A stretch of DNA of 64,000 bases. Source: Phycisphaera sp. (GTDB lineage: Bacteria > Planctomycetota > Phycisphaerae > Phycisphaerales > Zrk34). The notes beneath the pieces were generated by a model that worked only from the letters and a program-made list of their open reading frames with translations, did no database searches and had not been told where the DNA came from. Where the stretch lies: NCBI GenBank assembly GCA_016125285.1, contig WGMA01000006.1:62001-126000 (forward strand), read 5' to 3'. How positions within the stretch are numbered: the stretch's first letter is position 1; each line of letters starts with the position of its first letter. Made by a program: the position numbers and the translations under genes. Shown here one piece after another: positions 1 through 64,000 of this stretch.

Positions 1-1
1 G

Positions 2-652
2 ACGCACAAGCCGCAGCCGTTCGTGCTGGCGGGCCAGACGCTTGCGGTGTCCGTCAAGGTCGATCCGAAGAAGGGCGACTCGGTCAGCGGTGACCTGCAC
101 TACCGCTTCAACGGCGAACCGTACCGGGCCGCGACGCTGCAGCTGCGGGCGAAGGAGCTCTGGGCGATCCTGCCGACCGAGCCGCTGCGTCCCGGCGACA
201 GCGTGGCGTACTACATCGATGTGCTCCAGGGCGATGAGCACCACGCACTCGCTTCGCCGACCTCGCCGTATGTCGTGCCGGTCCTCAGCCGCCTCGACGC
301 GCTGCTCTCGTCGGTACGTGCGAACGCAACGCACGGCTACGCTCACGAGCCGATCGTCATCCGGCTCAACGCGGAGCCAGAAGCCGTCGACTCGGCCATC
401 GTGAACTACACGGTGCCGGGCGTGCCCGGCGAGGTCACCGCCGCGATGACGCAGGTCAGTCCGGGCCAGTTTCGGCTGGACATCCCGGCGCCAGCGGTCA
501 CGCCGGGGCTGTGGACGTGGCGGGTCACGATGCTGGTTGAGGGCAAGCCGTTTCACATGCCCAAGGACGGGCCGGATCGGATGAACATCGTCGCCGCGCC
601 GCGGCGCGCGGCCGACGACGGGCGGTACGACGAGAAGAACAAGCGAGAGTAA
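2..652 (+). CDS. C-terminal part of a secreted-type Ig/Fn3-like protein (5' end outside window)
   Basis: The frame is open at the left edge, so the true start is upstream; an internal GTG at 23 is not a convincing start. About 216 residues are visible. The sequence has alternating beta-strand character with Tyr and Gly rich turns (for example LHYRFNGEPYRAATL and VAYYIDVLQGDEHHALASP), which resembles the beta-sandwich modules that planctomycetes append to large secreted proteins. It ends in a charged tail (DEKNKRE). No catalytic motif is visible. It converges on the ABC permease gene, with only 15 bases between the stop codons. Function unknown; the beta-sandwich reading is an inference from composition. 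Confidence 0.6.
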   Translation, partial: THKPQPFVLAGQTLAVSVKVDPKKGDSVSGDLHYRFNGEPYRAATLQLRAKELWAILPTEPLRPGDSVAYYIDVLQGDEHHALASPTSPYVVPVLSRLDALLSSVRANATHGYAHEPIVIRLNAEPEAVDSAIVNYTVPGVPGEVTAAMTQVSPGQFRLDIPAPAVTPGLWTWRVTMLVEGKPFHMPKDGPDRMNIVAAPRRAADDGRYDEKNKRE

Positions 653-667
653 GCAAGGTGATCGCCG

Positions 668-3600
668 CTACTCGGCACGCAGCGATTCGACGAGGTTGCC
701 GCGCAACGCGGCGATCGTCGCGACGACTGTCCACACCACGCCGCTGACGATCACGAGCCCGAGCATCACGACGATCGGTGTCACGGCGATGTGCTGCCCG
801 GGCGCGCTGAGCGCGGGCCAGATCGCGATGCCCGCCGCGACCACGCCGCACACCAGCCCCAGCATCAGCAACGCCCAGTGCTCGCTGAGCACCAGCCACC
901 GCAGCGTCCCGCCGCGGAAGCCGAGCGAGCGCATCAACGCCAGCTCGCTGCGGCGTTCCAGCACGTTGCGCATCACCACGAGGCCGAGCCCGACGCAGCC
1001 GAGCACGAGCCCGAGGCCGCCGAGGACGCCGAAGATCGTCAGGTACGTGTTCTGGACCTGCAGGAACATCGCCAGCCGCTTCGTCGCGGGCATGGCGTCG
1101 AAGCCGACGTCCGCCAGCGCCCGCTCGAGCGTCGACGAGGTCGCTGCGACCTTGTCGGCCGGGGCGTCGATGAGGAACACGCGGTAGGCGCTGAGCGACG
1201 GGTACCGCCGCTTGAACTGCGTGTCGCTGATCACGAGCCGGCCCTGCAGGATCGAGTCCGTGAGCGTGCCGACGATCACGACGTCGAACGGCTTGCCCGC
1301 CTCGTCGGTGTAGGTGATCGTGTCGCCGATCGACTTGTGCAGGATGTAGGTCGCGGCGTTGCCGTCGACGATCGCCGGGACGGGCTGATCGGGTTGGGCG
1401 TCGTTGGCGGCGAGCAATGCCCAGGGCTTGGAGCCCGAGTTGTCGCCGCGCGTGCCGGAAAACGCGAACGCGTCGCGCTCGGCGAGTTGTGCAGGGTCGA
1501 CGCCAAGCAGGGGCGGTGTCTGCGGCTTGTTGAGGTTGAGGCAGCTGGCGTCGTCGCCGGCGCGGAGCCGCATCGACACGAAGGAGACGCCCGCAACGTC
1601 GTCCTTGTACAGGCCGAACTGGTCGAGGCCGGCCTGCGTGTTGAGGTCGTGGTAGACCGGCAGCGACGACTCGGCGTAGAGCGCGAAGCCGCCCGTGCCG
1701 CTCTGCCGCTCGAGCGCCTCGCCCGACGGGTCCTGCCGGAACGCGTTGATCGACGCGATGAGGAACACGGCGCACGCGAGCATGGACACGGTCGCGAGGC
1801 TGCGTCCGCTGCGCCGCCCGCCGTTGCGCCAGCCTAGGCGTGCGATGGTCGGCGCGGTCGCGGCGTGTGACGACGACGTGCCCGCGCCCGCCGCGCGCAG
1901 CAGCGAGCCGGTGATGCACAGGCCGCCGATCAGCAGCAGTGAGCCGGCGCTGAAAAAACTGCCCGCCAGTTCTTCGCCGTGAGCCCCCGACATCGCCGCG
2001 GCCAAGGCGAACGCGCCCGCGATGCAACCGACGCCGATCCACATGCCCCAACGCCGCTTGCCGCGCTTGCCGTGCGCGGTCTCGAGGCCGAAGCGTGACG
2101 AGAGAAGCGCGCGTGCCGACTGACGCGCCTGCTTGCGCATCGCCCACCACATCGTGCCCACCGCGACCAGCACGCCGGACACCGCTCCGATGATCAGCGT
2201 CATCGACTCGGCGTGATACCGCAGGTCCGTCGTGCCGGCGACGGCGTCGGTCCACAGCGTGCGCAGCGCCCACAGCACCGCCTTCGTATAGCCGACGCCG
2301 AGGCCGAGCCCGATCAGCGAGCCGATCGTCGCCAGCACGCCGCCCTCGAGCAGCCAGAGGCGTCGCACGCGCCTGGGCGTGAACCCGACGGCGAGCAGCG
2401 TGCCGATCTCCGCGCTGCGCTGCTCGACGCCGAACGCGAACAGCAACGCCGTGAGCAGCAGCGCCGCGATCATCAGGAAGAAGCTCAGGCCGATGAACAG
2501 CCCGCCGAAGTCCGTGCCGGAGCCCGACGCGGCCAGCGCCTGATCGCGCACCGGCCGGAAGAACAGGCCGAGCTGCGCGGGGTTGACGGCCTTGCGGATC
2601 GCGGCGGCGATGTCGTCGCGGTTGTGGTCCGCCAGCGGCCAGCGGATCGACGTGACCACGCCGTACGGCGTGCGCCAGTGCGCCTTCGCCCACGCGAGCG
2701 TGACGAACGCCTTGGGCGCGCCGCGGTGGTCGTCCCAGTATTTCTCGTCGGTGTCGCGGATCTTCTTCGTGTCGATCCCGAGGTCGGCCGGCGGCTTCCA
2801 CTGGCCCAGGTCGTCGACGTCGTTGAGCCCGGGCAGGTTCGGCATCAGGTCGCGGTCGCCGCCCGGCGCTTCGTCGGGCACGATCTTCGCGACGGTAAAC
2901 GTTGCGTCTTCCTTCTTGAGCCGGCGCGCCTCGCCGAACACCGAGTAGTTCAGCGTGACCTTGTCGCCCGCGCCGACGCCGAGGTCCTTCGCGAGCCAGT
3001 CCGTGATGACGATCTGATCGTCGGCCAGGTCGCTGTCGGCCGGCACGGTCGAGACCATCGAATACGGCGTGGCCTTGCCGCCGTCGGCACGCAGTTCGTT
3101 GACGAAGTAGGTGACGTAGACACGTCCGCCGGGCGCCGCCTCGGCCGCGCCGGTCGCCAGCGCGGGATCGATGAACACGCGATCGCTGCGCAGATCGATC
3201 ACGCCGCGCTTGGGCAGCTCGCGCAGCTGGGCCTGGATGTCCGGCAGCGTCCACGTCGCTTCCACAGCGGCGTTGGAGACCTCCGCCAGCCGTTCATCGC
3301 GATCCTTGCTGGCGTCCTCGGGCACCGGCAACGCCCCGTCCGCCGCGGCGGCGCTGACGGGCAGCAGCAGCGTGTTGGCGCGGCCGGCCAGGTCGGCACG
3401 GCGTTGCAGCAGCGACAACGACACGAACGCGTTGAACGGCGGGATCTGCTCGGCACGCAGGCTGAAGTTGCCGAACGCGTCGGCGTCGGCGATCGCCTTG
3501 ACGGTCGCGCGGACGGTGAAGGTGTTCGTCGCCTCGTTGCTCATCGGGATGTCGCCGGAGATCGAGCTCGGCTTGGCGATGCGGAGCAGGACGGTGCCGC

Positions 3601-4045
3601 CGGTCGCGACGTCGAGCTGCTCGGCGAGGCGCGGGTTGAGCACGATGTCGTTGTCGCCGAGTTCGATCGCGGCCGTGCCTTCGCCGCCGATCTGCCAGAA
3701 GGCATGCGGCACGCCGATCGTGTGCACCTGGAACGCACGCCGCTCGGCGCCGGGCACGGTGGCGACGGCGGTCAGGTCGAGCGTGGCGACGCCGGCGGTG
3801 GCGCCGGGGTGCGCCGCGACGCGGTCGGCGAGGTCGGCGTTGAAGTAGCGGTCGTTGGTCTGCATGGCGAGCGACACGTCGCCGAGGCGCTGCAGCGCCA
3901 TGTGGCGCAGGCTGTACCGCACCGAGTCGCCGACGACGAGCGCGCCGACGAGCACGGCCGTGGCGATGGCGGCGCCGACGGTCACGCCGAGGTTCGTGCG
4001 CCAGAAGTACGCGAGGCTCCGTTTGACGTAGCAGAGGTTGGTCAT
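668..4045 (-). CDS. ABC transporter permease, duplicated FtsX/MacB type
   Basis: A 1125-residue integral membrane protein. An N-terminal membrane segment (about residues 18-42) is followed by a long extracytoplasmic domain. A first FtsX-like core follows from about residue 520 (GLFIGLSFFLMIAALLLTA and following helices), then a second extracytoplasmic segment and a second FtsX-like core near the C-terminus (LGGLGLVLGCVGLGLVVMRNV). This is the layout of large FtsX permeases, which move lipids, lipoproteins or hydrophobic products across the envelope. The ATPase gene lies just upstream in the same direction, so the two should form one transporter. No good ribosome site precedes ATG 4045. The substrate is unknown; because the upstream genes look biosynthetic, export of their product is a reasonable guess. 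Confidence 0.9.
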   Translation of the reverse strand: MTNLCYVKRSLAYFWRTNLGVTVGAAIATAVLVGALVVGDSVRYSLRHMALQRLGDVSLAMQTNDRYFNADLADRVAAHPGATAGVATLDLTAVATVPGAERRAFQVHTIGVPHAFWQIGGEGTAAIELGDNDIVLNPRLAEQLDVATGGTVLLRIAKPSSISGDIPMSNEATNTFTVRATVKAIADADAFGNFSLRAEQIPPFNAFVSLSLLQRRADLAGRANTLLLPVSAAAADGALPVPEDASKDRDERLAEVSNAAVEATWTLPDIQAQLRELPKRGVIDLRSDRVFIDPALATGAAEAAPGGRVYVTYFVNELRADGGKATPYSMVSTVPADSDLADDQIVITDWLAKDLGVGAGDKVTLNYSVFGEARRLKKEDATFTVAKIVPDEAPGGDRDLMPNLPGLNDVDDLGQWKPPADLGIDTKKIRDTDEKYWDDHRGAPKAFVTLAWAKAHWRTPYGVVTSIRWPLADHNRDDIAAAIRKAVNPAQLGLFFRPVRDQALAASGSGTDFGGLFIGLSFFLMIAALLLTALLFAFGVEQRSAEIGTLLAVGFTPRRVRRLWLLEGGVLATIGSLIGLGLGVGYTKAVLWALRTLWTDAVAGTTDLRYHAESMTLIIGAVSGVLVAVGTMWWAMRKQARQSARALLSSRFGLETAHGKRGKRRWGMWIGVGCIAGAFALAAAMSGAHGEELAGSFFSAGSLLLIGGLCITGSLLRAAGAGTSSSHAATAPTIARLGWRNGGRRSGRSLATVSMLACAVFLIASINAFRQDPSGEALERQSGTGGFALYAESSLPVYHDLNTQAGLDQFGLYKDDVAGVSFVSMRLRAGDDASCLNLNKPQTPPLLGVDPAQLAERDAFAFSGTRGDNSGSKPWALLAANDAQPDQPVPAIVDGNAATYILHKSIGDTITYTDEAGKPFDVVIVGTLTDSILQGRLVISDTQFKRRYPSLSAYRVFLIDAPADKVAATSSTLERALADVGFDAMPATKRLAMFLQVQNTYLTIFGVLGGLGLVLGCVGLGLVVMRNVLERRSELALMRSLGFRGGTLRWLVLSEHWALLMLGLVCGVVAAGIAIWPALSAPGQHIAVTPIVVMLGLVIVSGVVWTVVATIAALRGNLVESLRAE

Positions 4046-4082
4046 GAGCTCGGATCGCTGCAGGGCCGCAAGCGGCGGTGGG

Positions 4083-4778
4083 TCAGGCGTTGGTGGTGGC
4101 GAGGCGGGCGTCGCGGAGTTCGAAGCGTCGGGCCATGCGCTCGGCGAGGTCGACGGCGTGTGTCACGGTGATGAGCGTGACGCCTTCCTCGCGGTTGAGC
4201 TCGACGAGCAGGTCGGCGAGGTTGACCGACGCGGCGTGGTCGAGCGAGCCGGTCGGCTCATCGGCCAGCAGCAGCGCGGGCTGGTTGATCAACGCTCGCA
4301 CGACCGCGACACGCTGACGCTGTCCGCCGGACAACGCGCCGGGGCGATGGTCGAGCCGGTCGGACAGCCCGACGCGTTCGAGCAGCCGGCGGGCGCGCGT
4401 GTCGTCGTCCGGCGTCGTGCCGCGCACGAGCGTGGGGATCAGCACGTTCTCCAGCACGGTGCACTGCGGCAGCAGGTGGTGCGACTGAAAGATAAAGCCG
4501 ATACGCGTGTTGCGGATCGCGGCGAGCTGCTTGTCGTCGAGGGTGGCCAGGTCCTGCCCCTCGAGCCAGACGTGACCGGCGGTGGGGCGGTCGAGCGTGC
4601 CGATGATGTTCAGCAGCGTGCTCTTGCCCGAGCCGCTCGGCCCGACGATCGCCATCGATTCGCCGGCCTCGACGACGAGGTCGACGCCGTTCAGCACGAG
4701 GCCGTCGTCGCCGGGGTCGTCGCCGTAGTGAAAGCAGACGCCTTCGAGTTTCAGCAGCGGTGTTTGATTGTCGCTCAT
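4083..4778 (-). CDS. ABC transporter ATP-binding protein, LolD/MacB type
   Basis: A 231-residue ATPase with every expected motif: Walker A GPSGSGKS at residues 46-53, Q-loop Gln 98, signature LSGGQ at 149-153, Walker B LLLADEP at 169-175 and a switch His near 208. The ATG at 4778 overlaps the TGA of the upstream PaaK-like ligase as ATGA, which implies translational coupling; an in-frame ATG at 4790 would overlap further and is less likely. It is followed by the FtsX permease, so the pair is an exporter of the MacB/LolCDE class. The overlap with a biosynthetic enzyme ties the transporter to that pathway. Confidence 0.95.
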   Translation of the reverse strand: MSDNQTPLLKLEGVCFHYGDDPGDDGLVLNGVDLVVEAGESMAIVGPSGSGKSTLLNIIGTLDRPTAGHVWLEGQDLATLDDKQLAAIRNTRIGFIFQSHHLLPQCTVLENVLIPTLVRGTTPDDDTRARRLLERVGLSDRLDHRPGALSGGQRQRVAVVRALINQPALLLADEPTGSLDHAASVNLADLLVELNREEGVTLITVTHAVDLAERMARRFELRDARLATTNA

Positions 4779-6052
4779 GTCCTGATCCACCGTTTGGCTT
4801 TGAGTTCGAACCGGGGCAGCGTGTCGACGACGGTGACCGGCACGCGGAGGCTCAACGCGTCGCGGATCGCGTGCGCGACCCGATGTCCGAGGTCGGCGTG
4901 ACTCTCGCCGTTCGTCGGCTCGACCTCGATGGACAGTTCCGTCATTGACCCGCTCGTATCAACCGTCACGCGGTACTCGGCGACGCCTTCGCATCCGCGC
5001 ACGATCTGGTCGACCGCCGAGGGAAACACGTTGACGCCGCGCACGAGGATCATGTCGTCCGCCCGCGCGAGGATGCCGCCGTCGAGCGCGAGGTGCGGCC
5101 CGCTGCCGGGCTCGCCCGTCGTCTCGTCGACATACACCACGCGGACCAGGTCCCCTGTGCGATACCGCAGGATAGGCGAACCGGCACGCCCAAGCGTCGT
5201 GAGCACCAGTTCGCCGATCACGCCGGGCCCGACCGGCTGGCCCGTCGCCGGTTCGATCACCTCGGCGAGGTACGACGACTCGATCACACGCAGCGTGCCC
5301 GGGCGGCGGGGGTGCTCGTACGTCACGGGGCCGATCTCTGTCATGCCGTGGTGATCGAACACGCGAGCGCCGCCCCAGCGGTCGGCGATGTGCCGACGCG
5401 TCGCTGGCACCGATGCGCCGGGCTCGCCCGCGGCGATGATCACGCGGACCTTCATCGCGGCCAGATCGATCCCTTCCTGCTCGGCGACCTCGGCGAGGTG
5501 GATCGCGTACGTCGGCGTGCAGCACAGCACCGTCACGTCGTTGTCACGCATCAGCTGAAGCCGCGCCGCGGTGCTCATCCCGCCGCCGGGGATGCACATG
5601 CAGCCGACCTGCTGCGCCGACTCGAAGCCGGTCCAGAACCCGAGGAACGGCCCGAACGAGAACGCGAAGAACGCGCGGTCGCTCGCGGTCACGCCCGCGG
5701 CTCGCAGCACGTGACCCCAGTTGCCGAGCATCCACTCCCAGCTCTCGGCTGTGTCGAGCCATCGCATCGGCACGCCGGTGGTGCCGCTGGTCTGGTGGTA
5801 GCGCACGTAGCGGTCGAGCGGGTACGTGAGGTTGGCGCCGTAGGGCGGGTGTTGCTGTTGATCGTCGACCAGTTCGTGCTTGAACGTGAACGGCATCACC
5901 GCGGTGAACGTGGCGAGCGAGTCGACGTCACCGGTGATCCCCGCCCGTTCGAGGCGCGGTTGGTAGAACCGATTGCCACCGCGCAGCTCGCGCAGCAGGG
6001 CGTTGAGCCTGGCGAGTTGGTCGGCCTCGATTGTCGCGCGGGCGTCGGTCAT
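4775..6052 (-). CDS. PaaK-like AMP-forming acyl/aryl-CoA ligase
   Basis: A 425-residue member of the phenylacetate-CoA ligase branch of the adenylate-forming superfamily. The P-loop-like motif QTSGTTGVP is at residues 87-95, the adenine-binding region HHGMTEIGPV at 234-243 and YRTGD at 297-301. Such enzymes activate carboxylic acids, often aromatic ones, to the CoA thioester through an acyl-adenylate. Five bases separate its start from the stop of the upstream membrane protein, and its stop overlaps the ATPase start, so it sits inside a compact operon. A thioesterase and a chorismate-lyase-like gene nearby make an aromatic acid an attractive substrate, but substrate identity is inference. Confidence 0.88.
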   Translation of the reverse strand: MTDARATIEADQLARLNALLRELRGGNRFYQPRLERAGITGDVDSLATFTAVMPFTFKHELVDDQQQHPPYGANLTYPLDRYVRYHQTSGTTGVPMRWLDTAESWEWMLGNWGHVLRAAGVTASDRAFFAFSFGPFLGFWTGFESAQQVGCMCIPGGGMSTAARLQLMRDNDVTVLCCTPTYAIHLAEVAEQEGIDLAAMKVRVIIAAGEPGASVPATRRHIADRWGGARVFDHHGMTEIGPVTYEHPRRPGTLRVIESSYLAEVIEPATGQPVGPGVIGELVLTTLGRAGSPILRYRTGDLVRVVYVDETTGEPGSGPHLALDGGILARADDMILVRGVNVFPSAVDQIVRGCEGVAEYRVTVDTSGSMTELSIEVEPTNGESHADLGHRVAHAIRDALSLRVPVTVVDTLPRFELKAKRWIRT

Positions 6053-6057
6053 GACGC

Positions 6058-6687
6058 TTACTTGCTGTCGGGCGTGGCGGTCGTCGCGGGTTCCGCGGCG
6101 GGTGCGTCGGTCGGTGCGGCGCCGCCCGTTGCCGACTCGACCTGCGGCGCGGCCGCCGCGCCGGGCTTCTTCGGTCCGGGCTTGTAGTACGTCACCATCC
6201 CCGCGCCGATCACCGCGACGAAGATGCCCGCCCAGAACAGCGGGTGGATCGAACCCCAGCCCGACTTGGGCGGGTGGAACGCCAACGCGACCACGGCGTT
6301 AACGATCGGCGCCCCGGCGAAGACGACGCACATGACGACCGGGATCATCCACGGCCGCGTGCCGACCGAGCCCATCGCCGACAGCACGAAGAACGCGCCG
6401 AACGCGCCGAGCGTGCCGGCCACCAGCGAGAGCAAGATGCCCTTCGACGGGAACGCCCACGACGCGCCGCCGACGCCCATCAGCACCGCCGGCGCGAGGA
6501 TCGCCACGATCACGTAGGCCACGCCCACGAAGATGTACGCCTTGTAGCGGGAGTAAGGGTCGGACGAGCCGCCCATCTCAACGCTCGCGGCGTGCATCGC
6601 CACGCCGTAGCAGCCCCAGAACACCACCACCAGCAGCGCGAACAACAGCCACATCATGTTGCTTTGCGGAGTCGCAGAATCGGGCAT
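6058..6687 (-). CDS. Small multi-span membrane protein, half-DMT-transporter-like
   Basis: A 209-residue protein with about five hydrophobic helices (residues 11-32, 48-70, 80-105, 115-137, 150-168) and a hydrophilic Pro/Ala-rich cytoplasmic-type tail of about 40 residues. The spacing and the GVGGASWAF and GAFGAFFVLSAMGSVG segments recall one half of an EamA/GRP-type drug/metabolite transporter. An AAGGAAG Shine-Dalgarno precedes ATG 6687. It lies between the thioesterase and the PaaK-like ligase in the same direction. A transport role is possible but the family assignment is weak; a scaffold or hypothetical membrane protein cannot be excluded. Confidence 0.75.
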   Translation of the reverse strand: MPDSATPQSNMMWLLFALLVVVFWGCYGVAMHAASVEMGGSSDPYSRYKAYIFVGVAYVIVAILAPAVLMGVGGASWAFPSKGILLSLVAGTLGAFGAFFVLSAMGSVGTRPWMIPVVMCVVFAGAPIVNAVVALAFHPPKSGWGSIHPLFWAGIFVAVIGAGMVTYYKPGPKKPGAAAAPQVESATGGAAPTDAPAAEPATTATPDSK

Positions 6688-6764
6688 GACATCACTTCCT
6701 TTTCGTTAGGGTCTCTCGTGGATCGGCGGGTCCGGGCTTTCGGCCGCCCGCCGGATCGGTCATC

Positions 6765-7217
6765 TTAGGACGGTTCGAGCGCCTCACGCGGCGCGGAAAC
6801 AAGTTGTTCGGTGATCTGCGGCGGGATCGCCACCGCCGACATGCCGCCGTCGGCGTTACGCTGCGTGCACACGGTCGTCAACGCGCCGCGCGCTACCGGC
6901 GTGCGGCCGCCGTCGCTGACCTTCGTGAAGAAGAAGTCGAGCAGCAGCGCCTTGTTACGCACCTCGCGCACCACCACGCGCACCTCGACCAGGTCCTCGA
7001 ACCGCAGCGGCGACGTGTAGTCGCACTCGGCGCGGACACGCGGCCAGCCGAAGTGCACGCCGTCGACGTTCGTCGCGACCGACAGGCCGACCGCGCGGAA
7101 CAGGTCGTGTTCGGCCGACTCCATGTAGCGGAAAAACTGCGAGAAGTGCACGATCCCCGCCATGTCGGTCTCGGAGAACTCGACCCGCCGCGTGATGGTG
7201 TGTTCGTATTTCGACAT
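6765..7217 (-). CDS. Hotdog-fold acyl-CoA thioesterase, 4-hydroxybenzoyl-CoA thioesterase type
   Basis: About 150 residues with the 4HBT signature: an acidic residue in VEFSETDMAGIVHFSQFFRY (the ETDMAGIVHF segment matches the catalytic helix of YbgC/4-hydroxybenzoyl-CoA thioesterases), followed by the FEDLVEVRVVV strand. It hydrolyses acyl- or aroyl-CoA thioesters. Two starts are possible: ATG 7217, used here because the fold begins right after it, or GTG 7253, which overlaps the upstream glycosyltransferase stop as GTGA and would add 12 residues. Its neighbours are a PaaK-like ligase and a chorismate-lyase-like gene, so its natural substrate could be an aromatic CoA ester made in the same pathway. 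Confidence 0.85.
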   Translation of the reverse strand: MSKYEHTITRRVEFSETDMAGIVHFSQFFRYMESAEHDLFRAVGLSVATNVDGVHFGWPRVRAECDYTSPLRFEDLVEVRVVVREVRNKALLLDFFFTKVSDGGRTPVARGALTTVCTQRNADGGMSAVAIPPQITEQLVSAPREALEPS

Positions 7218-7249
7218 GGTTGTCGGTCGTCGGGCGCCGGGCGCGGCGA

Positions 7250-8575
7250 TCACCGTCCTGTGACCTGCTCCTCGGCTGCGGGGGTGGTGGGGTTGTTCTT
7301 GCCCTCGAACACGTCGAGCACTTCGCGGGCCATCCGCTCGACGGTGAAGTGGCTGTGCACGCGCTCGCGCGCCGCCGTCGCCATCGATTTCATCTCGTCA
7401 TATCGCAGCAGCGCGATCTCCAATGCGTCGGCCAGCGCCTCGGCGTTGTCCGGCTCGCAGAGGATACCGCCGTGCAGGCCCTCGACCAGCTCGACAAACG
7501 CGGCGCACCGCGGCTGCACCACCGGCACCCCCGACGCCAGCGCCTCGATGATGTACAGCCCGAACGACTCGCCGTACGTCGCCGGCACCGACAGCACCGA
7601 CACCTCGCGCAGGAACCGCTGCTTGTCCTCGTGACTCACGTTCGGCAGCCACTCCACGTCGCCCGCGCAGCCCGCCCGGTCCAACTGCTCGCACAGCTGC
7701 TGCACGTACGACTCGTCCTCCTTCGTCTGGCTGCCCGCCACCCGGAGCCGCAGCCCCGGCACGCGGTCGCGCGACTTGAGCACGATGAACGCCTCGACCA
7801 GCGTCGCCAGACCCTTGCCGTGACACATCCGCGCTAAAAACCCTACGGCGTGCGGGCTCGGCGGCGTCTCCGCAGGCTCGTATCCCGCGAGGTTGATCCC
7901 GTTGAGCACCACGTGCATCCGCTCGTCGGGCACCTTCATCCGCTCGCCCATCACGTCGCCGTAATACCTGCTCACCGCGATGAACGCGTCGACGTCCGCC
8001 GCACGCGTCGCCAGCTCGTCCCAGCACTGCGTGCGGTACGGCTCGATCAGCGTGTCGAGGAACGCGTCCTCGCCCGACAGCGTGCACACCACGCGGCACT
8101 TGAGCTCCTGCTTGATCCGACGCGCCAGCCCGAGCAGCAGAGCGTTCGACAGGCACACCACGTCGATCGGCCCCTGCTCTTCGAGCCACTCGATCAGCTT
8201 CGTCAGCTCCTTATTCTGCCGCCCATGCTCGCCCTGCAGCATCGACATCGTCAGCTCGCCCAGCTCGCGGGCGCTGGTCATGCTTGCCTTGTCCGCGGCC
8301 CAGCGCAGCAGGCCGTGGTTGTCGAGCATGTGGTCGACCCAGCCGGGCGTATGGCGGAACAGCGACGACTTCTGCTGCAGGTACACGTTGATGCCGCCGA
8401 AGAACAGCGGCGTGCCGTGCACCTCCGACGGCTCGTCAACCACGTGCGGCAGGTACAGCGGGATCATCAGCACGTCATGGCCCATCTCCCGCAGCGTGTG
8501 CACGAGCGCGTTGTCGCGCATGCAGTTGCCGCAGTAGAAGTTGCCGGTGCCGGGTGTAAGCTGAACGATTCGCAT
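7250..8575 (-). CDS. Glycosyltransferase family 4-like (GT-B)
   Basis: A 441-residue GT-B glycosyltransferase. The N-terminal Rossmann half begins MRIVQLTPGTGNFYCGNCMRDNALV. The C-terminal half carries the nucleotide-sugar-binding region with an E-x7-E element (ESFGLYIIE) followed by ASGVPVV, diagnostic of GT4-type retaining enzymes. Cytoplasmic, no membrane segment. The stop overlaps the alternative GTG start of the thioesterase gene, and the flavoprotein gene ends 72 bases upstream, all in one direction. It probably glycosylates a lipid or the product of the surrounding cluster; the acceptor and donor cannot be read from the sequence. Confidence 0.9.
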   Translation of the reverse strand: MRIVQLTPGTGNFYCGNCMRDNALVHTLREMGHDVLMIPLYLPHVVDEPSEVHGTPLFFGGINVYLQQKSSLFRHTPGWVDHMLDNHGLLRWAADKASMTSARELGELTMSMLQGEHGRQNKELTKLIEWLEEQGPIDVVCLSNALLLGLARRIKQELKCRVVCTLSGEDAFLDTLIEPYRTQCWDELATRAADVDAFIAVSRYYGDVMGERMKVPDERMHVVLNGINLAGYEPAETPPSPHAVGFLARMCHGKGLATLVEAFIVLKSRDRVPGLRLRVAGSQTKEDESYVQQLCEQLDRAGCAGDVEWLPNVSHEDKQRFLREVSVLSVPATYGESFGLYIIEALASGVPVVQPRCAAFVELVEGLHGGILCEPDNAEALADALEIALLRYDEMKSMATAARERVHSHFTVERMAREVLDVFEGKNNPTTPAAEEQVTGR

Positions 8576-8647
8576 GGGTCGTTCGTCGTCCGTGGGGTCG
8601 TTTCGCGTCGGGTGGGGCGTCGCTCGGGGTGACGGTTCGTGCCTGGT

Positions 8648-9937
8648 TTAGCCGGGCACCTGAACTTCGGAACTCGGCACCTTCGCCCGTCCGTACGCCA
8701 GCGGCGCGGGCAGGTTCTCCGTGAACTCGCGCACGGCGGTGAACAGCGGGTTGAAGTCCTTCTCCAGGTTGCCGATGAGACAGTCGGTCAGGTCCGCGTG
8801 CAGGTGCGGGTGCTTCTTGAGCAGGTCGCCGAAGCTGAACGTCTGGTCGTAGAACGCATAAACAAGCTGCCGCATCGCCTCGATGCTGTGGCACAGCTTC
8901 TCGCCGTACTCGGTGAAGCGCTCGGCGCTGACGTCGCCGTCGGTCAGCGCCGCGTCGATCGCGTCGCCGGCCATCACGCCCGACTCCATCGCCAGGTAGA
9001 CGCCGCTCGAGAAGACCGGGTCGAGGAACATGAACGCGTCGCCGGTCAGCACCAGGCCGTCCTCGGCGCAGTAGCGCGAGCGGTACGAGTAGTCGCCGGT
9101 CACGCGGCATTTGCTGATCTTCTCGCCGGTCGACAGGTGCTTCTGGATCCACGGCTGGATCTCGACCTCGCGTGCGAAGATCGCGTCGGGATCGCCCTTG
9201 CCCTCGCGGTAGAGGTAGTCGCGCTCCGCCACGACGCCCACGCTCACCGTGTCGTCCGGAAGCGGGATGTACCAGAACCAGCCCTTCTCCGGCAGGTACG
9301 CCACAGTCGTCGCGCCCTCGTCCTTGCCCTCGTCGCGCATCGCGCCCTTGTAGTAGCACCACGTCGCGATCTTCTTCAGACGCTCGTCCGGCACGCGCCA
9401 TGCGTTGCGGTTCACCGCGAACATGTCACGCCCGCTGGCGTCGACCGTCACCGGGGCGCGCAGCTCGAACGGCTCGGCGTCGTCGCCCGTGCCCTTCACG
9501 CCGCGCACGCCGACCACGCGCCCGTCGTCGTCGCGGATCAGCTCCTTCGCCGTCGCGGGCATCATCACCTCGGCGCCCGCCTCGACGGCGTTGTCGAGCA
9601 TCATCTGGTCGAACTCGCTGCGGACGACCTGCCACGTGTTGGCGCAGTCGTGATCGGTGTGCTGCCAGAAGTAGAACGGCTGCGACACGCGGCCGCTCAT
9701 GCCGACGAACTGCACCGAGTACTTGTTGACGAAGCGCGACGCCTTCATCTTGTCGATCATGCCCAGGCGGTTCAGCGGGAACCAGCACCACGGGATCAGC
9801 GACTCGCCGACCTTGTAGCGCGGGAAGCCTTCCTTCTCCAGCACGATCACGCGGCGGCCCTTCTCCGCGAGGATGCGCGCCGTGCTCGAGCCCGCGGGCC
9901 CGGCGCCGATGACGATCGCGTCGTATTCTGAACTCAT
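8648..9937 (-). CDS. FAD-dependent oxidoreductase, flavin-dependent-halogenase-like
   Basis: A 429-residue flavoprotein with the dinucleotide motif GAGPAGSS (residues 11-18), the halogenase-superfamily segment YKVGESLIP (41-49) and GDAFMFLDPVFSSGV (299-313). It also carries an exact WxWxIP motif, WFWYIP at 220-225, the signature that separates flavin-dependent halogenases from related monooxygenases. Lys 72 in FVNKYS is a candidate for the catalytic lysine. Start ATG 9937 has GGGAG five bases upstream; ATG 9949 is an alternative. The neighbours (chorismate-lyase-like, ligase, glycosyltransferase) suggest a tailoring enzyme for an aromatic product. Many proteins of this superfamily are hydroxylases or prenyl reductases, so halogenation is unproven. 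Confidence 0.82.
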   Translation of the reverse strand: MSSEYDAIVIGAGPAGSSTARILAEKGRRVIVLEKEGFPRYKVGESLIPWCWFPLNRLGMIDKMKASRFVNKYSVQFVGMSGRVSQPFYFWQHTDHDCANTWQVVRSEFDQMMLDNAVEAGAEVMMPATAKELIRDDDGRVVGVRGVKGTGDDAEPFELRAPVTVDASGRDMFAVNRNAWRVPDERLKKIATWCYYKGAMRDEGKDEGATTVAYLPEKGWFWYIPLPDDTVSVGVVAERDYLYREGKGDPDAIFAREVEIQPWIQKHLSTGEKISKCRVTGDYSYRSRYCAEDGLVLTGDAFMFLDPVFSSGVYLAMESGVMAGDAIDAALTDGDVSAERFTEYGEKLCHSIEAMRQLVYAFYDQTFSFGDLLKKHPHLHADLTDCLIGNLEKDFNPLFTAVREFTENLPAPLAYGRAKVPSSEVQVPG

Positions 9938-9954
9938 CGCTTCTCCCATAGCGG

Positions 9955-10554
9955 TCACTTCTCCGCGTCCGATCCGAACGTCACGCCCTCCAGCGGTGGC
10001 AGCACCTCGACGACCTCCGCCAGCGGCTCGTCGTCGCTGTTCCACAGAATGTTGTGCCGACCGTACAGCACCACGCCCTTGCCGAGGCCGAACGCCGCCT
10101 GCGTCACCGACTCGCTGTTGATCCTAAAGTAGCCCGTCGGTCGGCTGTAGTGCGGGATCTTGTAGTCGGCGAGGATGCGTCCGAGCGGGCGGTATCCCTG
10201 CAGGATCAGGCCGCGCGGCTCGGTCTCGAAGCGGTCGAGGTAGATCTTGATCGCGCCGAACTCGATCGGCGTCTCGACGCTGTTGACCACCAGGATCACC
10301 TGGCGGCACAACGCGTCGCCCGTCCGCCGAACCTTGATCAGCTTCAGGTGGATGTTCTGCCTGCAGTACGCCTCGAGCGTCGGCGTCATGTCGTTGTCGT
10401 GCACCAGCAGCGAGCGGTAGGGCTGCGGCATGTCGGCGCCGTTGATCGGCTCGATGTTCGGCATCGCCTGCCCGGCCTCGCTGTAGAAGTCCGCCAGCGG
10501 ATACAGCAGCCGCGCGATGCGCTCTTCGAGATTGGACGTGCTGATGTCGGTCAT
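9955..10554 (-). CDS. Chorismate-lyase-like (UbiC/DUF98 fold) protein
   Basis: A 199-residue protein. The start at ATG 10554 has AGGA eight bases upstream. Its second half aligns by eye with the chorismate pyruvate-lyase fold: an Arg-containing strand LCRQVILVV (residues 82-90), PIEFGAIKIYLDRF (96-109), the diagnostic loop ILQGYRPLGRIL (117-128), YGRHNIL (164-170) and a C-terminal acidic strand PLAEVVEVLPP (177-187) corresponding to the active-site Glu region. Known members convert chorismate to 4-hydroxybenzoate or 3-hydroxybenzoate. If active it would supply the aromatic acid for the PaaK-like ligase and the halogenase-like enzyme next door. Assignment is from motif order only; a non-catalytic relative is possible. 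Confidence 0.6.
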   Translation of the reverse strand: MTDISTSNLEERIARLLYPLADFYSEAGQAMPNIEPINGADMPQPYRSLLVHDNDMTPTLEAYCRQNIHLKLIKVRRTGDALCRQVILVVNSVETPIEFGAIKIYLDRFETEPRGLILQGYRPLGRILADYKIPHYSRPTGYFRINSESVTQAAFGLGKGVVLYGRHNILWNSDDEPLAEVVEVLPPLEGVTFGSDAEK

Positions 10555-10602
10555 CGGCCGAATCCTCATGTTCACCCGCGCCGCGGGCTTCGGTCTGGCG
10601 AC

Positions 10603-11949
10603 TTACGTGTAACGTGCCTCGCGGTGCTCGGGCAGCATGAACTCGTGCAGCATCGTGTCGACCTGCAGCAACGCGTCCCGATCCAGCACCACCTCGTCCT
10701 TGCTCACCGTCACGAACCCCTCCGCCGCGAAGTGCTCCCACTCCTCGGCGAAACGCTCGGTGATGTCCACGCCGAACTTCTCGCGGAAGTACGACACGTC
10801 CAGCCGACCGCGCTTCATCTGCAGGATCATCTCGCGGATCAGCGCCTCCTCCGGCGTGATCTTCAACGCGCGGAACACCGGCAGATCGCCCGCCTCGACC
10901 GTGTCGCAGTACGGCTCGATGTCCTTGACGTTCTGGTAGTGCACGCCGTGGATGTGCCCGAAGCTCGCCACGCCGACCGACAGCAGGTCGGCGCCCTCCC
11001 ACAGCGCGTCGCGGTAGATGAACTTCGTCTGGGCCTTGTTCTTCACCGCCGTGTATGCGCTGGAGATCTCGTAGCCGTGCTTGGCCAGCTCGTCGAACGC
11101 GTACTTCACCCACCGCCGCTTCGTGTCCCAGTCGGCGACCGGCGCGGTGAGCTTGCCCGCCTCCTTCATGCCCTTGTAGATCGTCGTGTTGAACGGGATC
11201 TCCATCTGGTAGATCGTCACGCAGTCCGGGTCCAGCTCGATGGTCTTGCGGACGTTCTCGATCCAGTTCTCTTCGGTCTCCTCGAGCATGCCGCTGATCA
11301 GGTCGATGTTGATCTGCGGGAAACCGATCTGTCGCGCCCACCCGTACGCGCGGTAGACCTGCTTGGACAGGTGCGCCCGGCCGTTGATCTCGAGGATGTG
11401 GTCGGAGAAGTTTTCGATGCCGAACGACAGACGCGTTACGCCGAAGTCGCGGATCGCCTGCAGCTTGTGCTCCTGCAGGGTGCCGGGCTCGCACTCGAAC
11501 GTGACCTCCTCGACCTTGTCCCACGACAGCACGCTCTTGAGCCCGTCGGTCAGCTGCGTCAGCTGCTTGGCGGACAGGTACGACGGCGTGCCGCCGCCGA
11601 AGTACACGAAGTTCGGCGTGCGTCCGCCGAGGAACGCCTTGTCCGCGTAGATCTTCAGCTCGGCGATCAGGCCGTCGATGTAGCGGCTGATCGCGTCGGC
11701 GTTCTTGTCGGTGTAGACCTTGAAGTAGCAGAAGTGGCAGCGCTTGCGGCAGAACGGGATGTGCACGTACAGCCCGAGCGGCGTGTCCGCGGCCGGCGGC
11801 GTGTCGAGCGCCGCGTGCAGATCGCCGACGTTCTTCGGCGACCAGAACGAAAACGGCGGGTAGTTCGAGACGAAGTAGTTGCCCGCCTGCGTCGCCTTGT
11901 CACGCGACTCGGGCAGCGGTCGAACGGTCTGGGTAAGTACTGTGCTCAT
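10603..11949 (-). CDS. HemN-like radical SAM protein
   Basis: A 448-residue radical SAM enzyme. The cluster motif Cys67-x3-Cys71-x2-Cys74 sits in YVHIPFCRKRCHFCYFKVY, followed by FGGGTPS and ECEPGT, the SAM-binding glycine motif and strand of the coproporphyrinogen-oxidase family; a HemN-type C-terminal domain follows. It lacks the fourth Cys of true HemN (CxxxCxxCxC) and sits in a biosynthetic run rather than with haem genes. It therefore more resembles HemN-like relatives, such as class C radical SAM methyltransferases or HemW-type haem chaperones. It is the first gene of the run that continues to the ABC exporter. The region upstream is a heptamer-repeat hairpin. Reaction unknown. Confidence 0.85.
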   Translation of the reverse strand: MSTVLTQTVRPLPESRDKATQAGNYFVSNYPPFSFWSPKNVGDLHAALDTPPAADTPLGLYVHIPFCRKRCHFCYFKVYTDKNADAISRYIDGLIAELKIYADKAFLGGRTPNFVYFGGGTPSYLSAKQLTQLTDGLKSVLSWDKVEEVTFECEPGTLQEHKLQAIRDFGVTRLSFGIENFSDHILEINGRAHLSKQVYRAYGWARQIGFPQINIDLISGMLEETEENWIENVRKTIELDPDCVTIYQMEIPFNTTIYKGMKEAGKLTAPVADWDTKRRWVKYAFDELAKHGYEISSAYTAVKNKAQTKFIYRDALWEGADLLSVGVASFGHIHGVHYQNVKDIEPYCDTVEAGDLPVFRALKITPEEALIREMILQMKRGRLDVSYFREKFGVDITERFAEEWEHFAAEGFVTVSKDEVVLDRDALLQVDTMLHEFMLPEHREARYT

Positions 11950-11950
11950 G

Positions 11951-12063
11951 AAAAATCGATCGGTCAGGATTTTCGAATTCTGATCTTCGATTTTTGATTA
12001 TGATTCGTCGCTCCGCGGATCCAACACCGCCAGATCGAAAATCACCATTCAAAAATCAAAAAC
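11951..12063. repeat. Inverted pair of AT-rich 7-base-period repeat arrays
   Basis: Between the HemN-like gene and the propeller gene. One arm reads on the minus strand as AATCAAA, AATCGAA, GATCAGA, ATTCGAA; the other arm (about 12033-12063) carries the same units in inverted orientation (GATCGAAAATC, CAAAAATCAAAAA). The array is far more AT-rich than its surroundings and could fold into a long imperfect hairpin upstream of the HemN-like start. A transcription attenuator or terminator role is inference. Confidence 0.7.
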
Positions 12064-12068
12064 TCGCC

Positions 12069-13274
12069 TTATTCTTTGTCTCCAAACGCATACACATTGC
12101 CGTCGTCGCAACCCACGACGATCAGGCCGTTGACGACCGCGGGCGAGCCGGTGATCGCGTCGCCGACCTCGTAGCTCCACGTCTGCGTGCCGTCCTTGAG
12201 GTTGAGGATGTAGAGCCGCCCGTCGGACGATCCGACGACGACCTTGTCGCCGACGATCACCGGCGAGCTGTCGACCTGCCCACGCGTGCCGAACCGCCAC
12301 ACGCGTTTGCCGTCGGCGCGGTTCACGCAGTGCACCTGCTTGTCGCGACCGCCGAACACCACCTGCGTGTCGGTCACCGCGGGGGACGACGCGAACGGGA
12401 AGCTGCGGTCCTTGTACGTCCACAGGATCTTGCCCTCGCGGATGTCCGCCGCGACGAACTCGTTGCCGTAGTGCCCGACGTAAACGGTCGGCCCGAACGC
12501 CGCCGCCGAACCGATCACGTAGCCGCCGATCTCGATCTCGCGGACCTTCTTGCCGTCGGCGACCGACACGACGTGGATCAGCCCGTCGCACCCGCCGAAC
12601 ATCGTCATCCCCTCGGCGACGACCGGCGTGCCGTTGATGAAGTTCGACGTCTCGTACTTCCACACCGGTTCGCCCGTCTCGGCGTCGATGCAGTGCAGGT
12701 ACGTGTCGTGGCTGCCGACGACCGCGACGGTCCTGCCGTCAGGCCGGGCCGTCACGTTCACCGCGCCGACGATCTTGTCGTCCGTCGCGTACTTCCACTT
12801 CAGCTCGCCGGTCTCCGCGTCGAGGCAGTACACCTCGCCGTCGTCCGATCCGACGTACAGCCGGCTGCCGTGCACGGTCGGCGGAGCCTCGACCGCGTCT
12901 TCGGTCTTGAACGACCAGACCTTCCGGCCCGTCTTCTGGTCCAGCGCGTAAACGCTGCCGTCGTCGGACCCGATGTACACCTTGCCGAAACTGATCACCG
13001 GCGACGACTTGATCCCGTCGCCGGTCTTGAACGTCCACTTGAGCACCGGCTCGTCGGGCAGCGTCGCCTTCGACACGCCCTGGAGCTGCGGGTTGCCACG
13101 GTACCGCGGCCAGACCGACTCCAACGCCGACGTCGCAGGCGCGGCGGCCTCCACCGGCGTCGCGGCGTCCGCGGCGTTGCCGCCGCATTGGCACCCGACG
13201 GTCAGCCGCCACGTCAACACCCCCGCGACAATGATCGCGAAGCCAAACGCGAAGATTTCGAAGTAGCGTTTCAT
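12069..13274 (-). CDS. Membrane-anchored PQQ-like beta-propeller protein
   Basis: 401 residues from ATG 13274 (MKRYFEIF). An N-terminal hydrophobic segment (residues 6-26) anchors or exports it. After a Pro/Ala linker come seven to eight repeats of the type SSPVISFGKVYIGSDDGSVYAL and DQKTGRKVWSF, the pattern of PQQ/BamB-like propellers. Conserved DG(S/E)VYxLDxxTGxxxW blades are present but no PQQ-ligand residues can be singled out, so it may be a structural or binding propeller rather than a dehydrogenase. A candidate promoter lies just upstream. It precedes the HemN-like gene in the same direction. Confidence 0.88.
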   Translation of the reverse strand: MKRYFEIFAFGFAIIVAGVLTWRLTVGCQCGGNAADAATPVEAAAPATSALESVWPRYRGNPQLQGVSKATLPDEPVLKWTFKTGDGIKSSPVISFGKVYIGSDDGSVYALDQKTGRKVWSFKTEDAVEAPPTVHGSRLYVGSDDGEVYCLDAETGELKWKYATDDKIVGAVNVTARPDGRTVAVVGSHDTYLHCIDAETGEPVWKYETSNFINGTPVVAEGMTMFGGCDGLIHVVSVADGKKVREIEIGGYVIGSAAAFGPTVYVGHYGNEFVAADIREGKILWTYKDRSFPFASSPAVTDTQVVFGGRDKQVHCVNRADGKRVWRFGTRGQVDSSPVIVGDKVVVGSSDGRLYILNLKDGTQTWSYEVGDAITGSPAVVNGLIVVGCDDGNVYAFGDKE

Positions 13275-13293
13275 GGGTCCGACTCGACGTAGC

Positions 13294-13322
13294 AGTATAG
13301 ACCCCGTGGTTGTGCTACGCAA
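13294..13322 (-). promoter_or_regulatory. Candidate sigma-70 promoter for the propeller gene
   Basis: On the minus strand TTGCGT (13317-13322) and TATACT (13294-13299) are separated by 17 bases, about 20 bases upstream of ATG 13274. TATACT matches the -10 consensus at five of six positions; the -35 match is moderate. Confidence 0.35.
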
Positions 13323-13382
13323 TCGGACTATACCAACACGTATGAAATTATCGGCGACGACTTGATCGGGTTTTGTGCGTAT

Positions 13383-14144
13383 TTATTGCGGGCCGGGACG
13401 CACGCCCGAGGCGTACAGCAGCGACCAGCCCAATTCGACCCCCGCGTCGATCGTCCGCACCGGCAGCACGGCCTCGATCTCCGCTCGCACCTGCGCCGCG
13501 TCGGCCTTGAACATGCCGAACAGCGTGCGGCAGTACGTCGCCATCTGCTCGACGCTGGTGAACGTCCACGCGAACGATTCGTGCCGCTCCTCGATGTCGG
13601 TGAAGCCCGCGTCGGCCAGCATCGCGGCGAAGGCGCCGCGTGCGAAGAAGCGGCCCTCGTGACCGGTGTGCGTCAGCCGGTTCACCGCGTCGTTGAGGAA
13701 CACCGCCTGCGGCGATCCGTCGAGCGCGTCGGCGACGGCGATCCGACCGCCGGGCTTGAGCACGCGGAACGCCTCGTCGAAAAACGCCGCGGGGCTGTCG
13801 AGGTGATGCAGGCCCGCGAGGCTGCCGACGCGATCGACCGACACGTCCGCCAGCGGCAGGGCCTCGAGCGGCGCGACGTGTCGCTCGTGGCGCTCGTCGA
13901 TGCCCTTGGCGAACGCATGCGACGGCTCGACGCAGATCACGCGCCCGCTGAAGGTCGACTCCTCGACGATGCCGTCGGCCAGATATCCGCCACCCGCCGG
14001 CACGTCGCACACGACCAGATCGCCGTCGAGCCTCAGCCGATCGATCAGCAGACGGCGCTCGATGCGTCGCGCGTCGGGGCACATGCGGCCCGCTTGGTTA
14101 TAATCGCCTCCACGCGTGTCGAAGGTCCGGGTGTAATCGTCCAT
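13383..14144 (-). CDS. Class I SAM-dependent methyltransferase
   Basis: 253 residues from ATG 14144 (MDDYTRTFDTRGGDYN). Motif I is LVVCDVPAGGGYLAD, then an acidic strand end VICVEPS, the post-I segment RVGSLAGLHHLDSP and the typical LKPGGRIAVAD strand. This is the Methyltransf_11/UbiE-like fold that methylates small molecules. The open frame continues far upstream on the minus strand, but that part is antisense to the next gene and is not coding. It is divergent from the PP-loop-like gene, with 105 bases between the starts. The substrate is not evident; tailoring of a nearby pathway product is possible. Confidence 0.88.
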   Translation of the reverse strand: MDDYTRTFDTRGGDYNQAGRMCPDARRIERRLLIDRLRLDGDLVVCDVPAGGGYLADGIVEESTFSGRVICVEPSHAFAKGIDERHERHVAPLEALPLADVSVDRVGSLAGLHHLDSPAAFFDEAFRVLKPGGRIAVADALDGSPQAVFLNDAVNRLTHTGHEGRFFARGAFAAMLADAGFTDIEERHESFAWTFTSVEQMATYCRTLFGMFKADAAQVRAEIEAVLPVRTIDAGVELGWSLLYASGVRPGPQ

Positions 14145-14249
14145 AGTCGATCTCTGGGGGGTGTGATCGGCGGGGCGGTTCATGCCGAGTATGCGTAGGA
14201 TGGTCCGCGCGTCAAGGCTTGCGACACACCGACACGCCGCGACCTGCCC

Positions 14250-15425
14250 ATGAGCGTTACGCACGTGGACATCCTGCCGCCGACGCGCGAGGCCGACCGC
14301 GTGATCCACGCCGCGGTGCTGCGCGACGACGCGGGCGTTGAATCGGACGAGAAGCTTTGGTTCGCGATCCCCGAGGCGCACGCCGACGCGGTGACCGCTT
14401 CCGCCGATCCGTTCGTGCGTGCGTTGATCTTCGCGTTGATGCGGCGAGGCCAGCCGGTGCGGGTGCACGGCCGGGTGTCGCCGCTGCTGCTGCGTAACCT
14501 CGAGGAACTCGTCCACATCCGCCACTGCTGGCATCCGCGCGACTGCGCGCCCGTCGAGATCAGCGCGGACGAGGAGTCCGCCGAGCCAAGCCCGGCCGAT
14601 CGCACGGTCGCGGTCAGCACGTTTTCGGGCGGCGTCGACGGGTTTTACACGCTTTGGCGTCACCACGAGGGGCACGTCGGCCGCCGCCGCGTGTCGATCG
14701 ACGGCGCGGTGTTCATCAACGGCATGGATCACGAACGAGATTACGCCGAGGCGTACCGCGCCGCGTGCGATCGCATGCGCGGGCCGCTCGCGGACCTGGG
14801 CGTGACGCTGATCCCTGTCGAGACCAACCGCCGCGACATCCGCATGCGGCGTAACGATTCGTTCGCGACGGTCGCGATCGGCGCGCTGAGCCTGTTCGCC
14901 GGGCGGTGCGGAACGGGACTGTTTTCCGCGGGCGCCAGCTACGTCGATCTGCCCGTGCCGAACCCGAGCTCGCCGATCACCGACCACCTGCTGTCGGGCG
15001 ACGGGTTCGAGGCCGTGCTCGACGGCGCCGAGACCATCCGCCCGCGGAAGATCGACGCGATCGCCGACTGGCCGATCGCACGTCGCCTGCTCCGCGTATG
15101 CAACGACCGCGAGCGGCCCTACGAGAACTGCGGGCGCTGCGAGAAATGTATCCGCACGCTGCTCGGGTTCCGACTCAGCAGCGGCTCGACGCCGGAGTGC
15201 TTCGACGGTGAAGTCACCAACGCGATGATCCGCGCGGTGAAGCTGCGGAGCGCGTCGGACCTGATCGGCTTCCGGAACCTGCTGCGTCGCGCCGCGGAGG
15301 TCGGCCGCGAGCGGGAGCCGTGGGTGCGCGCGGTGCGGTACGCGCTGCGCCGCGGGGCGGTGCACAGCCGGATTACAGCGTTTCGTGACTGGACGCGGGC
15401 CCGCCGTGCGGCTCGCGAGGGGTGA
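14250..15425 (+). CDS. PP-loop ATPase-like protein with C-terminal Cys motif
   Basis: A 391-residue plus-strand protein. The centre carries TFSGGVDGFYTLW, a variant of the SGGxDS PP-loop of N-type ATP pyrophosphatases (Gly replaces the usual Ser). Near the C-terminus is ENCGRCEKCIRTLLGF, a CxxCxxC zinc-type motif like that of QueC. The first 110 residues match nothing I recognise. Such proteins adenylate carbonyl or carboxyl groups. It stands alone on the plus strand between the methyltransferase and alcohol dehydrogenase genes, convergent with the latter. No Shine-Dalgarno is visible at ATG 14250. Function unknown. Confidence 0.75.
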   Translation: MSVTHVDILPPTREADRVIHAAVLRDDAGVESDEKLWFAIPEAHADAVTASADPFVRALIFALMRRGQPVRVHGRVSPLLLRNLEELVHIRHCWHPRDCAPVEISADEESAEPSPADRTVAVSTFSGGVDGFYTLWRHHEGHVGRRRVSIDGAVFINGMDHERDYAEAYRAACDRMRGPLADLGVTLIPVETNRRDIRMRRNDSFATVAIGALSLFAGRCGTGLFSAGASYVDLPVPNPSSPITDHLLSGDGFEAVLDGAETIRPRKIDAIADWPIARRLLRVCNDRERPYENCGRCEKCIRTLLGFRLSSGSTPECFDGEVTNAMIRAVKLRSASDLIGFRNLLRRAAEVGREREPWVRAVRYALRRGAVHSRITAFRDWTRARRAAREG

Positions 15426-15444
15426 CCGGCTCAACGCCGGCGCG

Positions 15445-16611
15445 TCACTGCACGGCCGACGTTTCGTAGGTCGATTCGTACATCGCCACGAAGTCCGCGG
15501 CGGTGAGCGGACGCGGGTTGAACTGCGCGGTCCACTGCGTCGCGGCCTCGTCGGCGAGTTGCGGGATCGACTCGCGTGTGACGTTGCGGTCGGTCAGTGT
15601 GCGGGGCATGCCGGCGAGGTTGAGCAGTTCCTCGACGCGTTCGACGAGCGCTTCGACGGTCGGCTCAAGCCCGGCGTGGCGCGCCAGCTCGACGTAGAGA
15701 TCGTGCGCGGTCTCGTCCTCGGCGTTGAATCGGATCACGGCGGGCAGCATGACGCCGACGGCCTGCCCGTGCACGACGCCGAAGTGGGCCGTCAGCGGGT
15801 TGGCCGCGGAGTGCGCCGCGCCGAGCATGGAGTTCTCGATGGCCGTGCCGGAGTACGCCGCGCCGAGCAGCATCTGCCCGCGGGCGGCGATGTCGGTGGG
15901 GTTGTCGAACACACGCGGCAGGTTTGCCTGGATGACGCGGAACGCCTCGCGTGCGTAACGCAGCGACAGGTCGTTTCGCTTGTTGGTTACGGCGGTCTCC
16001 AGCGCGTGCGCCATCGCATCGACGCCGGTGTTGGCGGTGACGGTGCGCGGCTGGGTGACGGTGAGCGTGGGGTCGAGGATCGACACGGCGGGCGCGGCCT
16101 TCGGGTCGCCGCACGCCATCTTCTGATGCGTCTCGATGTCCGCGATCAGCGCGAACGACTGGCACTCGCTGCCGGTGCCCGCGGTGGTCGGCACGGCGAT
16201 CAGCGGCAGCATGTCGTGCGTCGCCTTGCCGACGCCCCAGTAGTCCTGCATGCGGCCGCCGTTGGTCAGCAGGAAGTTGCAGCCCTTGGCGGTGTCGAGC
16301 GACGAGCCGCCGCCGAGGCCGATGATGATGTCGGGCTCCGCGGTCTGGGCGAGCTCGAGGCACGACGCGACGTCGTCGGTCGTGGGGTTCTCACGCACCC
16401 GGTCGTAGAGCGCCACGGCGACGTGCGCGGCTTCGAGCGACCTGACGGCCCGGGCGACGTGGCCCGCGGCGACGATGTGCGGGTCCGACACAAGCAGCGC
16501 GCGACGGGCGTCGAGCTCGACGGCGAACGTGCCGATCTGTTCGATCGTGTCGGCGCCGAACACCACACGCGTGCGCGACTCGTCGGGAAACTGCAGCATC
16601 GTCGTCCTCAC
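15445..16611 (-). CDS. Iron-containing (type III) alcohol dehydrogenase
   Basis: 388 residues with the family hallmarks: NAD-binding GLGGGSSLDTAK, the PTTAGTGSE loop, the metal-ligand Asp in NTGVDAMAHALE and three His in GAAHSAANPLTAHFGVVHGQAVG. It interconverts alcohols and aldehydes or ketones with NAD(P)H. The aldehyde dehydrogenase gene lies 26 bases upstream in the same direction, so the pair can pass an aldehyde between them. With the AMP-ligase-type gene further upstream it makes an acid-aldehyde-alcohol set. An in-frame ATG four codons downstream (MLQF) is an alternative start. Confidence 0.92.
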   Translation of the reverse strand: MRTTMLQFPDESRTRVVFGADTIEQIGTFAVELDARRALLVSDPHIVAAGHVARAVRSLEAAHVAVALYDRVRENPTTDDVASCLELAQTAEPDIIIGLGGGSSLDTAKGCNFLLTNGGRMQDYWGVGKATHDMLPLIAVPTTAGTGSECQSFALIADIETHQKMACGDPKAAPAVSILDPTLTVTQPRTVTANTGVDAMAHALETAVTNKRNDLSLRYAREAFRVIQANLPRVFDNPTDIAARGQMLLGAAYSGTAIENSMLGAAHSAANPLTAHFGVVHGQAVGVMLPAVIRFNAEDETAHDLYVELARHAGLEPTVEALVERVEELLNLAGMPRTLTDRNVTRESIPQLADEAATQWTAQFNPRPLTAADFVAMYESTYETSAVQ

Positions 16612-16637
16612 GCCAAGGTATCGAAACTACGTCAACG

Positions 16638-18074
16638 TCACGCCGTCGCCCGCTGGATCGCGCGACGGTGATACAGGAACTCGAACAGGTTGCCTTCGTG
16701 CGGCTGGTCCCACTTCGCCACGCTCGTGGGCATCGGCCCGAGGTTCAGCCGCTGGATCAGCGGGCTGCACAGCAGGTCCGTGATGAAGCCGGTGTCTTCG
16801 GTGATCGCGGTGACCACGAGCGACTGGCCGATCTTGTCGAGCATCTCGGCCTGCGGCATCTCGGTGACCGACACGAACGGGAACATGTACTCGCGGTTGG
16901 CCAGCGGGTGATCCCAGCTGTCGCAGCGGATGACGGTCGGCAGGGCGTAGGTGATGCCGGCGACCTCGGCGACGCGCGGGGCGCCGCCGCGCTTGGTCGA
17001 CGTCACGTCCTCGGCGCCGGGCGTGGTGAGTCCGTCGTCGATCTGCTCGGTGGCCCACGCCGCCATCGCGGGGTTCGCCATGCCGCTGAGCTGAGCGTTC
17101 TTGTCGTCGCGCGGCAGTGGCTTGATCTCCGCCAGCCGCTCGGCCAACGCCTCGGCGATCTCCCGCCCGTGTCGCGGCACGACGATCGACGACGCGTTGA
17201 TGCAGCTGCGACCGCTGTTCGCCGCGACCGATTTGACCAGCACGTCGAGGTAGTCCTTCCAGTTGTCGATCTTGTCCTCGCCGATGAGCACCTTCGACCA
17301 GCCGGGCCCGTGCACCTCGACACGCGGATTGCCCGCGTGCTTTTCGACGGTCGCCTGCCCGCCGAAGATGATCGAGCGGTCGCACACGTCGGTCACGGCG
17401 TTGGAGCCTTCGTGGTCGGTCGGGTAGAAGCCGAACGCCTCCGGCGGCGCGCCCGCGGCGATGAACGCCTGGATGACGCGGTAGGGAGTGAACGGCTCCT
17501 CGCTGCCGGGCTTGAGGATCACCGGGATCTTCAGCGCGATCGCCGGCATCCAGAGGCTGTTGACGCCCGGCGAGTTGCTCGGCAGCACCACGCCCAGCGA
17601 CTTGGTCGTCGGGAAGTAGCTGACGGGCACGCCGTCCTGCTCGCCGAACCCCGCGTCGAGCACCTTCAGGTCGATTCCGCGTGTCAGTCCCTTGAGGATG
17701 ATCGGCATCTCGACGAACACCTCGTGCACCTTCGCCATGTTGGCGCGGACGAGCGTGTGCGGCAGGCCGGACGTCTGCGACAGGTTGTCGATGTACTGGT
17801 CGGCGGTCTGCGTCGTGTCGCCGAACGGCAGCTCGGCCTTCATGAACAGCTCGCCGGCCTTGGCGCAGATGGCGAGCAGCTCGTCGGACGAGTAACCGCG
17901 GAGGATCTCACGCGCCTCGCCGAAGCGTTTGGCGTCACGCTTGATGACGCCGGCGTTGACGATCGACATCTCGACCAGCGGCTCGTCGCTGCCCAGCGGC
18001 GTGACGGCGCGCGTGTCGAGGCTGACGTAGGGCTTGCCGAGGCGGAGCGCCGGAATGTGTGGAAGCGGATTCAT
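16638..18074 (-). CDS. Aldehyde dehydrogenase superfamily protein, possibly acyl-CoA-reductase-like
   Basis: 478 residues. The catalytic Cys lies in AANSGRSCINASSIVVP and the substrate-access/NAD segment in LGVVLPSNSPGVNSLWMPAIALKIPVILKPGS. The sequence departs from standard aldehyde dehydrogenases (FGG where FTGS is usual) and looks closer to acyl-CoA reductases of the LuxC sort; this is a judgement by eye. Its ATG 18074 overlaps the stop of the four-helix-bundle gene as ATGA, and its upstream region, including any ribosome site, is made of heptamer repeats. It is followed by the iron alcohol dehydrogenase. Probable role: oxidation or reduction of an aldehyde made or used by the neighbours. 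Confidence 0.85.
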   Translation of the reverse strand: MNPLPHIPALRLGKPYVSLDTRAVTPLGSDEPLVEMSIVNAGVIKRDAKRFGEAREILRGYSSDELLAICAKAGELFMKAELPFGDTTQTADQYIDNLSQTSGLPHTLVRANMAKVHEVFVEMPIILKGLTRGIDLKVLDAGFGEQDGVPVSYFPTTKSLGVVLPSNSPGVNSLWMPAIALKIPVILKPGSEEPFTPYRVIQAFIAAGAPPEAFGFYPTDHEGSNAVTDVCDRSIIFGGQATVEKHAGNPRVEVHGPGWSKVLIGEDKIDNWKDYLDVLVKSVAANSGRSCINASSIVVPRHGREIAEALAERLAEIKPLPRDDKNAQLSGMANPAMAAWATEQIDDGLTTPGAEDVTSTKRGGAPRVAEVAGITYALPTVIRCDSWDHPLANREYMFPFVSVTEMPQAEMLDKIGQSLVVTAITEDTGFITDLLCSPLIQRLNLGPMPTSVAKWDQPHEGNLFEFLYHRRAIQRATA

Positions 18075-18484
18075 TTTCCATTTTCCATTGGCCGTTTTCC
18101 ATTTTCCATTGCGGAAACACGGCGGTTGGTTCTGACAGTCTTGACCGACGCGGTGATGATGCGGGCGAGTTGGGTCGCCTCGTCAAGCAGGTCATCAAGC
18201 TTCGAGGCCTTGACCAGGTTTGTTCTGCTAATCACACGCATCCAGATCACCGTTTCGTTGAGTTCCTTTTGGACAATTCCGAGCTTGTGCTTGAAGTCGG
18301 CGCGGCTCTCCGCGCCGCGGGCTTCTCCGTAGTTGGGTGCTGGAGAGGTGCCTGATCGCAGGATCTGGCTCGCGATGTGCCGCCCGGCGTTCGAGTCGGG
18401 CAGGTGATCTGCGAGCTTGATGATCCTCGCGGCGAATTCTTCCAGTCGGTTCTGTAGCTCATCGGCTTGCTGCTGATTCTCCAT
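18071..18484 (-). CDS. Four-helix-bundle protein (S23/IVP-like)
   Basis: 137 residues from ATG 18484 (MENQQQADEL), with GGGGGA upstream. The helical sequence with IASQILRSGTSPAPNYGEARGAESRADFKHKLGIVQKE is typical of the free-standing four-helix-bundle family related to proteins encoded in 23S rRNA intervening sequences and to Avd of diversity-generating retroelements. Function unknown. The last dozen residues are translated heptamer repeat. The gene is bracketed by inverted arrays of the same repeat family and interrupts the aldehyde dehydrogenase/AMP-ligase set, so it looks like an inserted unit. No reverse transcriptase or rRNA is nearby. Confidence 0.85.
   Translation of the reverse strand: MENQQQADELQNRLEEFAARIIKLADHLPDSNAGRHIASQILRSGTSPAPNYGEARGAESRADFKHKLGIVQKELNETVIWMRVISRTNLVKASKLDDLLDEATQLARIITASVKTVRTNRRVSAMENGKRPMENGK
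18072..18113. repeat. 7-base-period repeat array (GGAAAAT family), left arm
   Basis: On the minus strand the array reads GGAAAAT, GGAAAAC, GGCCAAT, GGAAAAT, GGAAAAT, GA. It encodes the last residues of the four-helix-bundle protein (a MENGK-type tail) and runs into the ATG of the aldehyde dehydrogenase gene. The inverted partner is at 18495-18537, on the other side of the small gene. A nearly identical array lies at 31549-31591. Confidence 0.85.
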
Positions 18485-18494
18485 CGCGTCCCCC

Positions 18495-18537
18495 GAAATG
18501 GAAAATGGCAAATGGAAATTGGAAAATGGAAAATCAA
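18495..18537. repeat. 7-base-period repeat array (GGAAAAT family), right arm
   Basis: On the plus strand: GAAAATG, GCAAATG, GAAATTG, GAAAATG, GAAAATC. It is the inverted counterpart of the array at 18072-18113. The stop codon of the AMP-ligase-like gene (TGA, 18534-18536) lies inside it. Confidence 0.85.
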
Positions 18538-19631
18538 TAAACCCCTTCCACGATGTTCTTCTTCTGCGCGCCGAACGGGCGCACGTCGCCCACGCCGTCC
18601 CAGGCGAACTGCTTACAGGGTCTACGCCGGATGACCTCGTCGCGTTCGAGGAATCGGGGCAGGAACAGCTCTTTCGTCAGCGTCGTCAGCTCGACGCGGC
18701 CCCACTCGTCGTAGTCCACGAGCTGGTCCGTCTGGTCAGGGTTGACCACACGCAGCACGGCACGCGGCTGGGGCGCGTAGTAGGTGATCGAGTAGTTGTC
18801 CTCGGGCGTCAGCGGCTTGTGCGCGGCCAGGCCCATCAGCGTGTTGCCGTAGGTCGGCACGAGCTTCGCCTTGTTCTCGAGCACCTCTTCGATGAGGAAG
18901 CGCACGTACTGCGGCGTCATCGTCGTGCCGCCGACGAAGCAGCCCTTGATGCCCGCGTTGGGGATGCTGACACGCTCGGCGAGCGCTTCAAGGAGCTTCG
19001 GCGTGGTGAACAGCGCGCTGATCTTGCGGTGCTTCATGATCATCACGGCCTGGTCGACGGCGTGCGTCATGTACGCCTTGGCCTGATCGAACTGCTGCGT
19101 GCCGATCAGCTTCTTGACCCAGCGCGGGTCGAGGTCGATGAACATGCAGGACGAGCCGCGGTAGTTGGCGAGGTGCTCGATGGCGAGGCGGAGTCGGCGG
19201 GGGCCGGTCGGGCCGACCATCAGCCAGTTGCCGCCGCGGGGGAACGCGTCGTCGTCGAGCGTGTCGGAGAACTGTTCGTAGTCGATCTTGTAGTCGTCCC
19301 ATCCGATGCGTTGCTTGGGCATGCCGGTGGTGCCGCCGGTCTCGAAGACGCAGTAGGGGCGTCCCTTGAAGGGCTGCGGGACCCAGCGTTCGGGCTGCTC
19401 GTAGCGGAGCCAGTCGTCCTGGAAGTGCGGGAAGAGCCGCGCGACGTCGGCGAAGCACGTGACGTCGGTCAGCGGATCGAAGTCCGCGTGCTTCTCTTTC
19501 CACTCCAGCCAGAACGGGCAGCCGGTGTCGTCGGAGAAGTGCCAGCGGACGATTTCGACGGCGTGCTCGTCGAGGCGCTGTGCGGCCTCGGCGATCGCCG
19601 ACTCCTGTGGGGCGGTTGCATTCGCGGTCAT
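18534..19631 (-). CDS. AMP-ligase-like protein (PaaK/LuxE-like adenylate-forming family)
   Basis: 365 residues from ATG 19631 (MTANATAPQES). It carries FETGGTTGMPKQR, the adenylate-forming P-loop, and PTYGNTLMGLA, the equivalent of the PaaK YGxTE region. The usual YRTGD is replaced by a GDVRPFG segment, and the protein is shorter than PaaK, more like LuxE-type acyl-protein synthetases. It probably activates a carboxylic acid. Downstream in the same direction are the four-helix-bundle gene, aldehyde dehydrogenase and alcohol dehydrogenase, so acid activation followed by reduction is plausible. The open frame continues upstream as antisense of the symporter gene; that part is not coding. Confidence 0.8.
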   Translation of the reverse strand: MTANATAPQESAIAEAAQRLDEHAVEIVRWHFSDDTGCPFWLEWKEKHADFDPLTDVTCFADVARLFPHFQDDWLRYEQPERWVPQPFKGRPYCVFETGGTTGMPKQRIGWDDYKIDYEQFSDTLDDDAFPRGGNWLMVGPTGPRRLRLAIEHLANYRGSSCMFIDLDPRWVKKLIGTQQFDQAKAYMTHAVDQAVMIMKHRKISALFTTPKLLEALAERVSIPNAGIKGCFVGGTTMTPQYVRFLIEEVLENKAKLVPTYGNTLMGLAAHKPLTPEDNYSITYYAPQPRAVLRVVNPDQTDQLVDYDEWGRVELTTLTKELFLPRFLERDEVIRRRPCKQFAWDGVGDVRPFGAQKKNIVEGVY

Positions 19632-19687
19632 CTTGCCAGTCTCGCTCGATCGAACGTTCGATCGGGTGGGTTGGAGGTGAAGGCGAC

Positions 19688-21310
19688 TTACTGCCCGGCG
19701 TCGGCCGAGCTGTCGATGAAGAATTTGTCTACGGTTTCCGCCGGCAGCGGCTTGGTCAGCAACGACACCACGACCAGCGACACGGCGGACGCCAGGAAGA
19801 TGAACGTCACGGGCATCATGCCCAGGACCAGCGCCTCGTCTTCCGAGCCCTCGGGCTTCACCGCGAGGATGTCGCGGTAGAAGAACACGGACCAGACGAT
19901 GGCGGTGACGATGATGCAGGCGAACGCGCCGGCCCGGGTCACGCGTCGCCAGTACACGGACGCGAACACCAGCGGGAACAACGCGGCGAAACCGCTGAAG
20001 CACCACACGCCCAGGTCGAACACGCTCTCCTGACGCTTCGCGTCGCTCATCATGTACAGCGCCAGCAGGTACGTCGTGAGGACGATGCCGAGGATGAACA
20101 GACGCGAGATGAGGATCTTCTGCTTGTCGGTGAACTTGTCCTTGCGCTTGCCGTGGGTGACGACGTCGGTGGTGAACATGGTGCCGAGGCACATGAACTG
20201 CGAGTCGAGCGACGACATGATCGCCGCGAGCACGCCCGCGCCGACCAGGCCGCTGAGCACGGGGTCGTGCACGAGGCTGCCGACCATGCGTCCGAGCATC
20301 GTGTTGGGCTTGCCGTGGATGCCGAAGTGCGCCGCGGCCCAGATGCCGATGAGGATGCAGGGCACCCACACGATGGCGATGAAGATCGGGTGCGCGACGA
20401 CGGTGAGTCGGAACGACTTGGCGCTCTTGGCCGTCAGCCAGTGCTGGAACAGGTGCGGGAACATGCCGACCGACAGCGGCACGAAGAAGTAGGACATGAA
20501 CTGCAGCTGTCCCATCTGATCGCCGCGCGCCAGTCGCGGCGCGGCCTGCTCGCTGCTCGCCACGAGCTCGGACGCGGCGGACAGTCCGCCGAGCTTGTTG
20601 GAGATGGTGTAGAACGCGATGATCCCGGTGACCATGAACACGATGGTCTGCATCGTGTTGGCCCACACCGCGCCGCGCAGCCCGCCGAAGAACACGTAGA
20701 ACAGCACGATGAAGCAGATCACCCCGGCGCCCAGCCACGGCGGCAGTCCGCCGGCCAGCGGGCTGGGGATGACCTTGCCGTTGGGCAGGTGCACGTCGGG
20801 CATCGGGAAGCTCTCGGGGAACATGCCGGACGTCGTGGCCTGCAGGAACTTGCCCGCGGCGATCACGCCCACGAGCAGGTACGGGATGAGCAGCAGCACG
20901 AGGATCGGGAACAGCAGGTAGCCGAACGCGTTGGAGTCGAAGCGGTCGCGGAAGTACGCGCACTGCGTCATGTACCCGTAGCGTTTGCCGATCGCCCACA
21001 GGCGGATGCCGATCAGGAAGAACACCATCGAGTGCACGAGGCCCGACCACGACGCGAGCATGCCGTACACGCCGATGCCCGACTCGTACGCCTTGCCGGT
21101 CGACCCGACGAGCGCGAAGCCGGTCATGGTCGTGCCGAACACCGACATCAGCAGCAGGAACGGCCCGATGGAGCGGCTGACGACGAAGTAGTCGGCCGAC
21201 GTGCCCTTGAAGAGCTTGGCGGTCACCAGCCCCAGCCCCACGAGCAGGGCGAGGTAACCGGCGATGACGTACAACGGGACGAGGCTCTCGGCCGCGAGAA
21301 CTGCGGTCAT
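19688..21310 (-). CDS. Sodium:solute symporter (SSS family)
   Basis: 540 residues with about 13 membrane helices. Family features include the N-terminal helix followed by SADYFVVSRSIGPFLLLMSVFGTTMTGFALVGSTGKAY-type segments (TM1-TM2), YVFFGGLRGAVWANTMQ in the middle and AAIMSSLDSQFMCLGTMFTTDV, which matches the sodium-site helix of SSS proteins. It imports a small organic solute with Na+ across the inner membrane. Its ATG overlaps the TAA of the small upstream gene (TAATG), so the two are translationally coupled. The substrate is not predictable from sequence. Confidence 0.95.
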   Translation of the reverse strand: MTAVLAAESLVPLYVIAGYLALLVGLGLVTAKLFKGTSADYFVVSRSIGPFLLLMSVFGTTMTGFALVGSTGKAYESGIGVYGMLASWSGLVHSMVFFLIGIRLWAIGKRYGYMTQCAYFRDRFDSNAFGYLLFPILVLLLIPYLLVGVIAAGKFLQATTSGMFPESFPMPDVHLPNGKVIPSPLAGGLPPWLGAGVICFIVLFYVFFGGLRGAVWANTMQTIVFMVTGIIAFYTISNKLGGLSAASELVASSEQAAPRLARGDQMGQLQFMSYFFVPLSVGMFPHLFQHWLTAKSAKSFRLTVVAHPIFIAIVWVPCILIGIWAAAHFGIHGKPNTMLGRMVGSLVHDPVLSGLVGAGVLAAIMSSLDSQFMCLGTMFTTDVVTHGKRKDKFTDKQKILISRLFILGIVLTTYLLALYMMSDAKRQESVFDLGVWCFSGFAALFPLVFASVYWRRVTRAGAFACIIVTAIVWSVFFYRDILAVKPEGSEDEALVLGMMPVTFIFLASAVSLVVVSLLTKPLPAETVDKFFIDSSADAGQ

Positions 21311-21591
21311 TAGTGCGCCCTTTCAGAATCGGCGGCGTCGCCGGAGTCGGTCGTCTCAAACTCGTCGGCCCATTCCTCGATGTGCGAGGGCCAGGCGAAC
21401 TTCACCGCCAGCAGCCACAGCACACCGACGGCGATCGAGTACGCGGCGTGATACGCCAGGCCGATCGGCATGAAGCCGAACACCAGCGTCCTGTCGTCCC
21501 AGAACCAGAAGTCGTGGTGCAGCACGATCATCAGCACGACCAGGAACCACACGACGTAGCGCATGGCGCTATTCGAAGTTGAGCCGCTCAT
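21310..21591 (-). CDS. Small membrane protein, DUF3311-type symporter partner
   Basis: 93 residues with two hydrophobic helices. The segment FWFWDDRTLVFGFMPIGLAYH followed by an HIEEWADEFE tail is characteristic of the small DUF3311-like proteins found directly before SSS symporters. ATG 21591 overlaps the TGA of the upstream propeller gene (ATGA) and its stop overlaps the symporter start, making a chain of three coupled genes. Probably an accessory subunit of the symporter. Confidence 0.88.
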   Translation of the reverse strand: MSGSTSNSAMRYVVWFLVVLMIVLHHDFWFWDDRTLVFGFMPIGLAYHAAYSIAVGVLWLLAVKFAWPSHIEEWADEFETTDSGDAADSERAH

Positions 21592-23237
21592 TCGGCGCCC
21601 GCCTTCGACTTGATCGCGTACAGCTGCGTGGTCGTCGCGACGTAGATCGTGTTGTTCGCCGTGATCGGCGTCGAGTAGATCGGGTCCGGGAACGTGACCG
21701 TGTTGATCAGCTTCTTCTCACGACCGGCCGCGAAGATCAGCATGTCGCCGTCCTCGTTGCCGATGTAGACCTTGCCGTCGGCGTACATCGGTGAGCCCCA
21801 GATGTGGCTCAGCGTGTCGTGCTTCCACACCAGCTCGCCGGTCTTCGCGTCCAGGCAGTACACGAACCCGCTGAAGTCGCCGGTGTAGATCAGTCCGTCG
21901 TGGATGGCCGGCGTGCACAGCGAGCGGTTGATCTTGTCGAAGTTCCAGATCACCGCGTGGTTCGGGTTGTCGGTGACGGTGGTTTCTTTCTCATCGACCA
22001 GCTGCGGCGACACGTCGCCGGACTTCGTCGGGTCGATGCACAGGAAGTTGCCGATGCCCTCGCCGTGCTCGGGGTCCTGGCCGATGTTCGCGTAGATCTT
22101 GCCCTCGTAGATGACGGGGCTGGCGATGAACTCGCTGGGGCCCTCGGGCTTGACGTACTTGATCTTCTCGAGCTTGCCCTTGCTGTCCTTGGTGTACACG
22201 CTGCCGTCGCGCTTGTAGCGGTACCACTTCGGGTCGCCGTCGCAGCGGAACTCCTCCTTGAGGATGTTGAAGTCGGGGTCGTCGGGGTCCTTGATCGGCG
22301 TGGCGTTGAAGCCGTACATGTAGCCGTCGGGCCCGGAGAACACGATCATGTCCTTGCCGCCGAGCTTGCCGTACGCCGGGCTCGACCAGCAGCCGTGCAG
22401 GATGCGTGACGAGATGCCCGACGCCTCCTCGCCCAGCAGCTTGCCGGTCATCTTGTCGAGGCAGATCAGCGTCGGCGCCTTGGGCGACGGGATGTTGGTG
22501 TGCGACCAGTCCACGCCGTTCGACGTGGCGCACCACACCTTGTCGCCGATCACCAGCGGGCTCGATGATGTGATGTTGTGCGGGAAGACGTTCAGCTCTT
22601 CACGCATGTCGAAGATCCACAGGATGTCGGCGTCGGTCGGCTTGACCTCCATCGGCGGCAGGGGGTTCTTGCCGTTGTAGGCCATGTGCTGGCCCTCGTC
22701 CTGGAATCCCTGGTTGCCGTTGGCCATGCCGTTGATGTCGAGGCACAGCACCTCGCAGCGGTTGGTCAGCACGTACACGCGGTCGCCGTCGATCGCCGGG
22801 CTCGAGCAGATGCCCAGGTACTCCCAGTCGCCGACCTTGCCGTCGCCCATCTTCGGCACCGTCAGCTGCCACAGCGTCTGCCCGTTCGCCGCGTCGATGC
22901 ACTTGAGCACCGAGAAGTCGCCCTTGAAACGCGGGTCCGGGTTGCCGTCGTTGTTCGTGCCGACGAACACCTTGCCCGCCGCCGCCGTCGGGTTGCCGTA
23001 GGTCTGCGAACCCATCTTCGCCACCCACTGCACGTTCTCCGTCGTCGCCATGTCGATGTGGTCCGAGTTGTCCTTGAACTCCCCGGCCTTCCACGACGTC
23101 GGCAGCCCCTGCGCGTCCTCCGACGCCATGTTCCGCGACGTCGAGTGGCCCCACATCGCCCAGTCGTCGGCGTACGCGTAGCCGCACAGGCACAACACCG
23201 CGGTCATCAGCATCAGGTTCGTCAGCTTCGTTTTCAT
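21588..23237 (-). CDS. Secreted PQQ-like beta-propeller protein
   Basis: 549 residues. A signal peptide (MKTKLTNLMLMTAVLCLCGYAYADD, cleavage after AYA) is followed by a BamB/quinoprotein-type propeller with repeats such as NPTAAAGKVFVGTN, CSSPAIDGDRVYVLT and GSPMYADGKVYIGNEDGDMLIF. Its blade spacing resembles quinoprotein alcohol dehydrogenases, but PQQ ligands could not be confirmed. AGAGGA precedes ATG 23237 by seven bases. It is translationally coupled to the DUF3311-type and symporter genes, so periplasmic capture or oxidation of the transported compound is a reasonable hypothesis. Confidence 0.9.
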   Translation of the reverse strand: MKTKLTNLMLMTAVLCLCGYAYADDWAMWGHSTSRNMASEDAQGLPTSWKAGEFKDNSDHIDMATTENVQWVAKMGSQTYGNPTAAAGKVFVGTNNDGNPDPRFKGDFSVLKCIDAANGQTLWQLTVPKMGDGKVGDWEYLGICSSPAIDGDRVYVLTNRCEVLCLDINGMANGNQGFQDEGQHMAYNGKNPLPPMEVKPTDADILWIFDMREELNVFPHNITSSSPLVIGDKVWCATSNGVDWSHTNIPSPKAPTLICLDKMTGKLLGEEASGISSRILHGCWSSPAYGKLGGKDMIVFSGPDGYMYGFNATPIKDPDDPDFNILKEEFRCDGDPKWYRYKRDGSVYTKDSKGKLEKIKYVKPEGPSEFIASPVIYEGKIYANIGQDPEHGEGIGNFLCIDPTKSGDVSPQLVDEKETTVTDNPNHAVIWNFDKINRSLCTPAIHDGLIYTGDFSGFVYCLDAKTGELVWKHDTLSHIWGSPMYADGKVYIGNEDGDMLIFAAGREKKLINTVTFPDPIYSTPITANNTIYVATTTQLYAIKSKAGAE

Positions 23238-23317
23238 GATCGATCCTCTTTAGGAATTCCCACCGCCCAAATCCCACCGTCCGATGCGTCGCACACTTCC
23301 TTAGTGCGCCGGACGTG

Positions 23318-23363
23318 TCATTTGGTCACTGGTCACGGGTCACGGGTCATTGGTGCTTGGTCA
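23318..23363. repeat. 7-base-period repeat array (GGTCACT/GGTCATT family)
   Basis: Plus-strand units GGTCACT, GGTCACG, GGTCACG, GGTCATT, GGTGCTT, GGTCATC run without interruption up to the stop codon of the next propeller gene. No inverted partner is obvious nearby. The unit is close to the CCAATGA/TTGGTCA family around the NIPSNAP gene at 34-36 kb. Confidence 0.75.
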
Positions 23364-25796
23364 TCACTTGGTGTTCGGCGTGATCTTCACGTTGTCGATG
23401 TACACGCGGTACTTCTCGTCGGAGCTGAAACCGAACAGGCCCGGCGAGCCGTTGGGGTGCGCGTGCGCGTGGGGCACCTCGATCGTCCAGTCGGCCGGCT
23501 CGTCCTCGTCACGCGGCCAGACCTTCGCGCGGATCACGCCGCTGCCGTCGTCCGCCACGTCCACACGCGTCTTGAGCCGGTACCACTTCTTCGGCGTCAT
23601 CGAGAACGACGTGCTCTCCTTGACACGCTCCTGGTTCGAGTTCACCTCGATCACGTTGTAGTTGCCCTTGAGCACGATGATGTACCGCTGGTTGATCACG
23701 CCCACGTCGCCCATGCCGCGACGGTTGCCGTCGCTCATCACGTCCGCCGTCAGCGTGTAGTTGCTGTCCGACGGGTGGCCGATGAACGTGATCGCACGCT
23801 GCAGGATCCGGTTGTCCGTCGTCTTCGCCAGCACGTTCGAGCCGTCACGCTGACGCACCTCCCAGCGGAACCGCGCCTGGATCCACTGCAGCGGCGGGTA
23901 CGCGAACTTCTCGCCGTCCGTCGGGTGATCGATCGCGACCTTGAACCCCTCGAAGTCCTCCGAGTACGGCAGGTTCTCGACGATGCGCCCGCGGATCGTG
24001 CCCGACAGGCTGCCCGACGTCGCCTTGTACGCGCCCGCCGACGCCTTCGCGTCGTCCTTCGCCACCAGCACGCCCGCGTCGTTGAAGTCCGCGTCCATCT
24101 CCGCGTGCACCTTCGCCGTCGGCGGCACGAACCGCGCCCACTTCACGTCCTCCGCCTCGCCCACTCGCACGCCGTTCGCGTCGATCTTGTAGACCATGAA
24201 CGTCTGCTCCTTGCCCGGACGCAGCAGCACCTCCGCCGGCACGATCTGCAACGCCACCGCCTCGCCCGGCGTCGGCGCCGGCTCCGGCGCGACCGGCGCC
24301 GGCAGCCCCTCGGCGTTGCCACCCTTCTTGCCGAAGCAGTACAGACGCTTGGTCGTGTACACGTACACCTTGCCGTTCCAGATCGCCGGCGCGCCCAGGC
24401 AGAACACCTTCGCGCCCGGCTCCGTGAAGTCCACCTCGCTGAGGATCTCCGCGTCCGTGTCGCCCGGCTTGACGATGTAGAACTTGCCCTCGTTCATCGG
24501 CAGGTACAGCTTGCCGTCGCCCCACGTCGGCGACGCGTGGATCTGGTCCAGGCCCATCTTCTTCGACCACAGCTTCTTGCCCGTCTTCGACTCCACGCAC
24601 CACAGCACGCCCTTCTTGTCCACCTGGTACACACGCCCGTCGACCAGCACCGGCGAGCTGGTGAACATCGCGATGTCCTTGTCACGCCAGACCTCGATGT
24701 CCTGGCGCTCGATCTCGCGGATGCCGCCCTCGACCTTGCCCGCCGTCGTCGCGACGTTCAGGCCGATCAGGCTGCCGATCTGCGCCGCCAGCGGATCGTC
24801 CGCCGGCGCCGCGACGTTCAGCTCGTGCGGCAGGACCAGGATGTCGCCGTCCAGCACCGGCGAGGCGTTGATGCCGCCGGTGCCTTCCTGGAAGCGCCAC
24901 ACCGGCTTGCCCGTCCGCCCGTCGATGCACACCACGCTGCCCGAACCCAGGCCTGTGTAGAACAGCCGCTTGCCGCCGCGCGATTCGATGAACACGCTCG
25001 CGAAGTCCGAGTCCTTGAGGTACGGCGGGCCCACGCCAGCCGTCGCCGACCACACGAACTGGCCGCTCGATTTCTCGAACGCGTAGAACCGGTCACGCGG
25101 CGGACCCTCGCCGCCCCAGTTGCTCGACACGCCGCGCACGATCACGAAGTTCCCGTCGATCTTCGGCGCGCCCGTGCGCCCGTTCGGATAAGTGTTGCGG
25201 CCGAACTCCTCCATCATCGAGTGACGCCACAGCTCCTTGCCGTCCGGCGTGAAGCACATGAACAGGCCCGGCGACGTGATCAGGTACACGTTGCCCGTGT
25301 CCGGATCGATCGTCGGCGCGCCGATCGAGTAGCGGTCGTAGATCACGTCGCTCAGGAAGTCGGCGAATTCCTTCTCCCAGATCGTCTTGCCCGTCTCCTC
25401 GTCGACGCACGCCAGCACCTCGACGACGTCCTTGCCCTCGCCGCGATAGCCCCACGCGTACACGCGCCCGTTGGCGATCACCGGCGTGCCCCGGCCGTGC
25501 AGGTCCAGCGACCACAGCAGCGTGTCGTCGCTCAGCGACACCTTCTCCGGCAGGTTCTTCTCCAGCGACACACCCGTCTGCAGCGGCCCACGCCAGTGCA
25601 GCCACCCGTTGACCGCCGTGGTCTTGGCGCCGCCGTCGCCGCCGCTGCCGTCGCTCGGCTTCGCGTCACCACCGCCGCCGCCGGACCCGGTTTTTGTCGC
25701 GGATGCGGCCGCGTTCGGCGTGTTGTTGTCGGAGCAGGCGGCGCACATCATCGACAGCGCCGTCACGATGCAGAGCACGGAGATTTGCTTCGTCAC
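23364..25796 (-). CDS. Large PQQ-like propeller protein with C-terminal jelly-roll domain
   Basis: 810 residues starting at GTG 25796 (VTKQISVLCIVTA), with AGAAGG upstream. The N-terminus looks like a signal or lipoprotein leader ending near CAACSDNN; the lipobox is imperfect. After a Gly/Ser linker comes a propeller domain (to about residue 480; LHWRGPLQTGV, FYTGLGSGSVVCIDGRTG), then a beta-sandwich region (about 520-810) ending FSSDEKYRVYIDNVKI, like DUF1080/LamG sugar-binding folds. Extracytoplasmic. It lies 126 bases upstream of the second propeller gene and is divergent from the MarR gene, which may control it. Confidence 0.88.
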   Translation of the reverse strand: MTKQISVLCIVTALSMMCAACSDNNTPNAAASATKTGSGGGGGDAKPSDGSGGDGGAKTTAVNGWLHWRGPLQTGVSLEKNLPEKVSLSDDTLLWSLDLHGRGTPVIANGRVYAWGYRGEGKDVVEVLACVDEETGKTIWEKEFADFLSDVIYDRYSIGAPTIDPDTGNVYLITSPGLFMCFTPDGKELWRHSMMEEFGRNTYPNGRTGAPKIDGNFVIVRGVSSNWGGEGPPRDRFYAFEKSSGQFVWSATAGVGPPYLKDSDFASVFIESRGGKRLFYTGLGSGSVVCIDGRTGKPVWRFQEGTGGINASPVLDGDILVLPHELNVAAPADDPLAAQIGSLIGLNVATTAGKVEGGIREIERQDIEVWRDKDIAMFTSSPVLVDGRVYQVDKKGVLWCVESKTGKKLWSKKMGLDQIHASPTWGDGKLYLPMNEGKFYIVKPGDTDAEILSEVDFTEPGAKVFCLGAPAIWNGKVYVYTTKRLYCFGKKGGNAEGLPAPVAPEPAPTPGEAVALQIVPAEVLLRPGKEQTFMVYKIDANGVRVGEAEDVKWARFVPPTAKVHAEMDADFNDAGVLVAKDDAKASAGAYKATSGSLSGTIRGRIVENLPYSEDFEGFKVAIDHPTDGEKFAYPPLQWIQARFRWEVRQRDGSNVLAKTTDNRILQRAITFIGHPSDSNYTLTADVMSDGNRRGMGDVGVINQRYIIVLKGNYNVIEVNSNQERVKESTSFSMTPKKWYRLKTRVDVADDGSGVIRAKVWPRDEDEPADWTIEVPHAHAHPNGSPGLFGFSSDEKYRVYIDNVKITPNTK

Positions 25797-25890
25797 GGGA
25801 GTACCTTCTAATATCTCGGCTGTTGCTGATCCGTCCCACTGGCCGCTCGTCGTCGGCCACGACCCACTCGTCGGGCGGTTTCCAGACAAA

Positions 25891-25907
25891 TGTACTTACG
25901 CGTACTA
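25891..25907. promoter_or_regulatory. Candidate MarR operator between divergent genes
   Basis: The 133-base gap between the propeller gene and the MarR gene contains GTACTTACGCGTAC, with perfect 4-base outer arms and an inner TACGCGTA palindrome. Position and symmetry suit a MarR-family site that would govern both genes. Not conclusive without further copies. Confidence 0.3.
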
Positions 25908-25929
25908 TTGTCAGCGAGCATGATAGACC

Positions 25930-26478
25930 ATGTCCAAGCGCCGATCAACACACTCGTCAAAAACACCCGATGAAGATTCCGGCATCGAGGAATCGTCGCT
26001 GGACCCCCACACCGGCCAGCGCCGACTCCCGCCCCTGCTGCGACGCGCCTGGTACAGCCTCAACCAGGCCTTCCGCCGACGCATCGCACACCTCGAGATC
26101 ACCCCCGATCAGTTCACCGTCCTCCGCTGGCTGCACGAGGACGACACCGACGGCATGACCCAGCGCGCCCTCACCGACCTCATGGCCTCCGACCCGAACA
26201 CCGTCACCTCCGTGCTGACCCGCATGGAAAAGGCCGGCCTCATCGAGCGTCGCCCCCACGAAAAAGACAAACGCGCCAAGCGCGTCCGCATCAAGCCGTC
26301 CGGCAAGAAGGTCTTCGAGGAAGCCCGCGACATCGCCGTGGCCCTGCAGAACCACGTGCTCGACGTGCTGCCGAAGAACAAGCAGGAGCAGTTCCTCCGC
26401 CACCTCGACCTCATCGCCGACGCCGCCCGCGACGCCGCCGAACACCTCGGCGACCCCGACACGCCACCGTCCGAGTAA
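25930..26478 (+). CDS. MarR-family transcriptional regulator
   Basis: 182 residues. A polar N-terminal tail of about 35 residues precedes a MarR core: helix LRRAWYSLNQAFRRRIAHLEITPDQFTVLRWL, recognition region ALTDLMASDPNTVTSVLTRMEKAGLIERRPHEKDKRAKRVR (the wing has the typical D-x-R-x-K arrangement) and a C-terminal dimerisation helix. It binds DNA as a dimer, usually with an aromatic or phenolic ligand. It is divergent from the propeller/symporter genes and convergent with the cyclase gene, with 30 bases between the stops. Confidence 0.92.
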   Translation: MSKRRSTHSSKTPDEDSGIEESSLDPHTGQRRLPPLLRRAWYSLNQAFRRRIAHLEITPDQFTVLRWLHEDDTDGMTQRALTDLMASDPNTVTSVLTRMEKAGLIERRPHEKDKRAKRVRIKPSGKKVFEEARDIAVALQNHVLDVLPKNKQEQFLRHLDLIADAARDAAEHLGDPDTPPSE

Positions 26479-26488
26479 CACGCCTCCC

Positions 26489-26530
26489 CATTTTGCAATT
26501 TACATTTTTCATTTTGCAATTTGCATTTTC
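26489..26530. repeat. 7-base-period repeat array (AAAATGC family)
   Basis: On the minus strand AAAATGC, AAATTGC, AAAATGA, AAAATGT, AAATTGC, AAAATGG: six uninterrupted heptamers in the gap between the convergent MarR and cyclase genes. The last residues of the cyclase (EKMQIAK) and its stop are encoded by the array. Confidence 0.85.
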
Positions 26531-28506
26531 TCATCACCGTCCGCTTGTTCCATCCAGACCCTGACCCGTTCAAGAGCCGCCACCGTCCAGATCACCGGGT
26601 ACAGCTTCTCGTAGTACCACAGCTTCGCAAAATAAAACCCGATCGGCGCCGGCTCGAAATGCGTGCCGCGCTCGGTATGTTCAACCAACCACGCCACCCC
26701 GCGCCCAATCACCCCGTTTAGCGACGCCCCGCAGGGGCGTGCGTCACCCGCATCGTTCGTGTCATCCGCATCATCCGCGCCGCCCGCATTGACCACCGCC
26801 GCCAACGCTTCCACCGCCAGCGCCGTCTCCTCAATCGACGACGGCGTACCTTCCCCCGCGCCCCAGCCGCCGTCGGTGTTCTGATTGTCAGTCATCCAAC
26901 GGACGGCAGCTTGCGTCAAAGTCGCTGGATCAGTGACCCAAGAAGCTAGGCTATCTGCGACCGATCTGTTCGCGAGTACTAAGAGCACGCGCGAGGTGCC
27001 GTACGTCGCGTTCTCTTCAGCTTGGCGATGTTGATTGCCGAACCACAACGGCAGCCACGCCCCATCTGTTCGCTGTGATGATTGGATAAATCGAAGTAAT
27101 GGTGGCCAATTCGTGTAGTCGATCGCCCGACGGGCACGCAAGTAGTGAGCCGTAATGTCGACGGAACTGCGATCAAATGGAAGCTTACCCCAACCGCGAC
27201 AGAAGGTCGGCACACCACCGTCACGGTTGATCAGGCCATGTGTCCAGACCGCGCCTGCGTCCAAAGCGGTCGGTTCGTCCTGCAACGTTTCGAGATCACT
27301 TCCATAGAGGGCCCTGATCATTGCCCATTCGGCGATTTCATAGCTATTGAGGTCCGGTTGCAGATGGCTCAGCGCCAACACAGCCCCGCTCGTATCATCC
27401 GCGTCCGGCACGCCACCGGGCTCCGGCGTCCACGCCCAGCCGCCCGGCGCCGCGCCGGTGTACGGATGCCGCTCCGTGTACTGCTGACCGAGCAGCCAGT
27501 CGCGCAGGTAAATGCGTTCGTCGTCGTTCAGGTATTCGTCGAGCTTGCCGCCGGCCGCGAGCGCGTTGATCGACAGCGTCGTCACCCACGTCGACAGATC
27601 CGTGTCGATCGGCCAACTGCCATCTTTACGCATCGACTTCTCGATAAACCTCACGCCGCGTTGCGCCACGGTGGTGTCGTGCCGGCCGCACGCCGCGAGC
27701 GACATCGTCACGAAGCTCGTCAGCGGCGTCGCCTCCAGGAACCCGCCGTTGGGCGGTTGGATCGATTCGAGCACACGCAGCGTCCGCCGCTTCGTGATCA
27801 GGCGGGCGAGGCGCGTGATCGGGTTCCACGTCGGGCGGTGGTGGTGACGCACCTGGCCGATCGCGATCAACGCGGGCAACGCGTAGCTGACGACGGGCAG
27901 GCGGACGAAGCGGTAGAACGACTGCGGCAGGGCGGCGAGCTCGAACGGCAGTTGCTTGACCCATCGCCACGTCCCGCCGTCGTCGGGGTCGCCGAGTCGG
28001 CCGCACAGCGTGCACATCGTGAGGATCGGCACGCTGAACGTGCGGTCCTTGCCGTAGCGGCGCATCACCGCGTCGACCAGCGCCGGAATCTTCATCGACC
28101 CGGCGTGATCCGTCAGCCACTGCTCGCAGCGCGGGACCGTGTCGAGCAGCGGCAGGTCCGGCCGCGTCGGGTCCTCGGCGACGGCGTCGCGGACCTCGTC
28201 GAGGCCGAGCGCGCCCCAGCAGAGCATCGTCGTGGAGATGTTCGACAGCGACCTGTCCGTGTCGCCCCAGCCGCCGTCGCGGTTCTGCTGATCGATCAGC
28301 CACGCCGCGCCGCGTGCGATCATCTCGCGGTGCGCCGCGTCGCCGCTGGCGCGATCGACCAGCGACAGCGCCGTGATCGCCGTCGCCGTCGCCAGCGCAC
28401 TGCTCGACAGCTCGCCGACCCAGTGACCGGCCGGCTCACGCTGATCGAGCAGGTGCGCGATCGCGTTGCGGCGGGTCTCTTCGAATGTCTCGCGATCGAT
28501 AGGCAT
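26509..28506 (-). CDS. Squalene-hopene-cyclase-like terpene cyclase
   Basis: 665 residues from ATG 28506 (MPIDRETFEE). Class II terpene cyclase features: the catalytic acid motif Asp368-Ala-Asp370-Asp371 in VPDADDTSG, a DTDLSTWVTTLSINAL segment at about 301-316 and QW-type repeats QNRDGGWGD (74-82), SMRKDGSWP (291-299) and QNTDGGWGAGEGT near 550. It should cyclise squalene or a related polyprene at the membrane. It lies downstream of a second alpha/alpha-barrel protein and a polyprenyl synthetase. Oddities: residues about 376-542 are encoded by clearly AT-richer DNA, residues about 574-588 are a 9-base minisatellite (ADDADDTNDAGD), and the C-terminus is translated heptamer repeat. Confidence 0.9.
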   Translation of the reverse strand: MPIDRETFEETRRNAIAHLLDQREPAGHWVGELSSSALATATAITALSLVDRASGDAAHREMIARGAAWLIDQQNRDGGWGDTDRSLSNISTTMLCWGALGLDEVRDAVAEDPTRPDLPLLDTVPRCEQWLTDHAGSMKIPALVDAVMRRYGKDRTFSVPILTMCTLCGRLGDPDDGGTWRWVKQLPFELAALPQSFYRFVRLPVVSYALPALIAIGQVRHHHRPTWNPITRLARLITKRRTLRVLESIQPPNGGFLEATPLTSFVTMSLAACGRHDTTVAQRGVRFIEKSMRKDGSWPIDTDLSTWVTTLSINALAAGGKLDEYLNDDERIYLRDWLLGQQYTERHPYTGAAPGGWAWTPEPGGVPDADDTSGAVLALSHLQPDLNSYEIAEWAMIRALYGSDLETLQDEPTALDAGAVWTHGLINRDGGVPTFCRGWGKLPFDRSSVDITAHYLRARRAIDYTNWPPLLRFIQSSQRTDGAWLPLWFGNQHRQAEENATYGTSRVLLVLANRSVADSLASWVTDPATLTQAAVRWMTDNQNTDGGWGAGEGTPSSIEETALAVEALAAVVNAGGADDADDTNDAGDARPCGASLNGVIGRGVAWLVEHTERGTHFEPAPIGFYFAKLWYYEKLYPVIWTVAALERVRVWMEQADGDEKMQIAK
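26743..26787. repeat. 9-base tandem repeat inside the terpene cyclase gene
   Basis: Five in-frame 9-mers (GTCACCCGC, ATCGTTCGT, GTCATCCGC, ATCATCCGC, GCCGCCCGC) encode Ala-Asp-Asp-type triplets. They adjoin a GC-rich palindrome (GCCCCGCAGGGGC) at 26725-26737. Together they look like a recent insertion in a surface loop between QW repeats. Confidence 0.7.
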
Positions 28507-28515
28507 GGGTTGATT

Positions 28516-28605
28516 CAGCACGAAGCCCGCAAAGGTCACGAAGATCACGAAGTCGCGATTCAGTCATTCTTTGTGGTCTTCGATGGCTTCGCGTGCTTCG
28601 TGATT
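28516..28605. repeat. Hairpin of CACGAAG-type repeats upstream of the cyclase
   Basis: The left arm contains GCACGAAG, GTCACGAAG and ATCACGAAG; the right arm (28569-28602) contains the inverted CTTTGTGGTCTTCG and GCTTCGTG. Period about 9 bases. It fills the gap between the prenyltransferase-like gene and the cyclase start and resembles the hairpin at 29475-29563. Confidence 0.8.
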
Positions 28606-28617
28606 GTTCGGTATTGT

Positions 28618-29463
28618 TCACACGCTCAGGTGCCCCAGCGCCAGCAGGCCGTACCACGTGTACTCGATGTCGAGGTCGCCTTCCTCCTCGGCCCAGTTGC
28701 CGTAGAACCCGCCCGCCGACGTCCACAGCGTGTCGATGAAATCGAGGCAGCGCTCGCGGATCGGGTCGATGTCGCGCTTGAGGATCGACAACGCGTGCAG
28801 CGACACGGCGGTCGACAGCAGGTCCGGCATCGGCGCGGCCGGCATCGCGAAGAACCCGCCGTCCGGGTGCGTGCACTTGAGTAGGAACTCGGCGCTGTGC
28901 GCGTCACGCGGCAGGTCCAGCGCGTGCTGCAGCGTCACCGCCGCCGCGGTCGCCGGCACGTTGGCCAGCTGGATGTCGGCGTCGTTGGCGTACCCGCCGT
29001 CACCCGTCGCCATGTCGTCGAGCAGCGTCGCGATGCGTTCCGGCGCACGCGACTCGACGCCGAGGTCCTGGTACGCCGCGTGGATCATGAACGCCTCGTA
29101 CACGCTCGCCGCTTCGTGCTGCCCGATCCGCTGCGCGAGCTTGGGCAGCGTCGGGTGATGCGCCTGCCCGAGGCCGCTTCGACACCGCGCCAGACAGCAC
29201 AGGTGAATCAGGTCGAGCCCGTCGCCGTCACCGAACGTATCGAGAAACGCGGCGATGCGATCAGTCGGCAGTTCTCGCTGCAGCGCGATCGTCGCCTCGA
29301 TGCCGAACACCGTGTAATACAGGTCCGCCGCACCCGCCCGGTCGGCGAAGCCGCCTTCGTCGGTGAGCTTCGAAGCGACGAACGCGGCGACAAGCTCCGC
29401 CGAGTCGCCCAGCATCTTCGGCGCGAGCCGGGCGACCTGCAGCATTTGCAGTCTCATGGACAT
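28618..29463 (-). CDS. Alpha/alpha-barrel prenyltransferase-beta/terpene-cyclase-like protein
   Basis: 281 residues. Repeated motifs such as TDEGGFADRAGAADLYYTVFGI, TGDGGYANDADIQLANVPATAAAV, THPDGGFFAMPAAPMPDLLSTAVSLHAL and SAGGFYGNWAEEEGDLDIEYTWYGLLALGHL show the GGF/GGY-containing helical repeats shared by protein prenyltransferase beta subunits and terpene cyclases. Zn-ligand residues typical of farnesyltransferases are not obvious. It is about half the cyclase length, so it may be a partner subunit or a cyclase-derived protein. Starts at 29463 or 29457. Bracketed on both sides by hairpins of CACGAAG repeats. Confidence 0.8.
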   Translation of the reverse strand: MSMRLQMLQVARLAPKMLGDSAELVAAFVASKLTDEGGFADRAGAADLYYTVFGIEATIALQRELPTDRIAAFLDTFGDGDGLDLIHLCCLARCRSGLGQAHHPTLPKLAQRIGQHEAASVYEAFMIHAAYQDLGVESRAPERIATLLDDMATGDGGYANDADIQLANVPATAAAVTLQHALDLPRDAHSAEFLLKCTHPDGGFFAMPAAPMPDLLSTAVSLHALSILKRDIDPIRERCLDFIDTLWTSAGGFYGNWAEEEGDLDIEYTWYGLLALGHLSV

Positions 29464-29474
29464 GTGATTCGGAC

Positions 29475-29563
29475 CAACCACGAAGTCGCGAAGATCACGA
29501 AGTCTCACAAAGAAAACTTCTGCTTTGCGCCTTCGTGTCTACTTCGTGGCCTTCGTGGTTAAT
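29475..29563. repeat. Hairpin of CACGAAG-type repeats, second copy
   Basis: The left arm AACCACGAAGTCGCGAAG is followed by ATCACGAAG units; the right arm carries CTTCGTGTCTACTTCGTGG and CCTTCGTGGTT, inverted. The arms pair over about 35 bases. The right arm encodes the last residues (TTKATK) and stop of the DUF116-polyprenyl synthetase gene. Confidence 0.85.
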
Positions 29564-31281
29564 TCGGTGTCCCCCGCGTGTGCGGCTTCGTGTTCCTTGC
29601 ACCAGCCCTTGATCTCCAGGTCGTCGAAGATCTTGGTCATCACACGCCGCAGCAGGCCCTTGAGCGTGGCGTGTTCGAGCTGGCGCAGGGCGCGGATCGC
29701 CTGTTCCTTGTACGCCGTGAGCAGGTCCGCGGCGTGCTCGTCGATCTTCTTCTCGGCGATGATCGCGTGGAGGCGTTTGAGCTCGCCGTTGAGCGGGCCG
29801 GTGCGCTTCCACACGGTCTCGAGGATTGCGCGGTCGTCGCCGGTGGTGCGCTCGTAAGCCATCGCGGGCAGCAGCGTCGGCCGCATCGCCTCGCTGTCGG
29901 CCGTGCCGTGCGCGTCGTCGTGCTCGCCGATCCAGTCCCACAGGTCGTCGCGGATCTGGTACGCGATGCCCAGCGCCTCGCTGTACTGCCGCAGCACGTC
30001 GTGCGTCGCTTCGTCGGCGCCCGCGTACGCCGCGCCGAGCCGCAGCGCGACCTCGAACGCCGGCGCGGTCTTGCGGCGGAAGATGTCCAGCACCTGCGTG
30101 CTCTTGAGCACATCGGGGTTCCGCTGCCACGTCAGCTCGTTGCCCTGGCCGATGCACAGGTCGCGATGCCCCGCGGCGGCGATACGCATCATCTCCGCGA
30201 CGCGCGATCCGTCGATCTGCGCCTCGCCGATCAGCCGGTAGCCATCGCCGAGCAGCAGGTCGCCGACGTTCAGCGCCACCGGCACGCCGTGCTCCGCGTG
30301 AACCGTCGGCTCGTCGTACCGCGTGTCGTCGCCGTCCTCGATGTCGTCGTGCACCAGCGACGCCTTGTGGAAGCACTCCACGGCGATCGCGACTTTCTTC
30401 AGGTCGTCCGGCACGGCCGCTTCGGGGTCGTCGAGCAGCGCCTTGTACGCGCAGATCGTCAGGAACGGCCGCCACCGCTTGCCGTCCTTCGCCAGCCACG
30501 CGCGGCTGATCTTTTCGCTCTCGGACTCCGCCGGGCCCATCAGCCGATCGAGCTCCGCGGGCGCGAACCACGTGTCGACCTCGCGGCGCAGCGCGTCGAG
30601 GTCCATGCGGTAGGTGCGGTCGTCGCTGGTCAGGTGGATCACGTCCCAGATCCACTCGAGGTCGACGTTGGTGTCGATGCAGTCGTCCTGCAGCAGCGGG
30701 ATCGCCACGCCGGGGATCGCCGCGGACTCCATGTACGGGAACGCCTTCTCGAGGACGCTGAGGCACGAGACGCCGACGATCGCGTCGATCTTGCCGGTCT
30801 CGATGATGGACATCACGATCGCCGAGCCCTCCGCGATCAGCACCGCGTATCCGAGTCGCTCGGCTTCCTCCTGGAGGTCCTGCAGCGAACACTGGCCGCA
30901 GGATTTGCACAGCAGGCCGAACTCGTCGAACGGCGCGGGGCACGTCGACTCGGCACGCAGGCACTTGGGCATCAGCAGCAGCCGCCGCTCGAACGGCACG
31001 GGCGCCAGATGGTCGCGCCACATGGCGTTGTTCACCAGCACCGCGGCGTACTCGGTGTACTTCGCGTCGATCCCCGCGTCGCCCAGCAGCTTCTCGGCGT
31101 GGACACGCAGCTCTTCGAGCGGCATCGGCGGCACGGGCTTTTCGCGGACGACGTACGCCTCGGTCGCCCGTTTGATCGCCAGCCGATCCTCGACGGCGTC
31201 GGGGATCTGCTCCTGCGTCGGACGCATCACCTGCTTGGGAACCGGCGTCGGCAACTGCACCTGTGGTAAACGAATGCCCAT
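29539..31281 (-). CDS. DUF116-polyprenyl synthetase fusion protein
   Basis: 580 residues from ATG 31281, with GGAG nine bases upstream. Residues about 50-230 are a DUF116 domain: KCLRAESTCPA (Cys107, Cys114), CKSCGQC (Cys125, 128, 131), the VGVSCLSVLEKAF strand with Cys173, and LLQDDCIDTNVD with Cys201. Residues about 255-550 are a trans-isoprenyl diphosphate synthase with DDIED (312-316) and DDLWD (445-449), the two Mg-binding Asp motifs. The synthase should condense isopentenyl diphosphate units into the prenyl chain used by the cyclase genes downstream. DUF116 is a Cys-rich domain of unknown role, so the fusion is unusual. The last residues (TTKATK) are repeat-encoded. Confidence 0.9.
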   Translation of the reverse strand: MGIRLPQVQLPTPVPKQVMRPTQEQIPDAVEDRLAIKRATEAYVVREKPVPPMPLEELRVHAEKLLGDAGIDAKYTEYAAVLVNNAMWRDHLAPVPFERRLLLMPKCLRAESTCPAPFDEFGLLCKSCGQCSLQDLQEEAERLGYAVLIAEGSAIVMSIIETGKIDAIVGVSCLSVLEKAFPYMESAAIPGVAIPLLQDDCIDTNVDLEWIWDVIHLTSDDRTYRMDLDALRREVDTWFAPAELDRLMGPAESESEKISRAWLAKDGKRWRPFLTICAYKALLDDPEAAVPDDLKKVAIAVECFHKASLVHDDIEDGDDTRYDEPTVHAEHGVPVALNVGDLLLGDGYRLIGEAQIDGSRVAEMMRIAAAGHRDLCIGQGNELTWQRNPDVLKSTQVLDIFRRKTAPAFEVALRLGAAYAGADEATHDVLRQYSEALGIAYQIRDDLWDWIGEHDDAHGTADSEAMRPTLLPAMAYERTTGDDRAILETVWKRTGPLNGELKRLHAIIAEKKIDEHAADLLTAYKEQAIRALRQLEHATLKGLLRRVMTKIFDDLEIKGWCKEHEAAHAGDTELTTKATK

Positions 31282-31478
31282 GAAGTCTCCGTCGTTCGGT
31301 CGATCCCCACGCTGCGCGGTCACGTGCGAAGTCCACGCGTGTGACGTGGGGGCGGTCGCGGTCGTACGTGTGGGATGCCGCAACAGCACCACAGGTTAGC
31401 ACACCGACACCGCTCCGCCCACATTGAGTAAGCGAATTATGGCGGTCGATTGGACAGTCACGGGGCGGAAATCGGTCG

Positions 31479-32003
31479 CTAAGGGGGCCGCGCGGAGGCG
31501 CAGAGGACCGAGCGGGTCACGCGGGAGGTGTGTGACGGGCGGGGGTGTTGGATTTTCCATTTTCCATTTGCCGTTTTCCATTTTCCATTGCCTCCGCGAC
31601 CCGCGGGGAGGGGGGAGGGGGGTGTCGGGTTGCGGGTTACCGGCGGCGCGTTGCGGGTTCGGCGCGGGGGGTGATCTCCAGTGGGCGCGGAGGTGTCATT
31701 TTCGAGTTCCGATTTTTCATTTTTGATTTGGGGCCGGGTGGCGGGGGATTGGTCGGGGTCGGGGCGTGTGGGGACGGCGCGCGCGGCATCGTCCGCGGCG
31801 TGGGCGGCGTCGGCGTTCGCTTCGGCGGCGCGGCGGTGGGCGACGACGCGGTCGTCTGAGCCGACCAGCGTGACGAGGTGCTCGGCGAGCGTGTCGATGT
31901 ACCCGTCCATCGCCCGCCGCGCCGGTCCGTCCTTGAGCCCCGCGCGGTGACGGCGCATGACCTCCAGGGCCTGCGTGACGTCTTTGAGACTGTGCAGCGG
32001 CAC
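31479..32003 (-). CDS. Small hypothetical protein with repeat-encoded C-terminal half
   Basis: 174 residues from GTG 32003, which has GGGGAG seven bases upstream and a near-consensus promoter further up. The first 80 residues (VPLHSLKDVTQALEVMRRHRAGLKD, then helical Ala/Asp-rich sequence) look like a real small helical protein. From about residue 90 on, the frame passes through two heptamer arrays, giving KNEKSELEND and NGKWKTANGKWK segments in low-complexity Pro/Arg sequence. It may be a true gene whose original stop was lost to repeat insertion. Function unknown. Confidence 0.45.
   Translation of the reverse strand: MPLHSLKDVTQALEVMRRHRAGLKDGPARRAMDGYIDTLAEHLVTLVGSDDRVVAHRRAAEANADAAHAADDAARAVPTRPDPDQSPATRPQIKNEKSELENDTSAPTGDHPPRRTRNAPPVTRNPTPPSPLPAGRGGNGKWKTANGKWKIQHPRPSHTSRVTRSVLCASARPP
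31549..31591. repeat. 7-base-period repeat array (GGAAAAT family), dispersed copy
   Basis: On the minus strand GGAAAAT, GGAAAAC, GGCAAAT, GGAAAAT, GGAAAAT: nearly identical to the array at 18072-18113, 13 kb away. It lies in the frame of the small hypothetical gene. Confidence 0.8.
31696..31731. repeat. 7-base-period repeat array (TCATTTT/CGATTTT family)
   Basis: Plus-strand units TCATTTT, CGAGTTC, CGATTTT, TCATTTT, TGATTTG. The unit is close to that of the pair at 11951-12063. No clear inverted partner within 100 bases. Confidence 0.7.
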
Positions 32004-32068
32004 GTCGTATCTCCCCTGAATGCAGTCGGTTAGCGAATGACCCCCTGACGGCATGAATACCGTACATA

Positions 32069-32096
32069 ATTATAACATACAGCCGCAGCAAATCAA
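32069..32096 (-). promoter_or_regulatory. Near-consensus sigma-70 promoter for the small hypothetical gene
   Basis: On the minus strand TTGATT (32091-32096), a 16-base spacer and TATAAT (32069-32074), a perfect -10 box standing out in high-GC DNA. Transcription would begin near 32062, about 60 bases before GTG 32003, which has its own strong Shine-Dalgarno. Confidence 0.55.
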
Positions 32097-32178
32097 GCGA
32101 AAACCCCACCGCGAGCCGGGCCGCCCACGGGCCTGGCCACGTCCCAACAGCCCCAGCCCGCAACGCGGGCGGCCGAGA

Positions 32179-32412
32179 GTAGCCCGGGGCGCGAGCCCCG
32201 GGTGGCGTGGTGTGGAGCTGATGGAGCCCTGAAAGGGCGGCAGATCGGGTGGCGTGTCTGTCGCCCTTCCAGGGCTCGGTGGTTGGCGAACTGCGGGTTG
32301 ATGCGTGACGCGGCGGCGGCGAGGTTGCGGGAGCGGTGGGTGGTCGCGGCGTTTACCAGGGCTTGCGCCCTTCGCTATTGGCTGTCGCCGCGATGCGGCT
32401 TTCAAAGCCCGA
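32179..32412. repeat. Cluster of GC-rich palindromic intergenic repeats
   Basis: The gene-free stretch 32097-32536 holds at least three inverted repeats: CCCGGGGC-GCGA-GCCCCGGG (32183-32202), 21-base arms beginning GAGCCCTGAAAGGGC (32224-32277, two mismatches or fewer by eye) and a CCAGGGCTTGCGCCC / GCCGCGATGCGGC / AAAGCC run (32355-32411). The motifs resemble interspersed repeats I associate with planctomycete and verrucomicrobial genomes. Short open frames across it are low-complexity and not credible genes. Confidence 0.65.
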
Positions 32413-32536
32413 TGTTCTTTGCGCCCCAAACCCCGTCGCCGAAATGATACGCCCTGATACCGACAAACCATGAGTCACGTCTGCCAAACTGCATCAGGTA
32501 TTGGTAGGCTCCCGGCACGGCGTTCTGTTCCCATGT

Positions 32537-33382
32537 TTAGATTCGGAGTTTCTTTTTGCCGTATGATTGAACACGCCGGACCTCGGTTTTGGATGCGTCG
32601 TATCGGATTGATGAGGGCCGCGTCGGGAATTGCGGAGGGCGGTTCTGAACGCAATACTCCGCGTAGATCGCGGCAATCCCTCTCTGGGCTTGTTCCATGT
32701 CTTCCGATTCGATGAACGCCTTCTCCCACTCGTGCATGGCGCCAATGAAATCCATCAAGCGATCGATAACAGGTTGATCCGCGTCGATGGGGAGCCGCGT
32801 CTGGCGAAGGTCTTCCTCGGTCATCTCGAACGGCCCCGGCTCACGAGGCGGGTATACGTCACCGATGCCGCCGACCTCGACGATCGATGAGCCTCGCATC
32901 AAGACCTCGATGCCGTGTTCGGAGTCCCACCCACAATTGAAGCTGAGAGAGTAGAAATGTTTTTGGTTCTTCGACTGCGCGAAGATCGTCAAGCCCAAAA
33001 AATCGATCAGGTCGGGCACGAGGTCTGTTGAGATCGCGTCGAGCCCTTTTCTTACGTCACAACTCTCGAAGAAGTCGCGGGCTTCCTGAACGAACAGGCT
33101 GGTCAACTTCTTATGCGTCTTGGGGAGCGCGGCGATCGCATTGTCAAATGTCTTGCGCTGCAATGCGCTCGGCGGTGTGTTGGCATCCTCGGTGATGACA
33201 CGCAGGCTCTTTGTCTTCCTTGGCCGACACTTGAAAGGTGCTCGGCCGAAGAGTTTGCCGTCAGGTGCGGTCCATGCGTCCAGTTTGCACAAACAATCCA
33301 GAAAAACGTCCGTGGTAAACGTGCCTTCCCAATCCGTGTCCTCGACGTGCGCGAGTCTGTCGAACGGATGCATCTTGGCCAT
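32537..33382 (-). CDS. Hypothetical protein, lower GC than neighbours
   Basis: 281 residues from ATG 33382, with GGGGGA upstream. Soluble, acidic, no membrane segment. A short stretch FNCGWDSEHGIEVLMRGSSIVEVGGIGDVYPP recalls small DUF6985-like/immunity-type domains, in which an E-V-x-F-x-G-x-x-I-V-E-V-G strand pair recurs, but the rest is unrecognised. The base composition is visibly more AT-rich than the flanks, and it sits between the palindromic repeat cluster and the radical SAM gene, so it may have been acquired. Function unknown. Confidence 0.65.
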   Translation of the reverse strand: MAKMHPFDRLAHVEDTDWEGTFTTDVFLDCLCKLDAWTAPDGKLFGRAPFKCRPRKTKSLRVITEDANTPPSALQRKTFDNAIAALPKTHKKLTSLFVQEARDFFESCDVRKGLDAISTDLVPDLIDFLGLTIFAQSKNQKHFYSLSFNCGWDSEHGIEVLMRGSSIVEVGGIGDVYPPREPGPFEMTEEDLRQTRLPIDADQPVIDRLMDFIGAMHEWEKAFIESEDMEQAQRGIAAIYAEYCVQNRPPQFPTRPSSIRYDASKTEVRRVQSYGKKKLRI

Positions 33383-33461
33383 GTTGTCCCCCGAATTGAT
33401 CTACAGGAAAGTCTAACACGCGGCGAGCCGCGTCGCGAAACGTCACGCGGGACGGTGCGCT

Positions 33462-34796
33462 TTACGTCGAGGATTCGACGGTTTCAGCGTCGCGTGATTT
33501 GCTGTCCGCGGCAGCGCTCGTCGTCACCTGCACCACGTCGCCTTCTCCGGACTTCGTGTCCTTCGCGCCTTCGTGGTGTGCCTCGTTCACCGCCTTCTCC
33601 AACTCCGCATACACGCCGAAGTCGTTGAAGAAGAATTTCTTGGCGATGCGGTACAACCAGTGTTTTTCGGGGATCTCGTCGCCGCGTTGGTACTGGCTGC
33701 CGCGGTTGTCCATCGCGGCGAGTTCGGACAGACCCGTCTTGCGGGCGGTGGAGTCGGCGGCGTCCTGTTCGGTGACGAAGTCTTTGAGCAGGTCGGGGCG
33801 TTCGAGGACGATGCAGCCGCGGGTCGTTTTGCGGGCGAGGTCGCGGAAGTCCTTGAGGTAGGTGGACTGGGTCATCGTCTCGTAGATGCCGCGTTCGTCG
33901 TCGATGTTTTCGCGGGCGAACTGGACGATGGGGCAGGGCTCGATGTCGCCCCACGGGCTGATGTGGTGGCTGATGCCGGTCGCGGCGGGGCACAGCGCCT
34001 GGCCCTTGCCGTCGTAGTAGGCGTCGACGATGCCGATGGGTTTCTTGCAGCGCATGTCGACGACGAACTGACGCACGCGTCGGGCCTGGTCGGGGTTGAG
34101 CGACATCGCGGGGTTCGGGTCCGGGCCGACGGGTCGGTAGACGTGGTACCACATGTAATGCGCGCCGCGTGCGATGAGCGCGTCGACCCATTCCTCGCGG
34201 AGCAGGTCGTCGATGTTGGTCTGGCAGAGGGACGTGGCGACGCCGGTGATCACGCCCGCGGCGATGCAGTTGTCCAGGCCCTTCATCGTCTTGCTGAGCA
34301 CGCCGGAGCGTCCGCGGCGTTCGTCGCTGATGATCTCCGTGCCCTCGATGCTGATCAGCGGCGTGGCGTTGCCGAGTTTCCGCAACCGCGCGGCTTTTTC
34401 TTCGGTGATGAACTGGCCGTTGGTGAAGATCTGGAAGTAGCAGTCGGGGTGCGCTTCGAGGACGTCGAACAGCTCGTCGTGCATGAACGGCTCGCCGCCG
34501 AGGATGCCGAAGAACGCGTTGCCGTGGCTCTTGGCGTCGTTGATCAGGCGGTTCATGCGCGGCAGGTCGATCTGCGAGCGCTCGTGCGCGACGTCGACCC
34601 AGCAGCCCTGGCAGCGGAGGTTGCAGGAGTTGATGATCGAGATGTAGAGGAACGGCGGAAACACGACGCCACGCTTCAGACGCGACTTGAACTTCATGAC
34701 GGAGCGCGTGCCCTTGACGCCGAAGTTCCACGCAAACTTCGCCATGCAGCGCGGGCTGACGGTGGTGAGCATGCGGTATGTGAGGCGTGGGAGCAT
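33462..34796 (-). CDS. Radical SAM protein with SPASM-like C-terminal region
   Basis: 444 residues. The cluster motif is Cys58-x3-Cys62-x2-Cys65 in ISIINSCNLRCQGCWVDV, followed by the GGEPFMHDELFDVLEAH segment. A C-terminal region with SPWGDIEPCPIVQFA and TTRGCIVLE has further Cys that could bind an auxiliary cluster, as in SPASM/twitch proteins. It is not close to the HpnH adenosylhopane enzyme in motif context. Being the next recognisable enzyme upstream of the polyprenyl synthetase and cyclase genes, it may modify an isoprenoid or a peptide; neither can be shown. The C-terminus (HHEGAKDTKSGEG) is encoded by CACGAAG-type repeats. Confidence 0.85.
   Translation of the reverse strand: MLPRLTYRMLTTVSPRCMAKFAWNFGVKGTRSVMKFKSRLKRGVVFPPFLYISIINSCNLRCQGCWVDVAHERSQIDLPRMNRLINDAKSHGNAFFGILGGEPFMHDELFDVLEAHPDCYFQIFTNGQFITEEKAARLRKLGNATPLISIEGTEIISDERRGRSGVLSKTMKGLDNCIAAGVITGVATSLCQTNIDDLLREEWVDALIARGAHYMWYHVYRPVGPDPNPAMSLNPDQARRVRQFVVDMRCKKPIGIVDAYYDGKGQALCPAATGISHHISPWGDIEPCPIVQFARENIDDERGIYETMTQSTYLKDFRDLARKTTRGCIVLERPDLLKDFVTEQDAADSTARKTGLSELAAMDNRGSQYQRGDEIPEKHWLYRIAKKFFFNDFGVYAELEKAVNEAHHEGAKDTKSGEGDVVQVTTSAAADSKSRDAETVESST
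33538..33578. repeat. CACGAAG-type repeat inside the 3' end of the radical SAM gene
   Basis: On the minus strand CACCACGAAGG, CGCGAAGGA, CACGAAGTC, CGGAGAAGG: period 9, in frame, giving the peptide HHEGAKDTKSGEG. Same family as the hairpins at 28516 and 29475. Confidence 0.7.
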
Positions 34797-34818
34797 ACGT
34801 AATCCGCCGGGTTAGTGT

Positions 34819-34912
34819 GAATGACCAATGACCAAATCCCAATGTCCAATGACGCGGGAACCCGCGGAGCTTCTGATATTGGTCATTGGGATTTGGTCAT
34901 TGGTCATTTGAA
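34819..34912. repeat. Hairpin of 7-base repeats (ATGACCA family), left of NIPSNAP gene
   Basis: The left arm is ATGACCA, ATGACCA, AATCCCA, ATGTCCA, ATGAC; the right arm (34877-34911) is its inverted complement with very few mismatches. The stem is about 32 bp and the loop contains an inner GCGGG-AA-CCCGC hairpin. Located between the radical SAM gene and the 3' end of the NIPSNAP gene. Confidence 0.9.
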
Positions 34913-34932
34913 ATCCTGTTCGTCAGCCGGGC

Positions 34933-35745
34933 TCAGATTTGAGACCCTTCGACCGGGCGCATGAAGATGTTGGTGATCTTCGAGACGGTGTCGGCGTACT
35001 TCGCGTCGTTCTTGAGCGTGTTCCAGCGGGGGTCTTTGGTGAACCCGCCCCAGCCGGCCTTGCGGGCGTCGTCGTCGTCGAAGCTGAGCATGTAGTTGAG
35101 GTTGGGCATGCGTTCGCCGGCGATGGCTTCGCCGTGGTAGACGGGGTTCATGCCCACGTCGCGGAAGATCTTCATCTCGCCGCCCTCGTTGAACATGTGC
35201 AGCTTGGCGCGGGCCTTGCCGAGCGAGTGGGATTCGTAGATGCGGAACTGGATCAGCCGGCCGGGCTTGAGCGTGGGCACCTCGATCTTCGGTACGCAGG
35301 GCGAGGACAGCAGCAGCGCGACGCTCTTGCGGTCGTACGCGGGATCGCTCTTGGGGGCGTTGAGGAAGTCCTTGCCGTCGGCGTGGAACTGCTCGTCGGC
35401 GCCGAGCTTCGCGTTGAGGGTCAGCAGCGACTCGGCCGAGTCGTGCGCCATGATGACGTAGCGATCGGTGGACTTGTTGTCGTCGCCCTTGTTGAGCTCG
35501 GTGTCGTGCTTGAGGACGCCGACGGTCTTGACGCCGGCGCGGTTGCACGCGGGGACGCCGGCGGCCTTGGCGAACGCGTCGAACGCCGCGGCCTTGTCGG
35601 CGTTGGGGAACATGTACCGCCGGACCTCGATGAGCTGTCGATCGCCGACGCCCTCCGCGGCGTGCGCGCCCTGCGTGAACGTCGGGGAAAGCATCGCGCC
35701 GAGCCCGGCGAGTGTGGCGCCGCCGATGAAGTCGCGTCGTTGCAT
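34933..35745 (-). CDS. NIPSNAP-family protein with Tat-like signal
   Basis: 270 residues from ATG 35745, with GAGGAG seven bases upstream. The N-terminus MQRRDFIGGATLAGLGAML is a short Tat-like leader ending near AHA-AEG. Two ferredoxin-like NIPSNAP modules follow: LIEVRRYMFPNADKAAAFDAFA (about 37-58), and LIQFRIYESHSLGKARAKLHMFNEGGEMKIFRDVGMNPVYHGEAIAG later. Planctomycetes carry many exported NIPSNAP proteins of unknown role. The gene is bracketed by two hairpins of the same heptamer family (34819-34912 and 35761-35849), suggesting it may have been gained as a unit. Confidence 0.85.
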   Translation of the reverse strand: MQRRDFIGGATLAGLGAMLSPTFTQGAHAAEGVGDRQLIEVRRYMFPNADKAAAFDAFAKAAGVPACNRAGVKTVGVLKHDTELNKGDDNKSTDRYVIMAHDSAESLLTLNAKLGADEQFHADGKDFLNAPKSDPAYDRKSVALLLSSPCVPKIEVPTLKPGRLIQFRIYESHSLGKARAKLHMFNEGGEMKIFRDVGMNPVYHGEAIAGERMPNLNYMLSFDDDDARKAGWGGFTKDPRWNTLKNDAKYADTVSKITNIFMRPVEGSQI

Positions 35746-35760
35746 AGGAATCTCCTCAAA

Positions 35761-35849
35761 AATGACCAATGACCAAGTCCCAATGCCCAATGACTGGGAA
35801 ATCCATCGGGCGTCTTGCATTGGTCATTGGTGCTTGGTCATTGGTCATT
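35761..35849. repeat. Hairpin of 7-base repeats (ATGACCA family), right of NIPSNAP gene
   Basis: The left arm begins AATGACC, AATGACC, AAGTCCC, AATGCCC; the right arm (35817-35849) is the inverted complement. It is almost the same element as 34819-34912 apart from the loop. It ends just upstream of the ferredoxin gene's stop at 35838 and overlaps its last codons (EANDQ). Confidence 0.9.
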
Positions 35850-36749
35850 CGCTTCACGCGCGGCGTCGGCTTTGGCTTTGGCCGCCGCCGCTTTTTCGCG
35901 GACTTCGTCCTGCGACGGCAGTGATCTTAGCGCGCTCATCGGGATGTCCATCTCGCCGGCCATCTTCGTGAGGCAGCGCATGCGCTCGGACAGCGCGGCC
36001 TTCTCGTCGCGTTCCTTGGCGAAGCGTTCGCGGGCGTCTTCGTGGCGCTTCTTGAGGCGCGAGTAGATGTCGCCGCCGAGCAGATCGGAGATGTCGACCT
36101 TCATCGCCTCGCGTTTCACGTCGGCCTCGCGGACGACGTCGCCGTTGATCGGCCCGGCCTTGTACTTCGGGAACATGATCGCGACCTCGGGGCACACGCG
36201 GCTGCACGCCGGGCAGTCGGTCTTGCAGTTGTCGTTGTGCTGGACCTGGATCTGGTTCGCGGCGTCGACGCCGTACACGTCGAACAGGCAGAACGACAGG
36301 CACTGCATGCAATTCGTGCAGCGGTCGTAGTCGATGACGGGGAACCACGGCTTCCACGCGGGCTGCTTGCCATCGCGGCCGGGTCGGTTGTGTTCGATGT
36401 CGGCGTCGAGCAGCGTGGCGTCGACGCGTTGCTTGACGGCGGGGGCGTCGAGGCCGGTGATGTCGTGGACGTGCAGTGTGACGCGTCCGTCGGCGTCGGT
36501 GGCGTCGGGGGCGTGGCCGGCGTCGAACGCGCCGAGGACGATCAGCGTCGAGCCGTCGACGGAGGCGACGACGCCCGGCGTGACGCGGTCGGTGTCGCCG
36601 TGGCGACCGGCGGCGGTGACGGTGTAGCCATCGTCGAGCAGCGCGCGGAAGATCGACACGCGTGTGGCGTCGGGCAGCGGGGCGGCGCCGCGGCCTTCGT
36701 AGAGGACGATGCGGACGGTCGGCGTATCGAGCGGTTTCATCTTCACCAT
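35838..36749 (-). CDS. Two-cluster [4Fe-4S] ferredoxin-domain protein
   Basis: 303 residues from ATG 36749, with AGGAGG seven bases upstream. The first 130 residues (VRIVLYEGRGAAPLPDATRVSIFRALLDDGY onward) form an unassigned alpha/beta domain. A bacterial ferredoxin-type pair follows: CTNCMQCLSFC and CKTDCPACSRVCPEVAI. The C-terminal third is a charged helical, probably coiled-coil, segment ending in Ala/Lys-rich repeats. Likely a cytoplasmic electron carrier. It is downstream of the Cys-rich small protein gene in the same direction and may form a redox complex with it. Its start lies 19 bases from a GGGAGAGGG-type repeat element. Confidence 0.85.
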   Translation of the reverse strand: MVKMKPLDTPTVRIVLYEGRGAAPLPDATRVSIFRALLDDGYTVTAAGRHGDTDRVTPGVVASVDGSTLIVLGAFDAGHAPDATDADGRVTLHVHDITGLDAPAVKQRVDATLLDADIEHNRPGRDGKQPAWKPWFPVIDYDRCTNCMQCLSFCLFDVYGVDAANQIQVQHNDNCKTDCPACSRVCPEVAIMFPKYKAGPINGDVVREADVKREAMKVDISDLLGGDIYSRLKKRHEDARERFAKERDEKAALSERMRCLTKMAGEMDIPMSALRSLPSQDEVREKAAAAKAKADAAREANDQ

Positions 36750-36767
36750 CACGCGGCCTCCTCTGGC

Positions 36768-36902
36768 TCCTCTCCACCGGGTGGGGGAGAGGTTGGGTGA
36801 GGGGGTCGATTCAACGAACGCGTCGCATGCTACGGGAAACGTGCGCCGCATTCGAGGGATCGGACCCTCACCCCGGCCCTCTCCCTGGGAGGGAGAGGGA
36901 GT
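36768..36902. repeat. Dispersed ~134-bp element, copy 1 (GGGAGAGGG/GGGGTGAGGG ends)
   Basis: Both ends are short palindromes: CTCTCCACCGGGTGGGGGAGAG at the left and CCCTCTCCCTGGGAGGGAGAGGG at the right, each next to CCCTCACC/GGTGAGGG. The inner about 60 bases are related in inverted orientation to those of the copies at 47001 and 50248 (shared CGAATGCG and GAATCGA). The right end encodes the last residues and the TGA of the small Cys-rich protein gene. Confidence 0.85.
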
Positions 36903-37272
36903 TGGTCGACTCGCCTACGAGCGCGTCGGCGATTTCATCGGCGGTCTGCTCGCGCATGTTGTGCACGGTGACGCCCGCGTCGGGCAGCGTGGCGCCGGCG
37001 GCGTGGAACAGGCCGCGCACCGCACGCTCGTAGCACGCGGCGACGTGGATCGCGTCGCCCGCGCACGCGGCGTCGGCGATCGACTTGAGCGCCGGGTCGC
37101 GCCGGGCGGACATCTCGCACAGGTCGGCGACGGTGTCGAACGCCTGGCCGGACGCGCACAGCCGATCGAGCACGGCGTCCTTCACGTCCCCGGGCACGAC
37201 CTGCGCGTAGGCGCAGCGGCAGTAGAGGACCTTCAGGGGCGTGCGGCCGGGCTGTGCGTTGTGGTCGGTCAT
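36868..37272 (-). CDS. Small Cys-rich protein, possible Fe-S partner of the ferredoxin
   Basis: 134 residues from ATG 37272 (MTDHNAQPGRTP). It contains VLYCRCAYAQVVPGDVKDAVLDRL, a later ADLCEM and DAACAGDAIHVAACYERAVRGLFHAAGA. The Cys pattern and the ACYERAVRGLF segment are loosely like hydrogenase/heterodisulfide-reductase accessory proteins, but no family is certain. The final residues (SLSLPGRGPG) come from the dispersed repeat element. The tight order CobW, 66-residue protein, this gene, ferredoxin points to a shared redox or metal function. Confidence 0.7.
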   Translation of the reverse strand: MTDHNAQPGRTPLKVLYCRCAYAQVVPGDVKDAVLDRLCASGQAFDTVADLCEMSARRDPALKSIADAACAGDAIHVAACYERAVRGLFHAAGATLPDAGVTVHNMREQTADEIADALVGESTNSLSLPGRGPG

Positions 37273-37283
37273 GCGTCGGTCGT

Positions 37284-37484
37284 TCAGCGTGCGGTGTGCG
37301 AGGCGAGCCACTGCATCAGCGGCGCGGCGTCTTCCCAGGCGATCGTTCTCCAACTGTCGGTCTCACCGTGGATGTAGACCTCGACGTGATCATCCTTGAA
37401 CACCTTCACGTGCGTGATGTGCCGCGGATTCAGGTAAAACTCCGCGACGCGGATGAATGGGGTCTCGTCGTTGCCGCTCACCAT
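37284..37484 (-). CDS. Small conserved-looking hypothetical protein
   Basis: 66 residues, ATG 37484, with GGGAG directly upstream. A single compact domain with alternating strands (FIRVAEFYLNPRHITHVKVFKDDHVEVYIHG) and a C-terminal helix (WEDAAPLMQWLASH). No Cys and no membrane segment. It is 11 bases upstream of the Cys-rich gene and 22 bases downstream of the CobW gene, so it is probably co-transcribed. Function unknown. Confidence 0.7.
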   Translation of the reverse strand: MVSGNDETPFIRVAEFYLNPRHITHVKVFKDDHVEVYIHGETDSWRTIAWEDAAPLMQWLASHTAR

Positions 37485-37506
37485 GATCTCCCGCTGCTGT
37501 GGCGAT

Positions 37507-38664
37507 TCAGGACTCGTCCGAAAACGGCGTCAGTGTCTTCGCGTCGGTCATCCGCCACGTGGGCGTCGGCCGGCCGGGGCGGAAATGCTCGGCGTGGGTC
37601 ACTTCCAGCGTGATCGCGCCCGGCGTGCCCGTCCCGCTCGGCTCGCATTGTAGGGCACGCCGAACGACGGTGTCGAGGAAATCGGGGTCGGCCTCGGCTC
37701 GCAGGTTCACGATCAGGTCGCCGGCACGCATCTTCTCGGCCAGCGACTGCGACAGCTCGGGCACGTAGTCGCCGCCGACGCAGTTGAGCGTGGCGATGCG
37801 GCCGTCGTGGTGGTCCGGCGTCATCGTCATCTTCAGGTGCGCGATCTCCGCGCCCGCCTCGGCGAGGTCGGCGCGGATGCGGTCGGCCAGGTCCATCATG
37901 ACCACCTCGCCGTCGATGGGGTCGGGCGATTTGACGCGGACCGTCGCGTTCAGCCAGCCCAGCAGCGCCTCGCCCTCGGCGTACGTGTCGTAGTCGATCG
38001 GCATCGCGTCGGTCTCGGGCAGGGCGGTGGCGGTGATGAGGTCGAACCACTCGGTGAGGTTTTCGCCGGATCGCGAAGAGGCGAGCAGGACGGTCGCGTT
38101 GGGGTATTCGGCGCGGAGGGCGTTGCTAAGCCGCAAGCGGCGTTGTTCGTCGAGCGTGTCGCTCTTGTGGATGACGATGATGGACGCCTCTTCCAGCTGC
38201 TTGCGGTAGACGTAGACGACCTTCTCGCTGAACGACTTGCCGGTGTCGAGGCCGAGCACGCGTTCGCATCGGAGCGGGTCGACGAGGACGCTGAGCGGCG
38301 CGATCGCGTAGCGCTCGCCGTAGATGCGCCGCAGCGGGTAGCTGACGGTGGCGACGAGGTCGGTGCATGAGCCGACGGGCTCGGCGATGAACACGTCGGG
38401 CGACGCGTCACCCGCGGCGAGCTTGTCCGCGGCCTCGACCAGCGAGTCGAACCGGCAGCAGAAACACCCGCCGGCGATCTCTTCGACGTCGAACCCGTGC
38501 GACTTCATCAGGGCCGTGTCGACGAGGCCGACGGACTGGTCGTTGGTAATCAGGCCGACACGCTGCCCGCGCTGCGTGAGGTGCTCGGCGAGGCGGAGCA
38601 CGGCGGTGGATTTCCCTGCGCCGAGGAAGCCGCCGATCATGATGTAGCGTGCGGGTTGGGTCAT
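37507..38664 (-). CDS. CobW/P47K-family GTPase (G3E metal chaperone type)
   Basis: 385 residues from ATG 38664 (MTQPARYIMIGGF). Walker A GGFLGAGKST at residues 11-20, the metal-binding GGCFCC at 65-70 (CxCC type), Walker B-like VFIAEPVGS and the HKSD guanine-specificity motif (N/TKxD variant). G3E proteins insert metals such as Zn, Co, Ni or Fe into target enzymes. Directly downstream lie the small redox-type genes, which suggests it serves one of them. The C-terminal domain contains DPDFLDTVVRRALQCEPSG. Good confidence for the family, none for the metal. Confidence 0.93.
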   Translation of the reverse strand: MTQPARYIMIGGFLGAGKSTAVLRLAEHLTQRGQRVGLITNDQSVGLVDTALMKSHGFDVEEIAGGCFCCRFDSLVEAADKLAAGDASPDVFIAEPVGSCTDLVATVSYPLRRIYGERYAIAPLSVLVDPLRCERVLGLDTGKSFSEKVVYVYRKQLEEASIIVIHKSDTLDEQRRLRLSNALRAEYPNATVLLASSRSGENLTEWFDLITATALPETDAMPIDYDTYAEGEALLGWLNATVRVKSPDPIDGEVVMMDLADRIRADLAEAGAEIAHLKMTMTPDHHDGRIATLNCVGGDYVPELSQSLAEKMRAGDLIVNLRAEADPDFLDTVVRRALQCEPSGTGTPGAITLEVTHAEHFRPGRPTPTWRMTDAKTLTPFSDES

Positions 38665-38708
38665 GGGTGGTCGTGTGTTCCTACGCGTATCGGACATCAA
38701 GGGTTGTT

Positions 38709-38796
38709 CTGATGCTGGTTGCTGGATGCTGGATGTGCCCGGAGCGAGCGGCCGTCATTGGACCATCCAGCATCTGGCATCCGGTATCCAGCATCG
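38709..38796. repeat. Hairpin of 7-base repeats (GATGCTG family), left of GcvH-like gene
   Basis: The left arm is GATGCTG, GTTGCTG, GATGCTG, GATGTGC; the right arm CCATCCA, GCATCTG, GCATCCG, GTATCCA, GCATCGA is inverted. It lies between the CobW start and the GcvH-like stop. The matching hairpin is at 39329-39441. Confidence 0.88.
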
Positions 38797-38807
38797 ACGC
38801 GCGTGCG

Positions 38808-39302
38808 TCAGCAATCCGCGTCCTCGTCGAGCTGCGCCTCAGCCAGCGCGGGGTTTTCGCCGAGCATCTTATCGATCTGGGCGTCGAGAATCCGCGCATA
38901 TCCTTCCGCGTTGATCGCATCGGGGTCGGGCGTGCCGCGGACCTCGTACAGCCAGCCCGCGCCGTCGGCGTCGGTGTCGACGAGGTCGGGCTGGGTGTCG
39001 AGCGCCGCGTTGTGGCCGACGTATGCGCCGTCGACGATGCAGTACAGGTCGGCCACGGCCTTGAACGCCTCGACCCAGCCGATGACCTGCCCGAGTTGCA
39101 CGGCGTCGCCGGGCTTCACGTCAAAGCCCGCCTCGACGATGTCGCCGAGCATGCGTTTGGCGAAGCGTGTGAACCCGACGCGCCACACGCCGTCGCGCAC
39201 CTGCTGCGTCCAGAAGTGCGCCGGCGTGTACAGGCGATCCTGCAGCAGGCGTGCGGTGAAACGCGAGCGTTTGTAGCGAATGTAGGGGGCGTCGTCGGAC
39301 AT
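38808..39302 (-). CDS. Glycine-cleavage-H-like lipoyl-carrier protein
   Basis: 164 residues from ATG 39302 (MSDDAPYIRYKR). The GcvH fold is clear: WRVGFTRFAKRMLGDIVEAG, PGDAVQLGQVIGWVEAFKAVADLY, in which Lys81 is the expected lipoylation site, and a C-terminal GAGWLYEVRG segment. It is longer at both ends than GcvH. No other glycine cleavage gene is nearby. With a ferredoxin, a Cys-rich protein and a CobW GTPase upstream in genomic order, a role like the lipoate-binding LbpA proteins of sulfur metabolism is possible, but no Hdr genes are seen. Bracketed by two hairpins of one heptamer family. Confidence 0.85.
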   Translation of the reverse strand: MSDDAPYIRYKRSRFTARLLQDRLYTPAHFWTQQVRDGVWRVGFTRFAKRMLGDIVEAGFDVKPGDAVQLGQVIGWVEAFKAVADLYCIVDGAYVGHNAALDTQPDLVDTDADGAGWLYEVRGTPDPDAINAEGYARILDAQIDKMLGENPALAEAQLDEDADC

Positions 39303-39328
39303 GCGGGGATTGTAGCGAGTCGCGGAGC

Positions 39329-39441
39329 CGATGCGGGATGCTGGATACTGGATGCTCGATGCTGGATGGGTATTGCCTTTTCGATGGCGACTTGTCCATC
39401 CGGCATCCAGCATCCAGCATCCCGCATCCGGCATCCGGCAT
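39329..39441. repeat. Hairpin of 7-base repeats (GATGCTG family), right of GcvH-like gene
   Basis: The left arm is GATGCGG, GATGCTG, GATACTG, GATGCTC, GATGCTG; the right arm (39395-39441) is CCATCCG, GCATCCA, GCATCCA, GCATCCC, GCATCCG, GCATCCG. Stem of about 40 bp. Same family as 38709-38796. Confidence 0.9.
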
Positions 39442-39449
39442 CGTCGACG

Positions 39450-40679
39450 TCATCTGACGTCGATACACACCATCTGCCCCGTGGCGTTGCGCACGTAGAT
39501 GCGTCCGTTGGCGAGCACGGGGGCGGTCCAGCAGGTGCCGCCGAGGACGTTGGCGCGGGCGATCGGTTTGAAGCCGGTGGGGCTGGCGTCGGCGACGACG
39601 AGCTCGCCGTGCTCGGCGATGATCAGCAGCTTGCCATCGGCGACGATCACCGCGCCGCAGCCGAGGCCGCCCTGGCTCCAGGCGACTTCGCCGGTGGTCG
39701 CGTCGAGGCACTTGAACGACACGTCCTGCCCGGTGTTGCCGTCGACGCCGTAGATGGATTGGCCGACGAGGACGCAGCTGTTGAAGTGGTTGCGCATGTT
39801 CTGGTTCTGCCAGACGGGCTTGGGGTTGCGATCGACGGGCACCAGCGCGCAGCCCTTGCCGTAGCCGCTGGAGATGAACAGCGCCTTGCCGCCGGCCACC
39901 GCGATCGGCGTCGCGGTGTTCACGTCGTACGACGTGTTCCAGCGGTACTCGGTCAGCGTCGCGCCGTTCGCGGGGTTCATCACCACGAGCCCCGTGCCGT
40001 TGAACACCGCCAGCGCGTCGCGCCCGCCTGCCCTGAACGGCAGCGGCGTCGAGTAGCCCGCCTTGTACGCCTGGCTCTTCCACGCCACGCGCCCCGTCTT
40101 GCGGTCGAACGCCACCGTGCGTCCCGCCTCGAACACGACGTTGGCGCCCACGATCGCGCCGCTGCTGCACTCGCCCCAGTCGAACGCCGTGTGACGGATC
40201 GCCGCCTCGGCGCGCACGTTCGCCTTCCACACCACCTCGCCGGTGTCCGCCTTGAGGCAGTGCACCTGTCCGTCCTTGCTGTTGGTGTACACCAGCCCGT
40301 CGTGCACGGTCGGCGTGGCGCTCGGCCCGCCCTCGTGCGAGTTGGCGAACTGCTCCGCCGCGTAGCTGAACTTCCAGATCACCTTCCCGCTGCCGGCGTC
40401 GAGGCACCAGATCGTGTCCTGCCCGTCGGCCCACCCGGCCGTGTACACGCGATCGCCCACCACCGCGAACGACGCGTACCCGCGACCCAGCTCCGCCTTC
40501 CACGCCACGTTGCCGATCTTCTTCGCGTCGAACTTCTCGGCGGTGGTCCCGTCGTGGTTCGGCCCGCGCCAGTTCGGCCAGTCCGCCGCCTCGCTCACCT
40601 CGCCGACCGCCGCGAGCCCCGACGCGACGATCATCCACGCGAACAGATTCCACCGCGTGCGTGCCTTCGATGCGTTCAT
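39450..40679 (-). CDS. Secreted PQQ-like beta-propeller protein
   Basis: 409 residues. A signal peptide (FAWMIVASGLAAVGEVSEA, cleavage before ADWPNWRG) and then the planctomycete propeller signature WPNWRGPNHDGTTAEKF, followed by blades such as VVGDRVYTAGWADGQDTIWCLDAGSGKVIWKF and VHDGLVYTNSKDGQVHCLKADTGEVVW. Probably periplasmic. GAGGAAG lies upstream of ATG 40679. It is followed by the GcvH-like gene after a repeat hairpin and preceded by a sulfatase gene, both in the same direction; a functional link to the sulfatase is possible but unproven. Confidence 0.9.
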   Translation of the reverse strand: MNASKARTRWNLFAWMIVASGLAAVGEVSEAADWPNWRGPNHDGTTAEKFDAKKIGNVAWKAELGRGYASFAVVGDRVYTAGWADGQDTIWCLDAGSGKVIWKFSYAAEQFANSHEGGPSATPTVHDGLVYTNSKDGQVHCLKADTGEVVWKANVRAEAAIRHTAFDWGECSSGAIVGANVVFEAGRTVAFDRKTGRVAWKSQAYKAGYSTPLPFRAGGRDALAVFNGTGLVVMNPANGATLTEYRWNTSYDVNTATPIAVAGGKALFISSGYGKGCALVPVDRNPKPVWQNQNMRNHFNSCVLVGQSIYGVDGNTGQDVSFKCLDATTGEVAWSQGGLGCGAVIVADGKLLIIAEHGELVVADASPTGFKPIARANVLGGTCWTAPVLANGRIYVRNATGQMVCIDVR

Positions 40680-40796
40680 GACGTGCTTCCTCTCCTCGAA
40701 CGAAATACGGACCCATGTGATGCGTGCGCGACCGGCGCGGCCGGCCGACGCATTTTCCCAGCACGGCGTGTCGAATTCAAACGCGTCGCGCCCGCG

Positions 40797-42200
40797 TCAC
40801 TCGGGCGCACGGTAGAGATGGTTGCCGTGTTTCGAGGCCTCGTAGGCTTCCTGCGTGTCCTGCGCGACGCCGGGGTCGCCCTGCGCCTTGAGCCAGCGGT
40901 CGAGCTCGGCGCTGAGCTTCGCCTTGATCGCCGCGTGCTTCGGGTCGTCGGCGAGGTTGACCATCTCGTAGGGATCGAGCGACGTGTTGTACAGCTGCTC
41001 GGCGGGGCGGTGCACGAAGCGTTCGATCAGGTCGTGCGTTCGCGCGTCGGTCGATTCCTCGTCGACCCACGTCGTCCAGTACGTGCCCTTGGCCATCAGG
41101 TGCTTCTCGAAGTAGGCGGCGTCGGGCGTGAGGTTGCGGACGTAGCGGAACGTGCCGTCGGTGACGCCGCGGACGGGGTAGGGCGTGCCCTCGGGGACGT
41201 TGTTGTGCTCGGTGTACGCGTAGGTGCGGTGCGTGTCGGCCTTGCCCAGCAACACCTGCTGGAAGCTCGTGCCGTCGTAGTGGTGCGACGCGGGGTCGCC
41301 CCCGGCGAGGTCGACGAGCGTCGGCAGCACGTCGGCGTACATGACGATCGCGTCGGTGCGCTGGTGGACGGGCGTGCGGCCGGGCCAGCGCGCGATCAGC
41401 GCCGTGTGCACGCCGGTGTCCCAGTTCGTCCACTTGTTGCCGGGGAACTGGCTGCCCTGTTCAGAGCTGAACAGCACGAGCGTGTCGTCGGCGTGACCGG
41501 AGTCGTCGAGCGCGTCGAGGATCTCGCCGACCTGCCCGTCCATGTAGGTGATCTCCGCGAGGTACGCGCCGTACTCCTTGCGCGTCTGCTCGGTGTCGGC
41601 GATGTTCGGCGGCAGCTGGATCTTGTCCGGTGGATACTGTGACGCGTCGCCCATCACCCACGGCCGGTGCGGTTCGACGAGGCAGATCACCAGGCAGAAC
41701 GGCTTGTCGCCTTGCTTCGTCGACATGAACGCCTTGACGTCGGCGACGTTGTGCGGCTGCGTGGGGTTGTGCACGCAGCTGCGGTCGTACCCGCCGACCA
41801 TCTCGAACGGGAACGCCTTCTTCGGCCCGACGTGGATCTTGCCGGCGATGCCGACGCGGTAGCCCAGCGCGCCGAGGTGCTGCGGCATGGTCGTGATGGT
41901 GGGGATGCTGGCCGAGTGGTTCCACGCGCAGCCGTTGCCCATCGGGAAGCGCCCGCTGTACAGCTCGGCGCGGCACGGCTGGCACATCGCCTCGGCGAGG
42001 TACGCGCGGTTGAACACCAGGCCCTGCGACGCGAAGCGGTCGAGGTGGGGCGTCTTCGCGTTCCGGCCGCCGTACACCGCCAGGTCGCTGTGCGTGCAGT
42101 CGTCGGCCATGATGATCAGGAAGTTGGGCCGATCGGCGGCGTGCGCGATGCCGCACCACGTCACGATGACCACCACCAGCGCCGCGCGTAACGTTCTCAT
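40797..42200 (-). CDS. Secreted sulfatase with CQPCR active-site motif
   Basis: 467 residues. Signal peptide MRTLRAALVVVIVTWCGIAHA. Type I sulfatase features: NFLIIMADDCTHSDLAVYG (metal-binding Asp pair), the formylglycine motif Cys73-Gln-Pro-Cys-Arg77, in which Cys replaces the common Ser at position 4 but the CxPxR core is kept, AGKIHVGP and LFSSEQGSQFPGNKW. It hydrolyses sulfate esters, probably of marine polysaccharides, outside the inner membrane. GGAGAG precedes the ATG. A VWA protein gene lies 79 bases upstream. Confidence 0.92.
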   Translation of the reverse strand: MRTLRAALVVVIVTWCGIAHAADRPNFLIIMADDCTHSDLAVYGGRNAKTPHLDRFASQGLVFNRAYLAEAMCQPCRAELYSGRFPMGNGCAWNHSASIPTITTMPQHLGALGYRVGIAGKIHVGPKKAFPFEMVGGYDRSCVHNPTQPHNVADVKAFMSTKQGDKPFCLVICLVEPHRPWVMGDASQYPPDKIQLPPNIADTEQTRKEYGAYLAEITYMDGQVGEILDALDDSGHADDTLVLFSSEQGSQFPGNKWTNWDTGVHTALIARWPGRTPVHQRTDAIVMYADVLPTLVDLAGGDPASHHYDGTSFQQVLLGKADTHRTYAYTEHNNVPEGTPYPVRGVTDGTFRYVRNLTPDAAYFEKHLMAKGTYWTTWVDEESTDARTHDLIERFVHRPAEQLYNTSLDPYEMVNLADDPKHAAIKAKLSAELDRWLKAQGDPGVAQDTQEAYEASKHGNHLYRAPE

Positions 42201-42225
42201 GTCACATCTCTCCGTTGGGTCGCGG

Positions 42226-42283
42226 GATCCGATGCGATCCGCGATCCGCGATCCGAAATCCAGAATCCGAAATCGGGAATCAG
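42226..42283. repeat. 7-base-period repeat array (GATCCGA/AATCCGA family)
   Basis: Plus-strand units GCGATCC, GCGATCC, GCGATCC, GAAATCC, AGAATCC, GAAATCG, GGAATCA: continuous heptamers between the sulfatase start and the VWA gene stop (TGA at 42280-42282). Same unit family as the arrays at 57.5-57.7 and 60.8 kb. Confidence 0.85.
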
Positions 42284-44376
42284 TCGGGCTCGTACATCAG
42301 CCCGGCGTTCTGGTCGGCCAGCAGCATCATCTGCAGCGCGTTGCCGGCCAGCCCGCGGTTCTTGCCCTTGCCCTTCGCCTTGCCGCCGGAATAGTACAGC
42401 GCGTAGATCGACAGCGGGCGGTAGCGGTTGAACAGCGTGATGCCGCGCCGCAGGGCGTCCCAGTTCTCGAACTGTCCGGCGATGGGCGCGCCGTCGGACA
42501 GGTACATCACGGTGTCGGCCTCGGGCAGCAGCATGCCGACCTCCATCGCGTCGTACGTCCGCGTGCCGCCGCTGAGGTCCAGCGCGTTGACGAGGTCCGC
42601 GACCTTGTAGTTGAACTGCGCACCGATCAGCGCTCCGGGGTTCATCACGCGGATGATCCCGCCGAAGTCCACGATGTTGAACTTCATGTGCTCGACCACC
42701 GTGCCCAGCGTCTCCTCCATGTTCGCCTTGAGCGACGCGATCTTGTCGCCCTTCATCGACGCCGAGGTGTCGAGCACGAACACGACGCGGTCGGAGAGGA
42801 TGTCGGCCCCGTAGAACACCGTCAGCGCCGGCGCCTTCATGTCCTGCACGCGGTACGTCTTCCGCCAGACCGCCGTGAGGTGCGGGTCGACAGCCACCTT
42901 GTCCTTGTTCTTCTCCCAGTAATCGCGCCACTCGTCGGGCGTCGTGCCGCCCTGTTCGCGGAAGATCGAGGCGAGCGCGTAGTTGACGTCCTGGCGGAAC
43001 CGGCCGCGCTCGCGGCCACGCGCCGCGATCAGCGGCTCGACCGATTCCTTCGCGGGGATCGCGCCGATCGCCGACAGCACCGCGACCTTCAGCGGCCAGT
43101 TGATCGGCTCGACCTTGCGCGCCCGACGCTTGTCGTCGTCTTCTTCGTAGCCCTGATTCAGCTTCGCGAACAGCGCGGGCAGCGAGGCGGGGTTGCCCGC
43201 GGCCTCGATCGCGTGAGCCGCCTCCTGCTGGACGCGCAGGTCGGCGTGATCGAGCAGCTCGTGCAGCGTGGTGACGTCGGCGATCTGGCCGTTCGTCGCC
43301 ACGGCCTGCAGCGTGTATAGCAGCGGCGTGCCGCGGATGTCGTAGCTGTGCAGGTAGGGCGTGAGCTTGGTGAACCGTACGTCGGGCCGTACGCGTGCGG
43401 TGGTCTGGATCAGCTTGGCGATGGCTTCGGTATCGGTCGCCATGCCGAGCCGCGCGAGGTAGAGCTGGCGCACGGCCTCGAGGTTCGCGTCACGCGGGCT
43501 CAGCCGCATCGCCTTGACCTGCTCGGCGATCGCGCCGCTGCGCGTCCACGCCGCGGCGAGGATCGTCATCTCGCGGATGTCGTCGCTGCGCTCGTCGATC
43601 AGGTCCTTGAGATACGGCTCGACGTTGAATTCGTCGAGCTCCCGGCCGCGCTTCAGCAGCTTGTCGCGCGGCACGACCTGCGCGACGATCCGCTTGAGCC
43701 GTTTGAGCTGCGCCTCACGCTTCGCCGCGGCCTCGGCCTTTTCCTGCTTCTGCTCGGGCGTCAGGTCCTTGTCGGCGTCGGGGTTCTCCTTCGCCTTCGC
43801 TTCCTCGTCGGCGATCTGCGTCTCGAGTTCGGCGATCTTCTTCTCCGCCTCGGTGCCCTCGACCTCGCCCGGCGAGACGTAGTCGTCGTCGCCGTACATC
43901 GCCTCCGACCACGCCCACGTCGCGAGGATGTACGCCGCGAGCATGCGGTCCGGCTGGGCCCGCGACTTCATGAAGTCGTCGACGATGTCCTGACGGTGCG
44001 GGCTGAACGCCGCCATCGCCGCGGCCTTGCCCAGCATGTCACGACGCGCCGCCAGCCCCTTGACCACCAGCGCCGTCTTGCCCGCCTCGAACCCGCCTTT
44101 CTCGAGGTATTCCCCGGCGATCACCGCGACGATCGGGTCCATCTTCTCGCGTTGGAGCACCTTCATCACGTCGTCGGCCGTGAGCCCGCCCTGGCGGAAC
44201 TTCACGCACAACTGCCCCTTGGCGTTTTCCTCACGCTCGCCGAGGATCTTGTCGATCTGCGGGTTCACCTGCGCCGTTGACACCGCCGGCGCCAGCAGCG
44301 ACAGCCACGTCGCGGCGAGGGTCAACAGCATGAGTTTTGTGGGCGGGGTGCAGGCGGGGCGTGCGGAGACGTGCAT
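42280..44376 (-). CDS. HEAT-repeat protein with C-terminal von Willebrand A domain
   Basis: 698 residues from ATG 44376 (MHVSARPACTPP). Signal peptide with a hydrophobic core LMLLTLAATWLSLLAPAVSTA. Helical repeat region (about 40-520) interrupted by a Glu/Lys-rich coiled-coil segment (about 185-245). The C-terminal VWA domain begins RVVFVLDTSASMKGDK with a DxSxS MIDAS motif, and GGTRTYDAMEVG supplies the Thr. Extracytoplasmic protein-protein interaction is likely. Divergent from the octahaem cytochrome gene, with 138 bases between the starts. Target unknown. Confidence 0.88.
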   Translation of the reverse strand: MHVSARPACTPPTKLMLLTLAATWLSLLAPAVSTAQVNPQIDKILGEREENAKGQLCVKFRQGGLTADDVMKVLQREKMDPIVAVIAGEYLEKGGFEAGKTALVVKGLAARRDMLGKAAAMAAFSPHRQDIVDDFMKSRAQPDRMLAAYILATWAWSEAMYGDDDYVSPGEVEGTEAEKKIAELETQIADEEAKAKENPDADKDLTPEQKQEKAEAAAKREAQLKRLKRIVAQVVPRDKLLKRGRELDEFNVEPYLKDLIDERSDDIREMTILAAAWTRSGAIAEQVKAMRLSPRDANLEAVRQLYLARLGMATDTEAIAKLIQTTARVRPDVRFTKLTPYLHSYDIRGTPLLYTLQAVATNGQIADVTTLHELLDHADLRVQQEAAHAIEAAGNPASLPALFAKLNQGYEEDDDKRRARKVEPINWPLKVAVLSAIGAIPAKESVEPLIAARGRERGRFRQDVNYALASIFREQGGTTPDEWRDYWEKNKDKVAVDPHLTAVWRKTYRVQDMKAPALTVFYGADILSDRVVFVLDTSASMKGDKIASLKANMEETLGTVVEHMKFNIVDFGGIIRVMNPGALIGAQFNYKVADLVNALDLSGGTRTYDAMEVGMLLPEADTVMYLSDGAPIAGQFENWDALRRGITLFNRYRPLSIYALYYSGGKAKGKGKNRGLAGNALQMMLLADQNAGLMYEPD

Positions 44377-44514
44377 AGCGCGGCTCTCCAGGTAGCTCCG
44401 TGGGGGATTGTCAGCGATCGGACGTGTGCCTGTGTCAATTATGACGTGCCGACGGCCGGGGTCAATGATGTCCCGGTGATGACTTGCAGGGTCGGGCTCG
44501 ATAAGGTGTGGCCG

Positions 44515-46983
44515 ATGTCCCACGCGAAACAGTCATGGTGGATCGCTGCGGCGGTCGTGATCGGCGGGCTGGCGCTCGCGGTCGTTCCTTCGTGCTCGCG
44601 CGACGCGGGCGAGAGCGGCGACGGGGCGAAAGGCGCCGGCGACGTGGCCGCGCCGGTCGTGCCGGTGACGCCGGTCGCGTCGAAACCCGCCGCGCCCGCG
44701 GGCCCCGTCGGACAGTTCGTCGGGCGCAACGCCTGCGTCGCCTGCCACGTCAAGGAGGCCGAGCTGTGGACCGGCTCGTATCACGACAGGGCCATGCAGG
44801 AGCCGACCGACGACACCGTCCTCGGCGACTTCAACGACGCGACGTTCGAGAACTTCGGCGTCGTGTCGAAGTTCTTCAAGAAGGACGGCCGGTTCGTCGT
44901 CCACACCGAAGGCCCCGAAGGCAGGATGCAGGACTACGACGTCAAGTACGTCTTCGGCGTCTACCCGCTGCAGCAGTACCTCATCGAGTTCCCCGGCGGG
45001 CGTCTGCAGTGCCTGACCATCGCGTGGGACAGCCGGCCGAAGGAGCAGGGCGGCCAGCGGTGGTACCACCTCTACCCCGCGTCGCGCATCACCGCGGACA
45101 ACTGGCTGCACTGGACGCAGCGCGGGCAGAACTGGAACAGCATGTGCTCCGACTGTCACTCGACGAACCTGAAGCTGGGTTACGACGCGCCGGCCGACAC
45201 GTATCACACGACGTGGTCGGAGCTCGACGTCAGCTGCGAGGCGTGTCACGGCCCGGGGTCGAAGCACGTCGAGTGGGCGGCGGCGTACAAGCTCGACGCG
45301 GCGGACGCGGACGCGAAGTGGTCCAACCGCGGCCTGGCGGTGGACATTACGACGGTGCCGCACGCGTTCGTCAACGACGAGAAGGGGCTGCACGTGACGT
45401 CGGAGAAGCCGTTCGACGACATGCAGGTCGACACGTGCGCCCGCTGCCACGCGCGGCGCGGGCACGTCAGCGTGCAGTACCGCCACGGCGACCCGCTGCT
45501 CGATCACTACATGCCCGCGCTGCTCGAAGAGAACCTCTACTTCGCCGACGGTCAGATTCAGGACGAGGACTACGTGTACGGCTCGTTCACGCAGTCGAAG
45601 ATGTACCACAACGGCGTGCGCTGCAGCGACTGCCACAACCCGCACACGACGAAGATCATCGCGCAGGGCAACGCGCTGTGTGTCCGCTGCCACCTGCCGC
45701 AGAAGTACGACACGACCGAGCATCATCACCACCAGGCCGGGTCGACCGGCTCGCTGTGCGTGGAGTGTCACATGCCGACGCGGACGTACATGGTGGTCGA
45801 CCCGCGGCGTGACCACTCGCTGCGCATCCCGCGGCCGGACCTGTCGGTCGAGCTCGGCACGCCCAACGCCTGCAACAACTGTCACACGCACGCCGAGAAG
45901 GACGCGAAGTGGGCGGCGGAGGCGGTAATGAAGTGGTACGGCGACAAGTGGCCGAAGGACGAGCGGGCGTACGCGCGGATCTTCACCGCGGCGCGGCGCG
46001 GCATGCCCGAGGCCGGGCCTTACCTCGTGCGCCAGACGCTCGACGTCGAGAGCCCGGGGATCGTGCGGGCGACGGCGGCGGTGCAACTGCAGCAGTACCT
46101 CACGCAGGACGCGCTGGGCGCGGCGATCAAGGCGATCCGCGACGACGATCCGCTCGTGCGGTCCAACGCGGTGATGCTGTTCCAGTCGGTCGGGCCCGAG
46201 CAGCGTGTGCAGTACGTCGCGCCGCTGCTGGGCGATCCGGTGCGTGCGGTGCGGCACCGCGCGGCGCGCGTGCTGATCGACGTGCCGAAGCAGATGTTCA
46301 CCGCGCAGCAGGCCGCGGCGCTCGACGAGGCGCTGGCCGGCTACGAGGAGGCGCTGCTGGCGCACTCCGGCAACCGCGACGCGCAGATGGAGCTCGGCGG
46401 GTACTACGCGGACCGGCACGACTGGCCGAAGGCGATCGCGGCGTTCCGCAAGGCGATCGAGTGGGACGGGCGTCATATCGACGCGTACATGGCGCTGGCG
46501 ACGCTGTACAGCCAGATCGGTCGCAACCAGGACGCCGAGCCGCTGATCCGCAAGGTGATCGAGATGCCGCGCGGCTACGGCACGTCGGCCGAGGTGTGGA
46601 ACCGCGTGCAGGCGCACGCGAACTTCAGCCTCGGCCTGCTGCTCGTCGAAGCCAAGCGCTACGAGGAAGCCGTCGGCCACCTCGCGAAGGCCACTGAGCT
46701 GGCGCCCGACCGCGGCCGCTACTTCTACAACCTCGGCCTGCTCTACAACCAGCTCAAACGCCCCGACGACACCGAGGCCGCGCTGCTCAAGGCTCACCAG
46801 CTCGAGCCCCGCAACGGCGAGTACCTGTTCGCGCTGGCCACCACGTGCCGCGACGCAGGTCACTTCGACAAGGCCCTGAAGTACGCCCAGCAGCTCGCGG
46901 ACATCTACCCCAACGATCCGGGCCCGCAGCAACTGATGCAGGAGTTGATGAAGCAGCAGCTGCTCAACGGCGCGAAGCGCTGA
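44515..46983 (+). CDS. Octahaem cytochrome c with HEAT and TPR repeats
   Basis: 822 residues from ATG 44515, with AAGG upstream. The leader ends VVPSC, a lipobox-like site, so it is probably an outer-membrane or periplasmic lipoprotein. Eight CxxCH haem motifs are visible: CVACH, CSDCH, CEACH, CARCH, CSDCH, CVRCH, CVECH and CNNCH. The C-terminal half contains HEAT-like helices (AAIKAIRDDDPLVRSNAVMLF) and then four or more TPRs (AQMELGGYYADRHDWPKAIAAFRKAIEW and following). It resembles the c554/TPR-type multihaem proteins of planctomycetes. A role in periplasmic electron transfer is likely; the partner is unknown. Confidence 0.92.
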   Translation: MSHAKQSWWIAAAVVIGGLALAVVPSCSRDAGESGDGAKGAGDVAAPVVPVTPVASKPAAPAGPVGQFVGRNACVACHVKEAELWTGSYHDRAMQEPTDDTVLGDFNDATFENFGVVSKFFKKDGRFVVHTEGPEGRMQDYDVKYVFGVYPLQQYLIEFPGGRLQCLTIAWDSRPKEQGGQRWYHLYPASRITADNWLHWTQRGQNWNSMCSDCHSTNLKLGYDAPADTYHTTWSELDVSCEACHGPGSKHVEWAAAYKLDAADADAKWSNRGLAVDITTVPHAFVNDEKGLHVTSEKPFDDMQVDTCARCHARRGHVSVQYRHGDPLLDHYMPALLEENLYFADGQIQDEDYVYGSFTQSKMYHNGVRCSDCHNPHTTKIIAQGNALCVRCHLPQKYDTTEHHHHQAGSTGSLCVECHMPTRTYMVVDPRRDHSLRIPRPDLSVELGTPNACNNCHTHAEKDAKWAAEAVMKWYGDKWPKDERAYARIFTAARRGMPEAGPYLVRQTLDVESPGIVRATAAVQLQQYLTQDALGAAIKAIRDDDPLVRSNAVMLFQSVGPEQRVQYVAPLLGDPVRAVRHRAARVLIDVPKQMFTAQQAAALDEALAGYEEALLAHSGNRDAQMELGGYYADRHDWPKAIAAFRKAIEWDGRHIDAYMALATLYSQIGRNQDAEPLIRKVIEMPRGYGTSAEVWNRVQAHANFSLGLLLVEAKRYEEAVGHLAKATELAPDRGRYFYNLGLLYNQLKRPDDTEAALLKAHQLEPRNGEYLFALATTCRDAGHFDKALKYAQQLADIYPNDPGPQQLMQELMKQQLLNGAKR

Positions 46984-47000
46984 CGCGTTATTTTCTCAGA

Positions 47001-47134
47001 GCTCCCTCTCCCTGGAGGGAGAGGGCCGGGGTGAGGGTGAAACCTACGAATACATTGCCTGTTTCCCGCACGGCGCGCGGTGTCCGGTGAATCGATCCCC
47101 TCACCCAACCTCTCGCCGACCTGGGGGAGAGGGG
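47001..47134. repeat. Dispersed ~134-bp element, copy 2
   Basis: Ends CCCTCTCCCTGGAGGGAGAGGG-type palindrome then GGGGTGAGGGTG, and CCCTCACCCAACCTCTC with GGGGGAGAGGGG at the other side. The inner part CGAATACATTGCCTGTTTC matches copy 3 (CGAATGCGTTGTCTGCTTC) closely. It fills the gap between two convergent genes (octahaem cytochrome and RbsD-like lipoprotein). Confidence 0.88.
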
Positions 47135-47138
47135 TTTG

Positions 47139-47696
47139 TCACTTCGCCTTCTCCATCGCCGCGCGGAGCTTCGCCTCGCGCTCGGCGTCCCAGTAGCCGG
47201 CGTACAGCTCGATGAACACCGACGTGTACGGCAGCGTCAGGTCCGTCTTCAGCAGCAGCACGTGGAAGTCCTGCCCGGCCTTGCCGAGCTTCGCGATGAT
47301 CTGCTCGTGCGGGATCCGCTGCGCGTCGCGCCCCTTCAGCAGCGACGCGAGCTGCTTGCGGTACTTCGCGATGCCCGGCGCGTCGGCGTCGGACACGTGC
47401 TCGAGCTCGGCGTCGAGGTAGATGATCGGGTCGACGTGCGGCGCGGCCTCCACGTCGTGCAGCACCCGCTTCACCGCCGCGAGCTGATCTCCGCCGACGT
47501 AGATCGTCTCGATGCCCGGCGCCGTCTGCCACGGGTACGCCGAGTCCGCCACGACGATCCAGTTGCGGTGCCCGAGCGTGGGCAGCTCCTCGGTGACGCG
47601 CTGCATGCTGCCGCTGTTGGGCGACGCGGCGCAGCCGGCGAGCAACAGGGCGGTGGCGGTGAACGCGGCGAGTGCGACGAATCGGTAGCTCTGCAT
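47139..47696 (-). CDS. RbsD/FucU-like lipoprotein
   Basis: 185 residues from ATG 47696, with GAGGAA upstream. The leader MQSYRFVALAAFTATALLLAGC has a perfect lipobox (LAGC). The body TLGHRNWIVVADSAYPW and GIETIYVGGDQLAAVKRVLHDV matches the start of D-ribose pyranase/L-fucose mutarotase proteins (LGHGDxIVIADAxFP). These are normally cytoplasmic sugar mutarotases, so an exported lipoprotein version is unusual. It lies 38 bases downstream of an SGNH hydrolase gene. A carbohydrate-related function in the periplasm is plausible. Confidence 0.7.
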   Translation of the reverse strand: MQSYRFVALAAFTATALLLAGCAASPNSGSMQRVTEELPTLGHRNWIVVADSAYPWQTAPGIETIYVGGDQLAAVKRVLHDVEAAPHVDPIIYLDAELEHVSDADAPGIAKYRKQLASLLKGRDAQRIPHEQIIAKLGKAGQDFHVLLLKTDLTLPYTSVFIELYAGYWDAEREAKLRAAMEKAK

Positions 47697-47734
47697 GGGG
47701 TGTTCCTCGTGATGTGCGGCGTGACGCGCGGGCG

Positions 47735-48493
47735 TCACTTCGTCAGCTGCTGGATGTAAGGTTCGATCGCGTCTGCCCACGCGGTGTAGCCCTCGGCGGT
47801 GAGGTGCAGGCCGTCGTGCATCACGCCTTCCTTCAGCGAGCCGTCGGCGGCGAGGAAGACGCGGTTGATATTGACGAAGGTCACCGCGTCGTCCTTGACG
47901 CGTGCGGCGATCAGCTCGTTGGCGCGGTCGACCTGCTTGCGGGCGCCGCTGCCGGCCGAGCCGCGCGGGAAGATCCCCAGCAGCAGCACGCGCGTGTCGG
48001 GCAGCTTGCGACGCAGCGTGTCGACGACCGCGGCGACACCGGCGGCGGTCTGCTCCGGCGTCTGGTGGCTCAGGCCGATGTTGTTCGTGCCGATCAACAC
48101 CACGGCGAGCTTCGGCGTGATGCCGTCGACGTTGCCGTGCTCGAGCCGCCACAGCACCTGCATCGTGCGGTCGCCCTCGACGCCGAGGTTGACCGCGTGC
48201 CGGTCGCCGTAGCGTTGCTTCCACACGTCGCGGCCGCGCGCCTCCCAGTAGTGCGTGATCGAGTCGCCGACGAAGATCAGGTCCGCCGGGTCGCGCTTCA
48301 CACGCTCGTTGAGCAGTTCGAAGCGGCTTTGGCCCTTGCCGGGCTTGTAGCCGACGGGCGTGGTCGCGACGGATTCATCGGTCGACGTCTCGGCGGAGAA
48401 CCCGACGGCGGTGGTCATGACGCAGACCGCCAGCGCGATCATCGCCACCCGAGTCGACGTGTGCAGGCGATGACGGAGCGGCGGAGCGTTCAT
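47735..48493 (-). CDS. Secreted SGNH/GDSL hydrolase
   Basis: 252 residues from ATG 48493 (MNAPPLRHRLHTS). Signal peptide with core MIALAVCVMTTAVGFSA. Block I LIFVGDSITHYWE contains the nucleophile Ser; block II Gly in NLGVEGDRT; block III LIGTNNIG (GTNN); block V DGLHLTAEGY with catalytic Asp and His. It hydrolyses esters, often acetyl groups on sugars. Adjacent to the RbsD-like lipoprotein gene and divergent from a sulfatase gene, it fits a polysaccharide-processing neighbourhood. Confidence 0.9.
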   Translation of the reverse strand: MNAPPLRHRLHTSTRVAMIALAVCVMTTAVGFSAETSTDESVATTPVGYKPGKGQSRFELLNERVKRDPADLIFVGDSITHYWEARGRDVWKQRYGDRHAVNLGVEGDRTMQVLWRLEHGNVDGITPKLAVVLIGTNNIGLSHQTPEQTAAGVAAVVDTLRRKLPDTRVLLLGIFPRGSAGSGARKQVDRANELIAARVKDDAVTFVNINRVFLAADGSLKEGVMHDGLHLTAEGYTAWADAIEPYIQQLTK

Positions 48494-48674
48494 GCGCGGG
48501 GCTCGGTGCGGGGCGTTGCGGGGTTGGTGAGGCAGAGCAATATAGCCGTGCCGCAAAGGCTTAGCACTGATGGTTCGCCGCACGGTTCTTTGCAAATCCG
48601 TCAGGCGACGGTGTGGCGTTGGCGAGGTGCGCCCGTACAATCGTGACGAGGCGCGTTAACGACCCGAGGTGAAG

Positions 48675-50240
48675 ATGCTTCGACATGTGATCCGGACGTG
48701 CGTCACGCTGGCGGGAGCCGCGTGCGTGCTGGCGCTCGTGGTGATGGTCGCGCCCGCCCACGCCGCGCCGAAACAGCCCAACATCGTGCTGATCCTCGCC
48801 GACGACCTCGGCTACGGCGATCTGTCGTGCTACAACGACCAGGCGAAGGTCGCCACGCCGAACCTCGATCGCCTCGCGGCCGACGGCATGCGGTTCACCG
48901 ATGCGCACAGCGCCGCGACCGTCTGCACGCCGTCGCGGTACAGCATCATGACCGGCCGGATGTGCTTCCGCACGGGCTACGGGGGCGTGTTCGTCGGCAT
49001 CGGCGGTCCCTGCCTGATCGAAGAAGGGCGACTCACCCTGCCGCAGATGCTGCGCGACAAGGGCTACGCCACGGCGATGACCGGCAAGTGGCACGTCGGG
49101 CTGACGTTCCTCGACAAGGACGGCAACCGCGTCACGAAGAGCAACAACGAAGGCATACGGCAGGTCGACTTCAGCCGCGCGATCCCCGACGCGCCGACCC
49201 ACCGCGGGTTCGACACGTTCTACGGCACGGCGTGCTGCCCCGGCACGGACTGGCTGTACGCGTACATCGATGGCGATCGCATCCCCGTGCCGCCGTCGAT
49301 GACGCAGATCCGTGACCAGAGCAAGCTGCCCGATCATCCCTATTCGCACGACTGCCGCGGCGGTCTGATCGCGCCAAACTACAACCTCGAAGAGACCGAT
49401 CTGGTGTTCCTCGATCACAGCCAGCGCTACATGCGCGAGCACGTCGCGCAGCACCCCGACCAGCCGTTCTTCCTGTTCCACTCGATGCACGCGGTGCACC
49501 TGCCGTCGTTTGCGGCCGACCGGTTCAAGGGCAAGAGCACCGCCGGTCCGCACGGCGATTTCCTGCTGGAGATGGACTGGGTGGTCGGCGAGCTGATGAA
49601 GACGCTCGACGAGCTCGGTGTGGCGGACAACACGGTGGTGATGTTCGGGTCGGACAACGGGCCGGAGGTGCCGACGGTGATCGCGATGCGGCGTGACTAC
49701 CACCACGACGGCGCGAGGCCGTGGCGCGGCGTGAAGCGTGACGACTGGGAGGGCGGTCACCGCACGCCGTTCATCGTGCGCTGGCCGGGCAAGGTGAAGG
49801 CGGGGTCGACGAGCGACGAGCCTCTGAGCCTGACGGACATCTTCGCGACGTGCGCGGCGATCGTGGAAGCGAAGCTGCCGCACGACGCGGCGGAGGACAG
49901 CTTCAACATGCTGCCGGTGCTGCTGGACGAGCCGCGCGACGGGCCGGTGCGGCCGTACCTGCTCAACGAGACGATGTCGCTGAAGCTGGCGATCACGCGT
50001 GGTCAGTGGAAGCTGCTCGACCACAAGGGCTCGGGCGGCAACAACTACGACCGCGAGGGACCTTGGGGGATGAAGCCGTACACCCTGCCGGAGCTCGACC
50101 CCGACGCGCCCGGTCAGCTGTACAACATGGCGACCGACCCCGGCGAGACGACCAACCTCTACTCCAAGCACCCCGAGATCGTCACGCAGCTCAAGGAATT
50201 GCTCGAGCAGAGCAAGGCGAGCGGGCGCAGCCGGCCGTGA
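48675..50240 (+). CDS. Secreted sulfatase, arylsulfatase A-like
   Basis: 521 residues from ATG 48675 (GTG 48669 is two codons earlier), with GAGG five bases upstream. Signal peptide to AHA at about 30. Canonical active site Cys84-Thr-Pro-Ser-Arg88 for formylglycine, metal site NIVLILADDLGYGD, GKWHVG and FGSDNGPE. It removes sulfate from polysaccharides or other esters in the periplasm or outside. It needs a formylglycine-generating enzyme, which is not in the window. Its 3' end abuts copy 3 of the dispersed element. Confidence 0.95.
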   Translation: MLRHVIRTCVTLAGAACVLALVVMVAPAHAAPKQPNIVLILADDLGYGDLSCYNDQAKVATPNLDRLAADGMRFTDAHSAATVCTPSRYSIMTGRMCFRTGYGGVFVGIGGPCLIEEGRLTLPQMLRDKGYATAMTGKWHVGLTFLDKDGNRVTKSNNEGIRQVDFSRAIPDAPTHRGFDTFYGTACCPGTDWLYAYIDGDRIPVPPSMTQIRDQSKLPDHPYSHDCRGGLIAPNYNLEETDLVFLDHSQRYMREHVAQHPDQPFFLFHSMHAVHLPSFAADRFKGKSTAGPHGDFLLEMDWVVGELMKTLDELGVADNTVVMFGSDNGPEVPTVIAMRRDYHHDGARPWRGVKRDDWEGGHRTPFIVRWPGKVKAGSTSDEPLSLTDIFATCAAIVEAKLPHDAAEDSFNMLPVLLDEPRDGPVRPYLLNETMSLKLAITRGQWKLLDHKGSGGNNYDREGPWGMKPYTLPELDPDAPGQLYNMATDPGETTNLYSKHPEIVTQLKELLEQSKASGRSRP

Positions 50241-50247
50241 CGCGATA

Positions 50248-50380
50248 CTCCCTCACCCTCGAGGGAGAGGGTCGGGGTGAGGGTGAAGCGACCGAATGCG
50301 TTGTCTGCTTCGCGCGTGACGCGCCGCGTCCGCGGAATCGACCCCCTCACCCAGCCTCTCCCCCACCTGGTGGAGAGGGG
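50248..50380. repeat. Dispersed ~134-bp element, copy 3
   Basis: Begins CTCCCTCACCCTCGAGGGAGAGGG, then GGGGTGAGGGTGAAG; ends CCCCCTCACCCAGCCTCTCCC and GGTGGAGAGGGG. Same length, ends and core (CGAATGCG..GAATCGA) as the copies at 36768 and 47001. It lies between convergent genes and stops exactly before the TGA of the cyclase-FHA gene. Confidence 0.88.
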
Positions 50381-51661
50381 TCACGCGCTCTGTGCACCAC
50401 CGCCGCGTCGGTTGGCCATGTGGTCGAGGTACGCCTGAAAATCGGCGGAGCGCGGCAGCTTGAGCAGCACGAGGTGCGTGGACTCGATCGCGATGCGGTC
50501 GCCGTCGCGCAGCGGGTGCCGCACGGTGGTGGCCTCGGCGATCGTGGCGTTGGCCGGCGGCGCGGGCAGCGTGCGGCCGTTGATCTGCACGGGGCACGCG
50601 CCGGGCATGACCGACAGGTACAGCGTGTGGTTGTCCGGCGACCAGTCGAGCAGCAGGTGGCGGCGGGAGATGTACGGATCGTTGACCGGGATGTCCGGCG
50701 TCGAGCGGCTGGTGATGCGGCCGACGATGTACGGCGGCTCGCCCTCGAGCTGATACGCGGCCCCGGCGTCGCGGCCCGACAGCACCAGCAGCACGTAATC
50801 GCCGAGCTGCGCGTGGTTGAGGTAGTCGCGCAGCTGCTCGGTGTTGAACAGCATGTGCGGCGTGGCGTCGGACGCGCTCATGCTGATCCAGCGCAGGAAG
50901 CGCGGGAACCCGGCGGGGACGCGCCACGCCTTGTCGGAGTCGGGCGGGCAGCGGAACGGCGCGAAGTCGGCGCCGCCGACCTCGATCACCTCGTACTCGT
51001 CGTCGTCGATGCCGAAGAAGCGGTACGACCCGTGCCGCATCCAGCGGACGTCCGCGGGGACCGCTTCGCTGCCGAGCGCCGGGTGCTGATCGACCGAGTG
51101 CTCGGCGGTGTCGTAGACGGCGCGGGTCACGAGGATCTGCCCGCTGCGCGCCAGCGACATGATGCGGTTGGCGAGGTTGGTGGCCATGCGTGTGGCGCCG
51201 TCGACGGCGTCGCCGTCCGGCAGCGCGCCGAGGTGGATGCCGATGCGGACGGCGAGGCGTTCGAGCGGCGTGGGGCGCGGCGTCTGGTCCGGGTCGCTGT
51301 CGATCGGGCAGGGCACGACGAAGCGATCGTCGAGGCGCAGCGCGTGCTGGAACAGCAGGGCGGCGCGCACGGCGTCGGCGGTGGTGCGGAAGGTCACGAA
51401 GAACCCGTCGCCGAGCGTCTGCACGACGTGCGCGTCGTCGAAGCGGCCGACGATGTCGTAGAACACGCGGTGGTGGTGAGACTGGAGATGCCGGTAGGCC
51501 CGCTCGCCGAGCCGCTTGGCCAGCGACACGGAGCCGACGATGTCGGTGAACATGACGGCGCGGAGTCGATCGCGTGTGGCGACAGAGTCGAATGCGGGCG
51601 GTTTGGGGGTGTGTTCGGGGGCGTGCCACGTAGACGGCTGGGCGTGCGGGACGGGGCGCAT
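50381..51661 (-). CDS. Class III nucleotide cyclase with C-terminal FHA domain
   Basis: 426 residues from ATG 51661, with GGAG upstream. The N-terminal catalytic domain starts LRAVMFTDIVGSVSLAKRLGE (metal Asp40), followed by TLGDGFFVTF (second metal site) and NLANRIMSLARSGQILVT. The C-terminal FHA domain (about 310-410) has the GR...S..H core as YIVGRITSRSTPDIPVNDPYISRRHL. It could make cAMP or cGMP under control of a phosphothreonine partner. No membrane segment. Divergent from the DUF4914-like gene. Confidence 0.88.
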   Translation of the reverse strand: MRPVPHAQPSTWHAPEHTPKPPAFDSVATRDRLRAVMFTDIVGSVSLAKRLGERAYRHLQSHHHRVFYDIVGRFDDAHVVQTLGDGFFVTFRTTADAVRAALLFQHALRLDDRFVVPCPIDSDPDQTPRPTPLERLAVRIGIHLGALPDGDAVDGATRMATNLANRIMSLARSGQILVTRAVYDTAEHSVDQHPALGSEAVPADVRWMRHGSYRFFGIDDDEYEVIEVGGADFAPFRCPPDSDKAWRVPAGFPRFLRWISMSASDATPHMLFNTEQLRDYLNHAQLGDYVLLVLSGRDAGAAYQLEGEPPYIVGRITSRSTPDIPVNDPYISRRHLLLDWSPDNHTLYLSVMPGACPVQINGRTLPAPPANATIAEATTVRHPLRDGDRIAIESTHLVLLKLPRSADFQAYLDHMANRRGGGAQSA

Positions 51662-51943
51662 GATGTACAGCTCCAAAGAAGGCAACGAGCGGAGATTTTT
51701 GGGACCGTTGTGGAGGGAGGTGGGTACGGCCCCGATGTGTTGCTGGAATAACGCCTGATGTTTAGGCTTATTGCAGCGGGCGTCGGCCCGGTGGGAGGGC
51801 CGGGCAAAATTGACGCGCATGACGGAGTTGAATCCGCTACAATTCCGCGTGCGCAGGGTGGCGCTAGGGTTGGATTTGAGTAGTTGGGCGCGGTGCGTGG
51901 AGGGGAACCACGACCTACATTGAGTTGGAAGGAGATCGGCGCC

Positions 51944-53833
51944 ATGCCGACGGAAATCGTTTCGCAGCTACCGTTTAAGGTCCCGCCGGCCGTCGACGAG
52001 ATTCTCGCGGCGTGCCCCGGATTCACCATCGCTCGCGACGTCAAGCATCTCGTCGAGATGTCGATTGACGGCGCCGACCAGTTCGGCTGGAAGACCATCG
52101 CCTACGACATCGGCGCCGATGAGCCGGCGGTCGAGGCGCGCGTGTGTCAGACACGCAACGGTCTGGCCGCGAACTACGTCGATCCGTACATGCGTCGTCG
52201 CGACCCGGACTGCATGGTGATCGGCGACGATCAGCCGACCAACAAGAAACGCTTCGCCGATCGCTTCGGCAAGGACTTTTCGTCGGTGCGGCAGGAGACG
52301 TTCGACTGGCTGGCCAAGCAGGAGCTGGTGGTGTTCCCGTTCTTCGCCGGTGCGCCGGAGCACGGGCTGCCGGCGGTCGTGCTGGCGCCGGCGAACGCGG
52401 GCTTCTTCGCGGTCGGCCTGGCGCTGCTGCAGGGCATACTGACGCCCGACGACATGCCGGAGGACTTCGAGGCGAAGGCCGTGATCTACGTCGCGCCGCC
52501 GTTCCGTCACACGCACTTCGACGGCAAGCAGCTCGTTGTGCACAACCGCCTGGACGATGTGCACGAGCTGTTCAGCTACAACCTCTACCCCGGCCCCAGC
52601 GCCAAGAAGGGCGTCTACGGCATGCTGCTGACGCTCGGCGAGAAGGAAGGGTGGATCACCGCGCACTGCTCGACCGCACAGGTCGTCACGCCGTACGACA
52701 ACATCGTCACCTTCATGCACGAGGGCGCCAGCGGCGGCGGCAAGTCCGAGATGCTCGAGCACGCCCACCGCGAGGTGGACGGTCGGCTGCTGCTCGGTCG
52801 CAACGTCGTCGACGGCGAAGAGCGATTCCTGTCGCTGCCCCGCGCGTGTGAGATCCGCCCGGTCACCGACGACATGGCGCTGTGCCCGCGCGACCTGCAG
52901 AACGACAGCGGCAAGCTCGTCGTCATGGACGCCGAAGACGCGTGGTTCGTCCGCGTGAACCACATCACCGACTACGGCACCGACCCGCACCTCGAGCGTC
53001 TGGTCACCCAGCCGCCCGAGCCGCTGCTGTTCCTGAACATCGACGCCGTGCCGCACGCCACGACGCTGATCTGGGAGCACGTGATGGACTCGCCGGGCGT
53101 GCCCTGCCCGAACCCGCGCGTCGTGCTGCCGCGGCACATCGTGCCGAAGGTCGTCGCCGACCCCGTCGCCGTGGATATCCGCAGCTTCGGTGTCCGCACG
53201 CCCCCGTGCACGCGTGAGAAGCCGACCTACGGCATCATCGGCATGCTGCAGATCCTCCCGCCGGCGCTGGCGTGGCTGTGGCGACTCGTCGCCCCGCGCG
53301 GCCACGGCAACCCGTCCATCGTCGACACCACCGGCGGACTGACCTCCGAGGGCGTCGGCTCGTACTGGCCCTTCGCCACCGGTCGCCGCGTGGACCAGGC
53401 CAACCTGCTGCTTGAGCAGATCCAGAACACGACCAAGACGCTGTTCATCCTGCTGCCGAACCAGCACATCGGCTCGTGGCAGACCGGCTTCATGCCGCAG
53501 TGGATCGTCCGCGAGTACCTCGCCCGCCGCGGCACCGCGAAGTTCCGCCCCGAGCAGATCACCGAGGCGCGCTGCCCGCTGCTCGGCTGGGTGCCCAAGC
53601 AGCTCGTCGTCGAAGGCTCGATGATCCCGCCGGTCCTGCTCCGCGTCGAGACGCAGCTGCAGGTCGGTCCCGAAGCGTACGACGAGGGCGCCAAGCAGTT
53701 GCGGGCGTTCTTCGAGCAGCAGCTCAGCAAGTTCCTCGAGGACGACCTCATGCCGCTCGGCCGCGAGGCGATCAAGTGCTGCCTCGACGGCGGCACCGTC
53801 CAGCAGATGGCCGACATCCTGCCGGGCAAGTGA
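51944..53833 (+). CDS. DUF4914-like P-loop protein (PEP-carboxykinase-like fold)
   Basis: 629 residues from ATG 51944, with AAGGAG nine bases upstream. The centre has a kinase-type P-loop MHEGASGGGKSEMLEHAHRE (GASGGGKS at 261-268) after a run of beta-strands, as in phosphoenolpyruvate carboxykinase-like proteins; size and P-loop context match the DUF4914 family as I remember it. Asp/His-rich segments before it (DDMPEDFEAKAVIYVAPPFRH) may bind metal. No signal peptide. A monocistronic unit ending in a strong terminator. Enzymatic activity of the family is unknown to me. Confidence 0.78.
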   Translation: MPTEIVSQLPFKVPPAVDEILAACPGFTIARDVKHLVEMSIDGADQFGWKTIAYDIGADEPAVEARVCQTRNGLAANYVDPYMRRRDPDCMVIGDDQPTNKKRFADRFGKDFSSVRQETFDWLAKQELVVFPFFAGAPEHGLPAVVLAPANAGFFAVGLALLQGILTPDDMPEDFEAKAVIYVAPPFRHTHFDGKQLVVHNRLDDVHELFSYNLYPGPSAKKGVYGMLLTLGEKEGWITAHCSTAQVVTPYDNIVTFMHEGASGGGKSEMLEHAHREVDGRLLLGRNVVDGEERFLSLPRACEIRPVTDDMALCPRDLQNDSGKLVVMDAEDAWFVRVNHITDYGTDPHLERLVTQPPEPLLFLNIDAVPHATTLIWEHVMDSPGVPCPNPRVVLPRHIVPKVVADPVAVDIRSFGVRTPPCTREKPTYGIIGMLQILPPALAWLWRLVAPRGHGNPSIVDTTGGLTSEGVGSYWPFATGRRVDQANLLLEQIQNTTKTLFILLPNQHIGSWQTGFMPQWIVREYLARRGTAKFRPEQITEARCPLLGWVPKQLVVEGSMIPPVLLRVETQLQVGPEAYDEGAKQLRAFFEQQLSKFLEDDLMPLGREAIKCCLDGGTVQQMADILPGK

Positions 53834-53979
53834 GTCTCAAGTTTCGGGTCTGGGGTCTCAAGTTTGAGGTATCAAGACGGGACGGCGTAAGCCGTCCCGT
53901 TTTTTGCGCGCGTCACATCGACATCGCAAACCACCGTGCCCGACATGAGACTTGAGATTTGAAACCTGAGACTTGAAGC
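53833..53979. repeat. Inverted pair of 7-base arrays (GAGACTT family) around a terminator
   Basis: The right arm (53944-53979) is GAGACTT, GAGATTT, GAAACCT, GAGACTT, GAAGCTC; the left arm (53833-53875) holds the inverted GTCTCAA-type units. Between the arms lies the perfect terminator hairpin at 53877-53905, so the whole could form a nested stem. It separates the convergent DUF4914-like and secretin genes. Confidence 0.85.
53877..53905 (+). terminator. Rho-independent terminator of the DUF4914-like gene
   Basis: Perfect 10-bp stem ACGGGACGGC / GCCGTCCCGT with a GTAA loop, followed by six T. It lies 43 bases after the plus-strand stop codon. Confidence 0.92.
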
Positions 53980-55431
53980 TCACTGCACCAGCCGCGGCGT
54001 CACGAAGAAGTACAGGTCGCTGAGCTGCTTCTGCTCACGCTTGTTCTTGAACAGCCAGCCGAACACCGGCACGTCGCCGACCAGCGGCACCTTGTCTTCC
54101 ATCGCCACGCGGCGGACCATCCGCAGCCCGCCGAACACCAGCGTCGAGCCGTGCGGCACCTCCACGCGTGTCTCGGCCTGCCGTGAGTCGAGAATCGGGT
54201 TCACGATCCCCGTGTTGTTCACGTAGCCGTCGATCGTCGGCAGCGGGGCGAAACCGCTGATCGCCGAAACGACCGTCAAAATGTGCAGCTTCGTCGAGCG
54301 ATCACCGATGGTCTGCGGCGTGATGTACAGCTGCACGCCGATCGGCTTGTACGAGATCTTCTCGGTGACGAACTTGTCGTTGGCCAGCTGACCCTCGTGG
54401 ATCGGCAGCTCCTGCCCGGCCATCATGAACGCCGGTTCGCCCGCCGCGACGGTCATCCGCGGCGCCGAAACGACCTTCACCAGCCCCGTCTCTTCGAGCG
54501 CCTGGAATGTGATGTCGACGCCGACACCGGCCCGCTGGAACATGTTCACGAGCTTCAGGACGCTGCCGGGGTTCGGGCCCACCGCGTTCATCGGGTCGAG
54601 CGCCTGCCCGGCGAAGTCCGCCGCGTCGAAGTTGCCGAGGAACCCCTGGCTGTTGGTGCCCGACAGGTGATTCAGCAGCGTCCGCACACCGAGCTGCAGG
54701 TCGAAGTTGTCCGATACCTCGAAGATGCGGACGGTGATCTCGACCTGCTGCCGAGCCGTGTCGATGTTCTTGAGCAGGTCGAGCACGCCGGTCTGCTCTT
54801 CGGGGGCACAGGTGATCACGAGCATGTTCTCACTCGGCAGCGCCTCGACGGTGCCGCCGGCCCCGAGGTGGTTCTGCACGATCTTGACCAGCGGCTCAAG
54901 CGTTGAGTCTTTGGTGGTGATCGCCGGCTTGTCGTAGAGGGTCTTTCGGCCGGTATCCACGTTGGCGCCGCCGTAGTGCCACAGGCGGTAGTAGATCTGC
55001 ACCTTGCCGTCGAGCTTGGTCACCGTGGGCGGCGTGCGCGGGACGGTGGTGATCGCCCGCGCGATCCTGCCGCGGTCGTCGCCGGTGGCCGTCGCGTTAG
55101 GCCGATTGGGATGCTCGGCGGCGTACTGCTTCTGCTTGGCGAACACGCCTTCCCATTCCTGCTTCGGCGCCAGCTGCTCCAACGCTTGCCAGTCCGCGGC
55201 GTCGAGTGCCTCGTCGGCCGCACGCGAGGCGTGCGCGTCGTTGACGTTCGGCGAGATCACGAACGGGCGCGACCCGTCGTAAGGATCGTCCGACGCGCTG
55301 TGAGCGAAGGTCCGCTGGTTGTGCTGGTCGGTGAAGGGCCTCTCCGCCTTCTGCGCTTCGTTGCATCCATACAACAGCAAACCCGAAAGCAACGCGACGG
55401 TGATACGTATCCTCCGTGATACGTCGGCCAT
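53980..55431 (-). CDS. Free-standing secretin-like lipoprotein
   Basis: 483 residues from ATG 55431 (MADVSRRIRITVALL). The leader ends LLLYGC, a lipobox. A secretin N-domain (about 180-235; LVKIVQNHLGAGGTVEALPSENMLVITCAPEEQTGVLDLLKNID) is followed by the secretin channel domain with VVSAPRMTVAAGEPAFMMAGQELPI, TPQTIGD and the terminal VPLVGDVPVFGWLFKNKREQKQLSDLYFFVTPRLV, which is diagnostic of GspD/PilQ-type proteins. It has a long N-terminal region and only one clear N-domain, and no other secretion genes are adjacent. Probably an outer-membrane pore or a secretin-derived protein. Confidence 0.9.
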   Translation of the reverse strand: MADVSRRIRITVALLSGLLLYGCNEAQKAERPFTDQHNQRTFAHSASDDPYDGSRPFVISPNVNDAHASRAADEALDAADWQALEQLAPKQEWEGVFAKQKQYAAEHPNRPNATATGDDRGRIARAITTVPRTPPTVTKLDGKVQIYYRLWHYGGANVDTGRKTLYDKPAITTKDSTLEPLVKIVQNHLGAGGTVEALPSENMLVITCAPEEQTGVLDLLKNIDTARQQVEITVRIFEVSDNFDLQLGVRTLLNHLSGTNSQGFLGNFDAADFAGQALDPMNAVGPNPGSVLKLVNMFQRAGVGVDITFQALEETGLVKVVSAPRMTVAAGEPAFMMAGQELPIHEGQLANDKFVTEKISYKPIGVQLYITPQTIGDRSTKLHILTVVSAISGFAPLPTIDGYVNNTGIVNPILDSRQAETRVEVPHGSTLVFGGLRMVRRVAMEDKVPLVGDVPVFGWLFKNKREQKQLSDLYFFVTPRLVQ

Positions 55432-55783
55432 GGCGGCACACCCATCCTGTGCGAACGCGGAAGTGGTCTCACGGCGCGCGTCAACCGCTGTCGACGCCGA
55501 GCGCGCTCTCGAAGAGAATCGTCCGGCTGTTGCCGAGGTCGCCAGTTTTTTTGACATGATCTTCGGAAATGTTCGGCACGCCAGCGGAAAACCAGCCGTG
55601 ATCGCGATTGCGATAGCACTTCGCATGACCGACCCCAATCACCCCGAATAACACGAGAAATCAAATCTCCGCCACACCGGCCGAAGGTACGTCCGCGCTG
55701 ATTCTAGACAGAATCAACCACCCCGACGATGATTTCCGGTCAATATTCTTAATTGATGTATAGGAAGTAGCTTGTGGCCCGGG
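55432..55783. other. Gene-free stretch upstream of the secretin
   Basis: About 350 bases without a credible gene. It becomes AT-richer towards 55783. The only clear structure is a perfect inverted repeat TGATTCT-AGAC-AGAATCA at 55699-55716, listed separately. Confidence 0.5.
55699..55716. promoter_or_regulatory. Perfect inverted repeat, possible operator
   Basis: TGATTCT and AGAATCA flank an AGAC spacer. Located about 270 bases upstream of the secretin start and 70 bases downstream of the small gene at 55784. No T-run follows on either side, so a protein-binding site is likelier than a terminator. Confidence 0.35.
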
Positions 55784-56014
55784 CTACTTGGCCAGATCGG
55801 CCGCGACGGGGCGCGCGGGGGCCGCGGTCTGCTTGATCATCCGCTCAAAGTCCGCGCGGGCCTGGTCGCCGATGGAGGGCTTTGACGCGATCTCGTGCAG
55901 CAACCCGCCGGGATCGTAGGTCAGTGACAGGTCCGACGCGGCCCGGGTCGCCTCCATGTCGACGACGAACGCACGCGGCTTCTTTCCCGACTTGCGCTGG
56001 ATGTCCTTCTTCAC
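55784..56014 (-). CDS. Small hypothetical protein at the end of the DUF1501 operon
   Basis: 76 residues from GTG 56014, chosen because AAGGAG lies eight bases upstream. Basic N-terminus (VKKDIQRKSGKKPRAFVVDME) followed by helical sequence with YDPGGLLHEIASKPSIGDQARADFERMI. No signal peptide, no Cys. It is downstream of the DUF1501 gene by 73 bases in the same direction. Function unknown. Confidence 0.6.
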   Translation of the reverse strand: MKKDIQRKSGKKPRAFVVDMEATRAASDLSLTYDPGGLLHEIASKPSIGDQARADFERMIKQTAAPARPVAADLAK

Positions 56015-56087
56015 GGTTGGCACTCCTTTACCCCTGAGCCAACCGTTTCTATCGGCGAGATCCGTTCTCGCTCTGTACATTTCTCCG

Positions 56088-57578
56088 CTACGCGATGATG
56101 TCGTAGATCACCTCGCCGGCCACGTCGGTCAGGCGGTAGTCGCGGCTGTTGTAGCGGTAGGTCAGACGCGTGTGGTCCAGCCCCAGCAGGTGCAGGATCG
56201 TCGCGTGGAAGTCGTTGACGTGGACCTTGTCCGTCGCGGCCTTGTGTCCGATCTCGTCGGACTCGCCGTGGCTGACGCCGCCCTTGACGCCGCCGCCGGC
56301 CATCCACGCGGTGAAGCAGTGCGGGTTGTGGTCGCGCCCGGGCTTCGCCGCCTTCTGCGCCAGCGGCAGCCGGCCGAACTCGCCGCCCCAGATCACCAGC
56401 GTCTCGTCCAGCAGGCCGCGCTGGTCGAGGTCGCTCAGCAGGCCGGCGATCGGCTGATCGGTCTCCTTCGCGAACCCGCCGTGGTTGCCGGCGATGTCGT
56501 TGTGGCCGTCCCACGAGCGCTGGTTCTCCATGCCGCCGGAGTAGATCTGCACGAAGCGCACGCCGCGCTCGACGAGGCGACGGGCCGTGAGACATTGCCG
56601 CGCGAAGTGGTCGCACTCCTTGACGCCGACGCCGTACAGGTCCTTGATCTGCTGCGGCTCGGTGTCGATCGCCAGCGCTTCGGGCGCCGCCGACTGCATG
56701 CGGTACGCCAGTTCGAACGACTCGATCCGCGCCGCGAACTCCGCTTCGGCGGGATGCTGCTCGAGCTGCATGTGGTTGAGGCGCTGCAGCAGGTCGAGCT
56801 GTCGGCGCTGCTGGTCGTGCGTCATCTCGGCGGGGCGGTCGAGGTTGTCGATCGGCACGCCCTGCGGGCGCAGGTGCGTGCCCTGGAACACGCTGGGCAG
56901 GAACCCGGCCGACCAGTTCGCCGCGTGCCCCTTCGGCAGGCCGCGCCCCTTCGGATCGCTCATCACCACGAAGCTCGGCAGGTCGTTCGACGCGCTGCCC
57001 AGGCCGTACGTCACCCACGACCCCACGCACGGCAGGCCCATCTTCGGCAGGCCGCAGTTCATCATGAACAGGGCGGGCGAGTGGTTGTTCGACTCGGTGT
57101 AGCCCGAGTGGATGAACGCCATCTTGTCGACGTGCTCGCCGAGGTTCGGGAAGATGTCGCTGACCATCTTGCCGCACTGTCCGCGCGGGCGGAAGTTGAA
57201 CGGCGACTTCATCAGCGCGCCGACCTGATCCTTGAAGAAGCCCGTCTCCTTGTCGAACCCCTGCAGGTCCTGGCCGTCACGCTTCACGAGTTCCGGCTTG
57301 TAATCCCACGTGTCGACGTGGCTGGGGCCGCCGTTGATGAACAGCCAGATCACGGACTTGGCCTTCGCGGGGAAGTGCGCCGGGCGCGGCGCCAGCGGGT
57401 TGTCGCGCAGGTGCGCCGGCGCGGCGAGCGCCGGCGCGAGCATGCCTTCCTCGGCGAGCATCGCGGCCAGCGCGGTCAGCCCGAACCCCGCGCCGGTCCG
57501 GCGGAGCCAGTCGCGACGGGTCCACAGCAAGTTCGGATTTCGGATTTCGGATTTCGGATTGAAAAGGTTGTCGTGCAT
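56088..57578 (-). CDS. DUF1501 protein (sulfatase-like fold) with repeat-encoded N-terminal insert
   Basis: 496 residues from ATG 57578, with CAGGAG nine bases upstream. The body is a typical DUF1501: FINGGPSHVDTWDYKPEL, FPNLGEHVDKMAFIHSG, WDGHNDIAGNHGGFAKETDQPI and VIWGGEFGRLP, giving the metal-binding Asp/His of the alkaline-phosphatase-like fold. A Tat-like leader TRRDWLRRTGAGFGLTALAAML starts only at residue 20; residues 7-16 (NPKSEIRNPN) are translated heptamer repeat. In planctomycetes these genes follow cytochrome-DUF1549/1553 genes, as here, and the pair is thought to act together on an unknown extracytoplasmic substrate. Confidence 0.93.
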   Translation of the reverse strand: MHDNLFNPKSEIRNPNLLWTRRDWLRRTGAGFGLTALAAMLAEEGMLAPALAAPAHLRDNPLAPRPAHFPAKAKSVIWLFINGGPSHVDTWDYKPELVKRDGQDLQGFDKETGFFKDQVGALMKSPFNFRPRGQCGKMVSDIFPNLGEHVDKMAFIHSGYTESNNHSPALFMMNCGLPKMGLPCVGSWVTYGLGSASNDLPSFVVMSDPKGRGLPKGHAANWSAGFLPSVFQGTHLRPQGVPIDNLDRPAEMTHDQQRRQLDLLQRLNHMQLEQHPAEAEFAARIESFELAYRMQSAAPEALAIDTEPQQIKDLYGVGVKECDHFARQCLTARRLVERGVRFVQIYSGGMENQRSWDGHNDIAGNHGGFAKETDQPIAGLLSDLDQRGLLDETLVIWGGEFGRLPLAQKAAKPGRDHNPHCFTAWMAGGGVKGGVSHGESDEIGHKAATDKVHVNDFHATILHLLGLDHTRLTYRYNSRDYRLTDVAGEVIYDIIA

Positions 57579-57682
57579 CGCTTCGGCTCCTGTTCGTCGT
57601 GTCACGTTCGTACGGTCATTGACTGTCGGATCGCAGCGTGACGGACCAGAATCCGAAATCCGCGATCCGCAATCCGAAATCG
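57534..57682. repeat. Inverted pair of 7-base arrays (CGGATTT/AATCCGA family) around the DUF1501 start
   Basis: The left arm 57534-57560 is an almost perfect CGGATTT repeat (nearly four units) inside the DUF1501 coding region. The right arm 57648-57682 is AGAATCC, GAAATCC, GCGATCC, GCAATCC, GAAATCG, right after the stop of the upstream gene. The ribosome site and ATG of DUF1501 fall in the loop. Confidence 0.9.
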
Positions 57683-57684
57683 AC

Positions 57685-60600
57685 TCATTCGATGTAGATG
57701 AACTCATTGAGGCTCATGATGGTCTGCGCGAGGTCGGCCAGCGCCAGGTCGCGCGCGTTGGGCTTCTTCGCGGCGGTGTATGACGCGGCCTGCTGCTCGA
57801 CGAACGCCGTCGTCGCCTCCAGTTCCGCCTGGCTCGGGTCACGCGCCAGCGCCAGCCGATAGCCCTGCGCCACGGCGTCGGCGAGCGAGCGATCCGCGGC
57901 CGGACGCAGCCGTGCGGCGAACGCCTCCGCCCACTGGCGCACATACGGGTTGTTCATCAGCAGCAGCGCCTGCGGGGCGATCGTCGTGCTGTCGCGCCGC
58001 GCGTGACCGACCAGCGGCTCGGGCGCGTCGAACAGCATCAGCATCGGCACCAGCTTGCCGCGCTTGATGAAGAAGTAGATGCCGCGGCGCTTGTGCCCGT
58101 CGTCGAGCGTGCCCGGGCCGAACATGCGATCGTCAAGGATCCCCGCGACGCTGAGCATGTTGTCGCGCACGATCTCGGCCTCGAGCCGCCGGCGGTCGCG
58201 CGTCCACCACAGGCGGTTCTCCGGGTCGATCTTGCGCCGGGCCGGGTCGTCGACCACCGCCTGCGTGTACACCGCGCTGGTCATGATCAGCTTGTGCATC
58301 CGCTTGAGCGTCCACCCGCCGTCGACGAGTTCCGCGGCGAGCCAGTCGATCAGCTCGGGGTAGACCGGGTCCTCGCCCTGCTTGCCGAAGTCGTTGGGCG
58401 TGATCACCAGGCCGCGGCCCATATGATGCTGCCACAGGCGGTTCGCCATCACGCGCGCCAGCATGTTGCCCGCGCCGTCCTTCACGTCCGTCAGCCAGTT
58501 CGACATCGACAGGCGGCGGTAGCTCGTGCGCCACCCGGCGGGCGGGTCGACGTGCCAGTGCGACTCGTCGAAGCCGTGCCGCATCAGCACGCGGAGGTAG
58601 CCGGTGGTCACCTCCTGCTTCTTCTGGTTCGGGTCGCCGCGCGACAGCACGTAGGTCTTGGGGTAGAAGTGCGGGTAGCCTCGACCGTCGGCGTGGTGCT
58701 TCATGTGCGGCAGGCCCTCGCTCGACACCATCACCTTCGTCGTCGTCAGCTTCGGCTTCGCCGCGTCGTGCTGCTGCACCTTCGCGTTCAGCGCGGCCCA
58801 CTTCGTGTCGAGCTGCTTGTACTGATCGAGCAGCGCGGTGCGCCGCTTCGCGTCGAGCTTGTCGAGTCCCCCGGCCTGTTGGATCGCCGCGACCAGATTG
58901 GTGGTCGCCGCGTTGCCGGTGTTACCGTCGATGCCCACGGGAACGGGGTGCGTGGTGGTCGACAGACGCAGGTGGCCCAGCACGTGCTTCGCGTTGGGGT
59001 GCCCGAACTTCATCGTGATCGTCAGGCGGGCGCCGCCATCGATCGCGATCGGTTCGGCGAACTCGAACACGGCCGCCTGGTCCTTGCCGATGCCGCCGTA
59101 GTCGACCGCCCAGCCCGTCGTGGGGTTGTCGTCGTTGATCGACGCGGCGATCGAGAGGCTGCCGGTGTTCTGCTGATGCGTCGTCCGTGCCGTGACCAGC
59201 TTCGCGGTGTACGGCTGGGCCTTGCCCTGGATCGGGGCGACGAGCACGTCGATGTCACCGAGGACGAAGTTGCCGTTGCCCGCGCGGCCGGGGCCGTTGT
59301 GCGGCAGCGACGGATCGGTCAGCGCCTCGAGCCGGATCGCCGTGACGCCCGGCGTGAAGACCTCCGCGGTCAGCGTGTATGTCTCCTGATTCGGCGATTG
59401 GCCGGTCGCCAGCAGCGACCCGTCATCGAGCCGCTTGAGCGTCGTGCCGTTGGCGGTCTCGATCTTCGTTGGGTTGATGACGGTCCACTTCGGCTGCTCT
59501 GCTTCGGCCGGTGCGTTGGCCGCCCACTTCGCGAACGCCGCGGGCAGCTCGTTTGCTTCGTACGCCGCCAGCGCCGCGGCGAGCGGCTCACGCTCGGCCT
59601 CCCACTTCGCCGTCGCTTTCGCGTTCTCATCGGAGTCGAGCGGGATGTCGATCTCGCTGCGGATCGTCGTGGTGAACGTCGCGACCATGCGGTAGTAGTC
59701 GATGTTCTCGATCGGGTCGAACTTGTGATCGTGACAGCGGGCGCAGCCGACGGTCAGCCCCAGCATCGCGGTGCCGAGCGTCTGGGTCATGTCGTCCATC
59801 TCCTCGTAGCGGGCCGACTCAAACTCCTTCTCGGTGAGCTGCGTCGGGAACACGCCCGCGCCGAGGAAGCCCGTGGCCATCATCGCCAGCGGCTCGTCCG
59901 GCGCGATCTCGTCGCCGGCGACCTGCCAACGCACGAACCGGTCGTAGGGCATGTCGCTGTTGAGCGCCTTGATGACGAAGTCGCGGTAGTGGTAGGCGTT
60001 GGGCCGATCGTAGTCCTGCTCGAACCCGAACGACTCGGCGAAGCGCGCCACGTCGAGCCAGTGCCGGCCCCAGCGCTCGCCGTAGTGCGGGCTGGCCAGC
60101 AGCTCGTCGATCACCTTCTCCCACGCGTTCGGCGCCGGGTCGTTGATGAACGCGTCGACCTGCTCGGGCGTCGGCGGCAGGCCGATCAGGTCGAAGTACG
60201 CCCGGCGGATCAGCACGCGGCGATCCGCGGGGCGTGACGGCGCGATGCCGGCACTCTCCAGCTTCGCGAGGATGAACCTGTCGATCGGCGTGCGCGCCCA
60301 GTGCTGCGTGTCCTTCACCGGCGGCACGGCCGGGCGGCTCAGGTCCGTGTAGGGCCACTGCTGCCGCGCCGTGTCGAAGTTGATCACGCGCTTCGTCGCC
60401 TTGGGCAGCGGGGCGTCGCGCGGGTCCGGCGCGCCCATCTTCACCCACTGCTCCAGCACGTCGATCTCTTTGGCGGGCAGCTTGCCCTTCGGCGGCATCT
60501 CCATGTCCGGGTCGGTGTAGCGGATCGCCTTGACGAGCATCGAGCCCTCGACGTCGCCCGGCAGGATCACCTGGCCGTTGTCGCCGCCCTTCACCCAGCC

Positions 60601-60834
60601 CGCACGCGTGTCGAGGTACAGGTTGCCGCGCAGGCGCTCGGCCTTGGCGCTGTGGCACTTGTAACACCGCTGGGCGAGGATCGGCCGCACCTTCGACTCG
60701 AAGAACGCCACGCCCGCGGGGTCGGGCTTCGCCGGCGCATCCGCCGCGTGCGCGACGGTCGCACAGAGCACCGCCGCCACCGCGGCGCACGTCACATCCG
60801 AAATCCGAGATCTCATATCCGAAATCCTCATCAT
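57685..60834 (-). CDS. Cytochrome c-DUF1549-DUF1553 protein (PSCyt1/PSD1 type)
   Basis: 1049 residues. ATG 60834 or 60831, with AGGAAG just upstream. Signal peptide (ALA/VAHA cleavage near 30) whose first 14 residues are encoded by a heptamer array. The cytochrome domain binds haem at Cys57-Tyr-Lys-Cys60-His61 and has Met ligand candidates in DMEMPPKGKLP. DUF1549 follows (IDRFILAKLESAGIAPS, FDLIGLPPTPEQVDAFI, GERWGRHWLDVARFAES) with a CARCHDHKFDP motif. A carbohydrate-binding-like insert is near 480-640. The C-terminal DUF1553 has LARVMANRLWQHHMGRGLV and RRGIYFFIKRG. A large exported oxidoreductase-like protein paired with DUF1501. Confidence 0.95.
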   Translation of the reverse strand: MMRISDMRSRISDVTCAAVAAVLCATVAHAADAPAKPDPAGVAFFESKVRPILAQRCYKCHSAKAERLRGNLYLDTRAGWVKGGDNGQVILPGDVEGSMLVKAIRYTDPDMEMPPKGKLPAKEIDVLEQWVKMGAPDPRDAPLPKATKRVINFDTARQQWPYTDLSRPAVPPVKDTQHWARTPIDRFILAKLESAGIAPSRPADRRVLIRRAYFDLIGLPPTPEQVDAFINDPAPNAWEKVIDELLASPHYGERWGRHWLDVARFAESFGFEQDYDRPNAYHYRDFVIKALNSDMPYDRFVRWQVAGDEIAPDEPLAMMATGFLGAGVFPTQLTEKEFESARYEEMDDMTQTLGTAMLGLTVGCARCHDHKFDPIENIDYYRMVATFTTTIRSEIDIPLDSDENAKATAKWEAEREPLAAALAAYEANELPAAFAKWAANAPAEAEQPKWTVINPTKIETANGTTLKRLDDGSLLATGQSPNQETYTLTAEVFTPGVTAIRLEALTDPSLPHNGPGRAGNGNFVLGDIDVLVAPIQGKAQPYTAKLVTARTTHQQNTGSLSIAASINDDNPTTGWAVDYGGIGKDQAAVFEFAEPIAIDGGARLTITMKFGHPNAKHVLGHLRLSTTTHPVPVGIDGNTGNAATTNLVAAIQQAGGLDKLDAKRRTALLDQYKQLDTKWAALNAKVQQHDAAKPKLTTTKVMVSSEGLPHMKHHADGRGYPHFYPKTYVLSRGDPNQKKQEVTTGYLRVLMRHGFDESHWHVDPPAGWRTSYRRLSMSNWLTDVKDGAGNMLARVMANRLWQHHMGRGLVITPNDFGKQGEDPVYPELIDWLAAELVDGGWTLKRMHKLIMTSAVYTQAVVDDPARRKIDPENRLWWTRDRRRLEAEIVRDNMLSVAGILDDRMFGPGTLDDGHKRRGIYFFIKRGKLVPMLMLFDAPEPLVGHARRDSTTIAPQALLLMNNPYVRQWAEAFAARLRPAADRSLADAVAQGYRLALARDPSQAELEATTAFVEQQAASYTAAKKPNARDLALADLAQTIMSLNEFIYIE
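60795..60827. repeat. 7-base-period repeat array (ACATCCG/AAATCCG family) in a signal-peptide region
   Basis: Plus-strand units ACATCCG, AAATCCG, AGATCTC, ATATCCG, AAATCC. On the minus strand it encodes the RISDMRSRISDV residues at the N-terminus of the cytochrome-DUF1549/1553 protein. Confidence 0.8.
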
Positions 60835-60837
60835 GGT

Positions 60838-62480
60838 CTTCCTGCGTTGAACATCCGCTGCACCTCGTCGGCGTCGACCGCCCGGCCGAGGATCGTGAAC
60901 TCGTCGATGCGGCCGTTGAGATTACGCAGCGCGGAGGACGCGCGGCTGGTCGTCTGCCAGTTGCCCATCTCCGCGGAGTTGATCGTCAGCGGGATGTAGT
61001 CGGTGATGCGCTCGCTGCTCACGACCTCGCCGTCGAGGTAGTGCGTGGTGGTGCGCAGCGCGCCGTCGTAGACCGTCACGAGGTGCAGCCACCGGCCGAG
61101 GTCCGCGGGCCCGAGCACGTGCTTCGGCGAGAAGTAGTTGACGGTGCGGCCGGTGTTGACGCCGAGGATCATCTCGCCGTCCCACGACACCTGCCAGTGC
61201 GGGTCGCCGCGCTTCCAGCCGTCGGTCAGCATCAGCGAGTTCCACTGGCGGTCGAACCCGTCGAAGCGGACCCACGCGGCGAAGGTCATCGAGTCGTAGG
61301 TGCCGGGAACCGTGATGCGGACGCGGTCGGACGTGCGCTTGAACTCCAGCGCGCTCTTGCCGGGCCAGCGACCCTCGGTCCACTGAGCGCCGATGATGGA
61401 CGCGTCGGGAGCAGGGGTCGCGTCGTCGCGGCCGACGGCGCGGTTGAGCAGGCGGCGTTCCCATGTCTGCTGGTCTTCAAAGGTGAAGTACAGCAGCACG
61501 CTCGGGTCGGCGCGGAGGTGGTCGGTGTAGCGGGTCCACTCCCGGCGACGACGCACGCCGTCGGCGTCGGCCAGGCCGGCGAGGGTCGCGGGCGTGACGA
61601 ACTCGCCGGAGTTCGGCTTGATGTCCGTCGAGGCGCCCGACTTCTCGATCCGCACGCCGTCGCCCATCTTCAGCGAACGCGTCTTTGCGTCGGCGTGGGA
61701 CGGGTCGTGCAGCTCGACCTCGCCGTCGAACACATGGACTTCGGTCACGCCCGCGTCGCCGACGTTGAGTGCGAACTCGGTGCCGAGATCGACCACGTCG
61801 ACGTCCGCGGCGTTGAGCGTGAAGCCGTGGGCCTGCGGCGGAACGGTGGCGTGCACCTTGCCGCGCTTGACCACCGCCCGCTCGGCGGAGATGACGTTCA
61901 TCTCGGCGGGGCCTTCGACGACGACCGTTGCGCCGCTGTAGAACTCGATCTGCACGACGCCCGAATCGAGATTGAGCTCGCCCGCGGCAACCGTCGAGCC
62001 CGGTTCGTACGCCGGTGTGCCCTCGGCCCACTGCGTGTCGACCGTCCGCGTGATGACCGCCAGACCTGCCTCGTCCGTCAGCGTGGGGCGCTGGTCGACC
62101 TGCGCCGGCGCCCTCATGACGGACATGGTGATCATCACGGCCAGCGGCAACGCCGCCGCCAGACCGATCCACCACGCCAGTCCAACGGCGGACGGCGGAT
62201 AGGTGAACACGTTGCTGCGCGTGATAGACGGGCTTGTCGCGCCGCTGGTCGGCGTGCGCTCCGCGGCGTCCGCCTCGTGATAGTGCCGCAGCGACGCGTA
62301 CAGGTCGATGTACTCGACGTACATCTGCTGCGCCTCGTCGTCGCCCTCGAGCAGGGTGTCGAGCCGCGCGACCTGCTCTTCGGTCAGGTCGCCGTCACGC
62401 AGCGCGTCGAGCAGGTCGCGCAGCTCGGCGTGGCGGTCGTCGCCGTCGTTAGGCGTCATGTTGTCGCGGGTGTCGTTCAT
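60838..62480 (-). CDS. FecR-like anti-sigma protein with LamG domain
   Basis: About 547 residues from ATG 62480; the stop is the TGA near 60838. The cytoplasmic N-terminus (DLLDALRDGDLTEEQVARLDTLLEGDDEAQQMYVEY) is an anti-sigma-like helix bundle. One membrane segment (WWIGLAAALPLAVMITMSV) follows, then a FecR domain (about 165-290; VQIEFYSGATVVVEGPAEMNVISAERAVVKRGKVHATVP, DLGTEFAL). A C-terminal concanavalin/LamG domain (about 360-545; FAAWVRFDGFDRQWNSLMLTDGW, DEFTILGRAV) may bind glycans. Its ATG overlaps the ECF sigma TGA as ATGA, so the pair should be a signalling unit governing the cytochrome/DUF1501 genes. Confidence 0.92.
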
Positions 62481-63064
62481 GCCCGTGCCTCTTTCGCCAT
62501 CGTCTGTCGCACGCAGTCCCGCAGCGCCTTGTGCGTCTTGTTCAGAGCCTTGTACACCGCGTGGATCGATCGGCCGACCGTGTCGGCGACGTCCTGCGTC
62601 GTGGCGTCGGGCTCGTACCGCAGCGCGATGATCTTGCGCTGGTCTTCGGGCAGCTTGTGCAGGCACTGCTCCAGCGCGTCGCGCCGCGCCTCACGCTGGT
62701 CGGAGAGCTTCACGAAGCGGTCGGTCAACGCCTCGATGTTCGCGTCGCTCAGACGCGATCGCGCGGTGCGCTTGATCTTGCGGTAGTTCAGCACGCGGAA
62801 GTAGGCGATCTGCATCGCCCACGCGGTGAAGTTGCTGCCCGGCTCGAACTGCTCGAACTTCCGCCACATCACCTCGCACGTCTCCTGCATCAGGTCGTCG
62901 GCGTCCGCCCAGTGGTGCACCAGCGAGAGGATGAAGCTGTAGATGCCCTGCTCGTTGGCGAGGAAAAGCCGCATGTAGAGTTCGCCGGCGTCTTTGCTGA
63001 TGACGTCCGCCGCGTCGTCGCGGTTTTCGTCCGGCGTCTGTTTGGCATCGGGCGATTCGCTCAT
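62477..63064 (-). CDS. ECF RNA polymerase sigma factor
   Basis: 195 residues with sigma region 2 (YSFILSLVHHWADADDLMQETCEVMWRKFEQFEPGSNFTAWAMQIAYFRVLNYRK) and region 4 (LEQCLHKLPEDQRKIIALRYEPDATTQDVADTVGRSIHAVYKALNKTHKAL), the type common in Rhodopirellula/Verrucomicrobium-group ECF factors. TGAGGA precedes ATG 63064. Coupled to the FecR/LamG gene downstream. It probably transcribes the operon to 55784 in response to an outer signal bound by the LamG domain. Confidence 0.95.
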   Translation of the reverse strand: MSESPDAKQTPDENRDDAADVISKDAGELYMRLFLANEQGIYSFILSLVHHWADADDLMQETCEVMWRKFEQFEPGSNFTAWAMQIAYFRVLNYRKIKRTARSRLSDANIEALTDRFVKLSDQREARRDALEQCLHKLPEDQRKIIALRYEPDATTQDVADTVGRSIHAVYKALNKTHKALRDCVRQTMAKEARA

Positions 63065-63422
63065 GTGTCCTCACCCTGTAGATAGACCTGATTGCTACAG
63101 ATTAGAACACACGGCGCAAAAAAACACCCGCCGACTGCGTTTGCAGCCGGCGGGCTGTCACACCCTTGCGGGCCAATCAGCGGGAGGCTTGGACAGCCTC
63201 CGCCTGGCGAAGGGCAAAAGGGAAGGCGGGGATCAGCACGCGTCACCTCCGCGGTTGTCGTCTTCGGGCGTCGGCGCCGCGGACGCGCGCGGGTCGAACA
63301 GGTGCAGCGAATCGACCAGACGGCGGGGGCTGACGACGCCGACGACGCGATCACGTCCGAGGCACGCGCGGTCCACGCGCGTGCCTCACCGGGGCCGCGC
63401 GATCATTCGCGCGGTGGGCTGA
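63065..63422. other. Gene-free stretch with several stem-loops
   Basis: No credible gene in these 358 bases. It holds the terminator at 63118-63154, a short GGGAGGC-GCCTCC hairpin near 63182, a 12-bp stem GAGGCACGCGCG-GTCCA-CGCGCGTGCCTC at 63359-63387 and an 8-bp perfect stem CCGCGCGA-TCAT-TCGCGCGG at 63395-63414, just after the small gene's stop. It could be a structured 3' UTR or small RNA on the minus strand. Confidence 0.5.
63118..63154 (-). terminator. Rho-independent terminator, minus strand
   Basis: The stem CCCGCCG.CTGC / GCAG.CGGCGGG (12 paired bases with one mismatch) has a GTTT loop and on the minus strand is followed by seven T. It ends transcripts coming from the small gene at 63423-63608. 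Confidence 0.88.
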
Positions 63423-63608
63423 TTACATCATCGACCAGTAGTACAGGTTCGCCCAGATCATGGTGGCCACGACGGTGATCACGGAGATCGCGGCGACCGC
63501 GATGAACGCGGCGAGGCGCTTCTCGTTGGTGGTCAGCGCGCGGGCCGGCGTGCTGGTCTTGGTTTCGGCGTGGCCGAGGTGACGAATGTGTGCGGTGTGG
63601 GTCGACAT
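63423..63608 (-). CDS. Small single-span membrane protein
   Basis: 61 residues from ATG 63608, with AAAGGAA upstream. The N-terminus is polar (MSTHTAHIRHLGHAETKTS) and the C-terminal half is one membrane helix (RLAAFIAVAAISVITVVATMIWANLYYWSMM). No family recognised. Monocistronic, with strong stem-loops after the stop and a terminator 270 bases downstream. Confidence 0.65.
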   Translation of the reverse strand: MSTHTAHIRHLGHAETKTSTPARALTTNEKRLAAFIAVAAISVITVVATMIWANLYYWSMM

Positions 63609-63882
63609 CTTGAGGTTCCTTTCGTCCTGTGGGGCGGTGTGACGCGCCGCCCGTTTGGTCACCTCCTATCAGACCGTATCCCGCGAGCGGCGTGTATCGG
63701 GTCGCGGCCCCCTAACGCTTTACGGGCTACGCCCATGGGCTGTAGGTGCTGTTCGGGGTTTCCCCGATTTCGACTCGTGGTGCCCGGGGCTACGTTTGTA
63801 ACGGTGTGATTGCGTTGCAATTAGCTGGTCAGCACCGCATCATTGCCTTGCGCCGGATCACACGTTTGAGGTAGTCACGCCC

Positions 63883-64000
63883 TTGAATCAGAAGGACCCC
63901 ACATTCCCGAAGCCCGCGCTGATCGTCGAGAGCTGTCTGCGGCGGCTGCGTGATCTGGTGGGTGACTTTGACCAGTTGCCCGCCGCCGTGGGGGATGAAC
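63883..64000 (+). CDS. Start of an unidentified gene, cut by the window end
   Basis: TTG 63883 has GAGGT nine bases upstream and opens a frame running to the last base (NQKDPTFPKPALIVESCL, then RRLRDLVGDFDQLPAAVGDE). Helical, charged; too short to identify. The 270 bases between it and the divergent small membrane gene contain GC-rich inverted repeats (GGGCTACGCCC, TCGGGGTTTCCCCGA) and no other gene. Confidence 0.45.
   Translation, partial: MNQKDPTFPKPALIVESCLRRLRDLVGDFDQLPAAVGDE

What the first reader, a model, noticed from the sequence alone, without database searches (positions are those of the whole stretch)
18071..18537. Four-helix-bundle gene bracketed by inverted heptamer arrays and inserted in an enzyme operon
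The S23-like gene lies between arrays of one family in opposite orientation. The left array gives its C-terminal residues and reaches the ATG of the aldehyde dehydrogenase; the right array holds the stop of the AMP-ligase gene. This is the geometry of a mobile or cassette-like unit with terminal inverted repeats, without any transposase. A near-identical array stands without such a gene at 31549.
Basis: partly seen in the sequence, partly recalled or inferred. Interest (0 to 1): 0.7.

Follow-up and report, generated by a model that had tools for sequence, protein, structure and literature searches.

The report
Transposase-less mobile S23–heptamer element
A tiny gene for a four-helix protein, boxed between mirrored arrays of a 7-letter repeat, turns out to be one example of an apparently undescribed kind of jumping element found across bacteria, which carries no recognisable transposase.

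Summary
The window unit (18072-18534) is an S23/TIGR02436 gene between inverted ATTTTCC arrays. It sits between the stop of an AMP-ligase gene and the start of an aldehyde-dehydrogenase gene. One family relative shares it; about 17 other relatives have the same operon without it. The pattern is general: 129 of 179 S23 genes from many phyla lie inside inverted arrays of locus-specific 7- or 8-mers, against 6 of 297 control ORFs. Near-identical cyanobacterial plasmids with and without the ~400-450 bp unit show discrete insertion; the two cleanest cases suggest 5-bp target duplications. Related S23 genes at unrelated sites keep the same repeat and show purifying selection (dN/dS about 0.05-0.15). 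In 864 kb of this genome, 26 of 30 gene-less 7-mer arrays match the repeat of one of its six S23 genes, so they look like non-autonomous satellites. Best reading: a family of ~480-bp mobile elements whose only protein is S23, related in fold to Avd of diversity-generating retroelements. Mobility is well supported. That S23 itself recognises the arrays and drives movement is inference. The enzyme that cuts or copies the DNA is unknown.

The parts
18072..18110 (+). Left array, ATTTTCC x5.6; downstream arm of the unit; encodes the S23 C-terminus and reaches the ALDH start codon
18071..18484 (-). S23 / TIGR02436 four-helix-bundle gene, 137 aa from the ATG at 18484 (longest ORF from a TTG at 18511)
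   Evidence: AF2 pLDDT 91, closest fold 2rld / 2gsc
18496..18534 (-). Right array, same heptamer inverted; upstream arm; abuts the TGA of the AMP-ligase gene
16638..18074 (-). Host operon gene downstream of the unit: aldehyde dehydrogenase family
   Evidence: operon partner in relatives without the unit
18534..19631 (-). Host operon gene upstream of the unit: AMP-binding ligase
31552..31589 (+). S23-less array with the same unit as the window S23 (satellite)
26489..26529 (+). S23-less array, TTTTGCA-type unit, as at the S23 gene on C22 (L005)
   Evidence: by inspection
39330..39442 (.). Compact inverted pair GATGCTG / CATCC[AG]G without a gene (28-bp spacer), unit as at the S23 gene on C76 (L001)
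57532..57560 (+). S23-less array TTCGGAT, unit as at the S23 gene on C36 (L004)
35818..35849 (+). S23-less array CATTGGT, unit as at the S23 gene on C73 (L006)
   Evidence: by inspection

Best explanation
The unit is a small mobile genetic element of about 480 bp: an S23 protein gene between two inverted arrays of a short repeat (7 bp, sometimes 8 or 9) that is particular to that element lineage. It inserts as one piece, mostly between genes and often inside operons, probably with a short (about 5 bp) target duplication. Shown: the geometry, its generality, presence/absence polymorphism, dispersal with its own repeat, and selection on the protein. Inferred: the S23 protein, a homopentamer in a solved relative and close in fold to the retroelement protein Avd, recognises the arrays of its own lineage as DNA or RNA and brings them to a host nuclease, recombinase or polymerase that does the chemistry. 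S23-less inverted pairs with the same repeat are then satellites moved in trans, as REPINs are thought to be by RAYTs.
For: Inverted flanks: 129/179 S23 loci above the 99th percentile of mismatched pairings, displaced flanks 0/332, period 7 in 39% and 8 in 14% against about 1%; control ORFs 6/297. Insertion polymorphism with similar to near-identical flanks: T4SS-type operon (98%), traM region (96.5%), Nostoc MOBF operon, cas10-cmr3 (92%), Aulosira site (91%), nrdB-nrdA (85%). Window site: unit in G000 and G007 only, about 17 relatives with the junction and no S23. Dispersal: L086/L195, one genome, unit about 90% identical and identity ends at the arms; arms shared in 45% of pairs at 70% or more protein identity, about 0-1% below 50%. 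dN/dS about 0.05-0.15 between copies at unrelated sites. Satellites: 26/30 arrays match a resident S23 unit, null mean 4.2, 0/2000; a compact S23-less pair with the same repeat sits at the same T4SS site in Brasilonema. In 1.26 Mb no other gene was seen between nearby inverted arms.
Against: No catalytic domain is recognisable in S23, and nothing here shows that S23 touches the arrays. Target duplications are readable in only two events and overlap repeat-like letters in one. Y1 transposases co-occur with S23 (Fisher p=0.004), which fits a helper or a rival mover. About 28% of sampled S23 genes, and whole multicopy subfamilies in G276, G212 and G201, lack detectable inverted arms. The window unit has its pyrimidine strand upstream, opposite to most.
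Confidence: 0.6

Rival explanations
1. The unit is mobile, but S23 is cargo: an unrelated transposase of the host (Y1/HUH or DDE type) recognises the inverted arrays as a MITE with a passenger gene.
For: The compact pairs have MITE anatomy; Y1_Tnp co-occurs with S23 (44/58 against 30/61 genomes, p=0.004); 5-bp duplications would fit a DDE enzyme (own knowledge).
Against: S23 is the only gene seen between nearby arms in 1.26 Mb and appears in that position in 129 loci across phyla. Units differ between lineages but follow the S23 protein. Nine S23-bearing genomes have neither Y1 nor RT hits, among them the near-complete G014 with clear arms. dN/dS is low across moves. DDE transposases were not surveyed.
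Confidence: 0.25
2. Retro-mobility: S23 works like Avd with a reverse transcriptase supplied in trans, copying a hairpin RNA of the unit.
For: Fold match to Avd alone (4dwl) and in the DGR RT complex (8ub7), TM 0.57-0.79 depending on chain and length used, Foldseek E 0.03-0.2; PF05635 likened to Avd in PMC10053308; G000 has one RT hit.
Against: 21 S23-bearing genomes have no PF00078 hit, among them G211 (97% complete) with 14 S23 genes, all with some inverted-arm match; the RT association is weak (p=0.10).
Confidence: 0.1
3. RNA-level role: the arrays fold the transcript into a hairpin with S23 in the loop, as in 23S rRNA intervening sequences, and serve mRNA processing or regulation; spread is by ordinary recombination.
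For: Same geometry as the 23S IVS; in Coxiella the S23p ORF follows tandem GACAGAT heptamers (PMC4990558).
Against: Units also lie antisense to both neighbours (L267, L284), in unrelated operons and as recent polymorphisms; no Rfam match.
Confidence: 0.1
4. Chance or slippage-made repeats next to an ordinary gene.
For: Tandem repeats can expand by slippage.
Against: Shuffle and mismatched-pair controls; inverted, locus-specific, following the gene.
Confidence: 0.02

Closest known systems
23S rRNA intervening sequences with S23/IVP ORF (Coxiella, Leptospira)
   Same: Same protein family; ORF inside the loop of an inverted repeat; scattered distribution; Coxiella has heptamers upstream of the ORF (PMC4990558)
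   Different: Here in protein-gene operons, plasmids and intergenic sites, bounded by arrays on both sides, with S23-less satellites
REPIN-RAYT system
   Same: Short inverted repeats dispersed in a genome together with one protein gene that carries the same repeats
   Different: The protein is S23, not a Y1 tyrosine transposase; ends are tandem 7/8-mer arrays that differ between lineages; likely target duplications
MITEs and insertion sequences
   Same: Terminal inverted repeats, insertion polymorphism, probable short duplications
   Different: No transposase in the unit and no parent IS recognised; ends are heptamer arrays
Cyanobacterial STRR and Xanthomonas/Nostoc G-rich heptamer arrays (PMC4692102)
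   Same: The same kind of arrays, often G-rich, some inverted
   Different: That paper generally found no link to mobile elements; here the arrays are tied to S23 genes
Avd of diversity-generating retroelements
   Same: Fold
   Different: No RT is encoded at the unit; template and variable repeats were not looked for

Membership tests
PF05635 / TIGR02436 S23 proteins | Profile match above the curated cut-off and S23-type four-helix fold | tested here: met
   (the oligomeric state was not tested)
23S rRNA IVS | Insertion inside a 23S rRNA helix | tested here: not met
   Neighbours are ALDH and AMP-ligase genes
IS element | Encodes a transposase | tested here: not met
   Pfam and NCBIfam find only S23 in the unit
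IS / MITE | Terminal inverted repeats with target duplication at a clean empty site | tested here: inconclusive
   Inverted arms: yes. 5-bp duplications in two plasmid events; not readable at the window site
REPIN-RAYT | Y1 tyrosine transposase associated with the repeats | tested here: not met
   No Y1 gene in the unit; nine S23-bearing genomes without Y1 or RT hits
Diversity-generating retroelement | RT linked to the Avd-like gene | tested here: not met
   Neighbours are enzymes; the single RT hit of G000 lies on another contig
Diversity-generating retroelement | Template and variable repeats | not tested
   -
Mobile genetic element (general) | Insertion polymorphism in near-identical backgrounds | tested here: met
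   (on cyanobacterial plasmids; for the window site only diverged empty sites)
Mobile genetic element (general) | Movement shown in the laboratory | not testable with these tools
   Needs an experiment

The most novel reading that the evidence does not exclude
A pan-bacterial class of transposable element mobilised by a four-helix protein without a recognisable catalytic site that recognises its own lineage-specific heptamer arrays, with genome-wide satellites; this would explain many of the G-rich heptamer arrays of cyanobacteria, xanthomonads and planctomycetes.
Probability: 0.45. Interest if true: 0.95.

Novelty: categorically new. Interest (0 to 1): 0.85.

Why it matters
Heptamer arrays and S23 proteins have each been known for years without an explanation. 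Linking them gives the "four helix bundle protein" family a testable role, a likely origin for many heptamer repeats, and possibly a transposition mechanism without a standard transposase. It also puts the 23S rRNA intervening sequences into a wider family of selfish elements.

Tried and rejected
Chance: rejected by shuffles, mismatched pairings and displaced flanks. Genus-level relatives: none held besides G000. G276, G212 and G201, chosen as multicopy genomes, carry S23 subfamilies without inverted arms. RT as an obligatory partner: not supported. Y1 as an obligatory partner: not supported, though associated. Rfam: no match. Phage records: no match to a classical S23 query. Satellite relation in a second genome (G211): only seven arrays in 400 kb, too few to test. 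Literature: no held paper that ties S23 to heptamer arrays on both sides was found in ten searches; preprints and most subscription papers are not held.

Full report
Observation. TRF finds period-7 arrays at 18072-18110 and 18496-18534; the ATTTTCC motif is far above shuffles. Between them lies an S23 gene on the minus strand (PF05635, TIGR02436). The arrays touch both neighbours: the TGA of the AMP-ligase gene and the ATG of the ALDH gene. The finding is confirmed as described.

Window site in relatives. Searching the order with the AMP-ligase protein gave loci with the same operon. In G000 and G007, S23 units with the same heptamer lie between AMP-ligase and ALDH (S23 68-72% identical). In about 17 others the two genes lie 2-160 bp apart without S23. 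The most economical reading is one insertion in an ancestor of G000 and G007; independent insertions are not excluded. By eye the arms are at least as well conserved as the S23 coding sequence between the two.

Generality. The own genome has six S23 genes; all six show inverted heptamers, with different units. The same holds by eye for most of 31 loci in the family. For 179 loci from the family, the phylum and many phyla of GTDB, the upstream 160 bp match the reverse complement of the downstream 160 bp above the 99th percentile of mismatched pairings in 129 cases; flanks displaced by 300 or 600 bp never do (0/332), and direct orientation does in 20. Of 297 other ORFs in the same loci 6 do. The period is 7 in 78 and 8 in 31 of 129. 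The 80 GTDB loci were selected by one conserved peptide pattern and best scores, so they are not a random sample of the family; some loci of the set are orthologues of each other.

Mobility. On plasmids of cyanobacteria the unit is present in some and absent in other similar to near-identical backgrounds. T4SS-type site: empty AAAAAGTAATTAACAA; filled AAAAAGTAAT-unit-GTAATTAACAA, a 5-bp repeat GTAAT. Nostoc MOBF site: TTCTA on both sides, though these letters resemble the array. The other sites are too diverged, or changed beyond the insertion, to read a duplication; at the cas6-cas4 site the S23-less relative carries a different repeat instead. At the T4SS site Nostoc C052 carries a decayed copy and Brasilonema an S23-less compact inverted pair with the same repeat. 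In one planctomycete genome (G210) two units are about 90% identical and the identity stops at the arms. Presence/absence alone does not give the direction; flanking arms, a duplication at the cleanest site and dispersal to unrelated sites favour insertion.

Protein and repeat travel together. Arm similarity rises with S23 identity (45% of pairs at 70% or more, about 0-1% below 50%), always on the same strand. Some of the high-identity pairs have homologous flanks and are orthologues, but L041/L044, L005/L052, L006/L048, L049/L053 and L086/L195 have unrelated flanks. dN/dS between copies at unrelated sites is about 0.05-0.15, with synonymous sites near saturation in some pairs: the protein is kept.

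Satellites. In 864 kb of the own genome there are 32 period-7 arrays. Of the 30 not flanking the window S23, 26 are within one mismatch of a resident S23 unit (null mean 4.2, 0/2000; distinct units 10 of 14, null 2.3). The six resident units were read from the arms by eye and the dispersal of one of them was already known. Inverted pairs have spacers of 0-54 bp, or 386 bp with S23; one further array has a partner 89 bp away and one a second partner at 534 bp.

Mechanism. S23 has no known catalytic site; the model matches 2rld and 2gsc best and then Avd. Neither Y1 transposases nor RTs are found in all S23 genomes; DDE transposases were not surveyed. That S23 recognises its arrays is inference from the tracking of repeat and protein, the selection on the protein, and the satellites.

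Host.

Known work. Heptamers upstream of S23p in the Coxiella IVS (PMC4990558); heptamer arrays, some inverted, in Xanthomonas and Nostoc, generally not tied to mobile elements (PMC4692102); PF05635 likened to Avd (PMC10053308). No held paper that describes S23 genes between inverted arrays was found. The novelty rating rests on that library and on failing the tests of known kinds; if S23 proves to be cargo, "new variant of a known kind" would be right.

Noticed in passing
L235-L264 (G276, G212, G201): Multicopy S23-like genes without inverted arms, but with a conserved upstream hairpin that seems to enclose the ribosome-binding site; possibly autoregulated. No Rfam match for L236-L238.
   Followed up: partly
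L280, 1542-2101: The S23 gene is itself interrupted by a stretch that ends in a heptamer array of the same type.
   Followed up: no
L269, 2411-3064: In Anabaena sp. 90 the right array reads into the N-terminus of Cas4, lengthening the protein; S23 units also sit in cas operons in L283 (cas6-cas4) and L287 (cas10-cmr3).
   Followed up: partly
L005 and L045: The same junction between two ketosynthase-like genes holds S23 units of two different subfamilies (33% identical) with different repeats in G000 and G004: a repeated target.
   Followed up: partly
L007, L017, L025: S23-less arrays lie next to long G-rich or C-rich tracts.
   Followed up: no
L198, L362 (G211): Arms with 9-bp period beside the usual 7 and 8.
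   Followed up: no
L265, L266: Calothrix brevissima NIES-22 has the same S23 unit beside a phage-integrase-family gene on two plasmids.
   Followed up: no
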